From Pseudomonadota bacterium (lineage in GTDB: Bacteria; Pseudomonadota; Gammaproteobacteria; Xanthomonadales; Rhodanobacteraceae): DNA of 64,000 nucleotides. A model generated the notes under the pieces. The model had not been told where the DNA came from, searched no databases, and worked only from the letters and a program-made list of their open reading frames with translations. Position 1 is the stretch's first letter. Every line of letters begins with the position of its first letter. Shown here piece by piece: positions 1 to 64,000 of the stretch. Location of the stretch: NCBI GenBank assembly GCA_018240505.1, contig JAFEFQ010000248.1, positions 1 through 64,000 on the forward strand, in the 5' to 3' direction. The translations under genes were made by a program, and so were the position numbers.

Positions 1-1457
1 ACTACCAGAACTTCCGCGACCGCTACGCCGACTGGCCGGTGCGGGTCGAGGTGATCTCGCGCTTCAAGTCGAAGGCCGAAGTGAACGAGGCGCTCAAGAA
101 ACTCGAGCACGGCCAGATCGATGTCATGATCGGCACGCATCGCCTTTTGCAACCGGATATCAAATTCAAGGATCTGGGCCTCGTCATCGTCGACGAGGAG
201 CAACGCTTCGGCGTGCGCCAGAAGGAGCAGCTGAAGAAGCTGCGCGCCGAAGTCGACCTGCTGACGCTGACCGCGACGCCGATCCCGCGCACGCTCAACA
301 TGTCGATGAGCGGGCTGCGCGACCTGTCAATCATCGCCACGCCGCCCTCGCACCGCCTCGCGGTGAAGACCTTCATCGCGCCGTGGGATACGGCGACGAT
401 CCGGGAGGCGTTCCAGCGCGAACTCGCGCGCGGCGGCCAAGTATATTTTTTGCACAACGAGGTCGAGACGATCCAGAAGACCGCGCGCGAACTCGGCGAG
501 CTGATTCCCGAGGCGCGCCTGCGCATCGCCCACGGCCAGATGCCCGAGCGCGAACTCGAACAGGTCATGCTCGACTTCTACCGCCAGCGCTTCAATGTGC
601 TGGTGTGCACGACGATCATCGAATCGGGCATCGACGTGCCGAGCGCGAACACGATCCTGATCAATCGCGCCGACCGCTTCGGCCTGTCGCAGCTGCACCA
701 GTTGCGCGGCCGCGTCGGCCGCTCGCACCATCGCGCCTACGCCTACCTGATTGTGCCGGACAAGCGCAGCATCACGGCCGACGCGGAGAAGCGGCTCGAG
801 GCGATCGCTTCGCTCGAGGAACTCGGCGCCGGCTTCACCCTCGCCACGCACGACCTCGAGATCCGCGGCGCGGGCGAACTGCTCGGCGAGGAGCAGTCCG
901 GCCAGATCGAAGCGATCGGTTTCTCGCTCTATTCCGAACTGCTCGAACGCGCCGTGCGCGCGCTCAAGTCGGGCAAGGTGCCGGACTTCGACCTGGTCAA
1001 CGAGCACGACGCCGAGATCGAACTGCACGTGCCCGCGCTGATCCCCGACGACTATCTGCCCGACGTGCACGCGCGCCTGACCCTGTACAAGCGCATCGCC
1101 AGCGCGCGCGACGCGCATGCGCTACGCGAACTGCAGATCGAGATGATCGACCGCTTCGGCCTGCTGCCCGATCCGGTCAAGCACCTGTTCGTCGCCGCCG
1201 CGCTCAAGCTCGCCGCGACGGCGATGGGGATCAAGAAGCTCGAACTCGGCGAGCGCGGCGGCCGCGTGCTGTTCAAGCCGCAACCGAACATCGACCCGAT
1301 GCGCGTGATCAAGCTGATCCAGACCCAGCCGAAAGTGTATTCGCTCGACGGCCAGGACAAGTTCAAGATCCGCATGGACCTGCCTGGCGCGGCCGAGCGC
1401 ATCGGCGCGGCGCAAAACTTGTTGACTGCGCTGGGTGGACGTTTGTCCGAGCCGTAG
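1..1457 (+). CDS. mfd: Transcription-repair coupling factor Mfd, 3' part
   Basis: This is the C-terminal part of Mfd, open at the left edge; the reading frame is already running at base 3. Mfd is the DNA translocase that displaces stalled RNA polymerase and recruits UvrA for nucleotide excision repair. The visible 485 or so residues hold the second half of the RecG-like superfamily 2 helicase module. They show a DEEQRFG motif II, the LTATPIPRTL motif III, the helicase C-terminal lobe with RGRVGRS motif VI, and then the C-terminal regulatory domain. The stop is TAG at 1455-1457, followed at once by an intrinsic terminator. Motif order and spacing are typical and nothing looks broken. RecG shares the helicase motifs, but the extra C-terminal domain after motif VI fits Mfd. 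Confidence 0.96.
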   Translation, partial: YQNFRDRYADWPVRVEVISRFKSKAEVNEALKKLEHGQIDVMIGTHRLLQPDIKFKDLGLVIVDEEQRFGVRQKEQLKKLRAEVDLLTLTATPIPRTLNMSMSGLRDLSIIATPPSHRLAVKTFIAPWDTATIREAFQRELARGGQVYFLHNEVETIQKTARELGELIPEARLRIAHGQMPERELEQVMLDFYRQRFNVLVCTTIIESGIDVPSANTILINRADRFGLSQLHQLRGRVGRSHHRAYAYLIVPDKRSITADAEKRLEAIASLEELGAGFTLATHDLEIRGAGELLGEEQSGQIEAIGFSLYSELLERAVRALKSGKVPDFDLVNEHDAEIELHVPALIPDDYLPDVHARLTLYKRIASARDAHALRELQIEMIDRFGLLPDPVKHLFVAAALKLAATAMGIKKLELGERGGRVLFKPQPNIDPMRVIKLIQTQPKVYSLDGQDKFKIRMDLPGAAERIGAAQNLLTALGGRLSEP

Positions 1458-1469
1458 GGCGTCAAACCC

Positions 1470-1495
1470 AAAGGCCGCATCGCACCGGCCTTTTT
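1470..1495 (+). terminator. Intrinsic terminator after mfd
   Basis: A perfect 8-bp stem (AAAGGCCG at 1470-1477 with CGGCCTTT at 1486-1493), an 8-nt loop and a short T run sit 13 nt after the mfd stop. Because the stem is flanked by A's and T's it could also act on the convergent gfa transcript. Confidence 0.75.
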
Positions 1496-1516
1496 CCGTC
1501 TTCCGTCAGAAACGCT

Positions 1517-2092
1517 TCACGCCTTGAGCACGCCGCTCAGCTTTGCGGCGTGGGTCGCCAGCGCATCCATCAGCGGCGGATTGAGGCAGTCGTAGTAGTC
1601 GTTGCCGAAAACCTCCTTCAGGCGGCCGCGCACCGCGCCCATGCTGTTCGGATCGGCGCCACTCTCGATGATCGACGACACGAACGCCGCGAAGCTCGGC
1701 GGCGCCCAGCCCGGTTGGGGAGACAGCTCCGCATGGATGAAGTCGAGGCCGTAGAACGCGTGCTTGTCGTTCTCGATGCGGCCGAACAGGTGCACGCCGC
1801 AAACCGTGCAGGCATGGCGCTGGATCGTCGCCTTGTCATCGACGACCTTCAGCTTGTTGCCGTTTCCTGTCACTTTCAGCTTGTCGCGCGGCACGACGCC
1901 GACGACCGAGAACAGCGCGCCGGCCGGCTTCCAGCACTTGGTGCAGCCGCAGGCGTGGTTGTGCAGCACCTGCGAATCGACCTGCACCTTGACCGGATCG
2001 TTCGCACACCGGCACACCAGCATGCCGCCCGAAAAACCTGGCGCAGCCGGCTTGAGGCCATTGTCGACGGATGGGTGAATTGCAACTGCCAT
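1517..2092 (-). CDS. gfa: S-(hydroxymethyl)glutathione synthase (glutathione-dependent formaldehyde-activating enzyme)
   Basis: A 191-residue GFA-family zinc protein proposed to speed condensation of formaldehyde with glutathione. The Cys-rich zinc motifs are visible: CRC near residue 27, [13 protein letters not shown] near residues 47-60, and HACTVCG near residues 93-99. Length matches full-length Gfa rather than the shorter GFA-domain proteins. It lies 92 nt downstream of frmA on the same strand, and fghA lies further upstream, so the three genes cover formation, oxidation and hydrolysis of the glutathione adduct. The role of Gfa as a true catalyst is debated in the literature; the family call itself is firm from motifs and context. 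Confidence 0.93.
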
Positions 2093-2184
2093 GGCTCTGT
2101 CTCCCGATGATGTGAGTCGCCGATGTCGCGTCCAAGCCCGTGGAGATGACGATGCGGCGGTCCGCTACCGCATGCGAACGAACC

Positions 2185-3544
<1,360 letters not shown>

Positions 3545-3550
3545 CCAAAG

Positions 3551-4414
3551 CTAAGGCAACAGTGCCGCGGCATGATGGCGCAAATGATCCTCGACGAAGG
3601 TCGAGACAAAGAAATAGTTGTGATTGTAGCCGCGCTGCATGCGCAGGTTCAGCGGCTGCCTCGCGGCCTTGCACGCGGTCTCGAACAGGTCCGGGCGCAG
3701 GCCGCCGATCAGCGGGTCGGCGTCGCCCTGGTCGACCAGGATCGTCCCCGGAAAACGCTGTTGCGCGACGAGTTCGCAGGCGTCGTACCGCTTCCACGCC
3801 TCGCGGTCCTCACCGAGATAGCGCGCGAACGCGGCCGGACCGGAACCAAATCGTGATGGCGCGGAGATCGGCGCGAACGCGGACAGCGAGCGATAGCGCG
3901 TCGGATTCTTCAACGCGATCGTCAGCGCGCCATGCCCGCCCATCGAGTGGCCGAAGATGCCCTCGCGCTGCATGTCGGCGGGGAAATGTTCGCCGATCAC
4001 CCCGGGCAATTCCTTCGTCACGTAACTGTACATGTTGAAATGCCGCGACCACGGCGCCTGCGTCGCGTCGAGATAGAAGCCCGCGCCGGCGCCGAAGTGC
4101 TCGTCGTCGGCCTCGCCGGGAATGCCGGTGTTGCGCGGGCTCGTGTCGGACACGACGAGCATGAGGCCGAGCTCGGCGGCGATGCGCTGCGCGCCCGCCT
4201 TGACCGTGAAGTTCTCCTCGGTGCAGGTGAGGCCGGACAGGTAGTACAGCACGGGTACCTTGTCCGATGTCGCCTGTGGCGGCGTGAAGACAGCGAAGCG
4301 CATCGGGCCGTTGCAGACCGCGGATGCGTGGCGATAGAAACCCTGCGTGCCGCCGAAGCACTTGCTTTCCGAAATCGTTTCGATTGTGTTCACAACAACC
4401 TCATGCTTTTGCAT
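3551..4414 (-). CDS. fghA: S-formylglutathione hydrolase
   Basis: A 287-residue serine esterase of the esterase D family that hydrolyses S-formylglutathione to formate and glutathione, the last step of formaldehyde detoxification. The nucleophile motif GHSMGGHGA is visible, with LSGLTCTEENF near the N-terminus forming the conserved oxyanion region, and the length is normal. The ATG at 4412-4414 begins MQKHEVVVNTIETIS; an upstream in-frame extension would be translated from the flanking palindromic repeat and is rejected. It heads the fghA-frmA-gfa group. Confidence 0.95.
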   Translation of the reverse strand: MQKHEVVVNTIETISESKCFGGTQGFYRHASAVCNGPMRFAVFTPPQATSDKVPVLYYLSGLTCTEENFTVKAGAQRIAAELGLMLVVSDTSPRNTGIPGEADDEHFGAGAGFYLDATQAPWSRHFNMYSYVTKELPGVIGEHFPADMQREGIFGHSMGGHGALTIALKNPTRYRSLSAFAPISAPSRFGSGPAAFARYLGEDREAWKRYDACELVAQQRFPGTILVDQGDADPLIGGLRPDLFETACKAARQPLNLRMQRGYNHNYFFVSTFVEDHLRHHAAALLP

Positions 4415-4550
4415 CCCTTCTCCCACCGGGAGAAGGTGGCGCGGCAGCGCCGGATGAGGGAAGGGCGCTACGTCCTGCAAAGCGATGTCGTTCCCGCGAG
4501 GCTCTTCCCTCATCCGCCCTGCGGGCACCTTCTCCCGGTGGGAGAAGGGA
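4414..4550. repeat. Dispersed inverted repeat (family A, copy 1)
   Basis: Left arm TCCCTTCTCCCACCGGGAG and right arm ending GGTGGGAGAAGGGA flank inner arms GGATGAGGGAA and TTCCCTCATCC, so the whole element can fold into a long hairpin. Related copies lie at 16130-16267, 56358-56511 and 61247-61411. This copy touches the start codon of fghA. Confidence 0.8.
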
Positions 4551-4558
4551 AGCCTAAG

Positions 4559-6613
<2,055 letters not shown>

Positions 6614-6641
6614 TCCTCTCTCCCAATGGTGTTTTTCTCGC

Positions 6642-6665
6642 CATTCCCGCCGGCGCGGGAATGAC
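6642..6665. repeat. Short GTCATTCC-type palindrome
   Basis: CCATTCCCGCC and GGCGGGAATGACGG-like arms form a small hairpin in the gap between xanB and the downstream peptidase. The same short motif recurs in part at 12644-12664 and 43372-43392. Confidence 0.5.
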
Positions 6666-6678
6666 GGCGCGATGTTGC

Positions 6679-8133
6679 TCATGTCGCCTTGGCCGGCACG
6701 CGGCCGTAGCGGTCTTCCAGACGCACGATGTCGTCCTCGCCGAAGTAGTCGCCGCACTGCACCTCGATCAGGTGGATGTCGGCGCCGGTCGGATTCTCCA
6801 GGCGGTGCAGGGTCTCGACCGGGATGTAGCAGGATTCGTTGCGCTCGAGCAGAAATTCCTCGTCGCCCACGCGCACCTTGGCCGTGCCCTGGACGACGGT
6901 CCAGTGCTCGCTGCGGCGGTGATGCAGTTGCAGGCTCAACACCTCGCCCGGCTTGACCGTGAGGCGCTTGACCTTGCAGTCGTCCTCGTCCTCGAGCACG
7001 GTGTAGCTGCCCCAGGGACGATGCACGGTCTGGTGATGGCGCACGACGACATCGCCGTCGTCGCGCAACTGCTCGACGACCTGCTTGACCTGCTGCGCGT
7101 GCTCGCGATCGGAGACGAGCACGGCATCGCCCGTATCGACGATGACGAGGTCCTTGACCCCGACCGCGGCGACGATGCGCTTGTCGCTCTGGATGTAGCA
7201 GTTCTCGCTGCCGACGACGACCGCCTTGCCGAGCACGCGGTTGCCAGCGGCATCGGGTTCGGCGGCCGAGGGAATCTCGCTGATCGCCTTCCACGAGCCG
7301 ATGTCGCTCCAGTCGAACCCCGCGGCGACGACCGCGCGGCGCGGCGCGCGCTCCATCACCGCGTAGTCGATCGAAATGTCGGGCTGCGCGAGGAACTTGT
7401 CCTTGTCGTACTCGATCGGGCTCTCGTGCGTGCGCGCGCCCGCATGACAGGTCCGCGCGGCGGCGAGCACGTCAGGGCAGGTCGTGCCCGCCACCTCGAG
7501 CAGCACGTCGGCGCGGAAGCAGAACATGCCCGAGTTCCAGACGTAGCCGCCGCCGGCCAGATATTCCTTTGCCTTTTCCAGATTCGGCTTCTCGACGAAG
7601 GCTTCGATCTCGCGCTCGCCGCTGTGGCCGATCTGCGCGCCCTGCTTGATGTAGCCGAATCCGGTATCCGGATGCTGCGGCGGGATGCCGAACGTAACCA
7701 GCCAACCGTCCTGCGCCAGCGCCTGCGCGCGCGCGACGTCGGCGACGAACGCGTCGACGTCGTTGATCAGATGGTCGGCGGGAAGGATCAGCAGGCTCGC
7801 GCCGGCGCCGAAGTGTTCGCGCACGTGCAGCGCGGCGAGCACGATCGCCGGCGCGGTGTTGCGCCCGGCAGGTTCGAGCAGGAAGCGCATGCGGTCGATG
7901 TCCGCACCCGGATGGCGCGCGTACTCGTCACGGTTGAGGAAGTAGAAATCGCGCCCGGTGACCGTCAGCACGTTGCCTTCGCCCGCCACGCGCAGCGCGC
8001 GCGTCAGCGTCTTGTACAACAGCGATTCGCCGTCGGCCATGCGCATGAACGGCTTCGGATACGCGCTGCGCGACACCGGCCAGAGACGGGTCCCGGCGCC
8101 GCCGGACAGGATCACAGGAATCAGCATCTTCAT
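6679..8133 (-). CDS. xanB: Mannose-1-phosphate guanylyltransferase / mannose-6-phosphate isomerase (bifunctional)
   Basis: A 484-residue type II bifunctional enzyme that interconverts fructose-6-P and mannose-6-P and makes GDP-mannose. The N-terminal nucleotidyltransferase carries the signature GGAGTRLWPVSR followed by YPKPF. The C-terminal part is a cupin phosphomannose-isomerase domain with PWGSYTVLEDEDDCKVKRL, LHHRRSEHWTVVQG and VETLHRLENP. Length fits the XanB/AlgA/ManC family. It lies downstream of rfbD (78-nt gap) on the same strand, so GDP-mannose and dTDP-rhamnose synthesis are encoded together, as in xanthomonads that make exopolysaccharide and LPS O-chains. Confidence 0.96.
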   Translation of the reverse strand: MKMLIPVILSGGAGTRLWPVSRSAYPKPFMRMADGESLLYKTLTRALRVAGEGNVLTVTGRDFYFLNRDEYARHPGADIDRMRFLLEPAGRNTAPAIVLAALHVREHFGAGASLLILPADHLINDVDAFVADVARAQALAQDGWLVTFGIPPQHPDTGFGYIKQGAQIGHSGEREIEAFVEKPNLEKAKEYLAGGGYVWNSGMFCFRADVLLEVAGTTCPDVLAAARTCHAGARTHESPIEYDKDKFLAQPDISIDYAVMERAPRRAVVAAGFDWSDIGSWKAISEIPSAAEPDAAGNRVLGKAVVVGSENCYIQSDKRIVAAVGVKDLVIVDTGDAVLVSDREHAQQVKQVVEQLRDDGDVVVRHHQTVHRPWGSYTVLEDEDDCKVKRLTVKPGEVLSLQLHHRRSEHWTVVQGTAKVRVGDEEFLLERNESCYIPVETLHRLENPTGADIHLIEVQCGDYFGEDDIVRLEDRYGRVPAKAT

Positions 8134-8211
8134 TCTCCGTTTTTCGCGGCCGTCGCCGGCCGTCCATGCTGCGGCCCCCCAAGCCGCGTTCTCGTATTTT
8201 CAGGCCCGGAC

Positions 8212-9141
8212 TCAGGCTTTGGCTTCCGCCAGTTCGCCGATCACCGCGTCCAGTCCCAATGTCCAGTCGGGCGCGACCACGCCGAAGCGTTCGCGCAGTT
8301 TCGCGGTATCGAGCACCGAATACGCCGGCCGCCGCGCCTTGGTCGGAAAATCCGCCGTGCGAATCGCCGCCACCTCGACCGCGCGCGGGATCAGGCCCGC
8401 CGCGGCCGCGCGCGCGACGATCGCGCGTGCGAATCCGCACCACGTCGTCTCGCCGCCCGCGGCGAGATGATGGATGCCATTGTAACCCGCGCGCCGCGCC
8501 GCATCGCCGGCCAGCCAGCGTTCGAGCACCACGGCCGTGGTCGCGGCGATCAGGCGGCTCGACGTCGGCGCGCCGCGCTGGTCGTCGACCACGGTCAGAC
8601 GGTCGCGTTCGCGCGCCAGGCGCAGCATCGTGCGCAGGAAATTGCCGCCGCGCGCGCCGTAGACCCACGCGGTGCGCAGGATCAGGTGCGCGCAGCCGGA
8701 CTCGCGCAAGGCGGTTTCGCCGGCAAGCTTGCTGCGCCCGTAGGCGCCGAGCGGCGCCGTGGTGTCGTCCTCGCGATACGGACGCGCGCCCTGCCCGTCG
8801 AACACGTAGTCGGTCGAGTAGTGCACGACCAGTGCCTTGCCGCGCGCGGCCCACGCGCCGATCTGCGCGAGCGCTTCGCCGTTGATCCGTTGCGCGAGCG
8901 CCGGCTCGTCCTCGGCGCGATCGACCGCGGTGTACGCCGCGGCGTTGACGACGATGTCCCAGCGCGCTTCCTGCAGAATCCGCGCAAGCGAGCCGGCATC
9001 GCCGAGATCGGCGCGCAGGCAGTCGACATCGCCCGGCAGCTTGCCGCTGCGCGTCGCCGCGACGACTTCGCCCAGCGGCGCCAGCGAGCGCTGCAGCTCG
9101 AAGCCGACCTGGCCGTTCGCGCCGAGCAGGAGAATCTTCAT
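8212..9141 (-). CDS. rfbD: dTDP-4-dehydrorhamnose reductase
   Basis: A 309-residue short-chain dehydrogenase (RmlD) that catalyses the last step of dTDP-L-rhamnose synthesis with NAD(P)H. Visible are the N-terminal nucleotide motif GANGQVGFELQ, STDYVFDGQGARPY and the catalytic YGRSKLAGE. Its ATG (9139-9141) overlaps the TGA of the upstream S9 peptidase (ATGA), so the two are probably translationally coupled. Confidence 0.96.
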   Translation of the reverse strand: MKILLLGANGQVGFELQRSLAPLGEVVAATRSGKLPGDVDCLRADLGDAGSLARILQEARWDIVVNAAAYTAVDRAEDEPALAQRINGEALAQIGAWAARGKALVVHYSTDYVFDGQGARPYREDDTTAPLGAYGRSKLAGETALRESGCAHLILRTAWVYGARGGNFLRTMLRLARERDRLTVVDDQRGAPTSSRLIAATTAVVLERWLAGDAARRAGYNGIHHLAAGGETTWCGFARAIVARAAAAGLIPRAVEVAAIRTADFPTKARRPAYSVLDTAKLRERFGVVAPDWTLGLDAVIGELAEAKA

Positions 9142-11120
9142 TTCGCGCTCACAGCCGTGTAGCCGGAACCGATGTTCCGGTCGAGGAATGCGAGAACTTT
9201 TTCGTACATTTCCCGCGTGTGCGCCTCGTCATAGAAGCCGTGCCCTTCCGTGCGCTGGTACAACCACTCGTGCTCGATCTTGCGCTTCGCCAACTCGCCG
9301 TGGAGATTCTCGGCCTGGATCGGCGGCACGCGCCGGTCGGCGCCGCCGACGATCAGCATGACCTTCGCCTTGAGCGCGTCGAGATGCGCGATCGGCGAGC
9401 GATTCCACAACTCCGCGGCGTCTTCGCCAAGAACCATCTTGAGGTAATTTTCGCCAAACTCCGACTGCGGGATATCGCCGCGCGTGTACATCAGACGCAG
9501 ATCGTAGACGCCGGCGTTGCCAATGGCGCAGCGGTAGAGGTCCGGTTCCTTCACCGCTCCCTGCAATGCAGCGTAGCCACCATAACTCGTGCCGAAAATG
9601 CAGATGCGCTCCCGATCGGCGATGTGTTGCGCAACGGCCCAGCGCGTCGCATCGGTGAGATCGTCCTGCATCTTGCCGCCCCACTCCCTGTAGCCGGCCT
9701 TCTGAAACGGGAGCCCGTAACCACCCGAACCGCGGAAGTTGACTTGCAGCACGGCATACCCTCGACTCGCCAGCAACTGCACTTCTGGATCGAATCCCCA
9801 GCGATCATAAATGCCGTAGGGTCCGCCATGCGGCAGCACGACCAGCGGCAAATCCCGGGCCTGCTCCTTGCCTGCGGGGCGCGTCAGATAACCATGCAGA
9901 TCGAGGCCGTCGCGCGCTTTCAGCGCGATCGGCTCCATCGTCGCCATGCGCTCGGGTTTTATCCAATCTCCGCGCGCCAGCAAGGGCCGGATTTTTTTCG
10001 TGGCGGCGTCGTAGAGATAGAACGTGCCCGGATCGGTATCTCCGGAAGCCAGGAAAACGGCCTTCTTGCCGTCGCTGGACCCGCTGGTGAAGCGCACGTC
10101 GCTGCCGGGAAACTGCTTCATCAGCTCGACGAGCAGTTGCGCCTCCGGCGCGGACTTGTCGAACAATACGACCGCCGGCCGCCCGAGCAGGGTGCGAATC
10201 GCGAAGGCGTCCTTGCGATCGAACGTCTCGATGAGTTCGGCCGAACCGGACTCGCGCGCGCTCCAGATCGTTTCCAGTTGGCGTGTCTTCGGTTGCCAGC
10301 GGCAGATGCCGCCGACGCCGTGCTCGCCGTCGCAACGCGCATAGACGCTGTCGTCCGTTCGATTGAACATCAAAGGCTCGAAGCGCGCTCCGCCTTTGCT
10401 TCCATCGTAGACCGTTTCCCATTTGCCGTCTTCGCCGCGGTAGAACACCTTGGCAAACTGGTCGACGTCGATGCCGTAGGCGAAGCGGATGCGTCCGCCG
10501 TGATCGGCAAGAAAACTGGCGCCCCGCATCGGCGCGGTCAGCAACTGCTGCTTGGCGCCGGTGTTCAGATCGATGCGATACGCTTCGGTAAAGGCGCCGG
10601 AGAAACTGAAAGCATGCCCCGGTCCGTTCGCCGGAATCGCGCCGATCAAGGCGAAGGCGGGCTCGTTGCTCGATGCGGCGACGAGAAAACCGTAGCCCAT
10701 GTCGGAGGTGGCGCGACGGATATGCGTGGCGCTTGCGGGAGCGCCGGCGCGATAGCCGTAGAGCGTCGCCGCGCCGGAACCGTCGCCATTGATGCTGAAA
10801 AGCTCGCCGGTCGGCGTCGGCGCCTCGCCGAGGCCGTAGTGCCCACCGAGCGTATAGATCAGGCGGTTCGGCGCAACCCAGTCGAATCCGGTGACTTCAT
10901 CGTTGTCGCGCGGATTGAGGTTCACTCCTTTTGAACTGGCCAGATGAACCAGGCCGAGCACGGTCTTGCCGTCGACCACCGCCGTGGTCGCGAGATACTC
11001 GCCGCTCGGCGAAATCTCGGCCCATCGATATTTCGCATGACGCGCGAAGTCCGCCACCGGGACTTGTGCGTGCGCCCAACCGGTGGCCAGCAGCAGCAAG
11101 CCATACGACATCCGCCGCAT
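9138..11120 (-). CDS. S9 family peptidase (prolyl oligopeptidase type), secreted, inside the rhamnose operon
   Basis: A serine peptidase of about 660 residues. Starting at the ATG 11118-11120 gives a signal peptide ending WAHAQ; the ATG at 11109-11111 has better Shine-Dalgarno spacing (AAAGGA, 9 nt) and is an equally good start. The N-terminal part is a propeller-like domain. From about residue 390 comes the alpha/beta-hydrolase with PHGGPYGIYDRW, the nucleophile GTSYGGYAAL, GGADRRVP and the histidine region TEGHGFYDE. It lies between rfbC and rfbD and ends in a 4-bp overlap with rfbD. It is unrelated to sugar-nucleotide chemistry, so its place in this operon is unusual. It shares family but little sequence with the peptidase at 4559-6613. 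Confidence 0.9.
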   Translation of the reverse strand: MRRMSYGLLLLATGWAHAQVPVADFARHAKYRWAEISPSGEYLATTAVVDGKTVLGLVHLASSKGVNLNPRDNDEVTGFDWVAPNRLIYTLGGHYGLGEAPTPTGELFSINGDGSGAATLYGYRAGAPASATHIRRATSDMGYGFLVAASSNEPAFALIGAIPANGPGHAFSFSGAFTEAYRIDLNTGAKQQLLTAPMRGASFLADHGGRIRFAYGIDVDQFAKVFYRGEDGKWETVYDGSKGGARFEPLMFNRTDDSVYARCDGEHGVGGICRWQPKTRQLETIWSARESGSAELIETFDRKDAFAIRTLLGRPAVVLFDKSAPEAQLLVELMKQFPGSDVRFTSGSSDGKKAVFLASGDTDPGTFYLYDAATKKIRPLLARGDWIKPERMATMEPIALKARDGLDLHGYLTRPAGKEQARDLPLVVLPHGGPYGIYDRWGFDPEVQLLASRGYAVLQVNFRGSGGYGLPFQKAGYREWGGKMQDDLTDATRWAVAQHIADRERICIFGTSYGGYAALQGAVKEPDLYRCAIGNAGVYDLRLMYTRGDIPQSEFGENYLKMVLGEDAAELWNRSPIAHLDALKAKVMLIVGGADRRVPPIQAENLHGELAKRKIEHEWLYQRTEGHGFYDEAHTREMYEKVLAFLDRNIGSGYTAVSAK

Positions 11121-11172
11121 TCCTTTCACCCCAAACCTCCCCATGCGTGTCCCCATGCGTGAAATCGCGCTT

Positions 11173-11730
11173 TCAGCCCGAAATGCCGGGCAGTCTCTCA
11201 ACGGCCACATCACGCAGGAACGGCGCCTTCTCGTCCTTCGCCGACAACTGCGGCGCGCTGAGCGGCCAGTCGATCGCGATGTCGGCGTCGTTCCAGCGGA
11301 TGCCGGCGTCGGCGGCGCCGTCGTAGAGCGCGGTGCACTGGTAGGCGAACGTCGCGAAATCCGAAAGTACGGCGAAGCCGTGGGCGAAGCCTTCGGGTAT
11401 CCAGAACTGGCGCTTGTTCTCGGCGCTCAAAACGACGGCGGCCCAGCGCCCGAAAGTCGGCGAACCGCGGCGGATGTCGACGGCGACGTCGTAGACCTCG
11501 CCCTCGAGCACGCCGACGAGCTTGCCCTGCGGATTGGGCCACTGGTAATGCAGGCCGCGCAGCACGCCGTGCGCGGAGCGCGAAACGTTGGACTGCACGA
11601 AACGCAGGTCGAGACCGGCGTTTCTGTACTTTTCGGCATTGTAGCTTTCGTAGAACCAGCCGCGCGCATCGCCGAACACCTGCGGCTCGATGATGACGCA
11701 ACCGGACAGATCGGTCTCAATCAATTTCAT
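11173..11730 (-). CDS. rfbC: dTDP-4-dehydrorhamnose 3,5-epimerase
   Basis: A 185-residue cupin epimerase (RmlC), the third step of dTDP-L-rhamnose synthesis. The conserved [14 protein letters not shown] and the substrate-binding [18 protein letters not shown] are present, as is [11 protein letters not shown]. The start overlaps the end of rfbA by 14 bp, indicating a tight operon. Length is normal. Confidence 0.97.
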
Positions 11731-12616
11731 GCCCGCGCCCCTGCTTCACCAGTTGCTGCAGATACTGGCCGTAGCCGTTCTTCGCCAGCGGCGCGGCGAG
11801 GCGCAGTACCTGCTCGGCGTCGATCCAGCCGTTGAGAAACGCGATCTCCTCGGGGCAGCACACCTTCAGGCCCTGGCGATTCTCGATCGTCTCGATGTAG
11901 TTCGAGGCCTCGGTCAGCGATTCGTGCGTGCCGGTGTCGAGCCAGGCATAGCCGCGACCGAGTTTCTCGAGCATCAGCGAGGCGTCGTCGAGATAGCAGC
12001 GGTTGAGGTCGGTGATCTCGAGCTCACCGCGCGGCGACGGCTTCAGCGCGGCGGCGAAATCGCTCGCGCGGCCGTCGTAGAAATACAGGCCGGTCACGGC
12101 GTAGTTCGATTTCGGATCCTTCGGCTTTTCCTCGAGCCCGGATACTTTTCCGGAGGCATCGAACCCGGCCACGCCGTAGCGTTCCGGGTCGCGCACCCAG
12201 TAGCCGAACACGGTCGCGCCATGGTCGCGCGCGGCGGCGCGGCGCAACACGTCGGTCAAACCGTGGCCGTAGAAGATGTTGTCGCCGAGGATCAGGCAAC
12301 TCGGCTTGGCGTCGACGAAGTCGCGGCCGATCAGGTAGGCCTGCGCCAATCCATCGGGCGAGGGCTGCACCGCGTAGCGGATCGAAATGCCCCACTGCGA
12401 ACCGTCGCCGAGCAGCTTCTGGAACAGCGCCTGCTCGTGCGGCGTGTTGATCACGAGCACGTCGCGGATGCCGGCGAGCATCAGCGTCGACAGCGGATAG
12501 TAGATCATCGGCTTGTCGTACACCGGCAGCAGCTGCTTGCTGATGACCTGGGTGAGCGGATACAGACGCGTGCCCGAGCCGCCGGCGAGGATGATGCCTT
12601 TTCCAGTTTGTGACAT
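11717..12616 (-). CDS. rfbA: Glucose-1-phosphate thymidylyltransferase
   Basis: A 299-residue RmlA, making dTDP-glucose from dTTP and glucose-1-phosphate. The signature [13 protein letters not shown] is followed by [18 protein letters not shown]. The ATG at 12614-12616 begins [13 protein letters not shown]; longer in-frame extensions run into the palindrome of the rfbB-rfbA gap. It lies 58 nt downstream of rfbB and overlaps rfbC by 14 bp. Confidence 0.97.
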
Positions 12617-12643
12617 TGTATAAATTCCCGGGATATCGTCATC

Positions 12644-12664
12644 CGCGCGAGAGCGGGAATGACG
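12644..12664. repeat. Half copy of the GGGAATGAC palindrome
   Basis: A short imperfect palindrome (TCATCCGCGC with GAGCGGGAATGA) fills the rfbB-rfbA gap. It resembles the arm of the short repeat at 6642-6665. Confidence 0.4.
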
Positions 12665-12674
12665 AACAAAGAAA

Positions 12675-13727
12675 TCAGGCAACGCCGAGACGCTCCATGC
12701 GATAACTGCCGTCGAGCACGCGCCTGGCCCAGGCCTCGTTGGCGAGATACCAGTCGACCGTCCTCGCGATGCCGGTCTCGAACGTCTCGGACGGCTTCCA
12801 GCCGAGTTCGCGCTTGAGCTTGGAGGCGTCGATCGCATAGCGCCGGTCGTGGCCGGGGCGATCGGCGACGAAACTGATCTGCGCCTCGCGCCTGGCGCCG
12901 TTCGCCAATGGTCGGCGTGCGTCGAGCAGCGCGCAGATCGTGCGCACGACGTGGATGTTCTCGCGCTCGGCGTCGCCGCCGACGTTGTAGACCTCGCCCG
13001 GCGAACCTGCGTCGAGCACGCGGCGGATCGCGCTGCAGTGGTCGCCGACGTAGAGCCAGTCGCGCACGTTCCTGCCGTCGCCGTAGACCGGCAGCTTCTC
13101 GCCGACCAGCGCCTTGTGGATCATCAGCGGGATGAGTTTCTCGGGAAACTGGTACGGACCGTAGTTGTTCGAGCAGTTCGTCGTCAGCGTCGGCAGGCCG
13201 TAGGTGTGGTGGAAGGCGCGCACGAGATGGTCGCTGGATGCCTTCGACGCCGAATACGGCGAGTTCGGCGCGTAGGCCGTCTCTTCCGTGAATTTGCCCT
13301 CGGCGCCGAGCGAACCGTAGACCTCGTCGGTCGAGACGTGCAGGAAGCGGAAGGCGTTCTTTTCCGCGCCGGCCAGGCCGCGCCAATGCTTGAGCGTCGC
13401 CTCGAGCAGGGCCAGCGTGCCGACCACGTTGGTGTGGATGAACGCGGCCGGGCCGTCGATCGAGCGGTCGACATGCGATTCGGCGGCGAAATTCACGATC
13501 GCATCGGGCTTGTGCTCGGCGAGCAGCTTGCCGACGAAATCGCGATCGCCGATGTCGCCCCGGGCGAACACGTGGTTCGGATTGCCCTCGAGCGCGGCGA
13601 GCGTGTCGAGATTGCCCGCGTAGGTGAGTTTGTCGAGGTTGACGATGCGATGGCCGTCGGCGACAGCGCCAAGCACGAAGTTTCCGCCGATAAAACCGGC
13701 GCCACCGGTAACCAGGAGGGTTTTCAT
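12675..13727 (-). CDS. rfbB: dTDP-glucose 4,6-dehydratase
   Basis: A 350-residue RmlB, an NAD-dependent extended short-chain dehydrogenase that forms dTDP-4-keto-6-deoxyglucose. The N-terminal [12 protein letters not shown], the [10 protein letters not shown] segment and the catalytic [12 protein letters not shown] are all visible. It is the first gene of the minus-strand nucleotide-sugar operon. The promoter must lie in the 198-nt gap shared with the divergent gene at 13926. Confidence 0.97.
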
Positions 13728-13925
13728 CTACGAATCGATCTCGTTGTGCAGCCGCCGCGGGAATGTCCGCGCGCGGAATCGGCGGGGCACGGATTTTAGC
13801 CCAGATGCGCAGGCCGCCCAAGCATGGGCGCGGCAAATGATTGATTTTCGGGTAATTGCTCGCGCAAACACGGACGCCCCGCGCGGTCCTGCTACACTGC
13901 GACCCGCCTTCCAGTCCACCGCGGA

Positions 13926-15296
13926 ATGATTACCGAAGTCGTCCTGGTCGTTTTCCTCGCCCTGCTCAACGGCTTCTTCGCCCTGAGCGAAATGGCGCTG
14001 ATGACCTCGCGCAAGCTGCGCCTGAAGCAGCTCGCCCAGACCAGCCGCGCCGCGCGCGTCGCGCTCGACCTGGCGCAGCAGCCCGAACAGTTCCTCTCCA
14101 CCGTGCAGGTATTCATCACCCTGCTCGGCATCGGCACAGGCACCGCGCTCGGCGCGAGCATCGGCGAGCAGATCGCGCACTGGCTCAACGCGCAGAACCT
14201 GCCGGGCGTCGCCGAATACGCGCTGCCGATCGGCGTCGCGCTCAGCGTCTCGGGCATCACCTTCGCCAACATGCTGCTCGGCGAGCTGATCCCGAAGCGC
14301 CTCGCCCTGGTCGCGCCGGAGAAATTCGCCACCGCCGTCGCCATCCCGATGCGCGTGCTGACCTGGATCGCCACGCCCTTCAGCTTCGTCCTGATCTGGA
14401 TCACGCGCTGGCTGCTGCGCCTGTTCAAGGTCGACCAGGCCAGCAGCGAGCGGGTCAGCGAGGAGGAAATCCGGTTGCTCGTCTCCGAAGGCGCCGAACA
14501 GGGCGTGATCGATTCGGACGAGCACAACATGGTCAACCGCGTGTTGCGCCTGGGCGACCGCAGCGTCGACTCGCTGATGACGCCGCGCCCGCGCATCGCC
14601 TGGCTCGACGTGACCGCGCCGCTCGCGGAGAACCTCGCGGTGATGCGCGAGTCCTCGCACTCGCGCTACCCGGTCATGCGCGGCAGCGACAAGGACGTTG
14701 TCGGCATCCTCGAAGTCAAGAACCTGATCGATATCCTGGAGAAATCCGCGAGCGAACAGGCGAAGCCGAGCCCGGGGGCGAATCCGGGGCAGGCCCTGTT
14801 CCGCACCTTGGCCAAGCCCATCTACGTGCCCGGCACCGCGCGCGCGCTCGACCTGCTCGAGGAACTGCGCAATGCAGACACGCCGATGGCGTTCATCGTC
14901 GATGAATACGGCGACATCGAGGGTCTGGTCACGCTCAACGACCTGCTCGGCGCCGTCGTCGGCAAGGCGGCGCTGCCGGCGGTCGAAGCGCGCGACGGCG
15001 AAGACGCGCCGATCGTCACGCGCGACGACGGCAGCTGGCTGGTCGACGGCGCGCTCGGCATCGACGACCTGCGCGAGCTGACCGGCATCGCCCGTTTCCC
15101 GCACGAGGACGACGACGACTACCGCACCGCTGCCGGCATGGTCATCGCGCAGTTCGGCCGCATCCCGCAATGCGCCGAGCATTTCGACTGGTCGGGGTTC
15201 CGCATCGAAGTCGTCGATCTCGACGGCGCGCGCATCGACAAGATCCTGGTCAGCCGGCTGAAGGAAACGGCGGTGTCCGAGGACGAGAGCGGCTGA
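13926..15296 (+). CDS. Hemolysin C / CorC-type membrane protein (CNNM domain, CBS pair)
   Basis: A 456-residue inner-membrane protein of the UPF0053 (YfjD/CorB/TlyC) family. The CNNM (DUF21) transmembrane domain covers about residues 1-195 with hydrophobic helices at the start, near 60-80, 95-115 and 135-155. Two CBS motifs follow at about 215-330, then a CorC_HlyC domain at about 360-445. Members are linked to Mg2+ or Co2+ efflux; the hemolysin name is historical. It is divergent from rfbB and convergent with trmJ. The start ATT-coded isoleucine after ATG (MITEVVLVVFLALLNG) leads directly into the first membrane helix. Confidence 0.92.
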   Translation: MITEVVLVVFLALLNGFFALSEMALMTSRKLRLKQLAQTSRAARVALDLAQQPEQFLSTVQVFITLLGIGTGTALGASIGEQIAHWLNAQNLPGVAEYALPIGVALSVSGITFANMLLGELIPKRLALVAPEKFATAVAIPMRVLTWIATPFSFVLIWITRWLLRLFKVDQASSERVSEEEIRLLVSEGAEQGVIDSDEHNMVNRVLRLGDRSVDSLMTPRPRIAWLDVTAPLAENLAVMRESSHSRYPVMRGSDKDVVGILEVKNLIDILEKSASEQAKPSPGANPGQALFRTLAKPIYVPGTARALDLLEELRNADTPMAFIVDEYGDIEGLVTLNDLLGAVVGKAALPAVEARDGEDAPIVTRDDGSWLVDGALGIDDLRELTGIARFPHEDDDDYRTAAGMVIAQFGRIPQCAEHFDWSGFRIEVVDLDGARIDKILVSRLKETAVSEDESG

Positions 15297-15306
15297 TTTG
15301 GATGAA

Positions 15307-15377
15307 GGCTGAGGGCTGAGGGCCGAAAAAACCTGCGCGAACCCACGCTTTTGATCTTCTGCCCTCAGCCCTCAGCC
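15307..15377. repeat. Perfect 17-bp inverted repeat between convergent genes (family F)
   Basis: Arms GGCTGAGGGCTGAGGGC (15307-15323) and its exact complement (15361-15377) enclose an A/T-rich loop. The right arm overlaps the end of trmJ and contains its TGA stop (complement of 15365-15367). It could act as a bidirectional terminator. Confidence 0.75.
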
Positions 15378-16108
15378 CTGCTCTTGGCCATCCTCGCCAT
15401 GCGCTGTGCATCGTCGAAGATGCCGCGCAGGATGCGCACTTCGCGCTGGTCGAGCGTCGCGTGCTGGAACAGCTTGCGCAGGCGCTGTTCTATCGTCACC
15501 GGCGAGCGCCCCTTGTGGAAATCGATGTCGTTGAGCATCTCGAACAGGTGGCCGAAGAAATACTCCATCTGCTCGGCGGTCGCCGGCGGATCGGACCTCG
15601 GGCCCGCATCGACCACTGGCTGCGCCTCCAGCTGCGCCAGGCGCAGCTCGTAGGCGAGCACCTGCACGGCCTGGGCGAGATTGAGCGAGGAGTAGCCCGG
15701 ATCCGCCGGGATGTGCACGGCGGCATGGCAGCGCATGAGCTCCTCGTTCTCGAGCCCCGTGCGTTCGTTGCCGAACACGATGGCGACCTCGCCGGTCGCA
15801 GCGGCTTCATGTGCCTGCGCCGCCGCCGCGCGCGGCGTGATTTCGGGCAGCGACACCCCGCGCCGCCGCGCCGTGCAGCCGAGCACGAGACTGCAGTCGG
15901 CGATCGCCTCGACCAGCGTCGGCACGACGACGATGCCTTCGAGCACGTCGTCCGCGCCCGCGGCCAGCGCCGAAGCGTCTGCATGCGGGTACTTGTGCGG
16001 CGCGACGAGCACGAGCCGGCTGAAGCCCATCGTGCGGATCGCGCGCGCCGCGGAGCCGATATTGCCGGGGTGTGAGGTACGCACAAGAACGAAACGAATG
16101 GATTGCAT
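15365..16108 (-). CDS. trmJ: tRNA (cytidine/uridine-2'-O-)-methyltransferase TrmJ
   Basis: A 247-residue SPOUT-fold methyltransferase that modifies the ribose of tRNA position 32 with SAM. The conserved N-terminal LVRTSHPGNIGSAARA, the SAM-knot motif GNERTGLENEEL and YSSLNLAQAVQ are present. The start at the ATG 16106-16108 (MQSIRFVLVRTSHPG) is chosen because in-frame sequence further upstream is translated repeat. It is divergent from suhB, and its stop codon comes from an inverted-repeat arm. Confidence 0.94.
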   Translation of the reverse strand: MQSIRFVLVRTSHPGNIGSAARAIRTMGFSRLVLVAPHKYPHADASALAAGADDVLEGIVVVPTLVEAIADCSLVLGCTARRRGVSLPEITPRAAAAQAHEAAATGEVAIVFGNERTGLENEELMRCHAAVHIPADPGYSSLNLAQAVQVLAYELRLAQLEAQPVVDAGPRSDPPATAEQMEYFFGHLFEMLNDIDFHKGRSPVTIEQRLRKLFQHATLDQREVRILRGIFDDAQRMARMAKSRAEG

Positions 16109-16129
16109 CGGAAGTCGAAAGTCCTGGCT

Positions 16130-16267
16130 TCCCTTCTCCCATCGGGAGAAGGTGGCGCGGCAGCGCCGGATGAGGGAAAGGCGTTGCAGGATTCGATTAC
16201 GCTGCTCTCTTCGCAGCGCTTTTCCCTCATCCGCCCTTCGGGCACCTTCTCCCGATGGGAGAAGGGA
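16130..16267. repeat. Dispersed inverted repeat (family A, copy 2)
   Basis: Same design as 4414-4550: outer arms TCCCTTCTCCCATCGGGAG and GATGGGAGAAGGGA, inner arms GATGAGGGAAA and TTTCCCTCATC, with an unrelated loop. It fills most of the trmJ-suhB divergent gap, leaving about 95 nt for the suhB promoter. Confidence 0.8.
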
Positions 16268-16362
16268 GTCAAGTGCGGGCTCGCTCGCGCTCAAGCGTCG
16301 TGCTAACCTTCGCGCCCGCCGCACGGCGAAATGCTCTTTATCAGCCATCCTCGGAGTTCCTC

Positions 16363-17160
16363 ATGCCCCGCCCCGCCGTCAATGTCGCGGTCAAGGCCGC
16401 GCGCGCCGCCGGCAACATCATTCTGCGCAACCTCAATCGCGTGGAGGGACTCAACATCGAGGAAAAATCCCGGCACGACTATGTCAGCGAAGTCGACAAG
16501 CTGGCCGAGGCCGAGATCATCAAGGAACTGCGCCGCGCCTATCCCGATCACGGCTTCCTCGGCGAGGAGTCCGGACAGAAGGGCCGCACCGAAAAAGTCT
16601 GGATCATCGACCCGCTCGACGGCACGCACAACTACCTGCGCGGCTTCCCGCATTTCTGCGTATCGATCGGCTTCCGCGACCACGGCGACCTCGTCTACGG
16701 CGTGGTCTACGATCCGCTGCGCGACGAGATGTTCACCGCGAGCAAGGGCGACGGCGCCTTTCTCAACGACCGCCGCATCCGCGTGACCAAACGCGAAGCG
16801 CTGCAAGGCGCGCTCATCAGCACCGGCTTTCCGTATCGGCAGCGCCGGCATCTCGACGCGCAACTCGACATGACCCGAGCCCTGCTCGCCGAGGCCGAGG
16901 ACATCCGCCGCACCGGATCGGCCGCGCTCGACCTCGCCTATGTCGCCGCCGGACGTCTGGACGGCTATTTCGAAACCGGCCTGCATCCCTGGGACATGGC
17001 CGCGGGAGTGCTGCTCGTGCGCGAGGCCGGCGGCCAGTGCAGCGACTTCGCCGGCAAGGCCGGCATGCCCGACAACGGCAATCTCATCGCCGGCAACCAT
17101 TTCGTCGCCGCGGCGATGGCGAAGGTGATCGCGGCGCACTCGCCGCCGACGCTGCTGTAA
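16363..17160 (+). CDS. suhB: Inositol monophosphatase family protein SuhB
   Basis: A 265-residue Mg2+-dependent phosphatase of the IMPase family. Metal-site motifs are visible: GEES near residue 67, IDPLDGTHNYLRGFP near 83-97 and HPWDMAAGVLLVREAGG near 210-226. Length matches E. coli SuhB, which also takes part in rRNA antitermination complexes. The start ATG 16363-16365 (MPRPAVNVAVKAARAAG) is preferred to upstream in-frame codons inside the repeat. Whether the main role here is enzymatic or in transcription cannot be told. Confidence 0.93.
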   Translation: MPRPAVNVAVKAARAAGNIILRNLNRVEGLNIEEKSRHDYVSEVDKLAEAEIIKELRRAYPDHGFLGEESGQKGRTEKVWIIDPLDGTHNYLRGFPHFCVSIGFRDHGDLVYGVVYDPLRDEMFTASKGDGAFLNDRRIRVTKREALQGALISTGFPYRQRRHLDAQLDMTRALLAEAEDIRRTGSAALDLAYVAAGRLDGYFETGLHPWDMAAGVLLVREAGGQCSDFAGKAGMPDNGNLIAGNHFVAAAMAKVIAAHSPPTLL

Positions 17161-17177
17161 GGGCGCGCGGCGCCCTT
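17159..17177. terminator. Small hairpin between convergent suhB and metB
   Basis: A 7-bp stem AAGGGCG / CGCCCTT begins at the last bases of the suhB stop codon. It lacks a clear T run, so termination strength is uncertain; it lies 10 nt from the metB stop. Confidence 0.4.
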
Positions 17178-17186
17178 CCCGGGCAA

Positions 17187-18395
17187 TCAGCGCGCGTTTG
17201 CCACCGCACGCGAATCGAGAAAGGATGCGGCGCGATCCAGCGCCGCCTCGATGTCCGCACTCAAATCCTCGATCGCCTCGATGCCGACCGAAAGGCGCAG
17301 CAGGCCGTCGCCGAGGCCGGCGACGCGGCGCGCCTCGGCGTCCATCGCAGCATGCGTCATCGTCGCCGGATGCGCGACCAGGCTCTCGACGCCGCCGAGC
17401 GATTCGGCGAGGGTGAAGCTCTGCAGGCCGTTGACGAAGGCCTCGACCGCGGGCACGCCGCCGGCGAGGTCGAAACTCAGCATCGCGCCGAAACCGCGCT
17501 GCTGGCGCGCGGCGAGCGCGTGCTGCGGATGGCTGGCGAGGCCCGGGAAGTACACTTTTTCCACGGCCGGATGCGCGTCGAGGATCTCGACGATGACCGC
17601 GGCGTTTTCCTGGTGCGCGCGCAGGCGCGGCTGCAGGGTGCGCAGGCCGCGCAGCGTGAGATAGCTGTCGAACGCGCCGCCCGACACGCCGAGGCAGTTG
17701 CACCACCAGGCGAGTTGCTCGCCGACCGCGGCGTCCTTCCAGATCACCGCGCCGCCGACGACGTCGGAATGGCCGTTGAGATACTTCGTCGTCGAGTGCA
17801 CGACGATGTCGGCGCCTAGCGCGATCGGCTGCTGCAGGGCCGGCGACAGGAAGGTGTTGTCGACCACGACGAGCGCGCCGACCTGATGGGCGAGGCGCGA
17901 CGCCGCGGCGATGTCGACGATGCGCAGCAGCGGATTGCTCGGCGTCTCGATCCAGACGAGCTTCGGCTTGCACGCGAGCGCGGTCGCGAGCGCGACCGTG
18001 TCGTTGAAGTCGACGACCGCGCAACGGTACAGGCCGCGCTTGGCCTGATTGACGAACAGGCGGTAGCTGCCGCCGTAGCAGTCGTGCGGCACGATGATCA
18101 GATCGTCCGGCCCGAGCTGCGAGGTGACGAGCGTGATCGCGGCCATGCCGGTCGCGGTGACGACCGCGCCGACGCCGCCCTCGAGATCGGCCAGTGCGCC
18201 GGCGAGCACGTCGCGGGTCGGATTGCCCGAGCGCGAATAGTCGTATTCGCGCTTCTTGCCGAAGCCTGCGAAGCTGTAGTTCGTCGACAGGTACAGCGGC
18301 GGCATCACGGCGCCATGGGCCGGGTCCTTGTCGACGCCAGCGCGGGCGGCGATCGTGGCGGCTTGACGGGCGGGTTTCTCGGCGACGTGACTCAC
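17187..18395 (-). CDS. metB: Cystathionine gamma-synthase / O-succinylhomoserine lyase
   Basis: A 402-residue PLP enzyme of the Cys/Met metabolism family that joins activated homoserine with cysteine. The start is a GTG (complement of 18393-18395) with GGAG 8 nt upstream. The PLP-binding segment HSTTKYLNGHSDVVGG holds the Schiff-base lysine, and YSRSGNPTRDVLAGALADLEGG is the family's N-terminal signature. It lies 17 nt after metX, so substrate synthesis and use are cotranscribed under the SAM riboswitch. A cystathionine gamma-lyase activity cannot be excluded by sequence alone, but the metX partner favours synthesis. Confidence 0.92.
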   Translation of the reverse strand: MSHVAEKPARQAATIAARAGVDKDPAHGAVMPPLYLSTNYSFAGFGKKREYDYSRSGNPTRDVLAGALADLEGGVGAVVTATGMAAITLVTSQLGPDDLIIVPHDCYGGSYRLFVNQAKRGLYRCAVVDFNDTVALATALACKPKLVWIETPSNPLLRIVDIAAASRLAHQVGALVVVDNTFLSPALQQPIALGADIVVHSTTKYLNGHSDVVGGAVIWKDAAVGEQLAWWCNCLGVSGGAFDSYLTLRGLRTLQPRLRAHQENAAVIVEILDAHPAVEKVYFPGLASHPQHALAARQQRGFGAMLSFDLAGGVPAVEAFVNGLQSFTLAESLGGVESLVAHPATMTHAAMDAEARRVAGLGDGLLRLSVGIEAIEDLSADIEAALDRAASFLDSRAVANAR

Positions 18396-18412
18396 TGTGC
18401 TTCTCCGGGCTT

Positions 18413-19444
18413 TCAGACGTGCAGACAACGTTCGAACAACGCGCCCACGATCGCTTCTTCCTTGAGGAAGGCGTCGTGGCCGTAGTCCGAGGAAATTTCG
18501 ACCCATTCGCAGGCGGCGCCGGCGCGGGTCCGGTATTCGCGCAGCAGCGACAGCGGCACGGTCAGGTCGTCGCGCACCGCGAACAGCGTGGTCGGCACGC
18601 GCACCGCGGCCGGGTCGATGGCATGCGCATCGAGCGAGCGGCCGAGGCAACGGTAGGCGTCGGCATCGAAGCGGCGCACGAACTTGCGGCCGTGATGCTC
18701 GACCCAGCCGATCACCCCGTCCGCGTGTGCGTCGGCAGGCGACTCGCCGGCGAAGCGCTGCTCGACGCCCTCGGCCGTGCGATAGCCGAGCACGGCGAGC
18801 GAGCGAGCCAGCGCGAGCGCCTCGGGCGAAGAAGCGCCGAGATCGAGGATCGCACGCTGCACGTGACGCAGCGCGAGGCCGAACTGCGCGGCCTTGTGCG
18901 CCGCGCTGAGCAGGACGAGATGGCGCAGGCGCTCGCCGAGCAGCGCGGCGAGATGCTGGGCGACGTTGCCGCCGTAGGACGCGCCGACGACGAGATGGAC
19001 GCGGCGCACGCCGAGGCGGTTCAGGAGCAGCAGCAGCGCGCGCGCCTGGTCGGCGGTCGAGATGGCCGGGAAACGCTCTGCGTCGACGGACGAGGCCGGG
19101 CCGCTGGAGGCATCGCATCCGCCGAGCCAGTCGATGCCGACGAGGCGATAGCGCGTCGTGTCGAGCGCCTTGCCGGCGCCGCATTGCGCTTCCCACCAGC
19201 CGCGGCCGTCGCGCGCGACCGGGCGGCGATGCGCGGAAATGCCGCCGAGCACGACGATGACCGGCGCATCGGCGGGGCCGGTGCAGGTCCAGGCCAGGCG
19301 GGCGTCGTCCAGGGTCGCGCCCGACTCGAGCGCGAAGGACTGCGGCAGGGCGAGCGTGCCTTCCAGCCACTGCACGGCCGGCGTGGCGGCCTCGGGGCTG
19401 AAGCGGAGTTGCGGTTCGGCGCTCATTTCGGTCTCGTCTTTCAT
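18413..19444 (-). CDS. metX: Homoserine O-acyltransferase MetX (probably succinyl-specific)
   Basis: A 343-residue alpha/beta-hydrolase-fold acyltransferase that activates homoserine for methionine synthesis. The nucleophile elbow GASYGGNVAQHLA is at about residue 165, and the late catalytic residues fall in FAVRDDLTVPL and SDYGHDAFLKEE. Known Xanthomonadales MetX proteins of this type use succinyl-CoA (MetXS), and the metB partner fits that; substrate choice here is inferred. The 19444 ATG is the first good start after the riboswitch; a second ATG lies at 19424-19426. Confidence 0.9.
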   Translation of the reverse strand: MKDETEMSAEPQLRFSPEAATPAVQWLEGTLALPQSFALESGATLDDARLAWTCTGPADAPVIVVLGGISAHRRPVARDGRGWWEAQCGAGKALDTTRYRLVGIDWLGGCDASSGPASSVDAERFPAISTADQARALLLLLNRLGVRRVHLVVGASYGGNVAQHLAALLGERLRHLVLLSAAHKAAQFGLALRHVQRAILDLGASSPEALALARSLAVLGYRTAEGVEQRFAGESPADAHADGVIGWVEHHGRKFVRRFDADAYRCLGRSLDAHAIDPAAVRVPTTLFAVRDDLTVPLSLLREYRTRAGAACEWVEISSDYGHDAFLKEEAIVGALFERCLHV

Positions 19445-19488
19445 CTACAGCCCCAACGAGACGAATGCAGCGGAAACCTCGCGTTCGC

Positions 19489-19630
19489 CTCATCTTTACG
19501 GGGTCCACCGCGGCTTGAAGCTGCCGCGGACCTCGCAGGAATTGGCACCAATCGCAGGACCCGATTCAATCGGATTCTGCAAAGGTTGCCCCGGCGTCGC
19601 TGGGCCTGTCCCTCAGCCGGTCTTGATGAG
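19489..19630 (-). promoter_or_regulatory. SAM-I (S-box) riboswitch upstream of metX-metB
   Basis: On the minus strand the leader opens with CTCATCAAGA (19630-19621) and closes with the complementary GATGAG (19494-19489), forming stem P1. Between them lie hallmark SAM-I segments: TGAGGGA, then GGCCC, then CCGGGGCAACC, a stem-loop of GATTGAATC type, and TTGGTGCCAATTCCTGC. The order and spacing match the S-box core that binds S-adenosylmethionine. About 45 nt separate it from the metX ATG, and no T-tailed terminator is visible there, so control may be on translation start. Confidence 0.88.
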
Positions 19631-19640
19631 TACGGAGCGT

Positions 19641-19669
19641 ATGCTACGGGCGTACATTTCGGATGTCAA
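19641..19669 (-). promoter_or_regulatory. Sigma-70 promoter of metX-metB
   Basis: On the minus strand a perfect -35 TTGACA (19669-19664) is followed after exactly 17 nt by TAGCAT (19646-19641). The predicted start site lies a few bases before the first base of the SAM-I riboswitch, which agrees with a riboswitch leader. Confidence 0.85.
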
Positions 19670-19692
19670 GACGTTTAGGCGTTTAGACGGCT
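19669..19692. promoter_or_regulatory. Tandem octamer operator (met-box-like) at the metX promoter
   Basis: Three octamers in phase, AGACGTTT, then AGGCGTTT, then AGACGGCT on the plus strand, end at the -35 of metX. Each is within one or two bases of AGACGTCT, the E. coli MetJ met box, which also works as tandem 8-bp repeats. Related arrays occur at 26135-26150 and 32368-32391. The binding protein is not identified. Confidence 0.6.
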
Positions 19693-19721
19693 GAATGAAG
19701 AATGACGCAACCAGTCATCGC

Positions 19722-19797
19722 AGGGGCGCGATTCATCGCGTCCGGCTTTTTCTGCCGAGAAAGAACCAACGCGCGGGCTCGATGAATCGAGCCCCTA
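19722..19797. repeat. Inverted repeat with GGGGC...GATTCATCG arms (family E, copy 1)
   Basis: Arm AGGGGCGCGATTCATCG (plus) and arm CGATGAATCGAGCCCCTA enclose a loop with CCGGC. A second copy lies at 33551-33630. The right end provides the TAG stop of the EamA gene (complement of 19795-19797). Confidence 0.75.
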
Positions 19798-20688
19798 CTT
19801 GCGCTGGCTCGCAACGAAGATGCCGAGCAGCGAAAGCGCCAGGCCGATCCAGTCCGTCAACGCCGTCGGCCGCGCGAACAGGATCACGTCGAGCACGAAC
19901 GACAGCGCGGGCTGCAACAGCAGGAGCAGGCCGACCAGCGAGGCCGGCAGCACCGGCATCGCCTGCGAGATCAACACCCAGCCGAGCACCTGGCCGAAAA
20001 AGGCCAGCGCGAGCAATGCCGCCCAGGACTGGGCGTCGGGAATCGCGAAGCTCTGGCCCTCGGCGACCACGGCGACGGCGAGCATCGCCGCGCAGATCAG
20101 GCTGACTCCGCACAGGGCGACCTGCGGCGTCAGCGCGGGCCGGCGCAGCTGCGCACGACGCTGAGTCAGCATGTAGATCGCATAGGCGATACCGGTCAGC
20201 ACGCCGAGCAGCACGCCTAAGCGATAGTCCGCGCTGAGCGCCGACCAACCCTGCCCGACGATCAGCCACAGGCCGAAGACGGCGAGCGCGAGCCCGAGCG
20301 CGAAGCGCCAGCCAAGCTTCTCGCGATAGAACACGACGCCGGCGAGCGCCATGACGAACACCTGGAAATTGCCGATCAACGTGGCCAGGCCCGGCCCGAT
20401 GTAATGGATGCTCCGATGCCACATGATCAGGTCGACGGCGAACGCCAGCGCCGGCACGACCAGCCACAGAGCGTCGCGCAGGCCGAAGCGCCTCCCTTCA
20501 CCGCGCACGACGAGCAGGACGAGCAGCATCGCGCCGCCGAAGGCGAGACGGTAGAACGCCGACACGGTCGGCGCGACGTGGGCGTAGCGCACGAAGATGC
20601 TGGTCGTCGAAATCAGCGCCGCGCCCGCGAGCATTCTCGCGAAGGCGCCGCGATAGGCCGCGCTGCCGGCCGGGGCGGCGGCGTTCAC
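19795..20688 (-). CDS. EamA/DMT-family permease
   Basis: A 297-residue inner-membrane protein with about ten hydrophobic helices and two EamA repeats; ISTTSIFVRYAHVAPTVSAF and the motif around IGNFQVFVMALAGVVFYREK are typical of the drug/metabolite transporter superfamily. The start is a GTG at 20686-20688 that overlaps the TGA of the upstream GST gene (GTGA), indicating coupling. Substrate is unknown. Its stop codon is supplied by a palindromic repeat. Confidence 0.88.
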   Translation of the reverse strand: MNAAAPAGSAAYRGAFARMLAGAALISTTSIFVRYAHVAPTVSAFYRLAFGGAMLLVLLVVRGEGRRFGLRDALWLVVPALAFAVDLIMWHRSIHYIGPGLATLIGNFQVFVMALAGVVFYREKLGWRFALGLALAVFGLWLIVGQGWSALSADYRLGVLLGVLTGIAYAIYMLTQRRAQLRRPALTPQVALCGVSLICAAMLAVAVVAEGQSFAIPDAQSWAALLALAFFGQVLGWVLISQAMPVLPASLVGLLLLLQPALSFVLDVILFARPTALTDWIGLALSLLGIFVASQRK

Positions 20689-21347
20689 GGCGTCGTCTTC
20701 TCGTGCTCCGCCGCGAGCGGCTCGGTCGCAGCCTCGGCCAGCCAGTCGCGCAACGCCGGCAGCGCGAGCAGCGCATCGACGTAACCACGCTCCGGCGCGC
20801 CCAGTTCCACCGCATAGCTGACGAAGCGCAGCGCCACCGGCGCATACATCGCGTCGGCGATCGAGAAGGCGCCGAACAGGAACGGTCCCTGCGCGGCATG
20901 GCGCTCGCGCGCCTCGCGCCAGATCGCGCGGATGCGCGCGATGTCGCTGGCCGTATCCGCGCCGATCGCCGGCGCCGGCCCCCGCCGGCACGTGTTCATC
21001 GGCAAATGCGTGCGCAACGCGGAGAACCCGGAATGCATCTCGGCGCTGATCGACCGCGCCCAGCCGCGCGTCACGCGGTCGGCCGGCCAGCCGCGGCCAT
21101 CGAGAAAGAATTCGTTCGCGTATTCGCAGATCGCGAGCGAATCCCAGACGCGCGCGTCGCCGTCGATCAGCACCGGAACGCGCCCGGCAAGCGAGTAGTC
21201 CTTGATGCGCGCGTGGAACTCGGGCGTGTCGAGTGGCAGCTTGACCTCGTCGAAGGCCACGCCGAACTGGCGCAGCAGCAGCCACGGGCGCAGCGACCAC
21301 GAGGAATAGTTCTTGTTGCCGATGACGAGGGTCGGTTTGGCGTTCAT
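20685..21347 (-). CDS. Glutathione S-transferase family protein
   Basis: A 220-residue cytosolic GST. The N-terminal thioredoxin-like domain holds a likely catalytic serine in NYSSWSLRPWLLL, then RVPVLIDGDARVWDSLAI with the cis-proline and the glutathione-binding residues. The C-terminal domain is helical. It resembles zeta/YfcF-like GSTs. It is translated just ahead of an EamA permease with a 4-bp overlap. Confidence 0.9.
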   Translation of the reverse strand: MNAKPTLVIGNKNYSSWSLRPWLLLRQFGVAFDEVKLPLDTPEFHARIKDYSLAGRVPVLIDGDARVWDSLAICEYANEFFLDGRGWPADRVTRGWARSISAEMHSGFSALRTHLPMNTCRRGPAPAIGADTASDIARIRAIWREARERHAAQGPFLFGAFSIADAMYAPVALRFVSYAVELGAPERGYVDALLALPALRDWLAEAATEPLAAEHEKTTP

Positions 21348-21410
21348 GGATGCGCTCGCTGCAGGGCCGCGGATTCCAGCACACCGGTGCGCCGCGATGA
21401 AGTGCCGGTT

Positions 21411-21677
21411 TCAAACGGCGTCGGCGGCCCAATCGTCGTTGAACGCCGGATCGGCGCGGCGCTCGGCCAGTTCGGCATCGATGCGCTCGGCGATCGCGCG
21501 CGCCTGCGGCCAGTCGGATTCCGCGACCATGACGTTGACCAGCCCGCTGACCGGCAATTCGCCCGCGGCCCCGGTCAGATAATGCCCGCCCACGTAGGCG
21601 CCGATGCCCGCGGCCGCGAGCGCGTTGCCGACGAGGTTCGCGTCGATGATGTTCTCGGCCCGGTAGACGATCTTCAT
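21411..21677 (-). CDS. DUF2007 domain protein (putative signal-transducing protein)
   Basis: An 88-residue protein starting MKIVYRAENIIDANLVGNAL; the fold matches the small DUF2007 domain, in which a strand-helix unit carries an AGI-x-A-x-V-GG turn. Family members occur alone or fused to zinc-ribbon segments; no biochemical role is known. The ATG at 21675-21677 fits the family start. It is divergent from glnS. Confidence 0.8.
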   Translation of the reverse strand: MKIVYRAENIIDANLVGNALAAAGIGAYVGGHYLTGAAGELPVSGLVNVMVAESDWPQARAIAERIDAELAERRADPAFNDDWAADAV

Positions 21678-21718
21678 GCCGCTCCAATCGAATGACGTTG
21701 TCGCGCCTTGTGCGACGA

Positions 21719-21762
21719 TCACTCCCCTCGCCTGCTTGCGGGAGAGGGCAAGGGGTGAGGGC
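21719..21762. repeat. Single arm related to the GAGAGGGG repeat (family A fragment)
   Basis: CCCCTCGCCTGC, then GCGGGAGAGGG and GGGGTGAGGGC occur in the glnS upstream region, matching one arm of the copy at 56358-56511 but without the partner arm. Confidence 0.45.
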
Positions 21763-21907
21763 TTTTGCCACGCTAGCGTATTCCCGCGCGCAAGGCAAAG
21801 CCGCCAGGGGCGACCGCGACTCCGCCTGCCGATTCCGCCGCGGTATCGGTATACTCATCCGTTCTGCCCGAAAAACGGCCATAGAGCCGCATTCCTCCCG
21901 CATAACA

Positions 21908-23638
21908 ATGAGCAGCAATCCCCCCATCGTCAACAATTTCATCCGCCAGATCATCAATGGCGACCAGGAAACCGGCAAGCACGGCGGCCGTGTCGTCACG
22001 CGCTTTCCGCCCGAGCCGAACGGCTACCTGCACCTCGGCCACGCCAAGTCGATCTGCCTCAACTTCGGCATCGCCGGCGACTACGCCGGCGTCTGCCATC
22101 TGCGCCTGGACGACACCAACCCGACACGCGAGGACCCCGAATTCGTCGAGGCGATCAAGGCCGACGTGCACTGGCTCGGCTTCGAGTGGGATGCGCTGCG
22201 CCATGCCTCGGACTATTTCGAGGTCATCTATCTCTGCGCGCTGAAGTTGATCCGCGACGGCAAGGCCTTCGTCTGCGACCTCAGCGCCGACCAGGTGCGC
22301 GAATACCGCGGCACGCTGACCGAACCGGGCCGCAACTCGCCGTACCGCGATCGCGGCGTCGCCGAGAACCTCGACCTGTTTCAGCGCATGCGCGCCGGCG
22401 AGTTCGCCGACGGCTCGCGCACGCTGCGCGCGAAGATCGACATGACCGCAGGCAACATCAACCTGCGCGACCCCGCGCTGTACCGCATCCGCAAGACCAC
22501 GCACCAGAACACCGGCGACGCCTGGCCGATCTATCCGATGTACGACTACGCGCACTGCATCTCCGACGCGGTCGAGGGCATCACCCATTCGCTGTGCACG
22601 CTCGAGTTCGAGGATCATCGCCCGCTCTACGACTGGTGCCTGGCGCAGATCGACCTGCCGAACCACCCGGAACTCGTGCAGCCGCTGGTCGATGCAGGCC
22701 TGCACATGCCCGTGTCGACGCCGCAGCAGATCGAGTTCGCGCGCGGCAACCTCGATTACACGGTGACGAGCAAGCGCAAGCTCGCCGCGCTGGTCGAGGA
22801 CGGCCTCGTCGACGGCTGGGACGATCCGCGCATGCCCACGCTCGCCGGCGTGCGCCGGCGCGGCTATCCCGCCGCGGCGATCCGCGCTTTCTGGGAACGC
22901 GCGGGCGTGTCCAAGCAGGTGTCGACGATCGAATACTCGGTGCTCGAAGCCTGCGTGCGCGAGGAACTCGACGCCGCGGCGCCGCGGCGCCTCGCCGTGA
23001 TCGACCCGCTCAAGCTCGTCATCACCAACCTGGCGGACGACCACGCCGAGACGCTGACGTTTCCCAACCATCCGAAGAACGAGGCCTTCGGTACACGCGC
23101 GGTGCCGTTCTCGCGCGAGCTGTGGATCGAGCGCGAGGATTTCCTCATCGAGCCGGTGAAGGGCTTCCATCGCCTCGTGCCGGGCGGCGAGGTGCGCCTG
23201 CGCGGCATCGGCATCGTCAAGTGCGAGGACGTGAAGAAGGATGCCGCCGGGCAGGTGAGCGAGGTGCACTGCACGCTCGACGCCAGCTCGCGCGCCGGCC
23301 AGAGCGGCGCCGAGCGCAAGGTCAAGGGCACGATCCACTGGGTCAGCGCACGCGATGCGATCGAAGCGGAAGTGCGCCTGTACGAGCGCCTGTTCACCGT
23401 CGCCGATCCCGACGACGACACCGACGGCAAGACCTACCGCGACCATCTCAATCCGGATTCGCGCCGCGTCGTGCGCGGCTTTGTCGAGCCTTCGCTCGCC
23501 GATGCACGACCGGGCACAGCACTCCAGTTCGAGCGCCTCGGCTACTTCGTCACCGACAGCCGCGACCACGCGCCGGGCCGCCCGGTGTTCAACCGCGTCG
23601 TCACGCTGCGCGATTCGTTCGCCAAGGCGACGAAATGA
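21908..23638 (+). CDS. glnS: Glutaminyl-tRNA synthetase
   Basis: A 576-residue class I aminoacyl-tRNA synthetase. The catalytic domain carries PPEPNGYLHLGHAKS (HIGH motif) and VTSKRKLAALV (KMSKS-like). The C-terminal half holds the two anticodon-binding beta-barrels. ATG 21908-21910 (MSSNPPIVNNFI) gives the normal bacterial length; codons upstream in frame fall in the repeat arm. Presence of GlnRS rather than the amidotransferase route is usual in gammaproteobacteria. Its TGA overlaps the ATG of the next gene. Confidence 0.97.
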   Translation: MSSNPPIVNNFIRQIINGDQETGKHGGRVVTRFPPEPNGYLHLGHAKSICLNFGIAGDYAGVCHLRLDDTNPTREDPEFVEAIKADVHWLGFEWDALRHASDYFEVIYLCALKLIRDGKAFVCDLSADQVREYRGTLTEPGRNSPYRDRGVAENLDLFQRMRAGEFADGSRTLRAKIDMTAGNINLRDPALYRIRKTTHQNTGDAWPIYPMYDYAHCISDAVEGITHSLCTLEFEDHRPLYDWCLAQIDLPNHPELVQPLVDAGLHMPVSTPQQIEFARGNLDYTVTSKRKLAALVEDGLVDGWDDPRMPTLAGVRRRGYPAAAIRAFWERAGVSKQVSTIEYSVLEACVREELDAAAPRRLAVIDPLKLVITNLADDHAETLTFPNHPKNEAFGTRAVPFSRELWIEREDFLIEPVKGFHRLVPGGEVRLRGIGIVKCEDVKKDAAGQVSEVHCTLDASSRAGQSGAERKVKGTIHWVSARDAIEAEVRLYERLFTVADPDDDTDGKTYRDHLNPDSRRVVRGFVEPSLADARPGTALQFERLGYFVTDSRDHAPGRPVFNRVVTLRDSFAKATK

Positions 23639-24216
23639 ACACGCTGCCCTCGTTCGTCGAATTGACCCTGCCCGACTGGGTGTTCCGCGAGGTCGACGCG
23701 GCGCAGATCTACGCCAGCGACGAAGAACGCGTCGCGCTCGCGATCCGTCTCGCCAACCGCAACGTCGAGGAGAAGACCGGCGGCCCGTTCGGCGCCGCCG
23801 TGTTCACGCGCGAGGGCCGCCTGGTCGCCGCCGGCGTCAACCGCGTCGTGCCGCACAGCTGCTCGGTCGCGCACGCCGAAATGATGGCCTACATGCTCGC
23901 GCAGTCGAAGCTGCGCCGCTTCCGCCTCAACGAGCCCGCGCCGGGCGAGGCGCGCGAGCAATTCGTGCTCGCCACGAGCGCGCAACCTTGCTGCCAGTGC
24001 TACGGCGCGACGATCTGGGCCGGTGTCGACGAACTGCTGATCGGCGCGCGCTCCGAAGACGTCGAGGAATTGAGCGAATTCGACGAGGGCCCACTCCCCG
24101 CCGACTGGATCGGCGAGCTGGAGAAGCGCGGCGTGCGCGTCAGGCGCGACATCCTGCGCGAAGCCGCGCGCGACGTGTTTCTGCGCTATCGCGAGGCCGG
24201 CGGCGCGAATTATTGA
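23635..24216 (+). CDS. Cytidine/guanine deaminase-like nucleoside deaminase
   Basis: A 193-residue zinc deaminase. The CDA-fold motifs are present: HAEMMAYMLAQ near residue 83 and QPCCQCYGATIWAGVDEL near 117, giving the His and two Cys zinc ligands and the catalytic Glu. It overlaps glnS by 4 bp (ATGA). The closest functional classes are guanine deaminase and TadA-like enzymes. The C-terminal RRDILREAARDVFLRYRE is not TadA-like, so a free-base or nucleoside substrate is more likely. Confidence 0.85.
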   Translation: MNTLPSFVELTLPDWVFREVDAAQIYASDEERVALAIRLANRNVEEKTGGPFGAAVFTREGRLVAAGVNRVVPHSCSVAHAEMMAYMLAQSKLRRFRLNEPAPGEAREQFVLATSAQPCCQCYGATIWAGVDELLIGARSEDVEELSEFDEGPLPADWIGELEKRGVRVRRDILREAARDVFLRYREAGGANY

Positions 24217-24263
24217 TTCGCGACAGGCCCGACGCGGCTCGCAATCCGCGAACTGCGCCGAAG

Positions 24264-24337
24264 TGGAGCGGGTGAAGGGAATCGAACCCTCGTCAGTAGC
24301 TTGGGAAGCTACAGCTCTACCATTGAGCTACACCCGC
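24264..24337 (-). tRNA. tRNA-Gly (CCC)
   Basis: Read on the minus strand, 74 nt form a complete cloverleaf. The acceptor is GCGGGTG paired with CACCCGC, D-loop AGCTCAATGGTAGAGCT, anticodon stem GTAGC/GCTAC with loop TTCCCAA giving anticodon CCC, and T-arm GAGGGTTCGATTCCCTT. The 3' CCA is encoded (24266-24264). Confidence 0.96.
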
Positions 24338-24409
24338 GTCGACGCGTCAGCATACATCTACCGCGAAGCTTATCGGTCCGGCCGCGCCGAAAGCAAGGAT
24401 CGATCCGCG

Positions 24410-25864
24410 TCAGATGACTGCCGGAGTGAACGTGGCTGCACGCGTCGATGCGGAGCTTCGCGAATGCGCAGGCTTCGCCACGCGCCGCAATTCCGCCGGA
24501 AGCTCGCAGGCAATTGTCTTGGCGAGCGCGCGGATTTCGGGCAGGCCGCTGCATTCCCAGACCGATCCGCGCAGCAACGTGCCGAGGCTGCGCAGGCCAT
24601 GCCGCGGCACGCCGTCGGCGCGCAGCAGGCGGCCGTCGGCGTCGGCGGCGAGGCCGAGGTCCAGCGCGTCGGCATGGGCGACGCCCTCATCGACCATCTG
24701 CCGGATCAGCGCATGATCGGTCGCGTTGACCGAGATGTTGAAGCCGGTCGCCTGGATCACGAGGTCGGCAGCGAAACTGCGCACGCTTTCCGCGCCGCGC
24801 GGCTGCACGCGCACTTCGAGCTGGTCGCGCTCGCCCGCATGCTGGTCGATCGAGCGGATGTGCGCGGCGAGGATCTTCAGCCTGCCCTGCGTGCGCAGGC
24901 GCGCGAGTTCGTTCGCGGTCTGCTGCGGCAGGCGGTGACGCGCGGATTCCCACAGCCAGCGCAGGTGGCGCTGGAAGCGTGCGCGCTCGTTCACGCCGAG
25001 GCTGCGCCAGAGCGCCTGCGTTTCCGCGCGCAAGCCGTCGATCACCGAGCGCCATTCGGCGCCCTCGTCCTGCATCGCCGCGCGGATCTCGCGCAGCCAG
25101 TGCGCGACGCGCGGCTGCGCGCGCAGCGCCTCGAGCAGCGAAGCCTGGTGTTCGTAGGGCTGCCCCGGCGCCGCGTTGTGCTGGCGCGGCAACTGGCCGT
25201 GACGCGAGATCGCCGTAAGTTGCGCGTTCGGCCACAGGCGTGACGCGCTTTGCAGCGCATCGACCGCGGTCAGGCCGGTGCCGAGCACGACGACGCGCTC
25301 GGGCGCCTTGCGCGGCAGCGGCCAGTGCCAGGGGTCGGCCGCGTAGGCGTGGCTGCCGCGCGCCGCCTCGGTGACCTCAGCCAAAGGCGCCGCCGGCAGG
25401 GCGCCGATCGCGAGGACGACGCCGTCGGCGTCGAACTCCTCGCCCTCGGCCGTGCCGACCACGTAACCGTTTGCATCGCTGCCGCGCACGCTCGCCGCAT
25501 CGACCGAAAGCACGCGCAAGGCGAGGCCGCGCACACGCGCGGCCGAAATTTCGCGCGCGAGCACCGCTTCGAGGTAGTTGCCGTACCAGGCGCGCGGCAC
25601 GAAATCGAGGCCCTTGACCGGCCAGCCCTGCGCCTGCGCGTAGGCGATGAACCCGCCGGCATCGTCGGCGAACAGGCCCATGTTCGCCGCGCGCACGTTG
25701 AGCAGGTGATGCTCGGCCGTCGTCGAGTAGGCCACGCCGCGGCCCGGCGCCTGGCGGCCGACCAGCCAGGTGAGTTCGAACTCGCCCGGCTGGCCACGGC
25801 GCAGGAATTCGCCCACGACAGCGGAGCCCGCGGCTCCGCCGCCGATCACGATAAGTCGCTGCAT
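24410..25864 (-). CDS. FAD/NAD(P)-binding protein (YdhS-like)
   Basis: A 484-residue flavoprotein. The N-terminal dinucleotide fold MQRLIVIGGGAAGSAVVGEF and the following GRGVAYSTTAEHHLLNVRAAN are typical of the NAD_binding_9 family represented by E. coli YdhS. A second dinucleotide region appears near VVLGTGLTAVDAL (about residue 200). The reaction is not known. It is divergent from cysJ across a 309-nt gap, so it may share regulation with the sulfur genes, but nothing else ties it to sulfur. Confidence 0.85.
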   Translation of the reverse strand: MQRLIVIGGGAAGSAVVGEFLRRGQPGEFELTWLVGRQAPGRGVAYSTTAEHHLLNVRAANMGLFADDAGGFIAYAQAQGWPVKGLDFVPRAWYGNYLEAVLAREISAARVRGLALRVLSVDAASVRGSDANGYVVGTAEGEEFDADGVVLAIGALPAAPLAEVTEAARGSHAYAADPWHWPLPRKAPERVVVLGTGLTAVDALQSASRLWPNAQLTAISRHGQLPRQHNAAPGQPYEHQASLLEALRAQPRVAHWLREIRAAMQDEGAEWRSVIDGLRAETQALWRSLGVNERARFQRHLRWLWESARHRLPQQTANELARLRTQGRLKILAAHIRSIDQHAGERDQLEVRVQPRGAESVRSFAADLVIQATGFNISVNATDHALIRQMVDEGVAHADALDLGLAADADGRLLRADGVPRHGLRSLGTLLRGSVWECSGLPEIRALAKTIACELPAELRRVAKPAHSRSSASTRAATFTPAVI

Positions 25865-26026
25865 GATGTCTGTTCGGAAGCCGCATTGAGGCGGCGATGG
25901 CTGAATGGAAGCACAACGATCGTTAGAACTTCGCTAAACCGACAGTCCACGAAGCGATGTGGATATGCCCCGCTGGACCGCCCTGCTGACCGCCTCGCGC
26001 TTCGCCTGCCGCCGGCGGGCGCTGCC

Positions 26027-26038
26027 GCATATCACCCG
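26027..26038 (+). promoter_or_regulatory. Candidate CysB-type site upstream of cysJ
   Basis: GCATATCACCCG here is repeated exactly, on the other strand, at 32431-32442 between cysB and cysK. The surrounding 25865-26173 gap also holds ATAACC and a CCCTATAACA stretch that could be promoter parts. A regulator such as CysB is inferred, not shown. Confidence 0.45.
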
Positions 26039-26134
26039 AAGCGATAACCGCAGCGCATGTCCCTATAACAAACGGTACGTTCAGGGCTTTGCGCGCGGGG
26101 ACTAGGATCGCCGACATCCTGCGTCTGCCTGCTC

Positions 26135-26150
26135 AGACGTTTAGCCGTCC
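26135..26150. promoter_or_regulatory. Two met-box-like octamers upstream of cysJ
   Basis: AGACGTTT and AGCCGTCC lie in tandem 24 nt before the cysJ start, in the same 8-bp phase as the arrays at metX and cysB/cysK. Confidence 0.5.
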
Positions 26151-26173
26151 AAACCCGAATCGCGAGTGCTGCC

Positions 26174-28084
26174 GTGTCCGCCCAACCGAACCGCCTCCTG
26201 TCGCCCTTCTCCGAGGACAAGCTCGCCCTTTTGGCGCGCCTGACCGAGGGCCTCGACACCGATTCGCTGTACTGGCTGTCCGGCTACGTCGCCGGCGTGG
26301 CGGCGACCTCGCGGCACGTGCCGCTGAGCGCCGCGGTCGCGGCCAACCTGGCCGTGCCGCTGCCTGCGGCCGTCGCGCCGGCCGTCGAGGCGCAGGCGTC
26401 GACCCGGCTGACCATCGTCTACGGCAGCCAGACCGGCAATGCCAAGCACCAGGCCGAGGCGCTCGCGCGCGAAGCCGAGGCCGCGGGGCTCAACGTGCGC
26501 CTCGTCCGCGCCGACGCCTACGGCACGAAGGAACTGGCGAGCGAGCGCCTGCTCTACGTCGTCATCTCGACCCAGGGCGACGGTGATCCGCCCGATGATG
26601 CGCGCGGCTTCGTCGAATTCCTCAAGGGCAAGCGCGCGCCGAAGCTGCCGCAGCTCAAGTTCGCCGTGCTGGCCTTGGGCGATTCGAGCTATCCGCAGTT
26701 CTGCGCGATCGGCACGCAGATCGACGCGCGCCTGGCCGAACTCGGCGCGCAGCGCCTGTTCGCGCGCGGCGACGCCGACCTCGACATCGCCAGCGTCGCC
26801 GCGCCATGGTCAAAGCAGGCGCTCGAACAGGCGCGCGACTTGCTCAGGAGCGAGACCCCAACCGCCCCACGCGCGGCCACGGTGACGCCGCTGCGCAGCG
26901 CCGTGCACGCGCATGCGCCCGCGTGGACGCGCGAGAAGCCGTTCGCGGCGCCACTGCTCGCCAACCAGCGCATCAGCGCGCGCAACGGCACGAAGGACAT
27001 CCGCCACATCGAGCTCTCGCTCGAAGGCTCGGGCCTGAGCTATCAGCCCGGCGACGCGCTCGGTGTCGTCGCGACGAACCCGCCGGCGCTGGTCGATGCG
27101 ATCCTCGGCGAACTCGGGTTCGACGGCGAACGCGCCGTCGCCGTGCAGGGCGAATCGCATTCGCTGCGCGAGTGGCTGCTGCGCAAGCGCGAGCTCACCA
27201 CGCTGTCGAAACCGTTCCTCGTCGAGCACGCCAGGCGCGCGAAGAACGAGGCGCTGGCCCACGCGCTCGCGCCCGAGGGCAAGGACGCGCTGCGCGAATT
27301 GCTCGGTGACTACCAGCTCGTCGACGTGCTGCGCGCATTCCCGGCGGCGTGGTCGGCCGAGGAATTCGTCGCCGCGCTGCGTGTGCTCACCCCGCGCATG
27401 TATTCGATCGCGTCGAGCCAGAAGGCGGTCGGCGACGAAGTCCATCTCACCATCGCGGTGCTCGACTACGAAAAGTTCGGGACCCGGCACGTCGGCGCGG
27501 CGTCACAGTTCCTGGCTACTCTCCCGGAAGACGCCGACGTGCCGGTCTTTATCGAAGAGAACGAGCGCTTCCGCCTGCCGGCCGACGCCGCACGCGACGT
27601 GATCATGATCGGTCCCGGCACCGGCGTCGCGCCGTTTCGCGGCTTCCTGCAGGAGCGCGCGGAGACCGGCGCCGCGGGGCGCAACTGGCTGTTCTTCGGC
27701 AATCCGCATTTCCGTACCGATTTCCTCTACCAGGTCGAATGGCAGAAGGCGCTCAAGGACGGCAGCTTGCACAGGCTCGACCTCGCCTTTTCGCGTGATC
27801 AGTCCTCATTGAGAAGTCCGCACACGGATGTGCGGGCTCTTGCGGGGGAACCGCATAAATACTACGTCCAGCACAGCCTGCGCCGTCGCGGCAGGGAACT
27901 CTACGACTGGATCGCGAACGGCGCGCATGTCTACGTCTGCGGCGACGCGACGCGCATGGCCGCCGACGTCGACGCCGCGCTGCGCGACATCGTCATCGAA
28001 CACGGCAGCAAGTCCGACGAGGACGCGCGTGATTTCCTCAACCAGCTCGCGACCGAGCGCCGCTACGCGCGCGATGTGTACTAA
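26174..28084 (+). CDS. cysJ: Sulfite reductase flavoprotein alpha subunit
   Basis: A 636-residue NADPH-dependent flavoprotein that passes electrons through FAD and FMN to CysI for sulfite reduction. The GTG start (MSAQPNRLLSPFSEDKL) matches the E. coli N-terminal layout. A flavodoxin domain (YGSQTGNAKHQAEALA at about residue 79) is followed by the connecting domain, the FAD motif RMYSIASS, and an NADPH-binding domain with GPGTGVAPFRGFLQER and VYVCGDATRMA, ending RYARDVY. Residues 544-560 are an extra 17-residue insertion between FSRDQ and HKYYVQH not found in E. coli CysJ; it encodes an 18-bp palindrome. First gene of cysJIH. Confidence 0.96.
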   Translation: MSAQPNRLLSPFSEDKLALLARLTEGLDTDSLYWLSGYVAGVAATSRHVPLSAAVAANLAVPLPAAVAPAVEAQASTRLTIVYGSQTGNAKHQAEALAREAEAAGLNVRLVRADAYGTKELASERLLYVVISTQGDGDPPDDARGFVEFLKGKRAPKLPQLKFAVLALGDSSYPQFCAIGTQIDARLAELGAQRLFARGDADLDIASVAAPWSKQALEQARDLLRSETPTAPRAATVTPLRSAVHAHAPAWTREKPFAAPLLANQRISARNGTKDIRHIELSLEGSGLSYQPGDALGVVATNPPALVDAILGELGFDGERAVAVQGESHSLREWLLRKRELTTLSKPFLVEHARRAKNEALAHALAPEGKDALRELLGDYQLVDVLRAFPAAWSAEEFVAALRVLTPRMYSIASSQKAVGDEVHLTIAVLDYEKFGTRHVGAASQFLATLPEDADVPVFIEENERFRLPADAARDVIMIGPGTGVAPFRGFLQERAETGAAGRNWLFFGNPHFRTDFLYQVEWQKALKDGSLHRLDLAFSRDQSSLRSPHTDVRALAGEPHKYYVQHSLRRRGRELYDWIANGAHVYVCGDATRMAADVDAALRDIVIEHGSKSDEDARDFLNQLATERRYARDVY

Positions 28085-28110
28085 GACCCGATCAAAGATC
28101 AAGTGATCCG

Positions 28111-28192
28111 CCACGGAGCCACGGAGAGCACGGAGAAAGGCAGAGCAGAAATGATCCATTGGTTTTTCTCCGCGTTCTCCGTGGTTTCGTGG
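28111..28192. repeat. Inverted repeat of CACGGAG units (family D)
   Basis: Arm CCACGGAGCCACGGAG... and arm ...TTCTCCGTGGTTTCGTGG form an imperfect long hairpin in the cysJ-cysI gap. Similar CACGGAG elements are seen in many unrelated bacterial genomes. It may reduce or stabilise the downstream cysI part of the message. Confidence 0.65.
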
Positions 28193-28229
28193 TGAATCTT
28201 TTTGTTCCCGTTTTTGCAGTGAATCGAAA

Positions 28230-29984
28230 ATGAGTGCGACGCTCGCCAATTTATCCCCCGTCGAAGGCATCAAGACGCGCAGCCGGCGCCTGCGTGGCAC
28301 GCTGCTGGAAAGCCTCGCCAACGAGGTCACCGGCGCGATCGCCGACGACGACACGCAGCTGATCAAGTTCCACGGCAGCTACATGCAGGACGACCGCGAC
28401 CTGCGCGAGGAGCGGCGTGCGGCGAAGCTCGAGCCCGACTACAGCTTCATGATCCGTACCCGGCTGCCGGGCGGTGTCGTGACCCCGGCGCAGTGGCTAA
28501 AGCTCGACGCAATCGCGCAGCGCTACGCCAACGGCACGCTGCGCCTGACCACGCGCCAGGCATTCCAGTTCCACGGCGTGATCAAGCGCGAGTTGAAGGC
28601 GACGCTGCAGGCGATCAACGCCGCGCTGATCGACACGGTCGCGGCCTGCGGCGACGTCAACCGCAACGTCATGGTCGCGGCGAATCCGCTCGCCTCCGAA
28701 CTGCACGCGCGCGTGTACGCCGACGCGGCGAAGCTGTCGGAATTCCTCAAGCCGAAGACGCGCGCCTACTACGAAATCTGGCTCGACGAGGAAAAGGTTG
28801 CGGGGTCCGGCGAGGAATACGAGCCGATCTACGGGGCGGTCTACCTGCCGCGCAAGTTCAAGGTCGCGTTTGCCGTGCCGCCGCTGAACGACGTCGACGT
28901 GTTCGCCAACGATCTCGGCTTCATCGCCGTCATCGAGAACGGCGAGTTGCTCGGCTACAACGTCGTCGCCGGCGGCGGCCTCGGCGCGACGCACGGCGAG
29001 CCGGCGACTTACCCGCGCCTTGCCGACGTGCTCGGTTTCGTCGCGGCGGACCGGGTCAACGCGATTGCCGAGGCCGTGGTCACGACGCAGCGCGATTTCG
29101 GCGGCCGCGCCGACCGCAAGCACGCGCGCCTGAAGTACACGATCGACGACCGCGGTCTCGACTGGTTCAAGGCCGAAGTCGAACGCCGCTTCGGCGCCCC
29201 GCTGCGCCCGGCGCGGCCGTTCCGCTTCGAGCACAACGGCGATCGCTTCGGCTGGGTCGAAAGCGCGCCGATTCAAAACGGGACTGGGCGCGCGCACCTG
29301 ACCCTGCGCATCGAGGCCGGCCGTGTCGCCGACCGCGGCGAGCAGCGCCATCTGTCCGCGCTGCGCAGGATCGCGCAGATCCATGCGAACGAGGACTCCG
29401 GCCTCGAATTCCGCCTGACGCCGAACCAGAACCTGCTGATCGCGAACGTGCCGAACGAGGATCGCGCCGAGATCGACGAGATCGTGGCCGAGCACCGCCT
29501 CGATCTCTATCGCACGGCGACGCCACTGCGCCTCAACGCGCTCGCCTGTGTCGCGCTGCCGACCTGCGCGCTGGCGATGGCCGAGGCCGAGCGCTATCTG
29601 CCCGACTTCACCGGCAAGGTCGAAGCGCTGCTCGACCGGCACGGCCTGCGCGATGCGGACATCCATCTGCGCCTGTCCGGCTGCCCGAACGGCTGCTCGC
29701 GGCCGTATCTCGGCGAAATCGCGCTGATCGGCAAGGCGCCGGGCCGCTACAACCTGATGCTCGGCGCCGACGCGCGCGGGCAGCGGCTCAACCGCCTGCA
29801 CCGCGAGAACGTCGACGAGGCGCAGATCCTCGCCACGCTCGACGAGCTGTTCGCGAGCTACGCCTCCGCGCGGGCGCAGGGCGAAGCCTTCGGCGATTTT
29901 CTCGTGCGCAGCGGCGTGCTCGCCGAGGCTCACTACAAAGTCATTCCGGTGACGCTGCTCGAGCCCTCCGCCGCAGCAGCGTGA
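28230..29984 (+). CDS. cysI: Sulfite reductase hemoprotein beta subunit
   Basis: A 584-residue siroheme and [4Fe-4S] protein that reduces sulfite to sulfide. The cluster cysteines are visible as [11 protein letters not shown] and [12 protein letters not shown] near residues 435-490, with the ferredoxin-like repeats before them. It is full length. It lies 145 nt after cysJ with a repeat in between, and 112 nt before the preferred cysH start. With cysJ and cysH it makes sulfide for CysK. Confidence 0.97.
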
Positions 29985-30096
29985 ACCCAGGAGCGAAGAT
30001 CCCATGTTGAACTGTTCGATCCAAGCCTGCGACGAATCCGCCTCGTTCGAAACCCACCGCAACCGCGTCAAGAACCACAGCGCCGGAGAGCGCGCC

Positions 30097-30816
30097 ATGA
30101 AACTGCCCGACATCAACACCGCTGGCGAGGATCCGACCGCCCTCGTCGAACTCAACACCTGGCTCGAAAGCCGCAACGCGCACCAGCGCATCGCCTGGGC
30201 GCTGGACAATCTGCCCGGCGAGCACGTGCTGTCGTCGAGCTTCGGCGCGCAATCGGCGGTGCTGCTGCACCTGGCCACGCGCGAACGCGCCGACATTCCG
30301 GTCGTGCTGATCGACACCGGATACCTGTTTCCGGAAACCTACCGCTTCGCCGACGAACTGACCGAAAAATTGTCGCTCAATCTCAAGGTCTACCGGCCGC
30401 AGATCGGCATCGCCTGGATGGAAGCGCGCCACGGCAAGCTCTGGGAAAACGGCGTCGACGGCATCACCGAATACAACGCCCTGCGCAAGGTCGAGCCGAT
30501 GCGCCGCGCGCTGACCGAACTCGGCGCCGGAACCTGGATCGCCGGCCTGCGCCGCGTGCAGTCGACCACGCGGCGCAACTCGAACGTGCTCGAGGTGCGC
30601 GACGGCCGCTGGAAACTGCATCCGCTGATCGACTGGAGCGACCGTGACATCTGGCAGTACATGCAGCAGCATGGCCTGCCCTACCATCCGCTGTGGGAGC
30701 AGGGCTACGTCTCGATCGGCGACGTGCACACCACGCGCGCGCTGGGCGCCGGCATGCGCGAGGAGGACACGCGCTTCTTCGGGCTCAAACGCGAGTGCGG
30801 GTTGCACTTCGACTGA
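30097..30816 (+). CDS. cysH: Phosphoadenylylsulfate (PAPS) reductase
   Basis: A 239-residue thioredoxin-dependent reductase making sulfite from PAPS. The nucleotide-binding [15 protein letters not shown], the [11 protein letters not shown] segment and the C-terminal catalytic KRECGLHFD are present. The Cys-Cys pairs of iron-sulfur APS reductases are absent, so it is the E. coli PAPS type. The ATG at 30097 has GGAG at good spacing and gives the usual length; an in-frame ATG at 30004, with AGGAG before it, would add 31 residues. The stop TGA lies in a hairpin shared with the convergent gene. Confidence 0.94.
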
Positions 30817-30831
30817 GCGGCGCTCCGCTCA
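30814..30831. terminator. Palindrome with a stop codon at each end, between cysH and the GFA-family gene
   Basis: TGAGCGG and CCGCTCA flank a 4-nt loop. The left TGA ends cysH and the right one (complement) ends the convergent gene. There is no T run; it may be a weak two-way terminator or a 3'-end stabiliser. Confidence 0.5.
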
Positions 30832-31176
30832 AAGCGCGCGCCCATCGAAGTGCTTGACCGGCAGCGTCGCCAGGTCGACGTTCTCCAGGCAGCGCACGTT
30901 GATCATCGCCTTGACATTGCCGGAACGGTCCGTGCCTTCGCCGAGCGGATGGATGCCGCAGGTCGGGCAGAACTTGTGCCGGATCGCGTGCTTGTTGAAG
31001 GTGTAGCTCGACATCGCGCGTTCGCCGCGCGTGATGCGCAGGTTCGCGCGCGGCACGAACCACATCAGCGCGCCCTTGCGCTGGCACATCGAGCAGTTGC
31101 AGCTCATGACGCCTTCGAGTTCGCCCTCGACCTCGAACGCGACCTGGCCGCAATGGCAGCTGCCCTGGTACTTCAT
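30829..31176 (-). CDS. GFA-family (glutathione-dependent formaldehyde-activating) zinc protein
   Basis: A 115-residue GFA-domain protein with MKYQGSCHCGQVAFEVEG at the N-terminus, then SCNCSMCQRKGAL and FCPTCGIHPLG, the zinc-binding cysteines of the family. It is much shorter than the Gfa at 1517-2092 and belongs to the large group of GFA-like proteins without a known substrate. The ATG at 31174-31176 is the family start; an upstream extension is poorly supported. It is convergent with cysH. Confidence 0.88.
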   Translation of the reverse strand: MKYQGSCHCGQVAFEVEGELEGVMSCNCSMCQRKGALMWFVPRANLRITRGERAMSSYTFNKHAIRHKFCPTCGIHPLGEGTDRSGNVKAMINVRCLENVDLATLPVKHFDGRAL

Positions 31177-31231
31177 CGCCGGACTCCCGCGGACCGTAAG
31201 GCCCGCAGGGTAACTCAGCACGGCGGCAAAG

Positions 31232-32227
31232 TCAGGCCGCCCGGGCGAGGAGTTTCTTCTGCAACTCCGACCAGTACGGCGGCTGCGGCCACTGCGCCGG
31301 CTCCTCGCCGGCCAGCGCGCGCTGCAGGTCGCGCTGGTCGATCTGCGGTGCGATCAGCTCGGCCAGTGTCGCGGCGTAGGCGCGCAGCACGCGGTCGCGG
31401 CGCAGGACCAGCCAGGTCGTGCACTCGGGGAACAGGCCCTCGGCTTCGATCTGGTGCAGGTCGCGCGCGTCGTCGGCGGTGAACGCCATGTCGGCGAAGA
31501 TGCCGACGCCGAGACCGGCGCGCACGTAGGTCTTGATCAGGTCGGCGTCGCGCGAGGTGCAGGAGAAGCGCGGCACGATGCCGGCGGCGGCGAACGCACG
31601 CCGCAACGACGACTCCGGGCGCAGCGAGGATTCGTAGCTGACCAGCGGCTCGCCGTCGAGGTCGGACAGTTTCAGCGGACGATCGAGCGCGGCCAGCGCA
31701 TGCCCGTTCGGCACGACCACGGCGCGACGCCAGCGGAACAGCGGCACGGCGAGGCCGTCGCTCGGCGAGGCGCCCGTGGTCGAGATGATCGCGAGATCGG
31801 CCTGGCCGCGCTCGAACAGGCCCATGACCTGGGCGTCGCCGAGCGGCTTCAGGTGGACGTTGACCGCCGGATAGCGGTGCTTGAGCGTCGCGATCGCATG
31901 CGGCAGGACGAAGCGCGCCTGCGTGTGCGTGGTCGTGATCGTCAGTTCGCCCTTGTCGTCGCCGCGCAGGTTCGCGGCGAGCGCGCGGATGTTGCGCGCC
32001 TCGGCGAGGATGATGCGCGCGCGGTCGATGACCTGTTGCCCGGCGGGCGTGATCGCGGAAAGGCTTTTGCCCTTGCGCGCGAACAGTTGGAAACCGAGCT
32101 CGTCCTCGAGCTGCTTGAGCTGCTTGGACAGGCCGGGCTGGGTGGCGTGGACCTGGTCGGCGGCCTGGGTGATGTTGAGGCCGGCGTCGGAAATGGCGAC
32201 GAGGTAACGGAGCTGGGTCAGGGTCAT
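31232..32227 (-). CDS. cysB: LysR-type regulator CysB
   Basis: A 331-residue LysR-family regulator. The winged helix covers residues 1-65 (MTLTQLRYLVAISDAGLNIT, then ATQPGLSKQLKQLEDELG). It is followed by the CysB-type ligand domain with ITTTHTQARFVLPHAI, the signature of the CysB/Cbl group that senses N-acetylserine or sulfate-starvation signals. Length agrees with CysB. It is divergent from cysK across a 307-nt regulatory gap and near the cysJIH, cysK and sulfate transport genes it is expected to activate. Confidence 0.93.
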   Translation of the reverse strand: MTLTQLRYLVAISDAGLNITQAADQVHATQPGLSKQLKQLEDELGFQLFARKGKSLSAITPAGQQVIDRARIILAEARNIRALAANLRGDDKGELTITTTHTQARFVLPHAIATLKHRYPAVNVHLKPLGDAQVMGLFERGQADLAIISTTGASPSDGLAVPLFRWRRAVVVPNGHALAALDRPLKLSDLDGEPLVSYESSLRPESSLRRAFAAAGIVPRFSCTSRDADLIKTYVRAGLGVGIFADMAFTADDARDLHQIEAEGLFPECTTWLVLRRDRVLRAYAATLAELIAPQIDQRDLQRALAGEEPAQWPQPPYWSELQKKLLARAA

Positions 32228-32347
32228 GACGGCGTACTCGAAGGGGGTCGCAATCGGCAACAAGCGGGGGTCGGGGTGGCGGATCGGCGACGACGACAGC
32301 GAGCGGAAAGCGGAAATGTCATGGATTTCTCCCGATTGGCTCCGACC

Positions 32348-32376
32348 AGCATAACGGTTGGTTATTTGGGCGTCCA
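32348..32376 (-). promoter_or_regulatory. Probable cysB promoter
   Basis: On the minus strand TGGACG (32376-32371) and TATGCT (32353-32348) are spaced by 17 nt. The -35 begins at the last T of the octamer AAACGTCT, exactly as at the metX promoter. Confidence 0.55.
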
Positions 32377-32391
32377 GACGTTTAGACGGCC
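32368..32391. promoter_or_regulatory. Tandem met-box-like octamers in the cysB-cysK gap
   Basis: GGGCGTCC, then AGACGTTT, then AGACGGCC on the plus strand keep 8-bp phase and overlap the candidate cysB -35. The middle unit is identical to the first unit of the metX and cysJ arrays. Confidence 0.55.
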
Positions 32392-32430
32392 AAATCGGCG
32401 AATTTCGCCCCAAAACGGGCAATATAACCG

Positions 32431-32442
32431 CGGGTGATATGC
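32431..32442 (-). promoter_or_regulatory. Candidate CysB-type site upstream of cysK
   Basis: CGGGTGATATGC is the exact complement of the site at 26027-26038 upstream of cysJ. With the preceding GGCAATATAACC it forms an imperfect dyad about 93 nt before the cysK start. Confidence 0.45.
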
Positions 32443-32534
32443 CGATGGATGGCGTCCTTTGCGCCGGTTTCAAGGGCGCGATCCGGCGGGCCCCGCCCTT
32501 TGCAACCCGCCCCTTTCCCAATACCCTTGCGAGC

Positions 32535-33554
32535 ATGGACATCCGCAAGGACTTCGCCGACGCGGTCGGCCGCACTCCGCTGATCCGGCTGCGCCGCGCC
32601 TCGGAGCTGACCGGCTGCGAGATTCTCGCCAAGGGCGAGTTCGCCAATCCGGGCGGATCGATCAAGGACCGCACCGCGCTCGGCCTGCTGCTCGACGCCG
32701 AAAAAACCGGCGCGCTGCGCCCCGGCGGCACTATCGTCGAAGGCACCGCGGGCAATACCGGCATCGGCCTCGCCCTGCTCGGTGCGAGCCGCGGCTATCG
32801 TACGATCATCGTCATGCCGGATTCGCAGTCGAAGGAAAAGATCGATGCGCTGCGCCTGACCGGTGCGGAGGTGCAGCTCGTCCCGGTCGTGCCGTACACC
32901 GACCCCGGCCATTATTCGCACACCGCACAGCGGCGCGCGCAGCAACTCGACGCGAGCGACCCCGGCAGCGCCTGGTTCGCGAACCAGTTCGACAATACCG
33001 CGAACCGCGAAATACACGAAGCCACGACCGGCCCGGAGATCTTCGTCCAGACCGCGGGCCGCATCGACGGTTTCGTCTGTGCCGCGGGCACCGGCGGCAC
33101 GCTCGCCGGCGTCGGCCGCTTCCTCAAGGCGAACAAGCCCGGCGCCACGACCGCGCTGGCCGATCCGGCCGGCTCGGCGCTGGCGAGCTACGTCAATACC
33201 GGCGAGTTGAAGGCCGAAGGCAGCTCGATCACCGAGGGCATCGGTTACAGCCGCATCACGGCGAACTTCAAGGACGCGCCTATCGACCTGGCCTGGTCGA
33301 TACGCGACGAGGAATCGATGCCGCTCGTGCACGCGCTGCTCGCCGAGGAGGGCCTCAACGTCGGCGGATCCAGCGGCGTCAACATCGCCGGCGCGATCCG
33401 CCTTGCGCGCGCGCTGGGCCCCGGCCACACGATCGTCACCGTGCTTGCCGACGCAGGCACGCGTTATCAGGCGAAGCTGTTCAACCCCGCATTCCTGCGG
33501 GCGAAGAACCTGCCGGTGCCGGCGTGGCTCGATCGGGCCTTTCCGCAGGCGTAG
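32535..33554 (+). CDS. cysK: Cysteine synthase (O-acetylserine sulfhydrylase)
   Basis: A 339-residue PLP enzyme that makes cysteine from O-acetylserine and sulfide. The PLP lysine is in NPGGSIKDRTALG, the substrate loop in EGTAGNTGIGLALLG, the phosphate loop in AAGTGGTLAGVG, and GGSSGVNIAGAIRLA is conserved. The ATG at 32535 starts MDIRKDFADAVGRTPLIRL. Its TAG stop is contributed by the palindromic repeat at 33551-33630. The long form is closer to CysK than to CysM; a cystathionine beta-synthase role is unlikely in this context. Confidence 0.93.
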   Translation: MDIRKDFADAVGRTPLIRLRRASELTGCEILAKGEFANPGGSIKDRTALGLLLDAEKTGALRPGGTIVEGTAGNTGIGLALLGASRGYRTIIVMPDSQSKEKIDALRLTGAEVQLVPVVPYTDPGHYSHTAQRRAQQLDASDPGSAWFANQFDNTANREIHEATTGPEIFVQTAGRIDGFVCAAGTGGTLAGVGRFLKANKPGATTALADPAGSALASYVNTGELKAEGSSITEGIGYSRITANFKDAPIDLAWSIRDEESMPLVHALLAEEGLNVGGSSGVNIAGAIRLARALGPGHTIVTVLADAGTRYQAKLFNPAFLRAKNLPVPAWLDRAFPQA

Positions 33555-33630
33555 GGGTTCGATTCATCGAACCCGGCTTTCGATATTTCTCGATCTGGAA
33601 ACAGCCGGACACGATGAATCGCGCCCCTAC
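33551..33630. repeat. Inverted repeat with GGGG...GATTCATCG arms (family E, copy 2)
   Basis: Arms TAGGGGTTCGATTCATCG and CGATGAATCGCGCCCCTA enclose a loop with CCGG-type bases. The left TAG ends cysK and the right TAG (complement of 33627-33629) ends eamA, so both convergent genes stop inside the element. Related to 19722-19797. Confidence 0.78.
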
Positions 33631-34517
33631 GCAAATCGCGCGCGCAGGCGCGGCCACAACGTGATCGTCATCAGACCGAGCAGCACGAGCGCGCCCGCTT
33701 CGAGCTTCCACAACGGCAACGGTTCTTGGAACCAGATCGCCGCGCTGGCCATGCCGACGACCGGCACGAGCAGCGACAGCGGCGAGATCGTTGCCGCCGG
33801 GTAGCGTGCGAGCAGCCAGTTCCACGCACCGTAGCCGAACAACGTGTTGGCGACGCCCTGCCAGACCGACGCGGCCCAGCCGAACACGCTCGCGTGCGCA
33901 AGCCCTTCGACGATGCGCTGCGGACCCTCGAAGATCAAGCTCGCGAGCAGCAGCGGCGGCACCGCGAACAGGCTCGACCAAACCATGAAGCCCAACATGT
34001 TCAACGAGGCATCGGCCTGGCTCGCCTTCTTCGCGACCATGTTCGCGACGGCCCACGACAGGCCGCTGCCCAGGGTCAGAACCAGGCCGAGCGTCGTCGT
34101 CGACGCATCGACATGCAGGAACAGCACCACGAGCCCGGCGACGCAAAGCGCGAGGCCTGCGGCCTGGAACGCGCGCAGGCGTTCGCCGAGCAGGATCATC
34201 GACAGGCCGATCGTGAAGAACGCCTGGGTCTGCACCATGAGCGAGGCGACGCCCGGAGCGATGTCGTTGCGCATCGCGATGAACAGCATGCCGAACAGGC
34301 CGAAGCCGAGGAAGAAGCCGTTCGCGACCAGCAACCACCACGGCACGGCCGGACGGCGCACGAAGAGCAGCCAGGGGACGCAGGAAAAGAAGAAACGCAG
34401 CGTCGCGAACAGCAGCGGCGGAAACTCGCCGAGGCCGAGCTTGATGATGACGAAGTTCGTGCCCCAGACGACGATGACCGCTAGGGCGAGCAGCAGGTGG
34501 GCGAAGGACATGCGCAA
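33627..34517 (-). CDS. eamA: O-acetylserine/cysteine exporter EamA
   Basis: A 296-residue inner-membrane protein with two EamA repeats and about ten helices. It closely follows E. coli EamA (YdeD): VVVWGTNFVIIKLGL, ASLMVQTQAFFTIGLS, GSGLSWAVANMVAKKAS and SPLSLLVPVVGMASAAI. E. coli EamA exports cysteine and O-acetylserine, and this gene lies between cysK and the sulfate transporter, which supports the same role. That is inference from similarity and place. Confidence 0.88.
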   Translation of the reverse strand: MRMSFAHLLLALAVIVVWGTNFVIIKLGLGEFPPLLFATLRFFFSCVPWLLFVRRPAVPWWLLVANGFFLGFGLFGMLFIAMRNDIAPGVASLMVQTQAFFTIGLSMILLGERLRAFQAAGLALCVAGLVVLFLHVDASTTTLGLVLTLGSGLSWAVANMVAKKASQADASLNMLGFMVWSSLFAVPPLLLASLIFEGPQRIVEGLAHASVFGWAASVWQGVANTLFGYGAWNWLLARYPAATISPLSLLVPVVGMASAAIWFQEPLPLWKLEAGALVLLGLMTITLWPRLRARFA

Positions 34518-34606
34518 ATCGCGGAATACGTGCGGGCCGGCATTCTAGCCGCCGACCGGCAGCTTGCGACGAGATTAAGGATTCTTCATTCGCGCCGGCG
34601 CAGGCG

Positions 34607-35410
34607 CTAACCCACGCGCACCGCGCGCGCGACCCGCTCGTGCACGGTGCGCGGAGGCGGCGGGTGCGCGGCGGTGTACTGCCCGGCCGCATCGCGCTCG
34701 ACGAATTCGGCGACGAAGCGCGTCGCCGGACGGCGCAGGATCGCCTCGGGCGTGTCGACCTGCTCGATCGAACCCGCATTCATCACGACGACGCGGTCGG
34801 CGAGTTCGAGCGCCTCCTCCTGGTCGTGGGTGACGAACACGGTGGTGTAGCCGGTTTCGTCGTGCAGCTGGCGCAGCCACACGCGCAGTTCCTTGCGCAC
34901 CTTCGCATCGAGCGCGCCGAACGGCTCGTCGAGCAGCAGCACGCGCGGTTCGATCGCGAGCGCGCGCGCGAGCGCGACGCGCTGGCGCTGGCCGCCCGAC
35001 AGCTGGTTCGGATAGCGCGCCTCGAGGCCGCCGAGCTGGACCAGCTTGAGCAATTCCTCGCCGCGGCGGCGGATCTCCTCGCGCGCGGGCCGATATTTGC
35101 GCTTGCGCACGCGCAAACCGAAGGTGATGTTGTCGAGCACGCTCATGTGCTTGAACAGCGCGTAGTGCTGGAAGACGAAGCCGACGCGGCGCTCCTGCAC
35201 GGACAGCTCGGTCGCATCGATGTCGCCGAACCGGATGCGGCCGCCGTCGATCGGCTCCAGGCCCGCGATCGCGCGCAGCAGCGTGGTCTTGCCCGAGCCG
35301 GACGGGCCAAGCAGCGCGAGCAGCTCGCCCGAAGCGATGTCGAGATCGATCGCGTTCAGCGCGGCGACGCTGCCGTAACTCTTGCTCAACTGGCGAATGG
35401 ATATCTGCAT
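34607..35410 (-). CDS. cysA: Sulfate/thiosulfate ABC transporter ATP-binding protein (short form)
   Basis: A 267-residue ABC ATPase. Walker [12 protein letters not shown], the signature [15 protein letters not shown], Walker B VLLLDEP and the H-loop [14 protein letters not shown] are complete. E. coli CysA has about 365 residues, with a C-terminal TOBE-type regulatory domain; here the protein ends soon after residue 240 with a short proline-rich tail, so that domain is missing. It is the last gene of sbp-cysT-cysW-cysA, with a 1-nt gap to cysW. Confidence 0.92.
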
Positions 35411-35411
35411 G

Positions 35412-36281
35412 TCATCTCCCGCGCAATGCGGCGAGTTCGTCGCCGTGGCGCCATTCGAGAAAGGTCTTCACGCCCAGCGTGATGAGCGCGAGCAGCGCGA
35501 GCAGCGAGGCCACCGCAAACGCCGCGACCATCTTGTTGTCCTGGTACAGCACTTCGACGTGCAGTGGCATCGTGTTGCTTGCACCGCGGATCTTGCCCGA
35601 GACCACCGACACCGCGCCGAATTCGCCCATCGCGCGCGCATTGCAGAGCAGGATGCCATAAAGCAGACCCCAGCGGATGTTCGGCAGGGTCACGTGCCAG
35701 AACGTCTGCCAGCCGCCCGCGCCGAGGCTGAGCGCCGCGTATTCCTCGTCGCTGCCCTGCGCCTGCATCAGCGGAATCAGCTCGCGCGCGACGAACGGGA
35801 ACGTGACGAACACCGTCGCCAGCACGAGGCCGGTCTGGGCGAAGATGATGCGGATGTCGTGGTCGATCAGCCAGCCTCCCAACCACGTCTGCGCGCCGAA
35901 AATCAGGATGAAGACCATGCCCGAGATGACCGGCGACACCGAGAACGGCAGGTCGATCAGGGTGACGAGGAAATCCTTGCCGCGGAATTCGAACTTGGCC
36001 ACCGCCCAGGCCGCGGCGACGCCGAACAGCGTGTTGAGCAGCACCGCGATCGCCGCGGTCTTCAGCGTCAGCCAGATTGCCGACAGCGAATCCGGATCGG
36101 CCAGCGCGGCGAAATAGGCCTTGATCCCGCCGGCGAACGCCTGCACGAACACGACGACCAGCGGCAGCAGCAGGAACACGACGAGGAAGGCGCAGGTGAA
36201 GCCGATCAGCAGCCAGCGCACCGCCCGCGGCTCGGCGGTGGCGGAGCGGAAGCGACGATGCCCGACCGCCACGGCGCTCAT
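35412..36281 (-). CDS. cysW: Sulfate ABC transporter permease CysW
   Basis: A 289-residue permease with six or more hydrophobic helices and the EAA-type loop in the [21 protein letters not shown] region. It begins [20 protein letters not shown] and overlaps the cysT stop by 4 bp (ATGA). It pairs with CysT in the membrane. Confidence 0.95.
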
Positions 36282-37162
36282 GCCGTCCTCCTTTCCGACC
36301 GCCGCGTCCAGGTCTGCAAAAGGTTGATGCCGAACAGGATCGCGAACGACAGCGCGAGCATGGCCACGGCGATCGCCGTGGCCGCGCCAACCTCGTGCTG
36401 GTCGAGATCGATCGCGATCAAGAGCGGCGCGATCTGGGTCAGGTTGGGCAGGTTGCCGGCGATGAAGATGATCGAGCCGTACTCGCCGACCGCGCGCGCG
36501 AACGCGAGCGCGGTGCCGGTCAGCAGCGCCGGCTGCAGCGCCGGGAAGACGATGCGCGAGACCGCCTGCCAGCGCGTCGCGCCGAGCGTCGCCGCAGCCT
36601 CCTCGTACTGCCGGTCGACCTGCTCGAGCACGGGTTCTAGCGTGCGCACCACGAACGGCAGGCTGATGAAGGTCATCGCCACGATCACGCCGAGCCGGGT
36701 GTAGGCGACCTTGATGCCGAGCGCCTCGAGCGGCACGCCGAGCCAGCCCTGTCCCGGACTCGGCACGGTCGGTACGGAATACAGCGCGGTCAGCGCGATG
36801 CCGGCGACCGCGGTCGGCAGCGCGAACGGCAGGTCGATCATCGCCTGCAGCGCGCGCTTGCCGGGGAATTCATAGCGCACGAAGGTCCAGGCGATCAGGC
36901 TGCCGAACACGGCGTTGACCGCCGCCGCGACCAGCGCGCCGCCGAAGCTGAGCTTGAGCGCGTTGATCACCTGCGAGGTGGTGAGCACCTTCCAGATGCC
37001 GCCGACGCCGAGCCCGGCCGCGTTGATCGCGAGCGCGGCGAGCGGAATCAGCACGATCAGCGACAGATAGCTCAGGGTGAAGCCGAGCGTCAGGCCGAAA
37101 CCCGGCATCGCACGCCGGCGCGAGGGCGCGCGCGTGAGCTGCGGGAGTGCGATCGCGCCCAT
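36278..37162 (-). CDS. cysT: Sulfate ABC transporter permease CysT
   Basis: A 294-residue permease. The ATG at 37160-37162 (MGAIALPQLTRAPSRRRAMP) lies 7 nt after the sbp stop; a longer start would read into sbp. The EAA loop VLEQVDRQYEEAAATLGATRW is clear. With CysW it forms the sulfate channel. Confidence 0.95.
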   Translation of the reverse strand: MGAIALPQLTRAPSRRRAMPGFGLTLGFTLSYLSLIVLIPLAALAINAAGLGVGGIWKVLTTSQVINALKLSFGGALVAAAVNAVFGSLIAWTFVRYEFPGKRALQAMIDLPFALPTAVAGIALTALYSVPTVPSPGQGWLGVPLEALGIKVAYTRLGVIVAMTFISLPFVVRTLEPVLEQVDRQYEEAAATLGATRWQAVSRIVFPALQPALLTGTALAFARAVGEYGSIIFIAGNLPNLTQIAPLLIAIDLDQHEVGAATAIAVAMLALSFAILFGINLLQTWTRRSERRTA

Positions 37163-37169
37163 TGCCGCG

Positions 37170-38156
37170 CTACTTCTTCTCGTAGATCTGGTCGAACACG
37201 CCGCCGTCACCGAAGAATTTCGGCTGTGCGGCCTTCCAGCCGCCGAACTGCGCGATCGTGGTCAGGTCAATCTTCGGAAAACTCGCGGCGTACTTCGCCG
37301 CGACGGCCGGATCGAGCGGCCGGTAGTGGTTCTTCGCGATGATCTCCTGTGCCTCGGGCGTGTAGAGGAACTTCAGATACGCCTCGGCGAGCTTCTCGGT
37401 GCCATGCTTCTTCGCGTTCTTGTCGACCACCGCGACCGGCGGTTGGGCGAGGATCGAACTCGACGGCACGACGATGTCGAACTTGTCCGCGCCGAATTCC
37501 GCCGAAGCCAGATAGGCCTCGTTTTCCCAAGCGATCAGCACGTCGCCGAGGCCGCGCTGGGCGAAGGTGACGGTCGAGCCGCGCGCGCCGGTGTCGAGCA
37601 CGGGCACGTTGCTGTACAGCTGGGCTATCCATGCGCGCGCGCCGGCGTCGTCGTTGCCGTTCTGCTTGAGCGCGTAGGCATATGCGGCGAGGAAGTTCCA
37701 GCGCGCACCGGCCGAGGTCTTCGGATTCGGCGTGATCACCGCGACACCGGGCTTGACCAGATCCCCCCAATCCTTGATGGCCTTGGGATTGCCCTTGCGC
37801 ACGAGCAGGACGATGGTCGAGTTGTACGGCGTCGAGTCGCCCGGCAGGCGTTTCTGCCAGTCGGCCGGCAGCAGGCCCTTGTCGGCGAGTACGTCGATGT
37901 CGGAGGCGATGCCGAGCGTGGCCACGTCGGCCTCGAGCCCGTCGATGATCTTGCGCGATTGCGCCGAGGAACCGCCGTGCGACTGCTTGATCGCCACCGC
38001 CTCGCCGGCCTTCGCCTTCCAGTCGGCGATGAACTTTTCGTTGAGTTGCGTGTAGAGTTCGCGCGTCGGATCGTAGGAGACGTTGAGCAGTTCCGCCGCC
38101 CGCGCACCTCCGGCGACCGCGCCGAGCACGGCAAAAGCCAGCACGTATCGTTTCAT
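37170..38156 (-). CDS. sbp: Periplasmic sulfate-binding protein
   Basis: A 328-residue solute-binding protein, first gene of the sulfate uptake operon. The signal peptide is [20 protein letters not shown]. The mature part has [37 protein letters not shown] and [20 protein letters not shown], all family signatures. The ATG at 38154-38156 gives this signal sequence. A palindromic candidate operator lies about 55 nt upstream. Confidence 0.95.
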
Positions 38157-38210
38157 GACTGCCCCGGATCTGAATGACTGGTGGACAGGGTAACGGAACT
38201 TCCTTGCGTC

Positions 38211-38233
38211 GCAATATGCGCGAACGCATATGC
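38211..38233. promoter_or_regulatory. Palindrome upstream of sbp
   Basis: ATATGCG (38214-38220) and CGCATAT (38225-38231) flank CGAA. It lies in the 360-nt gap between sbp and the divergent DUF6600 gene and could be an operator for the sulfate transport operon. The rest of that gap shows no gene. Confidence 0.45.
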
Positions 38234-38516
38234 TTATCGCCCGGGCGGCTTTTTGCGCATTTTCCCGGGTTTTGCGCGGCTGCGGCCGCGGTCGGCCACG
38301 CCTCGCTAAGCGCCGGATAAATGCCGTCGCAAACCGCGCGCCACAACGCAAAACCGAAAGTCCGCATTCAGCTTGGTTGCGCTTAACTATGTGCGTAGAG
38401 TTACGGGGTCCGATCGGGAGTCGGCGCAGCGCATCCAAATCTCCGTCGCGCGGCTCGCCTGCCGGGTTCCCGGGCTTTACCCACCACCACCCGCGCAACG
38501 CAAAGGAGCGTTCGCC

Positions 38517-41000
38517 ATGATCATGTACAAATCTGCCGCCGTATTGTTGGCCGGGTTGCTGCTCGCCGGCGCGGGCTACGCCCAACCGACGCCGGACTAT
38601 TCCCAGGACGGCCCCGGGTACGCCGACGCCTCCAGCCCCGCCATCGACCCGCCCACGCGCGTTGCTCGCCTGGCCCTGGTCAACGGCGCGGTCAGCTTCG
38701 CGCCGGCCGGCGAGGACAGTTGGGTGCAGGCCGAGATCAACCGTCCGCTGATCTCGGGCGACAAGCTGTGGACCGATCGCGGCGCGCGCGCCGAACTGCA
38801 GATCGGTTCGTCGGCGATCCGCGTCGACGAGCGTTCGAGCTTCCACTTCCTCAACCTCGACGACAACATGGCGCAGATCGAGCTGACCGAGGGCACGCTC
38901 AACCTGCGCGTGCGCCGCATCTACGACGGCCAGACCTACGAGGTCGACACGCCGACACTCGCCTTCGTCATCAATCGCGTCGGCGAGTACCGCATCGACG
39001 TTGCCCCGGACGGCCGCGGAACGATCGTCACCGCGTTCCGCGGCGGCGGCGACGCCTACGGCGAGGCCGGCGCGCGCTTCCGCATCGAAGAAGGCCAGTC
39101 GATCCGCTTCAACGACCCGCAGTTGCGCGACTACGTCAGCAACGGCGTGCCCAGCCCGGACGATTTCGACCGTTTCAGCTTCGAGCGCGACGGGCGCTGG
39201 GACAATTCGCGCTCGCGCCAGTACGTCGCCGAAGACGTGATCGGCTACGACGACCTCGACAGCTACGGCAACTGGGACACCTCGCCCGACTACGGCAACG
39301 TCTGGTATCCAAGCCAGGTCGCGGTCGGCTGGTCGCCGTACAGCTACGGCCGCTGGAACTGGGTCGGCGCCTACGGCTGGACCTGGGTCGATTCCTCGCC
39401 GTGGGGCTTCGCGCCGTTCCACTACGGCCGCTGGGCCTATATCGGCAACCGCTGGGGCTGGTGCCCGGGCCGGATGAACGTGCGTTCGTACTACGCGCCC
39501 GCGCTCGTCGCCTTCGTCGGCGGCGGCGGTGCACGCCTGTCGTTCAGCGTCGGCGGTCCGGTCGGCTGGTTCCCGCTCGGCCCACGCGACGTCTACGTGC
39601 CGGGCTACCGCGTGAGCCGCGACTACTTCACCAACGTCAACGTCTACAACACGAGGATCAACAACGTCACGATCAACAATTTCTACGGCAACTACCAGCG
39701 CGGCAATCTGGACTACGGCCGCATCAACTACGCCAACCGCAACGTCGCCAACGCGATCACCGCGGTGCGCGGCGATGTCTTCACCGGTTCGCGCGAGATA
39801 CGCGGTTCGGTGATTCCGGTCAACCGCGAAACGTTCGCCAACGCGCGCGTCGCCGGTTTCGCCGCGGTCGCGCCGACACGCCAGAGTCTCGCCTTCAATG
39901 GCGGAGACCGTCGCGCAGCCGCGCCGCCGCAGGCGCTGCAAACGCGCAGTGTCATCGCCGCCACGCGTCCGCCCGCGCCGATCGCCTCGTTCGCGCAGCG
40001 CGAAAGCCTGCTGCAACGCGATCCGGGCCGCGCCCTGCCGGTCGCGCAGATGCGCACCGCGCCGAGCGTGGTCGGCAACGGCGAGCAGGCGCAGCGCGCA
40101 GCGCTCACGGCGCGTCCGAACGTCAACGTCGTCACCCGCGACGGCATGCCGGCACGCTCACTCGCGCCGACGATCCAGCCGCGCACGGGCGGCCCCGCCC
40201 AGACGGATGCACGCGTGATCGACAACGGCCGCCAGAACGACACCGGCCGCGACACGCGCCGTGCGCTCGATAACAACGCCCGCGTGCAGAACGACCAGGT
40301 TCTGCGCGGCAATCCGCAGCAGCAGAACAACGCCGCCGTGGCGCCGAGCGGTCGCAGCCAGCCGATGGAACGCAGCGCCCTGCCGTCGAGCCGTTATGCC
40401 AATCCGAACGCGGCCGACAACCCGCAGCAACGCGTGCTGCGCAGCGACAACAATGCTGCCGTCGACACCGGCCGCAAGGTCGACCGCCCGCAGCGCGACA
40501 GCGTGCAGGAATATCGTTCGACGCCGGTCGAACGCGCGCCGCGCGCCGACTTCCAGCAGCGCCAGCAGGAAGTGCAGGTCCAGCAGCAACAGCAGGCCCA
40601 GCAACGCCAGGAAATGCAGATGCGCCGCCAGCAGGATTCCGAGGCGCAGCAGCGCCAGCAGCGCGATATCCAGCAACGCCAGCAAGTGCAGATCCAGCAA
40701 CAGCAGCAGGCGCAGCAAAACCAGGAGATGCAGATGCGTCGCCAGCAGAACTTCGACGTTCAACAGCGGCAACAGAACGAAATCCAGCAGCGCCAGCAAA
40801 TCCAGATCCAGCAACAGCAACAGGTGCAGCAACGCCAGGAGATGCAGATGCGCGCGCAGCAGCAGGCCCAGCCGCGAGTGGACACCATGCGCGTGCAGCC
40901 ACAGCAACACGTCGAGCAGCCGCAGCCGCGCTCCGAGCAGCCGCAAGGGCGTGGCCGCGTGCAGCGCGACGACAAGGGGAACGACCGCGGTCAGCGCTGA
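38517..41000 (+). CDS. FecR-like / DUF6600 secreted protein with Gln-rich tail
   Basis: An 827-residue exported protein with AAAGGAG before its ATG. Signal peptide [22 protein letters not shown]. Residues about 45-175 resemble a FecR beta domain ([20 protein letters not shown]). Residues about 260-400 are a Trp/Tyr/Gly-rich DUF6600 region with repeated YG-x-W and [11 protein letters not shown] motifs. From about residue 510 the chain is low-complexity and hydrophilic, and residues about 680-785 are a Gln-rich tandem repeat. No enzyme motif is seen. A surface or periplasmic matrix role is possible but unproven. Confidence 0.85.
40552..40871 (+). repeat. Tandem 114-bp repeats coding a 38-residue Gln-rich unit
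   Basis: Nearly three imperfect copies encode units containing QQRQQ, then [10 protein letters not shown] and QEMQMRRQQ. They lie inside the DUF6600 gene and keep its frame, because 114 is divisible by three. Confidence 0.75.
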
Positions 41001-41022
41001 TCGCGCCTGCTACACTTCGAAC

Positions 41023-41049
41023 AACGCCCGGCACCTGCCGGGCGTTTTC
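41023..41049 (+). terminator. Intrinsic terminator after the DUF6600 gene
   Basis: A 10-bp GC-rich stem AACGCCCGGC / GCCGGGCGTT with a 4-nt loop and a T-rich tail starts 22 nt after the stop codon. Confidence 0.85.
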
Positions 41050-41096
41050 TTTTGCCCACGCCCCTGCCCGCGCGCACGAGGCGTTACAATGCACGC

Positions 41097-41300
41097 ATGC
41101 TCACCATCCAGCTCAACGGCGAAGCGAAGCAGGTGCAGACGTCGACCAGCGTCGCCGCCTTGCTCGAAGCTGCGGGTTACGCCGAACGCCGCGTCGCCGT
41201 CGAGATCAATCGCGAGATCGTGCCGAAAAGCTTGCACCGCGAGCGCGTGCTGCTCGATGGCGACCGCATAGAGATCGTGCATGCGCTTGGCGGAGGCTGA
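41097..41300 (+). CDS. thiS: Sulfur carrier protein ThiS
   Basis: A 67-residue ubiquitin-fold sulfur carrier for the thiazole part of thiamine. It begins MLTIQLNGEAKQVQTSTSVA and ends VHALGGG, supplying the C-terminal Gly-Gly that becomes the thiocarboxylate. TACAAT ends 6 nt before the ATG, so the message may be leaderless. It precedes thiG by 168 nt. Confidence 0.92.
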   Translation: MLTIQLNGEAKQVQTSTSVAALLEAAGYAERRVAVEINREIVPKSLHRERVLLDGDRIEIVHALGGG

Positions 41301-41306
41301 GCGCTT

Positions 41307-41332
41307 GCGATATGCGTTGACGCGCATATCGC
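41307..41332. repeat. Perfect 10-bp palindrome in the thiS-thiG gap
   Basis: GCGATATGCG (41307-41316) and CGCATATCGC (41323-41332) are separated by TTGACG. The ATATGCG core is the same as in the sbp upstream palindrome at 38211-38233. It could be an operator or an mRNA hairpin. Confidence 0.6.
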
Positions 41333-41468
41333 GCGAAGCCGACGGCCCGAAGCAGGATGCGCAGGGATGGGTTGCTTGGCGAGGCCGGGATGGCCGAGCC
41401 TAGCAACGGTCAGCGAGACGAAGTCGAGCGCACACGTTGGAACCCCAAGAATTCCGCACAAAGCAAAA

Positions 41469-42275
41469 ATGAACGCCCAAATCCGCCCCGCAACATCCGC
41501 AGACGACGCCCTCGTCATCGCCGGCAAAGCCTATCGCTCGCGCCTGCTGACCGGCACCGGCAAGTTCAAGGATCTCGAAGAGACGCGCCGCGCGACCGAC
41601 GCCGCCGGTGCGCAGATCGTCACGGTCGCGATCCGCCGCACGAATATCGGCCAGGACAAGGATCAACCCAACCTGCTCGACGTGTTGCCGCCGGATCGCT
41701 ACACGATCCTGCCGAACACCGCCGGCTGCTACACGGCCGACGACGCGGTGCGCACCTGCCGGCTCGCGCGCGAACTGCTCGACGGCCACAACCTGGTCAA
41801 GCTCGAAGTGCTCGGCGATCAGAAAACCCTGTTTCCCGACGTCGTGCAGACGTTGAAAGCGGCCGAGCAGCTCGTCGCCGACAAATTCGAAGTCATGGTG
41901 TACACGAGCGACGATCCGATCCTCGCGCGCCGCCTCGAGGAGATCGGCTGCGTCGCGGTGATGCCGCTGGCCGCGCCGATCGGCTCGGGCCTCGGCATCC
42001 AGAACCGCTGGAACCTGCTCGAGATCGTCGAGAACGCCAAGGTGCCCGTGCTCGTCGACGCCGGCGTCGGCACGGCATCCGACGCCGCGATCGCGATGGA
42101 ACTCGGCTGCGACGGCGTGCTCATGAACACCGCGATCGCCGGCGCGCGGAATCCCGTGCTCATGGCGAGCGCGATGAAGAAGGCGGTCGAGGCCGGGCGC
42201 GAGGCCTTCCTCGCCGGCCGCATTCCGCGCAAGCGCTTCGCCTCGGCATCCAGCCCCATCGACGGGATGTTCTAG
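41469..42275 (+). CDS. thiG: Thiazole synthase
   Basis: A 268-residue TIM-barrel enzyme that assembles thiazole phosphate from DXP, dehydroglycine or iminoglycine and ThiS thiocarboxylate. Features include [18 protein letters not shown], the Schiff-base lysine in LVKLEVLGD, and the phosphate loop in [18 protein letters not shown]. The ATG at 41469 gives normal length with a short N-terminal extension. The other thiamine genes are not in the window. Confidence 0.95.
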
Positions 42276-42306
42276 TGCGATCATCCCCGTTCGCGAAAAT
42301 CAAACA

Positions 42307-42330
42307 GCGGCCATCCCTGGCCGCACTTTT
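42307..42330 (+). terminator. Intrinsic terminator after thiG
   Basis: GCGGCCA and TGGCCGC pair across TCCC and are followed by ACTTTT. It lies between thiG and trmB, 32 nt after the thiG stop. Confidence 0.65.
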
Positions 42331-42357
42331 CAAAAACAGCCACCTGCTGCGCCAGGC

Positions 42358-43038
42358 ATGAGCATCCCTCAACGCCATATCCGCAGCTTCGTCCTGCGCC
42401 AGGGGCGCTTCACGCCGGCGCAGCAGCGCGCGTTCGAGCAGCATTGGGCGCGCTTCGGCCTCGAACCGGCCGCGGCGCCGCCGGACCATGCGCAGATATT
42501 TGGACGAAGCGCGCCGCTTGTGCTCGAAATCGGCTTCGGCAACGGCGAACAGTTGCTGCATGCCGGCCTGTACGAGCCGGAAAAGAATTTCATCGGCATC
42601 GAGGTGCACCGTCCCGGCGTCGGCCGCCTGATGAACGCGCTGGCGGCGCACGACGTCGCCAACGTGCGTCTCTACAACCATGACGCGGTCGAGATACTGC
42701 GCAATGCGATCGCGCCGGAATCGCTGGCCGAAGCGCGCATCTACTTCCCCGATCCGTGGCCGAAGAAACGCCAGCAGAAGCGCCGCCTGATCCAGCCCGA
42801 TTTCGTCGTCCTGCTAGCCAGTCGCATTGCGCGCGGCGGCAGCTTGCATTTGGCCACCGACTGGGCCGACTATGCGACGCATATGCTCGAAGTGCTCGAC
42901 GCCGCGCCCGCCTGGCGCAACACCGCCGGCAAAGGCCAAGGCCTGCCGCGCCCCGGCTGGCGCATCGAAACGCATTTCGAGAAACGCGGTTTGCGTCTGG
43001 GCCACGGCGTATGGGATTTCATCTACGAACGAGTTTGA
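42358..43038 (+). CDS. trmB: tRNA (guanine-N7-)-methyltransferase
   Basis: A 226-residue SAM-dependent methyltransferase forming m7G46 in tRNA. VLEIGFGNGEQLLH is the SAM-binding motif, then IGIEVHRPGVGRLMN, and the family signature YFPDPWPKKRQQKRRL is present. ATG 42358-42360. Full length. Confidence 0.96.
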   Translation: MSIPQRHIRSFVLRQGRFTPAQQRAFEQHWARFGLEPAAAPPDHAQIFGRSAPLVLEIGFGNGEQLLHAGLYEPEKNFIGIEVHRPGVGRLMNALAAHDVANVRLYNHDAVEILRNAIAPESLAEARIYFPDPWPKKRQQKRRLIQPDFVVLLASRIARGGSLHLATDWADYATHMLEVLDAAPAWRNTAGKGQGLPRPGWRIETHFEKRGLRLGHGVWDFIYERV

Positions 43039-43100
43039 GAACACAACAAAGGCGCAAGCGCAGAGCGAAACTGCTTTGGATTGCGCTCTTGATCTTGGGG

Positions 43101-43392
43101 CCCCCGTTTGCCGCGGCGAGGGCAGGACGGAAACGCCCGCAGGGTCGCGCGCACGACGCGCGCGAGTTCGTTGCACGCACAGGGATGGGCGTTCAACGAA
43201 CCCCGGCATGACCTCGCACACGCGCAGCGCGCAGCGCGAAGGGCGCGGCATCCGGGGCGTGTTTCTTTGGCTACTTTCTTTGCACGAGCAAAGAAAGTAG
43301 CCCGCTCGCGGGATGCGAGCGGAAAACAGAAGGGATGCGGCCACAGAAGATCAAAAACAAAGCAAGATCAAAATGGATTCCAGCTTCCGCTG
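43101..43392 (+). repeat. About 300-bp dispersed structured repeat (family B, copy 1)
   Basis: This 292-nt intergenic block after trmB matches, in opposite orientation, 53297-53597. Shared parts in order are TTTGCCGCGGCGAGG, AGGACGGAAA, GAGTTCGTTGCACGCAC, GTTCAACGAACCCCGGC, GCGGCATCCGGGG, a CTTT...AAAG hairpin and a CCAGCTTCCGCTGG-type end. It fills most of the 43039-43437 gap. Short frames across it are not credible genes. Confidence 0.85.
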
Positions 43393-43437
43393 GAATGACG
43401 AGCAAAGAACAACAAAGATCGAGCCCCGCGGCATGCG

Positions 43438-45282
43438 ATGAATCAAGGACTCCTCCTCACCCACGACATGCTGCTCGTGTTCGGCCTCCTCGCCTTCACC
43501 GTGCTCATGCTCGTGCTCGAATGGATACGCGGGGACCTGATCGCCCTGCTCGTCATCGTCGTGATCGGCATCACGCGCCTGGTGCCGGTCGAGCAGTTGT
43601 TCGACGGCTTCGCCGGCAACGCGGTGATCTCGCTGCTCGGCGTGATGATCATGGGCGCGGGCCTCGACCGCACCGGCGTGCTCAACAAGGCGGCCTCGTT
43701 CATCCTGCGCCTGGCCAAGGGCGCGGAGTCCCGATTGAGCCTCGCGATCAATGCGATGGTCGGCGGCCTGTCCTCGATCCTGCAGAGCCAGGCCCTTGTC
43801 GCGCTGTTCCTGCCCGTGGTCAGCCGCATCAGCTCGCGCACCGGCGTGCCGCTGTCGCGGTTGTTGATGCCGATGGCGTTCTGCATTCTCTGCGGCACGA
43901 ACATGACCATGATCTCGAATTCGCCACTGATCCTGCTCAACGATCTGATTGCGAGCGCGAACCGCAACCTGCCGCAGGGTGCGCAAACGATCCAGACCTT
44001 TTCGCTGTTCTCGATCGCGCCGGTGGGCATTCCCCTGCTCGTCACCGGCCTCGCCTATTTCGCCCTGTTCACGCGCAAGCTGCTGCCTTCGGACGAGGAG
44101 AGCCAGGGCGTCACGCCAGGCCGCACCGACACCTACTTCGCCGAGACCTACGGCATCTCGGGCGAAGTGTTCGAGCTGACCGTGACCGCGGAGTCGCCGC
44201 TCGTCGGCATGAGCGTGCTCGAGGCCGAGGCGCTGCGCGGCGCGCCGCTGATCCTCGCGATCAAGAACGGTGATGAAATACGACTGGCTCCACCGGCGGA
44301 TACGATGATCTGGGTCGGCACCGTGCTCGGCACGCTCGGCAAGCGCGCCGAGATCGAGCATTTCGCCAACCTAAACCTGTTGCTCGCGCAGACGCGACTG
44401 CGCTGGTTCCGCGACATGTTCAACCCGACCCGCGCCGGCATCGCCGAAGCGGTGATTCCGCCGAACTCGGAATTCGTCAAGCAGAACGTCGGCGCCCTGC
44501 ACCTGCGCAAGCGCTACGGCATCAGCGTGCTCGCGGTGAACCGCGGCGACGAAATCTTTCGCGAGGACGTGCGCGGCGTCGCGCTGCGCGCGGGCGACAC
44601 GCTCGTGCTGCACGGCCTCTGGCGCGATCTCGCCGTCGCCGCGGAAGATCACGACTTCGTCGTCGTCACCGACTACCCGAAAGAGGAAGGCCGGCCGGGC
44701 AAGATCTGGCACGCCATCGCCTTCTTCGCGCTGGCGATGGGCCTGGGCCTGTTCACCGATCTGAAGCTTTCGATCGCGATGCTGACCGGCGCGGTCGGCA
44801 TGCTGCTCGCCGGCGTGCTCAAGATGGAAGAAGCCTACAGCGCGATCAACTGGAAGACGATCTTCACCCTCGCCTGCCTGATTCCGCTCGGCTGGGCCAT
44901 GGACGCGACCGGCGCCGCCGCCTGGCTCGCGCAGGAAGTGCTGCGCTATCTCGGCGCCTGGCCGCAATGGGCGCTGCAGGTGGTGATCGCGGTGCTCACG
45001 CTGTTCTTCGCCCAGATCATTTCCAACGTCGGCGCGACCGTGATGATGGTACCGATGGCGATCAACATCGCACTTGCCTCGAACGGCAATCCGGCGATCT
45101 ACGCGCTGATCGTCGCGGTCTCGACCTCGAACAGCTTCCTGATCGCGAGCGCGAACCCGGTACTCACCCTCGTCGCCGGTCCCGGCGGCTACCGTGCGCG
45201 CGACTTCCTGCGCGTCGGCCTGCCGCTGACGCTGCTGATGCTCATCGTGATGCTCGTCGCGGTGAACCTCGTCTTCCGCTGA
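43438..45282 (+). CDS. SLC13-type permease with two TrkA-C (RCK_C) domains
   Basis: A 614-residue membrane protein. Hydrophobic helices fill residues about 5-215 and 430-614, and two TrkA-C domains lie between, at about 235-315 and 340-415. This arrangement is typical of bacterial SLC13/DASS or ArsB-like permeases of the YfbS type. Substrates in the family include dicarboxylates, sulfate and other anions; none can be assigned here. The glycine- and asparagine-rich hairpin region ISNVGATVMMVPMAINIALA is well kept. Confidence 0.87.
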   Translation: MNQGLLLTHDMLLVFGLLAFTVLMLVLEWIRGDLIALLVIVVIGITRLVPVEQLFDGFAGNAVISLLGVMIMGAGLDRTGVLNKAASFILRLAKGAESRLSLAINAMVGGLSSILQSQALVALFLPVVSRISSRTGVPLSRLLMPMAFCILCGTNMTMISNSPLILLNDLIASANRNLPQGAQTIQTFSLFSIAPVGIPLLVTGLAYFALFTRKLLPSDEESQGVTPGRTDTYFAETYGISGEVFELTVTAESPLVGMSVLEAEALRGAPLILAIKNGDEIRLAPPADTMIWVGTVLGTLGKRAEIEHFANLNLLLAQTRLRWFRDMFNPTRAGIAEAVIPPNSEFVKQNVGALHLRKRYGISVLAVNRGDEIFREDVRGVALRAGDTLVLHGLWRDLAVAAEDHDFVVVTDYPKEEGRPGKIWHAIAFFALAMGLGLFTDLKLSIAMLTGAVGMLLAGVLKMEEAYSAINWKTIFTLACLIPLGWAMDATGAAAWLAQEVLRYLGAWPQWALQVVIAVLTLFFAQIISNVGATVMMVPMAINIALASNGNPAIYALIVAVSTSNSFLIASANPVLTLVAGPGGYRARDFLRVGLPLTLLMLIVMLVAVNLVFR

Positions 45283-45379
45283 TCCTGCCGACTTGGGCAT
45301 GCAACGCCGTCATGCCCGCTTGACCAGCCCTTCGGCTGTTGAGAGCCTCGGGAATGGCGCGGGGCACAAGCATCTAGCG

Positions 45380-45724
45380 CTACTCTGCCTGCAACAGGAC
45401 TTCGTCTCCATGCGACTCGACCGCCACTTCGGTCAACCCGGTCCCGCGACACGGCCCCGACACGCACTCGCCCGAAGCGAGCCGGAACATCGCGCCATGC
45501 GCCGTGCAGATCACGTAGCCGTCCTCGATGAGGAACTGGTTCGGTGCCCAGTCCAGACGCCGGCCGGCATGCGGGCAGACGTTGCGGTACGCGCGTACGC
45601 TGTCGCCTTGCCGGGTCAGCATCAGCGAATCGCGAAGCCCGTCGCATTCGTCGACGATGCCCACCTCGATCGCGCCGCCATCGGGGATTTCTTCGATTCT
45701 GCATAACGCTTTCGTAACGGACAT
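45380..45724 (-). CDS. Rieske [2Fe-2S] ferredoxin-like protein
   Basis: A 114-residue Rieske domain. The two cluster-binding motifs CPHAGRRLDW and CTAHGAMF supply the Cys-His pairs. It resembles the small NirD or dioxygenase-ferredoxin type. It stands alone, without an oxygenase or nitrite reductase nearby, so its electron partner is unknown. Confidence 0.88.
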   Translation of the reverse strand: MSVTKALCRIEEIPDGGAIEVGIVDECDGLRDSLMLTRQGDSVRAYRNVCPHAGRRLDWAPNQFLIEDGYVICTAHGAMFRLASGECVSGPCRGTGLTEVAVESHGDEVLLQAE

Positions 45725-45796
45725 CGGTATCTAATTACCCGGCTGCGCGGTATCGGGGGATACCGATTTCCCATTTTGCCACGGAGCGTCGCCGAC

Positions 45797-46060
45797 ATGT
45801 CCTATTGGCGCTGGTTCAACCGCCCTCACCATCCCTTTGCGCGCGTGCTGATCGGCGTGCTCGGCATCGTGTTGCTGGGAGGAATTCTTGCCTTGGGCCT
45901 GCTCGCCCTCGTCGCGTTCGCGGTGATCGGCACGATCGTCGCGCTCGTGCGCGCATTCACCCGGGCGGGCGCGGCGCGGCCGGCGCCTTCGCGACACGCG
46001 AACGTGATCGAAGGCGAGTTCGTCGTGCTGCAGAACCGCGCCGCATCGGTCAAGCACTGA
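45797..46060 (+). CDS. Small membrane protein, function unknown
   Basis: An 87-residue protein with one or two helices (LIGVLGIVLLGGILALGLLA, then LVAFAVIGTIVALVRAF) after a short basic start. The C-terminal part is soluble and ends in VIEGEFVVLQNR. I do not recognise the family with certainty; similar short proteins are found in xanthomonads. GGAG precedes the ATG at 45797; another in-frame start would lie upstream at 45776 (TTG). Confidence 0.65.
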   Translation: MSYWRWFNRPHHPFARVLIGVLGIVLLGGILALGLLALVAFAVIGTIVALVRAFTRAGAARPAPSRHANVIEGEFVVLQNRAASVKH

Positions 46061-46159
46061 TTCGATCCGGCACACGGCGCCATCATCAATCCATCGGTAC
46101 CTGACCGCGCCGCCCAGGCGGCGCTGTAGTGTTTGCGCGCCGGCCGGTAAAATCCGCCG

Positions 46160-47068
46160 ATGAACGATGCGACGCCTGCCGATTCCGCTGCTTCCTCGCA
46201 ACTGTTGACTCCGCGCGTCCTGATCCCGCTCGCCTTGTTCGGCGTGTACGTGATCTGGGGCTCGACCTACTACGGCCTGCGCGTTGCGTTGACCGGCTTC
46301 CCTCCCTTCGCCCTGGCCGCGATTCGTTTTGTCGTCGCCGGCGGCCTCATGTTCGCGCTGCTGCTCTGGCGCGGCAGCAAGGCGCCGACGCGACGCCAGT
46401 GGCTCAACTGCCTCGTCACCGGCACCCTGCTGCTCGGTGTCGGCAACGGCGGCGTCTGCTACGCCGAGCAGACGGTCGCCTCGGGCATCGCCGCGGTCGC
46501 GGTCGCGAGCGCCGCGCTGTTCATGGCGATCTTCGCCGGCCTCTACGGGCAGTGGCCGAACCGGATGGAGTGGATCGGCCTCGTGATCGGCTTCGTCGGC
46601 ATCGTCGTGCTCAACCTCGGCGGCGAACTGCGCGGCTCGCCGGCCGGCGCGATCGCGCTCGTGATTTCGCCGATCGCCTGGGCGTTCGGCTCGGTCTGGA
46701 GCAAACACCAGGACATGCCCGAACCGATGATGAGCGCCGCCGCGCAGATGCTCGCCGGCAGCGTGCCGCTCGCCATCGTCTCGCTCGCCAGCGGCGAGCA
46801 CTTCAGCGCGGTGCCCGATGCGACCTCGCTCGCGGCGATGGCCTACCTCATCGTGTTCGGCTCGCTGCTCGGTTTCAGCGCCTACATCTACCTGCTGCAC
46901 CACACGCGCCCGGCGCTCGCCTCGAGCTACGCCTACGTCAACCCGCCCGTCGCCGTCCTGGTCGGCGTGCTGCTCGGCGGCGAAGCGGTGTCGCGCCTCG
47001 ACATCATCGGCACCGTCATCATCGTCGCCGGCGTCGCGGCGATCACGCTCGCGAAAGCCAAGAAGTAG
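46160..47068 (+). CDS. yedA: YedA-like EamA-family permease
   Basis: A 302-residue DMT-superfamily permease with ten predicted helices. It follows E. coli YedA closely: YVIWGSTYYGLRVALTGFPP, LLGVGNGGVCYAEQTVASGI, SPIAWAFGSVWSKHQ and ALASSYAYVNPPVAVLVGVL. Substrate is not known. TAAAAT ends 6 nt before the ATG, so the message may be leaderless. It is the last intact gene before the brnTA remnant. Confidence 0.9.
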   Translation: MNDATPADSAASSQLLTPRVLIPLALFGVYVIWGSTYYGLRVALTGFPPFALAAIRFVVAGGLMFALLLWRGSKAPTRRQWLNCLVTGTLLLGVGNGGVCYAEQTVASGIAAVAVASAALFMAIFAGLYGQWPNRMEWIGLVIGFVGIVVLNLGGELRGSPAGAIALVISPIAWAFGSVWSKHQDMPEPMMSAAAQMLAGSVPLAIVSLASGEHFSAVPDATSLAAMAYLIVFGSLLGFSAYIYLLHHTRPALASSYAYVNPPVAVLVGVLLGGEAVSRLDIIGTVIIVAGVAAITLAKAKK

Positions 47069-47104
47069 CGGACGGCGAATACCATATCGGATATACACTC
47101 CGAC

Positions 47105-47359
47105 ATGCACGTCGAATACGATCCGGCCAAAGCCAGGACGAATCTCGCGAAGCATGGCGCCGATTTCGAAGAAGCCGCCTCGTGCCTGCTCGATCCGGAA
47201 GCGTTGGTCCGGGAAGATATCGATGCATCCGGCGAACCACGCTGGGCACTGCTGGGCATGAGCGAACGGGCCGCCTGCTGACCGTAGCACAAACCCTGCG
47301 CGGCGAAAGCCCCGGCTCATTTCCGCGCGCAACGCGACGGAGAAAGAGAGCAAATCCTA
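47105..47359 (+). pseudogene. brnT: BrnT-type toxin remnant, two frameshifts
   Basis: The start MHVEYDPAKARTNLAKHGAD is the BrnT ribonuclease toxin pattern. The frame stops at 47279-47281 after 58 residues. The rest of the protein continues in other frames: GRLLTVAQTLRGES, then RLISARNATEKESKSYAQR. Restoring one G near 47267-47270 and one C near 47309-47313 joins the parts. The restored frame overlaps brnA. Either a decayed gene or a local sequence error. Confidence 0.8.
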
Positions 47360-47620
47360 TGCGCAAAGAATACGATTTCAGCAAGGCCAAACGCGCACGC
47401 GAGGTTCCGCGCCTGACTGCGCTGCGCGACGCGGCACGACGCAAGAAGCGCATCTTGATCATGCTTGACGATGCGGTCATCGCGGGCTTCCGCAAGCACG
47501 CCGAGGCTGCGGGGTCGGCTATCAAACCGAGATCAATCGCGTCTTGAATGAAGCGTTGAGAACCGGCGATGACCCGCTGACGCTGGATGCGGGAATTGCG
47601 CACCAAAAAGCGCGCATAGC
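47359..47620 (+). pseudogene. brnA: BrnA-type antitoxin remnant, one frameshift
   Basis: MRKEYDFSKAKRAREVPRL is the BrnA start, and KRILIMLDDAVIAGFRKHAE is the beginning of its ribbon-helix-helix. The frame ends at 47547, but the expected GYQTEINRVLNEALR is encoded one frame off; one extra G in the G run near 47511-47514 would restore it. The corrected frame stays open to 47759, running under the convergent gene. The pair with brnT is clear despite the breaks. Confidence 0.78.
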
Positions 47621-48238
47621 TCATTCCGCCTTCCAGTCAAAACTCCACGGAGTTTGTGCAGCAAGCTTCAGCGCATATCCCGCACGGGCATGCTCCAAGG
47701 CTTGGGGAAGCACGGGCATGCTTCCGGCCTTGGCCGCCGCAAGCCGTTTTCGCACATGATATTGAATGCGGTTGGAGAGAACTGTGAGCGCTTTCCAATC
47801 GACGCCATCATCTGCGCCCCAAGCCTGTGCTCGAACCTGGCTCCGATGGCCAAAATGCGACTTGGTTACCACACGCTCGCATAGACCTCCCAAATACAGC
47901 TGGATGAGGCCTCCTCCATCGATTCGATACCGAAAGGTATGTCCATCGCATTTCGAAGGATCGAGTTTGACCTTCGTAATCGTAAAATCACGCATAACTG
48001 ATGGTGACCACAACTGCAGTGACAGAGCAAACCCGCTACCGCCGGCATCGGTACCGAGTTGCTGGGAAGAAGCAATCTTCTCGGTCGACCGAAATTCCCG
48101 CAGCTCGGAACCAAAAGCCGAATAAGACTCGAAAACTCTAACGTCTGTTGACGAAAACAGAAAATCGAAGACAGTTTTTTGATCTGCTTCGAGAGCAAAG
48201 AAATCCAGATTGAACGATCTTGTCACGCCTGTATCCAT
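47621..48238 (-). CDS. Hypothetical protein, AT-richer than its neighbours
   Basis: A 205-residue soluble protein starting MDTGVTRSFNLDFFALEADQ from the ATG at 48236-48238. No signal peptide, membrane segment or known motif is seen. The amino-acid make-up is balanced and unlike translated GC-rich noise, and the base composition of the gene is visibly lower in GC than the flanking genes. With the brnTA remnant it looks like a small acquired segment between yedA and fumarase. It starts 14 nt after the fumarase stop on the same strand and could be read from that transcript. Confidence 0.7.
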   Translation of the reverse strand: MDTGVTRSFNLDFFALEADQKTVFDFLFSSTDVRVFESYSAFGSELREFRSTEKIASSQQLGTDAGGSGFALSLQLWSPSVMRDFTITKVKLDPSKCDGHTFRYRIDGGGLIQLYLGGLCERVVTKSHFGHRSQVRAQAWGADDGVDWKALTVLSNRIQYHVRKRLAAAKAGSMPVLPQALEHARAGYALKLAAQTPWSFDWKAE

Positions 48239-48252
48239 CAACTCAGTGAGGC

Positions 48253-49767
48253 CTACGCGACAACGACCGGAATCTTGCCGATCTTTGCCTGCCATTCGCG
48301 CGGACCGGTCTGGTGCACGCTGGTGCCTTGCGCATCGACCGCGACGGTGACCGGCATGTCCTTGACCTCGAACTCGTAGATCGCCTCCATGCCGAGGTCG
48401 GCGAAGCCGACGACGCGCGAGGCGCGGATCGCTTTCGATACTAGATAGGCCGCACCGCCGACCGCCATCAGATACACCGATTTGTGCTTGCGGATTGCCT
48501 CGATCGCGGCGGGGCCGCGCTCGGCTTTGCCGACCATGCCGAGCAGGCCGGTTTGCGCAAGCACCTGTTCGGTGAACTTGTCCATGCGCGTCGCCGTGGT
48601 CGGGCCGGCCGGGCCGACGACCTCGTCGCGCACCGGATCGACCGGGCCGACGTAATAGATAAAGCGTCCGCGGAAATCCACGGGCAACTTCTCGCCGCGA
48701 TTGAGCATGTCGACGATGCGCTTGTGCGCGGCGTCGCGGCCCGTGAGCAGCTTGCCGTTGAGCAGCAGCACTTCGCCGGGCTTGAACGTGGCGACGAGTT
48801 CCGGCGTGATCGTGTCGAGGTCGACGCGACGCGCACCGGTCGGGCTGTAGGTGAGCTTCGGCCAGTCCTCGAGCGAGGGCGGCTCGAGCACGACCGGCCC
48901 CGAGCCGTCGAGCGTGAAATGCGCATGCCGCGTCGCCGCGCAGTTCGGGATCATGGCGATCGGCAGGTTCGCCGCATGCGTCGGATAGTCGCGCACCTTG
49001 ATGTCGAGCACGGTCGTCAAACCACCGAGGCCCTGCGCACCGATGCCGAGCGCATTGACCTTGTCGTACAGTTCCAGGCGCAACTCCTCGGCGCGGTTCG
49101 AAGCGCCGCGCGCCTGCAGGTCGGTGATGTCGATCGGATCCATGAGCGATTCCTTCGCCAGCAGCATCGCCTTCTCCGCGGTGCCGCCGATGCCGATGCC
49201 GAGCATGCCGGGCGGGCACCAGCCGGCGCCCATCGTCGGCACGGTCCTGAGCACCCAGTCGACGATCGAATCGGACGGATTCAGCATCGCGAACTTCGAC
49301 TTCGCCTCGGAACCGCCGCCCTTGGCCGCGACGATCACGTCGACGCTTTCGCCCGGTACGATGCTGACGTTGATCACGGCCGGCGTGTTGTCCTTCGTAT
49401 TCGTGCGCTTGCCCGCGGGATCGGCGAGGATGGAAGCACGCAGCTTGTTGTCCGGATCGTTGTACGCGCGGCGCACGCCTTCGTTGACCATGTCTTCGAG
49501 CGACATCTGCGCATCCCAGCGCACGTTCATGCCGACTTTCAGGAACACGGTGACGATGCCGGTGTCCTGGCAGATCGGCCGGTGGCCCTCGGCGCACAGG
49601 CGCGAGTTGATCAGGATCTGCGCGATCGCATCCTTGGCCGCCGGCGACTCTTCGCGCTCGTAGGCACTCGCAAGGTTCCTGATGTAGTCGACCGGATGGT
49701 AGTAGCTGATGTACTGCAACGCGTCGGCGATGCTCTGGATGAAGTCGGCTTGCTTGATGGCGGGCAT
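48253..49767 (-). CDS. Class I fumarate hydratase ([4Fe-4S] type)
   Basis: A 504-residue oxygen-sensitive fumarase of the FumA/FumB family. Cysteines for the cluster lie in GHRPICQDTGIVT (C66), GAGWCPPGMLGIGIGG and MIPNCAATRHAHF. The C-terminal beta domain has GPAGPTTATRMDKFTE and AVGGAAYLVSKAI. The ATG at 49765-49767 (MPAIKQADFIQSIADAL) is the family start. It acts in the TCA cycle. Confidence 0.95.
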   Translation of the reverse strand: MPAIKQADFIQSIADALQYISYYHPVDYIRNLASAYEREESPAAKDAIAQILINSRLCAEGHRPICQDTGIVTVFLKVGMNVRWDAQMSLEDMVNEGVRRAYNDPDNKLRASILADPAGKRTNTKDNTPAVINVSIVPGESVDVIVAAKGGGSEAKSKFAMLNPSDSIVDWVLRTVPTMGAGWCPPGMLGIGIGGTAEKAMLLAKESLMDPIDITDLQARGASNRAEELRLELYDKVNALGIGAQGLGGLTTVLDIKVRDYPTHAANLPIAMIPNCAATRHAHFTLDGSGPVVLEPPSLEDWPKLTYSPTGARRVDLDTITPELVATFKPGEVLLLNGKLLTGRDAAHKRIVDMLNRGEKLPVDFRGRFIYYVGPVDPVRDEVVGPAGPTTATRMDKFTEQVLAQTGLLGMVGKAERGPAAIEAIRKHKSVYLMAVGGAAYLVSKAIRASRVVGFADLGMEAIYEFEVKDMPVTVAVDAQGTSVHQTGPREWQAKIGKIPVVVA

Positions 49768-49906
49768 GATGTAGGTACGCGGGCTGGGACAGGGGAAACC
49801 CCGCCATTTTCGCACCGCTCGCGCTGCGGCGCACCATACCTTTTGGTCATCGCCGCCAAAACACGGCAATCGTGCGTCCGGCCTGCGCCGCGGCTATGCT
49901 TGCCGC

Positions 49907-52900
49907 ATGTTGAGCGCCTCCCTCGTCATCGCCTCCGGCATCGTCTGGCTCGGCGTGCTGTTCGCCGTGGCGGTCTACGGCGAGCGCCATCCGCGCGCGC
50001 TGGAAAAGCGCTGGGCGGCGGTGTATGCGCTTTCGCTCGCGGTGCACTGCACGTCGTGGACGTTTCTCGGCAACACGACCCAGGCCAGCCGCTCGGGCTG
50101 GTGGGTGCCGCCGAACTTCGTCGGCGCGATCGCGATGTACGTCCTCGGGATCGGCATACTTTTTCGCCTTGTTCGCCTCGCGCGCGAACACAATTCGAGC
50201 TCGCTCGCCGATCTGATCTCGACGCGCCTCGGCCGCAGCCCCGCGCTCAGCGCGCTGATCACCGCGGTGATGCTGCTCGGCATGCTGCCCTATATCGCGC
50301 TGCAGCTGAAGGCGGTGGCGATGAGCTTCACGACGATTCTCGGCGATCCGCGCGGCCTGACCGCCTGGCGCGACGGCGCGCTCTGGGTCGCGCTGTCGAT
50401 GGCGCTGTTCGCGATCGTGTTCGGCACGCGGCGCGCGTCCGCGGTCGCGCACAACCGCGGTCTTGTGCTCGCCGTGGCGTTCGAGTCGCTGTTCAAGCTC
50501 GTCGCGATGCTCGCGTTGACCAGCCTGCTGTTGATGGCGCCGATTCCCGGCGAAGCCGCGGCGCCGCGCACGCACGACCTGACCGGCTTTCCGAGCCTGA
50601 TCGTGCTCGGAGCGCTGGCGATGTTCACCCTGCCGCACCAGTTCCACACCGGCGTGGTCGAGTGCCGCGACGAGCACCATCTCAAGACCGCGCGCTGGCT
50701 GTTCCCGCTGTACATGCTGCTGATTTCGGTGCCGGCCCTGCCGCTCGCGCGGCTCGGCGATGCGCAACTCGCCGCGCAGGGCGTGCCGTCGGACCTCTAC
50801 CTGCTCGCGCTGCCGCTCGCGCACGGCGAACGCGCGCTCGCCCTCACCGCCTTCCTCGGCAGCCTGTCCGCCTCGACTTGCATGGTCGTCGTCGCCACGC
50901 TCGCGCTGAGCCTGATGGTCGCCAACCACTTCGTCGCGCCGCTGCGCCTGCGCGCCGGCTGGGGCCAGAACGAGGCCGAGAACGACTTGCGCGGCGAAGT
51001 GCTGTGGCAGCGCCGCGCGGCCATCGTCGTCATCATCGCCCTGGCCTGGGCCTACAGCCGCGTGATCTTCGACGACGCGGCCCTGGCCGACATCGGCGCA
51101 CTGTCGTTCTCGGCGCTGGGCGGGCTCGCGCCGACGACCTGGGCGGCGCTGTACCGTCCGCAACTCGGCACGCGCGCGGTATTCGCCGGACTCGCCGCAG
51201 GCACGCTCGTATGGATGTACACGCTGCTGCCCGGCGTGATCTTCCCGCACGCGGCGTGGCTGTCGAACGGGCCGCTCGGTTTCGGCGCGCTCGCGCCGAC
51301 GCACCTGTTCGGCCTCGACGGCTTCGGTCCGCTGACGCGCGCGGTGGTCCTCGGCATAGCCACCAACCTCATCGTCATCGCCCTGGTCGAACTGTTCGGC
51401 AAGCGCGCGGATGCGCCTGCGGTCGGCGGGCAACTCTGCAATCAGGAATTGCGCGCCCTCGCCTCGCGCTTTCTTTCCGACGAACGCGCGCGCCTGCTCG
51501 TCGGCAACGCGCCCGCGCACCGGCCGGCCGACGCGGCCACGCTCGCCGCGGTCGAGCACGAGCTCTCGGCCGTGATCGGCGCATCGAGCGCGCGCCTGCT
51601 GCTCGATGTCGCGCGGCGCGAGCGGCGCATGCAGCTCGACACGGTCGCGGCGATCGTCGACGAGGCCTCGGCCGACTTGCGCTTCAACCAGCGCGTGCTG
51701 CTCGCCGCGCTCGAGAACATGTCGCAGGGCATCTGCGTCGTCGATGCCGAATTGCGTGTGGTCGCGTGGAACCGGCGCTACGCCGAACTTTTCCTGTATC
51801 CGCCCGGGCTGCTCAAGGTGGGCCGCCCGGTCGAGGAACTCGCGCGCTACAGCATCGGCGCGGGCATGATCGGCGCCGACGCGTGCGCGCCGGAGCAGCT
51901 CGAAGCGGCCGTGCGGCGCCGCCTCGCGCATATGCGCACGGGCACCCCGCATCTGTCGGAACGGCGCTTTCCGGACGGCAGCGTGGTGGAGATCCGCGGC
52001 AACCCGATGCCGGGCGGCGGCTTCGTCGCCACGTTCACCGACGTCACCGAATTTCGCCGCGCCGCGCTCGCGCTCGAACGCGTGAACGAGACGCTCGAGG
52101 CGCGCGTCGCCGAACGCACGGCCGAACTGGAGCGCGCGACACACGCCGCCGAAGCCGCGAACGAGACCAAGACGCGCTTCCTCGCTGCGGTCAGCCACGA
52201 CCTGATGCAGCCGTTGCACGCCGCGCAACTGTTCGCGCACAGCCTCGCGGCGCGCACCGACGACGACGGCCGCGTCACCGCACGCCATCTGCACAGCTCG
52301 CTGACCGCGACCGAGTCGCTGCTCGGCGGACTGCTCGACATGGCGCGGCTCGACGCGGGCAAGCTCGTGGCCCGCCCGCGCGCATTCGCGCTCAACGAAC
52401 TGCTCGGCGCGCTCGCCGCAGAGTTCGCCGCGCTGGCGAACGAAAAGGGCCTGAGCCTGCGTCACGTGCCCACCCGCGCCTGGGTGCGCTCGGACCCGCA
52501 CCTGCTGCGCCGCGTGCTGCAAAACTTCCTTTCCAACGCGCTGCATCACGTCGAATCGGGTCAGGTGCTGCTCGGCTGCCGGCGTGCGGGCGCGCAACTG
52601 CGCATCGAAGTCTGGGACACCGGTCCCGGCATCGCCGAAGGCGAGACCCGCCTGATCTTCGAAGAATTCCGCCGCGGCAACCGCGCAGGCAACCAGGGCC
52701 TCGGGCTCGGACTGGCCATCGCCCAGCGCATGGCGCGGCTGCTCGACCATCGCCTCGACTTGCGCTCCTGGCCCGGGCGCGGCAGCGTGTTTGCGGTGAG
52801 CGTGCCGCGCAGTGCGGCCGCGTATGCGGCGATCGCAAACGCAGCGCCGGTACAGGAGACCGCGCCGGCGGCCGACGCGCCGAAAGGCTGCGCGTTGATC

Positions 52901-53281
52901 GTCGACAACGAGCCGCAGGCGCTGGTCGCGCTGCGCACCCTGCTCGAACAGTGGGGCTGGCGCGTGCTCGCGGCGGCGGACGCCGCCAAGGCCCTCGAAC
53001 TCGCCCGCGGCGAGCGACCCGACATCGCCATCCTCGACTATCACCTGGCCGGCGGCGCCAACGGCCTGGATCTGTACACCAAGCTGCAGATCGCCCTCGG
53101 CGACATCCCGGCCGCGATCCTCACCGCCGACCGCGACGCCGCGCTGCGCCAACGCGCGCTCGAGCTCGGCCTCATGCTGCTGTACAAACCGCTCAAGCCG
53201 CTCGCGCTGAAACAGGTGCTGAGGCGCAGCGAGGGCGCGGGTGTGCGCTTCGTCGCCACGGCATTGACGCCGCAAGGATGA
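49907..53281 (+). CDS. SLC5-like hybrid sensor histidine kinase (PAS, HisKA, HATPase, receiver)
   Basis: A 1124-residue protein. Residues about 1-480 form a sodium/solute-symporter-like membrane domain (LHCTSW-type CTSWTFLGNTTQASRSGWW; LISTRLGRSPALSALIT). A PAS domain begins near 603 (MSQGICVVDAELRVVAWNRR), a coiled coil near 715-760, then the phospho-acceptor His764 in AVSHDLMQPLHAAQ, an HATPase domain at about 865-975 and a receiver domain with Asp1044 in ILDYHLAGG. This is the CbrA/NahK-like layout. A NarL-type regulator lies convergent at 53645 and is the likely partner. TATGCT ends 6 nt before the ATG. Confidence 0.92.
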   Translation: MLSASLVIASGIVWLGVLFAVAVYGERHPRALEKRWAAVYALSLAVHCTSWTFLGNTTQASRSGWWVPPNFVGAIAMYVLGIGILFRLVRLAREHNSSSLADLISTRLGRSPALSALITAVMLLGMLPYIALQLKAVAMSFTTILGDPRGLTAWRDGALWVALSMALFAIVFGTRRASAVAHNRGLVLAVAFESLFKLVAMLALTSLLLMAPIPGEAAAPRTHDLTGFPSLIVLGALAMFTLPHQFHTGVVECRDEHHLKTARWLFPLYMLLISVPALPLARLGDAQLAAQGVPSDLYLLALPLAHGERALALTAFLGSLSASTCMVVVATLALSLMVANHFVAPLRLRAGWGQNEAENDLRGEVLWQRRAAIVVIIALAWAYSRVIFDDAALADIGALSFSALGGLAPTTWAALYRPQLGTRAVFAGLAAGTLVWMYTLLPGVIFPHAAWLSNGPLGFGALAPTHLFGLDGFGPLTRAVVLGIATNLIVIALVELFGKRADAPAVGGQLCNQELRALASRFLSDERARLLVGNAPAHRPADAATLAAVEHELSAVIGASSARLLLDVARRERRMQLDTVAAIVDEASADLRFNQRVLLAALENMSQGICVVDAELRVVAWNRRYAELFLYPPGLLKVGRPVEELARYSIGAGMIGADACAPEQLEAAVRRRLAHMRTGTPHLSERRFPDGSVVEIRGNPMPGGGFVATFTDVTEFRRAALALERVNETLEARVAERTAELERATHAAEAANETKTRFLAAVSHDLMQPLHAAQLFAHSLAARTDDDGRVTARHLHSSLTATESLLGGLLDMARLDAGKLVARPRAFALNELLGALAAEFAALANEKGLSLRHVPTRAWVRSDPHLLRRVLQNFLSNALHHVESGQVLLGCRRAGAQLRIEVWDTGPGIAEGETRLIFEEFRRGNRAGNQGLGLGLAIAQRMARLLDHRLDLRSWPGRGSVFAVSVPRSAAAYAAIANAAPVQETAPAADAPKGCALIVDNEPQALVALRTLLEQWGWRVLAAADAAKALELARGERPDIAILDYHLAGGANGLDLYTKLQIALGDIPAAILTADRDAALRQRALELGLMLLYKPLKPLALKQVLRRSEGAGVRFVATALTPQG

Positions 53282-53296
53282 TCTCTTACTTCCCTT

Positions 53297-53597
53297 GCTC
53301 GCCGCGCCAGCGAAAGCTGGCATCCAGATCTTTGGGCTTTTGATCTGTTGTTGCCGCGTCCGTTCGGCTTTCCGCGCGCGTCCGGCGCGCGGGTCACTTC
53401 TCCTTTGCTTGCGCAAAGAGAAGCAGCCAAGAGAAACGCACCCCGGATGCCGCGCTCGCGCGATGAAGCCGCGCGAGTTCGCGAGGTCAGGCCGGGGTTC
53501 GTTGAACGCACGTCCGTGTGCGTGCAACGAACTCGCGCGCATCGTGCGCGCGACCCTTTGGGCATTTCCGTCCTGACCTCGCCGCGGCAAACAGGGA
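53297..53597 (-). repeat. About 300-bp dispersed structured repeat (family B, copy 2)
   Basis: Read on the minus strand it follows 43101-43392 block by block. The hairpin CTTTCTTTGC/GCAAAGAAAG of copy 1 is replaced by CTTCTCTTTGC/GCAAAGGAGAAG here, so pairing is largely kept while the bases differ. It fills the gap between the convergent sensor kinase and response regulator genes. Confidence 0.85.
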
Positions 53598-53644
53598 TCC
53601 GAAGATCAACGGCGAGAGCAAGAGCGCATCGCGCCTGTAGTGGT

Positions 53645-54295
53645 TTATTTCTGCTGCAGGCGCAGCCGCTGCAGGACGACGCTCGCCTGGGTGCGGTTGC
53701 GCACGCCGAGCTTGTCGAAGATCGCGCTGACGTGGGCCTTGACCGTGCGCTCCTGGATGCCGAGCGAATCGGCGATCTGCTTGTTGAGGCGGCCTTCGCC
53801 GATCTGCGCGAGCACGCGGAACTGCTGGCCGGTCAGCCGCGACAGGCGCGCGGCGAGCGCGGCATCGGCCGGATCGCTTGCCGCCTCGTCCAGTGCGCGC
53901 CCTAGCGCCGGCGGCACCCAGCGCTCACCGGCCAGCACGGCGCGGATCGCAATGATGATCTCCGCCGGTGGCGTGCTTTTCGGCACGAAGCCGACCGCGC
54001 CGTGGTCGAGCGCGCGGCGCACGACGCTCGCTTCCTCGGAGGCGGAGACGACCAGCGCGGCGACCCCAGGAAACTGCGCGCACAACGCGGCGAGGCCAGC
54101 CAGACCGTGGCTGTCGCGCATGTGCAGGTCGAGCAGGACGAGGTCGGTATCCGGCTGGGCTTCGAGCCGTGCCAGCACGCCGGCGAGGTCGTCGACCTCG
54201 TCGATCGCCGCATCGGGCCTCGCCTGCGCCACCGCGCTGCGCAGTGCGGCGCGGAACAGCGGATGATCGTCGGCAATCAGGATGCGCGTGCCCAT
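53645..54295 (-). CDS. NarL/LuxR-family response regulator
   Basis: A 216-residue regulator. Receiver domain 1-120 with acidic pocket ADDHPLFRAAL, phospho-acceptor Asp56 in LLDLHMRDSHG and the lysine in GFVPKSTPPAEI. The LuxR helix-turn-helix is at about 150-210 (LNKQIADSLGIQERTVKAHVSAIFDKL). The ATG at 54293-54295 gives the normal N-terminus MGTRILIADDHP. It is convergent with the hybrid kinase, its likely partner. Confidence 0.94.
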   Translation of the reverse strand: MGTRILIADDHPLFRAALRSAVAQARPDAAIDEVDDLAGVLARLEAQPDTDLVLLDLHMRDSHGLAGLAALCAQFPGVAALVVSASEEASVVRRALDHGAVGFVPKSTPPAEIIIAIRAVLAGERWVPPALGRALDEAASDPADAALAARLSRLTGQQFRVLAQIGEGRLNKQIADSLGIQERTVKAHVSAIFDKLGVRNRTQASVVLQRLRLQQK

Positions 54296-54314
54296 CGGCA
54301 CGCACTCTAGCAGG

Positions 54315-54528
54315 GCGCCTCGAAAAACCGTAGCGAGCGAAGAGAATTTGCACGTCGCCGGAGCGCAGGAACCGGAGCATACAGACGAGTATGTGAGGAT
54401 GACTCGTCGCATCCGCGACTCGCCCTTCGGGCCATTCGCTGCGCGAATGTCCGCTTCGGCATCCTGCCTTCGCAGTCCGAGCACCGCCGGCGCGAAAATT
54501 ATCGAGCGCAGTAGGTTTTTCGAGGTGC
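54315..54528. repeat. Dispersed repeat with 12-bp inverted ends (family C, copy 2)
   Basis: CCTCGAAAAACC (54318-54329) and GGTTTTTCGAGG (54514-54525) are perfect inverted ends. The inner 54429-54478 is nearly the same as 3475-3525. It fills the divergent gap between the regulator gene and the hydrolase gene. Confidence 0.8.
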
Positions 54529-54584
54529 CCAGCAGTTCGCTGACGCCTGGTGTGCGCATGGTATCGTTGCCACAGGAGGCAGCG

Positions 54585-56351
54585 ATGTCGATATCCTTTC
54601 CGCTCGGCACCATCCGCGAAACCGCGCACCGCCACGACGACGATCTGCTCAGCGCCGGGCTCGGCCTGGCCGGGTTGCGCGCGCCGCCCGTAGCGTTCGC
54701 CGATGCGGCCGCGCCGACCCCGGCGGAACTGCGCCGGCGCGCGATCCAGACCGCGTGGCTGGGCATCGCCGACCTTTCTCCCACGGGCGGCTACGGCACG
54801 GTCTACGGCGCGATACCGAAGGTCGAGGGTCGCGAATACCAGACGTTCGCGCGCACCGCGGGCGCGACCCAGCCGCATCGCGTGCTCGCGCAAATTCCGG
54901 ACGGCTTCGACGCGAACGCGCGTTGCCTGATCGTCACCGCCTCCTCGGGTTCGCGCGGCATCTACGGCGCGATCTCGTTCGCCGGCGCATGGGGGCTTGC
55001 GCACGGTTGCGCGGTGGCCTACACCGACAAGGGCGCGGGATCGGGCTACTTCGATACGGCGACACGCAGCGGCGTCGCGCTCGACGGCACGCGCGCCGAA
55101 GCCGGCACGGCCGAACTCGAGTTCGCGCCGGCCGACCATTCCGGCGACGCGGGCATCGCGGTCAAGCACGCGCATTCGACCGACAACCCCGAGGCCCATT
55201 GGGGCGAGCATCTGCTGCAGGCGGCGCAGTTCGGCCTGGCGATGCTCGATCGCGCGTTCCCCGCGCAGGCGCCGTTCACGCCGCAGAACACGAGGATCAT
55301 CGCGGTCGGCCTGTCGAACGGCGGCGGCGCGGTGCTGCGCGCGGCGGGCATCGACGCGGCGGCATGGCTCGACGGCGTCGTCGCGGTCGAGCCGAACATT
55401 TTTACGCCCCAGATCGACGGCGTCCGCGCACGGCCGCTCTACGACTACGGCACCGAGGCGGCCCTGCTCGCACCTTGCGTCCTGCTCGACGCGCGCTTCG
55501 ACGAGGTGCGCGGCGCGCTGGCGAGGCTGCCCGGCAACAACATCGCGACGTGGACGGCGCGCTGCGCCAGCCTGCGCGCTGCCGGCATGCTCGACGCGAA
55601 CGAGCCCAAGGCGCAGGCCGCCGAAGCGCTCGCGCGGCTGCGCGCGGGAGGCTGGGAGGACGCCGCGCTCGCCACCGCGGCGAGCACGACCGCCTACGAC
55701 ATGTGGCGCGCGTTCGGCGCGACCTACGCGAGCGCGTATACGCGCAGCACGGTCGGCAGCATGCCGGGCGGCTTTCGTTTCTCGGCGCTCGGCGCCGACT
55801 TCGCGCCGCGCGCGACGACGGCGGCGGAGCGCGCCGCATGGTGGAGCGATGCGAGCGGCATTCCGCCTGGCAACGGCGTATTCATCACCGAGGCCGCGCC
55901 GGGCAACGGCGCCGATCCGACCTGGAAAGGCCTCGTGACCGGGCGCGAATTGTGGACCGGCGCGGACGCGGCGGCGCGTCGCCTGCGCGAATCCGTGCAG
56001 GCGACGCAGGCGCGGCTGCCGCGCGCGGAGCTGCCGATCTTCCTCGTCCACGGCGCCGCGGACGGCCTGGTTCCCGCCGCGTTCACCTCCGACGCCTACC
56101 TCGCCTGGCTGCGCGCGAACGGGCGCGACGCCGCCTACTGGCGCGTGGAGCATGCGCAGCACTTCGACGCGTTCCTCGCCTGGCCCGGCTTCGGCGAGCG
56201 CTACGTGCCGATGATGGCGTATGCCTATGCCGCGCTCGACAAGATGTACGCGCATGTCGTCCATGGCAAGCCGCTCGCCGCGGGCGCGACGCCGGAACCG
56301 CAACCGCGCGGCGCGGGCGCGCTCGAAGCGGGGCATCTCGCCTTGCGCTAA
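54585..56351 (+). CDS. D-(-)-3-hydroxybutyrate oligomer hydrolase
   Basis: A 588-residue alpha/beta-hydrolase of the 3HB-oligomer hydrolase family, which cleaves oligomers released from polyhydroxybutyrate. The nucleophile is Ser244 in VGLSNGGGAVL. VTASSGSRGIYGAISFAGAW and the late LVHGAADGLVPAAFTSDAYL and VEHAQHFDAF regions fit the family. ATG 54585 has AGGAGG at good spacing. There is no clear signal peptide, so it may be cytoplasmic, although several known members are exported. It lies 176 nt before atoE. Confidence 0.9.
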   Translation: MSISFPLGTIRETAHRHDDDLLSAGLGLAGLRAPPVAFADAAAPTPAELRRRAIQTAWLGIADLSPTGGYGTVYGAIPKVEGREYQTFARTAGATQPHRVLAQIPDGFDANARCLIVTASSGSRGIYGAISFAGAWGLAHGCAVAYTDKGAGSGYFDTATRSGVALDGTRAEAGTAELEFAPADHSGDAGIAVKHAHSTDNPEAHWGEHLLQAAQFGLAMLDRAFPAQAPFTPQNTRIIAVGLSNGGGAVLRAAGIDAAAWLDGVVAVEPNIFTPQIDGVRARPLYDYGTEAALLAPCVLLDARFDEVRGALARLPGNNIATWTARCASLRAAGMLDANEPKAQAAEALARLRAGGWEDAALATAASTTAYDMWRAFGATYASAYTRSTVGSMPGGFRFSALGADFAPRATTAAERAAWWSDASGIPPGNGVFITEAAPGNGADPTWKGLVTGRELWTGADAAARRLRESVQATQARLPRAELPIFLVHGAADGLVPAAFTSDAYLAWLRANGRDAAYWRVEHAQHFDAFLAWPGFGERYVPMMAYAYAALDKMYAHVVHGKPLAAGATPEPQPRGAGALEAGHLALR

Positions 56352-56357
56352 TCTTGA

Positions 56358-56511
56358 GCCCCTCTCCCGCCGGGAGAGGGGTTGGGGTGAGGGTCCGGGC
56401 AACCTGCAACGTCGTTTCCGGGCCGAACCCTCATCCGCCGTTCGGGCATCCCCGATCAGAAACGCTTCGGGGGCAGGCTCTTCTCCCGCGTGGAGAAGGA
56501 AGAAACCAGTC
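56358..56511. repeat. Dispersed inverted repeat (family A, copy 4)
   Basis: CCCCTCTCCCGCCGGGAGAG at the left and a right part with CCCTCATCCGCC, CATCCCCGATCAGAAACGC and TTCTCCCGCGTGGAGAAGG. The middle right part is shared with the copy at 61247-61411. It lies between the hydrolase and atoE genes. Confidence 0.78.
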
Positions 56512-56527
56512 GTACACGGGAGGGAAC

Positions 56528-57964
56528 ATGAGCAGCACAAGCACCGCCAGCAGCGGCCTCGCGCGCACCGCCTTGCGCGTCTCCGACTGGGCCGAGCGCT
56601 GGTTTCCCGATGCCTACATCTTCGCCGCGCTCGGCGTCGTCATCGTCGCGCTCGCCGCGCTCGCGATCGGCGCGGGACCGACGGCCACCGCGGTCGCGTT
56701 CGGCGACGGCTTCTGGAGCCTGATCCCGTTCACGATGCAGATGGTGTTCATCGTCATCGGCGGCTACGTCGTCGCCTCCTCGCCGCCGGTCGCACGCCTG
56801 ATCGATGCGCTCGCGGCGATCCCGAAGAATGCGCGCAACGCGATCGCCTTCGTCGCGATCATCAGCATGCTCGCCTCGCTGATCAACTGGGGCCTGAGCC
56901 TCGTCTTCGGCGGCCTGCTCGTGCGCGCGCTCGCGCGGCGCAGGGACCTCGCGATGGACTACCGCGCCGCAGGCGCGGCAGCCTACCTCGGCCTCGGCGC
57001 GTCGTGGGCGATGGGCCTGTCGTCGTCGGCCGCGCAGCTGCAGGCCAATCCCGCGAGCATCCCGAAGACGCTGCTGCCGATCACCGGCGTGATCCCGTTC
57101 ACCGAGACGATCTTCCTCTGGCAGTCGATGCTGCTCACGCTGGTCCTCGTCGTCGTCTCGGCGCTGATCGCGTGGTGGTCGGCGCCCGGCGCGCACGAGG
57201 CGCAGGGTGCGGAGCATTTCACCGACGTGCAGAACGACAAAAGTATAGAAGTGGACAACGCCGCCACGCGCTTGCCGGGCGAATGGCTGGAACGCAGCCC
57301 GCTGCTGACCGTCCTCGTCGTCCTGCTCGCGCTCGGCTGGGTGGTGCACGAGTTCGCGACCAAGGTCTGGTATATCGCGATCTCGAACCTCAACACTTAC
57401 AACTTCCTGTTCCTCATGACAGGCTTGCTGCTGCACTGGCGCCCGCGCGGCTTCCTCGACGCGGTCAAGCGCGCCGTGCCGAGCACGACCGGAGTGCTGA
57501 TCCAGTTCCCGCTCTACGGCGGCATCGCGACGATCCTGACCGTGGCCAAGGGCCCGGATGGCCATTCGGTCGCGGACAAGCTTTCCCACCTGTTCGTGCA
57601 GTTGGCCTCGCACGACACCTACGCACTGGTCATCGGCGTCTATTCGGCGATCCTCGGCTTTTTCGTGCCCTCGGGCGGCGGCAAGTGGCTGATCGAGGCG
57701 CCGTACGTCATGCAGGCGGCGAACGACCTGCACTACCACCTCGGCTGGGCCGTGCAGATCTACAACGCGGCCGAGGCGCTGCCGAACCTGATCAACCCGT
57801 TCTTCATGCTGCCGCTGCTCGGCGTACTCGGGCTCAAGGCGCGCGACCTGATCGGCTTCACCGTGATCCAGCTGGTCGTGCATGTGCCGCTGGTGTTGTT
57901 CCTGCTGTGGGCGCTCGGCTCGACGCTGGGATATCACCCGCCGGTGCTGCCCGCCACGCCGTGA
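56528..57964 (+). CDS. atoE: Short-chain fatty acid permease (AtoE family)
   Basis: A 478-residue inner-membrane protein with about ten to twelve helices. It begins MSSTSTASSGLARTALRVSD and carries DWAERWFPDAYIFAALGV, INWGLSLVFGGLLVRALAR and FVPSGGGKWLIEAPYVM, all typical of the short-chain fatty acid transporter family. In E. coli AtoE serves acetoacetate and butyrate uptake. Next to the 3-hydroxybutyrate oligomer hydrolase it suggests use of 3-hydroxybutyrate or related acids. Confidence 0.92.
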   Translation: MSSTSTASSGLARTALRVSDWAERWFPDAYIFAALGVVIVALAALAIGAGPTATAVAFGDGFWSLIPFTMQMVFIVIGGYVVASSPPVARLIDALAAIPKNARNAIAFVAIISMLASLINWGLSLVFGGLLVRALARRRDLAMDYRAAGAAAYLGLGASWAMGLSSSAAQLQANPASIPKTLLPITGVIPFTETIFLWQSMLLTLVLVVVSALIAWWSAPGAHEAQGAEHFTDVQNDKSIEVDNAATRLPGEWLERSPLLTVLVVLLALGWVVHEFATKVWYIAISNLNTYNFLFLMTGLLLHWRPRGFLDAVKRAVPSTTGVLIQFPLYGGIATILTVAKGPDGHSVADKLSHLFVQLASHDTYALVIGVYSAILGFFVPSGGGKWLIEAPYVMQAANDLHYHLGWAVQIYNAAEALPNLINPFFMLPLLGVLGLKARDLIGFTVIQLVVHVPLVLFLLWALGSTLGYHPPVLPATP

Positions 57965-57973
57965 CCAAACGAA

Positions 57974-58000
57974 AACGGGGCGCCTTCGCGCCCCGTTCTT
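57974..58000. terminator. Bidirectional terminator between atoE and the ABC permease
   Basis: AACGGGGCG and CGCCCCGTT pair across CCTTCG with A's on the left and a CTT on the right. It lies between two convergent genes, 9 nt after the atoE stop. Confidence 0.75.
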
Positions 58001-58021
58001 CGCCGCGCCGACCGCCTCTGC

Positions 58022-59350
58022 TCAGGATTCGCGCAGCGCCGTCGTCACCGGCAGGCGCGCCGCGCGCAATGCCGGATAGAGTCCGCCGATAAAGCCGATC
58101 GCGAGCGCCCACTTGATGCCGGTCCACAGTACCGACGGGGCGACGTGGAAGGTGAACATCAACTGGCCGGTCGTGCCCGCGGTCATCGTCGACGCGGTGT
58201 AGCCGTTGAACACGAGCCAGGCGATCAGGCCGCCGAGCGCGCCGCCGATCAAAGCGAGCAGCATCGTTTCGCACATGATCGCGACGACGACCGGCAGGCC
58301 GCGAAAACCGATCGCGCGCAAGGTCGCGATCTCGCGCGCACGCGTCGCGACCGCGGCGAACATCGTGTTGAGCGCGCCGAACACCGCGCCGATCGCCATG
58401 ATCGTGCCGACGACGATGCCGATCGCGGTGATCATCTTCGTGGTGCCCTCGCTCTGCTTGCCGAAGTAGTTCGCGGTCGTGTCGACATCGACCTGCAGGC
58501 GCGGATCGGAAGTCAGCGCGGCCTTGAACGGCTCGAACGCGTCCGCGGAGGTCAGGCGCACGAACACCGAGCTGCGGCTGTTGCTGCCGTTCGGACGATA
58601 GGTCGAACCGACCACGTCGGCGTCGCCCCACAGCTCGGACTCCATCGCGTCGTTCGACTCGAAGATGCCGACGACCTTCCACGCCTGGTTGCCGAGCTTG
58701 AGCTCGCGGTCGACGTCGATGCCTTCGTATTGGCGCTGCGCGCCCTTGCCGACGACGAGTTCGCGCAGGCCCGGCGTGAACTTGCGCCCGGCGATGATCT
58801 TCGCGTTGGCGCGCAGCTTCCAGGCCATGTCGCCGATGCCGCGCACGGTGACGCTGCCGACGTCCTGCTCCGGGTCGCCGCCCTTCATCGGCAGGTTCGC
58901 CGCGACGACGAGTTCGGGCGAGGCAATCGGCTTGCCCGCCTCGTCCTTGGCGATGCCGGGCGCCTGCTCGATGACGACGGTCGCGTCGTGTCCGAGCACC
59001 GAGGACACCTCGGACGCCGAAGCGCCGCGCATCACGATCGCCGTGTCGCTGCCACCACTGCGGCGCAGGGTTTCGCTGTAGCCGTTCGCCATCGCCAGCA
59101 TCGCGACGAGCACGCCGACGACGCCGGCGATGCCGACCACGATCACCGCGGAGGAACCCGCGCGCTCGCCGAGCGTGCTCACGCCGATGCCGGTCACCTG
59201 CGCAGCCTGCTGGCCACGCCGCGTGAACAGCATCCATGCGCCTAGCAGGACCGCGAGCGCGATCAACCCCTGCCAGGGCAGGCTCAGGAACACGAACACG
59301 CCGGCGACGACGATGACGAGGGTCAACAATCCGATCAGGAATTTCATCAT
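58022..59350 (-). CDS. ABC transporter permease, MacB/FtsX type (second permease)
   Basis: A 442-residue permease with two extra N-terminal helices (LIGLLTLVIVVAGVFVFLSL and LIALAVLLGAWML), then the usual helix, a large periplasmic domain at about 110-310 and three C-terminal helices of the FtsX domain (TRAREIATLRAIGFRGLP). It is the last gene of the export operon, 9 nt after the other permease. Confidence 0.9.
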   Translation of the reverse strand: MMKFLIGLLTLVIVVAGVFVFLSLPWQGLIALAVLLGAWMLFTRRGQQAAQVTGIGVSTLGERAGSSAVIVVGIAGVVGVLVAMLAMANGYSETLRRSGGSDTAIVMRGASASEVSSVLGHDATVVIEQAPGIAKDEAGKPIASPELVVAANLPMKGGDPEQDVGSVTVRGIGDMAWKLRANAKIIAGRKFTPGLRELVVGKGAQRQYEGIDVDRELKLGNQAWKVVGIFESNDAMESELWGDADVVGSTYRPNGSNSRSSVFVRLTSADAFEPFKAALTSDPRLQVDVDTTANYFGKQSEGTTKMITAIGIVVGTIMAIGAVFGALNTMFAAVATRAREIATLRAIGFRGLPVVVAIMCETMLLALIGGALGGLIAWLVFNGYTASTMTAGTTGQLMFTFHVAPSVLWTGIKWALAIGFIGGLYPALRAARLPVTTALRES

Positions 59351-59359
59351 GGCTCTCCG

Positions 59360-60520
59360 TTAGCGACCCGCGAGCGCGTCGACGATGTTGAGGCGCATCG
59401 CGCGCAACGCCGGCAGCGCGCCGACGACGGCGCCGATCGCGAGCGCGAGCACGAGGCCGAGCAGCCAGCTCTTCGGCCCCACCGCCGCGCCCGTGATCAT
59501 GCCGCCGCTCAGCTTCGGCAGCGCCGCGCCGATCAGGGTGACGAGGCCGATGCCGATGACGCCGCCGAGCAGCAGCAACAACACCGACTCGGCCAGCACC
59601 ATGCCGAGCACGCTGCCGTTGGAAAAACCTATTGTCTTGAGCACGGCGAGTTCGCTCGTGCGCTCGCGCACCGCCTGCATCATCGTGTTGCCGGTCAAGA
59701 GGATCAGGGTGAAGAACACCGCGCCCATGATCGAGGTGACGATCAAGCCGATGTTGGCGAGCTGCTTGATCCAGTTGCGCGTCGCCGCCTGTTCGGTCTG
59801 CGTCTTGGTTTCGTGATCGGAGTTCGCCGACAGCGCGTCGATCGCCTTGGCCACGCGGTCGGCGTCGTTGACGTCCTTGACCCGGCTGATGTACCAGCCG
59901 ACGCTGCCGCGGTTGTACGGCGTGGTCTCGTCGAAGTTCTTCCAGTGCAGGATGACCATCTGGCTCTGGAACGCCTTGTCGTCCTTCGCCTTCATCACGC
60001 CGCGCAGGTTGAAGCTCCAGTTCTTCGAGCCTTCCTTGTTCGGGAAGATCTGCGACTGCAGCGGGATCTTGTCGCCGATCTTCCAGCCGTACTTCTTCAC
60101 CAGCACCTCGCCGGCGAGGATGCCGTTGAGATCGTCGTTGTAGGCCTTCATCTCGCCCGGGTCGACGCTGACCTCGGGATAGATGTCGAGATAGTTGTCG
60201 CTGACCGCGAAGGTGAAGATCTGGTTGTGCGGATCCTGGTAGGCGCCGCCGAACCAGTTCGCATGGGCGACGTCCCTCACCCCGTCGACGGCGGCGATGC
60301 GCGCGAGCAGGGACTGCGGCAGCGGCTGGATGAACGACAGCTTCGCCCCGGTCTGCAGGCGCTCGGCGCCGTTCGCCGACTGCCCGGCCTCGGCGAACGA
60401 CACGCGCACCGCGTCGAGCAGGCCGAACAGCAGGAACGCGGCGATGATCGACACGAGCGTGAGGATCGTGCGCGTCTTGCGGCGGAACAATGCCGCCCAG
60501 ATGAGATGCAGGTATTTCAT
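59360..60520 (-). CDS. ABC transporter permease, MacB/FtsX type (first permease)
   Basis: A 386-residue permease with one N-terminal helix ([20 protein letters not shown]), a periplasmic domain and three C-terminal helices with [20 protein letters not shown]. It lies 12 nt after the ATPase gene. Together with the second permease it could form a heterodimer. Confidence 0.9.
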
Positions 60521-60532
60521 GACGGCGCTCCG

Positions 60533-61222
60533 TTATGCGTGCGCGGCTTGTTCGACCAGCGTGCCCTTGTCCAGATGCAGCGTGTGGCTCGCATACTCGG
60601 CCGCCTTCGGATCGTGGGTGACCATGACGATGGTCTTGCCGTGCTGGCGGTTGAGAGTCTGCAACAGGCCGAGCACGTCCTCGGCGGACTGGCGGTCGAG
60701 GTCGCCGGTCGGCTCGTCGCAGACCAGCAAGGTCGGGTCGGAGACGATCGCGCGCGCGATCGCGACACGCTGCTGCTGGCCACCGGACAGCTCGGTCGGC
60801 TTGTGTCCCGCGCGGTCGGCGAGGCCGACCAGCTGCAGCGCGATCGCCGCGTTCTTCCTGCGCTGCGCCGCACCGAGCTTGGTCAGCAGCAGCGGCAGCT
60901 CGACGTTCTTCTGCGCCGACAGCATCGGCAGCAGGTTGTAGAACTGGAAGATAAAGCCGACATTCGACGCGCGCCATTTCGCCAGCGCGCCCTGGTTGAG
61001 ATTGTCGATGCGCGTGCCGCCGACGCCGATCTGGCCCTGGGTCGGCGAGTCGAGGCCGCCGATGAGGTTGAGCAGCGTCGTCTTGCCCGAGCCGGACGGC
61101 CCCATCAGCGCGAGGAAATCGCCCTGCGCGATGTCCAGGTCGATGTGGTGCAGCACCTCGACCTTCTGCTTGCCGCGCTCGTATACCTTGCTGACATTGC
61201 GGATTTCGACCAGCGTGCTCAT
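60533..61222 (-). CDS. ABC transporter ATP-binding protein, MacB/LolD type
   Basis: A 229-residue ABC ATPase. Walker [17 protein letters not shown], signature [16 protein letters not shown], Walker [13 protein letters not shown] and the H-loop [12 protein letters not shown] are all present. ATG 61220-61222 begins [20 protein letters not shown]. It drives the two MacB-like permeases that follow. Confidence 0.93.
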
Positions 61223-61246
61223 GCGTGAACTCCTCTGCTTTTTTCT

Positions 61247-61411
61247 TCCCTTCTCCCACCGGGAGAAGGGGGCGCGAAGCGCCGGATGAGGGAAAAGCCG
61301 CTCACTCCGAGACTCCGCTACAAATTGTGGCGCTCTTCCCTCATCCGCCCTTCGGGCATCCCCGATCAGAAACGCTTCGGGGACAGGCTCTTCTCCCACA
61401 GGGAGAAGGGA
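61247..61411. repeat. Dispersed inverted repeat (family A, copy 3)
   Basis: Outer arms CCCTTCTCCCACCGGGAGAA and CACAGGGAGAAGGGAA; inner arms GGATGAGGGAA and TTCCCTCATCC. The right half holds an extra CATCCCCGATCAGAAACGC segment shared with 56358-56511. It separates the adaptor and ATPase genes of one operon. Confidence 0.8.
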
Positions 61412-61417
61412 AGAACA

Positions 61418-62695
61418 CTATTTCGTCCTGATTTCCAGCTTCGCCCCGTCGGCCATTTCCGCCGGCGGCTGCCTGACCACGCGCGTACCCGCGGCGATGC
61501 CTTCGACGAGACGCAGATCGTTGTAGCTCTGCCCCGGCGTCACCGGCTTCGCGCGTGCGCGATCGGTGTCGATCGCGTAGACCGTGTCCTTGCCGTCGCG
61601 CTTGACGATCGCCGAGCCCGGCACGAGCACGCCTTTCGGCGGCGGCGCATTCGCGGCCTTGGTCGCATCTTCGAGGAAGGAGACGCGCGCGCCCATGTCG
61701 GGCAGGATGCGCGGGTCCTTCGCGTCGATGCCGATGCGCACCTTCACCGTCGCCTTGCCGCGGTCGGCAGTCGGAATGATCGCGATGACATGGGCGGGGA
61801 TCTTCCAGTCGGGATAGGCGTCGAGCGTGGCCTGCGCGCCCTGTTTCGGCACGACGCGCGAGATGTACGCCTCGTTGACGTCGACCTCGATCTCGAGCGA
61901 ATCCATGTCGACGATCGTGCCCACGCCGGTACGCGTGAAGCCGCCGCCGGCCGACAGCGGCGAGACGATCTCGCCGACCTGCGCGGCCTTGGCCGTGATC
62001 ATGCCGCTGAACGGCGCAAGCACCGTGGTGTAGTCGAGCTGCACCTGTGCGGCCCGCACGTTGGCCTGCGCGACTTCGACCTGGCGGCGCTGCGCGGCGA
62101 CCGCGGAGGTCTGCGTGTCGACCTGGGTCTGGGCGAGTTCGAGCGACTGGGTCGAGGCGAGCTTGCGCGCGACGATGTCCTGCTGGCGCCTGAGGTCGCG
62201 CTGGCTCTGCGCGAGCTGTGCCTGGTACTGCGCAAGCTGCGCCTGCGCCGCGCGCGCGCCGGCCTGCGCCTGCGCGAGGTAGGCCTGCTGCTGGGTCGAC
62301 TCCAGGCGCGCAAGCACCTGGCCCTTCTCGACGCGTTCGCCTTCCTCGATCAGCACCTCGGTCAAGGTGCCGGTGATCTGCGCCGACACGGTCGCCGCCC
62401 TGCGTGCGGTGACGTAACCGGTCGCCTGCAGTACCGAGGTGTCGGCGCCGCCAGCGCTCGGCGCGACGGCGGTCGCGGCCTCGACCTCGAACGCCTTCGC
62501 GCCGCCGGCAACGAAGTACCAGCCGGCCGCGCCGACGACGATCAACGCGAGGACCGCTGCCGCGGCGAGCCACGGCCAGCGCAAACCGCCGCCGGCATGA
62601 TCATCGCGATGCTCCTTGCCGATACGCAGTTCGTTCAGCAGATCCGATTTGTCCATGATGCCCATGCGAGTGTTGCGATCCCCGAAGTTTGCCAT
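61418..62695 (-). CDS. Periplasmic adaptor subunit (HlyD/MacA family)
   Basis: A protein of up to 425 residues with one N-terminal helix (WPWLAAAAVLALIVVGAAGW), a lipoyl domain split around a long coiled coil (AQAGARAAQAQLAQYQAQLA and following) at about 130-225, and beta-barrel and membrane-proximal domains. It is the adaptor of a tripartite export system with the ATPase and two permeases downstream. Starts at 62695, 62665 or 62656 are all in frame; 62656 (MDKSDLLNELRIG) is the shortest and may be the true one. No outer-membrane factor gene is in the window. Confidence 0.9.
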   Translation of the reverse strand: MANFGDRNTRMGIMDKSDLLNELRIGKEHRDDHAGGGLRWPWLAAAAVLALIVVGAAGWYFVAGGAKAFEVEAATAVAPSAGGADTSVLQATGYVTARRAATVSAQITGTLTEVLIEEGERVEKGQVLARLESTQQQAYLAQAQAGARAAQAQLAQYQAQLAQSQRDLRRQQDIVARKLASTQSLELAQTQVDTQTSAVAAQRRQVEVAQANVRAAQVQLDYTTVLAPFSGMITAKAAQVGEIVSPLSAGGGFTRTGVGTIVDMDSLEIEVDVNEAYISRVVPKQGAQATLDAYPDWKIPAHVIAIIPTADRGKATVKVRIGIDAKDPRILPDMGARVSFLEDATKAANAPPPKGVLVPGSAIVKRDGKDTVYAIDTDRARAKPVTPGQSYNDLRLVEGIAAGTRVVRQPPAEMADGAKLEIRTK

Positions 62696-62858
62696 AGACT
62701 GCCGTGATCATGATTCGCGCGACAGGGACAGTCCTCACGAATGCGGAATGACAACTGTCAGATCGCCGCATCGCGTGGGCGGCGAAGCGAAACACGGATT
62801 CGCTTTCCCGGATACGACGAACGAGACGCACGCATTTCGACACGCACGGGAATTGGCC

Positions 62859-63308
62859 ATGCCGACCGCACCCGGAAAGTCCCCGCCCACGGCGGCAGCC
62901 GGCTACTCCGGCAAGCCGCTGTGGCAGAAACTCGGGTTGAAACCGGGGCTGCGCGTACGCCTGGCGCACACGCCGGACGATTACTTCAGTCTATGCGACT
63001 TCGATCCCGCGCAAGTTGCGTTGATTGCGCGCAAGGCCGACGCCTGCGACTTCACCCACGTCTTCGCCACGCGGCGGGCGGCGCTGGAACGCGACCTGCC
63101 CGGTCTGATCGCAGGCCTCGCCGACAAGGGCGCGCTGTGGGTCTCGTGGCCGAAGAAATCGGCGAAGGTGGCGACCGACATTTCCGAGGACACGCTGCGT
63201 GAAATCGCGCTGCCGCTCGGCTTGGTCGACATCAAGGTCTGCGCAGTGAACGAGGTCTGGTCCGCGCTCAAGTTCGTCCGGCGCAAGACGGACGCAAAGA
63301 CACCTTGA
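62859..63308 (+). CDS. DUF3052 family protein
   Basis: A 149-residue protein. The order [19 protein letters not shown], a central helix-rich region and a [18 protein letters not shown] motif near residue 90 match the DUF3052 family. No function is known. The ATG at 62859 fits the family start; in-frame codons upstream are not supported. It is divergent from the adaptor gene. Confidence 0.82.
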
Positions 63309-63423
63309 TCCGAGCCCGGCGCGACGCCTGGGCAAAAGGGTTTCCTTTGCCGCCGCTTGGTGTAGATTAAGGGCCGCGTCACACGACGCGGTCCAAATCC
63401 CTACTTTCAGGAGAGAACCCGCC

Positions 63424-63825
63424 ATGAGCTTGGCTACCGAATTCAAGGCTTTCGTCCTGCGCGGCAATGTCGTCGATCTCGCGGTCGGCGTCGTCATCGG
63501 TGCGGCATTCGGCAAGATCGTCACATCCCTGGTCGACAACGTCATCATGCCACCGATCGGGCTGCTGATCGGCGGCGTCGATTTCTCGGCGTGGAAATGG
63601 ATCCTCAAGGCCGCCGGTGCCGACGGCAAAGGCGAGGTCGCGATCCAGATCGGCGTGTTCCTCAACACGATCATCCAGTTCCTCATCATCGCCGCGGCGA
63701 TCTTCGTCGTGGTCAAGATCATCAACAGCATGACCAAGAAGGCCGAGGAAGCGCCTGCGGCGCCGCCCGAGCCGACGGCCACCGAGAAGCTGCTGACCGA
63801 GATCCGCGACTCGCTGAAGAAATAA
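63424..63825 (+). CDS. mscL: Large-conductance mechanosensitive channel MscL
   Basis: A 133-residue channel that opens under osmotic downshock. It starts [20 protein letters not shown], followed by the first helix [20 protein letters not shown]. The second helix ([18 protein letters not shown]) and the C-terminal amphipathic helix ending EIRDSLKK complete the family pattern. AGGAG precedes the ATG. A terminator follows. Confidence 0.97.
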
Positions 63826-63846
63826 CCCGGGTATCGCGCAATGCAG

Positions 63847-63874
63847 GGGCGCAGCGGTGACGCTGCGCCCTTTT
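63847..63874 (+). terminator. Intrinsic terminator after mscL
   Basis: GGGCGCAGCG and CGCTGCGCCC form a perfect 10-bp stem around GTGA and are followed by TTTT. Confidence 0.88.
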
Positions 63875-63990
63875 GCTTTTTCTGCAGGCCGGCCACACCG
63901 CTTCGCCGCGAAGTGGCACTACCCGGCGCAGGCGGGGCTTGCCATCCTCGCCGCCGCACTCATTCGATCCAGCCAGCACCGGAGTCCAAC

Positions 63991-64000
63991 GTGAAGCATC
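63991..64000 (+). CDS. Possible start of a further gene, cut by the window end
   Basis: A GTG at 63991 has CGGAG 7 nt upstream and opens a frame reading V-K-H. Only three codons are visible, so this is a weak call with no product. Confidence 0.25.

Follow-up and report, generated by a model that had tools for sequence, protein, structure and literature searches.

Which regulator reads the octamers upstream of metX? The first-pass annotation of this locus had called it unknown. MetJ was not expected in Xanthomonadales, and the SahR-like regulator SamR had been proposed for the methionine genes of the order, the latter in agreement with the literature (PMC4239095). We examined the octamers in the window (the whole stretch of DNA analyzed, 64,000 nt) and in related genomes. 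Judged from the sequences, they very probably constitute an operator of MetJ, a repressor that depends on SAM.

Met boxes at the metX promoter

Positions 19669-19692 read exactly AGACGTTT-AGGCGTTT-AGACGGCT, or AGCCGTCT-AAACGCCT-AAACGTCT on the minus strand, which is the sense strand of metX. The three octamers are in phase and run into the -35 hexamer as first described, the final T of the AAACGTCT array being base 1 of the hexamer. They are arranged in tandem without gaps, as in MetJ operators, and depart from AGACGTCT at one, two and one positions, the two departures falling in the middle octamer, AGGCGTTT. The elements of the promoter region are as follows.

19669..19692, minus strand: met-box array, proposed MetJ operator of metX (top octamer-matrix match in the window; conserved)
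19661..19668, minus strand: degenerate fourth in-phase octamer, TGACATCC, over the -35 (retained in congeners having this promoter)
19664..19669, minus strand: -35 hexamer TTGACA (promoter search)
19641..19646, minus strand: -10 hexamer TAGCAT, after a 17-nt spacer (promoter search)

The combination TTGACA/17 nt/TAGCAT was the sole promoter-like match in the region. It would place the start of metX transcription at about 19634.

The window was scanned with an octamer matrix made from metX promoters of other genera only. The metX site ranked first in the 64 kb for tandems of both two and three octamers. Its three-octamer score was 31.4, against a maximum of 11.6 in 400 simulated 64-kb sequences matched to the window in trinucleotide make-up. 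The exact 24-mer (up to three mismatches allowed) occurred once in the genome. Frequent occurrence at unrelated genes had been named beforehand as a sign against the octamers. The tandem consensus AGACGTCTAAACGTCT, with up to two mismatches, was found at four places in the 3.5-Mb genome, three of them met/cys promoters; the reversed control had no such match. The octamers are real, and chance falls far short of explaining them.

metJ in this genome and in the order

A metJ gene was found in the same genome (G000:C267:2-169; 97.2 bits, over the Pfam cut-off). Only about the first 60 residues are visible (56 were read), because the contig ends there. This truncated fragment scored 98.6 against the NCBIfam MetJ equivalog cut-off of 110, which the MetJ of a congener passed with 136.6. 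The congener protein aligned to E. coli Met repressor structures at 6e-34. It has a ribbon-helix-helix core with the DNA-contact strand and the SAM-site helix, the KKxTVSIP strand and the RHATNS helix being conserved, and the fragment in this genome reads identically over its 56 residues.

MetJ matches were present in 35 of the 36 Rhodanobacteraceae genomes (34 above the Pfam cut-off), and in two of the 24 genomes from other families of the order, both belonging to family f12. Among the matches listed for a 298-genome sample of the order, MetJ was confined to Rhodanobacteraceae, f12 and genus g48 of family f9. Named relatives of the protein come from Dyella, Luteibacter, Rhodanobacter, Frateuria, Dokdonella and Mizugakiibacter, which marks the window's family as Rhodanobacteraceae. 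In published surveys SamR is assigned to Xanthomonadales, and MetJ to other groups of gammaproteobacteria (PMC4239095); X. campestris 8004 is without metJ (PMC6230763). No papers on MetJ in Rhodanobacteraceae were found in the open-access literature. These matches extend the taxonomic range of MetJ and overturn the expectation that it would be missing here. With metJ in the genome, there is no need to leave the regulator unnamed. The search for candidate regulators that had been suggested thus succeeded for metJ; for SamR, this assembly (86% complete) gave no match.

In a MetJ tree built on 81 columns, the proteins of Rhodanobacteraceae, f12 and other gammaproteobacteria were separate, with no source of the Rhodanobacteraceae metJ indicated. 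The matches in two f12 genomes (G064:C14:78913-79143 and G070:C24:11602-11841) each contained one in-frame TGA, and are possibly pseudogenes or sequence errors.

Co-occurrence of the boxes with MetJ

Comparison of the regions upstream of metX orthologs had been put forward as a check that the octamers might fail. Instead, tandem met boxes abutted the -35 in all 26 Rhodanobacteraceae promoters that carry the metX riboswitch (described below), with scores of 16.6 to 29.8 when the matrix was made leaving one genus out at a time. Tandem boxes were absent from all 16 S-box promoters of MetJ-less genomes, where the scores were -2.4 or lower. The difference between the two sets gave a Mann-Whitney P of 7e-8, a value that overstates independence, since the comparison is largely of one clade against others. 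Independent checks came from f12 and g48. Pairs of MetJ boxes lay there at metB, metY and cysB in f12 and at metX-, metY- and cysB-type genes in g48.

In 11 of the 16 MetJ-less promoters, the palindrome ATCkCTnnATCnnGATnnAGmGAT was found with 0-3 mismatches at an equal distance to the aptamer (measured start to start, 56-63 nt for the palindrome and 51-64 nt for the boxes). This agrees with the published SamR motif, a 24-bp palindrome with ATC and GAT separated by 10 nt (PMC4239095). SamR, an ArsR-methyltransferase of the SahR type, is favored as the reader of the octamers by the role proposed for it in regulating methionine genes of the order (PMC4239095) and by its gene in 54 of 60 genomes, nearly all of Rhodanobacteraceae included. 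However, its palindrome, ATC-N10-GAT, is unlike the metX octamers. The best match at metX had 6-10 mismatches in all 26 family promoters (six at the best place in the present one), as opposed to three or fewer in the 11 outgroup promoters. In this genome a SamR-type palindrome lies about 45 bp upstream of metF instead (G000:C230:8185-8208); in relatives it lies at ahcY (G002) and metE (G035), genes named from their translations. We consider it extremely improbable that SamR reads the octamers.

MetR, or some ribbon-helix-helix protein as yet unknown, might also be considered, as LysR regulators of methionine genes occur in the order (PMC4239095). The MetR box TGAA-N5-TTCA, with one mismatch allowed, was not found within 3 kb of metX, and its matches in the window were no more than expected by chance. 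Because MetJ and the boxes occur together and go missing together, no other reader protein is needed, and we find this alternative scarcely credible.

The riboswitch leader

The transcript predicted from the metX promoter begins with an element that the first-pass annotation had not listed, as it had not listed metJ or the two further box sites described below.

19487..19632, minus strand: SAM-I (S-box) riboswitch aptamer in the metX leader (RF00162)
18413..19444, minus strand: metX, homoserine O-acyltransferase (PRK08775 MetX, 2.3e-80, under the curated cut-off)
17187..18440, minus strand: metB-type gene, cystathionine gamma-synthase/O-succinylhomoserine thiol-lyase (TIGR02080, 607 bits, above the cut-off; reading frame, start codon not fixed)

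The aptamer scored 66.4 bits against a gathering score of 44.4 and covered the full Rfam model, 1-108. Its 5' end coincides with the predicted start of transcription. The leader is about 190 nt long, no terminator-like site was found on its coding strand, and the metB-type gene follows metX directly.

The riboswitch alone might control metX, the octamers contributing to promoter strength or being relics. The met operon of X. campestris offers a precedent: its control lay in the 5'UTR, and methionine had no effect on its promoter (PMC6230763, PMC7270179). Xanthomonas, however, is without metJ (PMC6230763). Moreover, two genomes of the window's own genus (G001 and G003) have the boxes and the promoter at metX with short leaders in which no S-box match was found, apparently having lost the riboswitch and kept the MetJ operator. 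Boxes with MetJ spacing also recur at cysB, cysJ, metJ and hom, where promoter strength is not needed to explain them. Control by the riboswitch alone is therefore very unlikely. No SAM-I riboswitch was found in f12 or g48, and thus, across the order as sampled, MetJ and SAM-I were observed together in Rhodanobacteraceae alone.

Other predicted MetJ sites

After metX, the next best tandem sites of the matrix scan lay among genes of sulfur assimilation.

26135..26150: tandem met boxes immediately upstream of cysJ (matrix scan; conserved)
26174..28084, plus strand: cysJ, sulfite reductase flavoprotein (Pfam domains)
28230-29984, after cysJ: cysI (Pfam domains)
30091-30816, after cysI: cysH (Pfam domains)
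31232..32227, minus strand: cysB-type LysR regulator (best NCBIfam models PRK12680 and CysB, both under cut-off)
32368..32391: three in-phase met boxes between the divergent cysB and cysM/cysK genes (among the window's three best sites)
32538..33554, plus strand: cysM/cysK-type cysteine synthase (PF00291)

Both sites recur in most Rhodanobacteraceae genomes, the boxes at cysB/cysM in the equivalent place. None were found at cysB in G036, G047 and G056. At cysJ they were absent from G036, G047, G049, G054 and G038, and none were found in the MetJ-less outgroups. Boxes, some of them weak, were also present about 165-195 bp upstream of metJ in most relatives. Others lay at hom (G001, G003 and G012), metK (G008 and G014) and asd (G014), these names being taken from reading the translations and not from a family search. 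The members of this predicted regulon were identified by searching for the consensus, with up to 2-3 mismatches allowed, and by inspecting targeted loci, rather than by a whole-genome matrix scan.

The sites at cysJ and cysB/cysM suggest that sulfate assimilation is under MetJ, and control of cysB and cysJ by MetJ is predicted. Of these targets, asd was earlier predicted in Aeromonadales (PMC4239095); cysB is not mentioned in the text of either comparative MetJ paper (PMC3228920, PMC4239095).

Some matches were left uncounted. An octamer match at 16951 was inside an inositol-monophosphatase-like gene, and matches to AGACGCATAAACGTCT in G002, G004 and G008 looked like conserved coding sequence. 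Two f12 genomes (G046 and G055) contained many clustered copies resembling AGACGTCTAAACGTTT, perhaps a repeat element similar to met boxes. These box-like matches came several per contig in short stretches and were accompanied by many control matches. Since they looked repetitive, the count for these genomes was restricted to the sites in the promoters of metB, metY and cysB.

Two further sites were observed. A near-perfect palindromic tandem met box (G000:C152:12972-12987) lay about 60 bp upstream of a gene for a DmpA-type peptidase/GDSL esterase-like fusion. In another genome (G018:C1:117404), tandem boxes lay upstream of an amino-acid permease gene, possibly encoding a methionine transporter.

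A model for control of metX

With a probable MetJ operator at the promoter and a riboswitch in the leader, metX is predicted to be under double repression by SAM. By established MetJ biology, ample SAM would cause MetJ-SAM dimers to bind cooperatively, aligned on the in-phase octamers. As these end on the -35, and the degenerate fourth octamer covers it, RNA polymerase would be kept off the metX-metB promoter. A transcript that escaped would begin with the SAM-I riboswitch and bind SAM again. By analogy with Xanthomonas, the riboswitch probably conceals the ribosome-binding site and would block translation of metX when SAM is bound. The gene would thus be under two SAM sensors in series, MetJ and the riboswitch. 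MetJ is predicted to act also on cysB/cysM, cysJ and metJ itself, with hom, metK and asd as additional targets in relatives. SamR would retain the remethylation branch (metF here). The picture suggested by these sites is a division of labor, with homocysteine formation and sulfur supply under MetJ and remethylation under SamR.

This arrangement was compared with four known systems. The MetJ regulon of Enterobacterales, Vibrionales, Pasteurellales and Alteromonadales (PMC3228920, PMC4239095) shares the MetJ core, the tandem AGACGTCT octamers and the targets metJ, metX/metB, metK and asd. The present case differs in its lineage, which is not listed there, in a Lys/Ala-rich MetJ tail, and in a target that has a SAM riboswitch as well.

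The second is SAM-IXcc of the X. campestris met operon (PMC7270179, PMC6230763). Both have a SAM-I aptamer in the long leader of a homoserine O-acyltransferase-metB operon, the two operons being homologous, with leaders of 190 nt in X. campestris and about 190 nt here, and the action of the X. campestris riboswitch is mainly translational (PMC6230763, PMC7270179). X. campestris has no metJ, and its promoter shows no response to methionine, whereas here a MetJ operator is predicted on the promoter.

As for the SamR regulon of Xanthomonadales (PMC4239095), the SamR gene and palindrome persist in Rhodanobacteraceae (at metF, and at metE or ahcY in relatives), but the predicted MetJ operator stands at metX where other families have a SamR-type palindrome.

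The fourth is btuB of Yersinia and others (PMC3228920), where, as predicted here, a MetJ operator lies directly upstream of a riboswitch leader. There the two ligands are SAM and B12, sensed by a cobalamin riboswitch; here SAM would serve both sensors. The authors of that study suggested that no other gene in their set was also controlled by a riboswitch (PMC3228920).

In the familiar view, a methionine gene has one SAM sensor, which is MetJ in enterics and an S-box RNA in Firmicutes and Xanthomonas. In Rhodanobacteraceae a single transcript appears to be guarded by two sensors of SAM, one a protein and the other an RNA. Within the open-access literature, two sensors of one ligand on a single gene appear to be new. 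Since the family includes culturable genera (Dyella, Luteibacter and Rhodanobacter), the question of why SAM should be sensed twice, whether for range, speed, noise or leak, is directly testable.

A lysine- and alanine-rich tail on MetJ

The MetJ of relatives revealed an unusual, tailed form of this classic repressor. Its core ends in TGQ(P/Q)LPTDEELRR and is followed by a tail of 65-82% Lys+Ala+Arg, about 37 to 312 residues long as far as the contigs allow (KKAAKKPAAKKAAKKTAVKK is an example). In place of this tail, MetJ of enterics has about 28-29 residues past the core, a C-terminus that the MetJ family models do not require. Across Vibrio, Pseudoalteromonas, Aeromonas and enterics the C-terminus is about 28-32 residues with 14-31% Lys+Ala+Arg. 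These data are from relatives, the tail of the present MetJ lying beyond the contig end and outside the assembly. No papers on MetJ with a lysine-rich tail were found in the open-access literature.

The metX promoter is a clear candidate for a fixed promoter at which one transcription factor has replaced another. We tentatively suggest that the tailed MetJ of Rhodanobacteraceae replaced SamR site for site at metX, kept the SAM-I riboswitch and added cysB, and that the tail adds DNA affinity or bridges operators, a scenario that we hold to be possible rather than probable. The tail resembles histone H1, and a role in DNA binding would be a guess. The MetJ of f12 ended after 79 residues.
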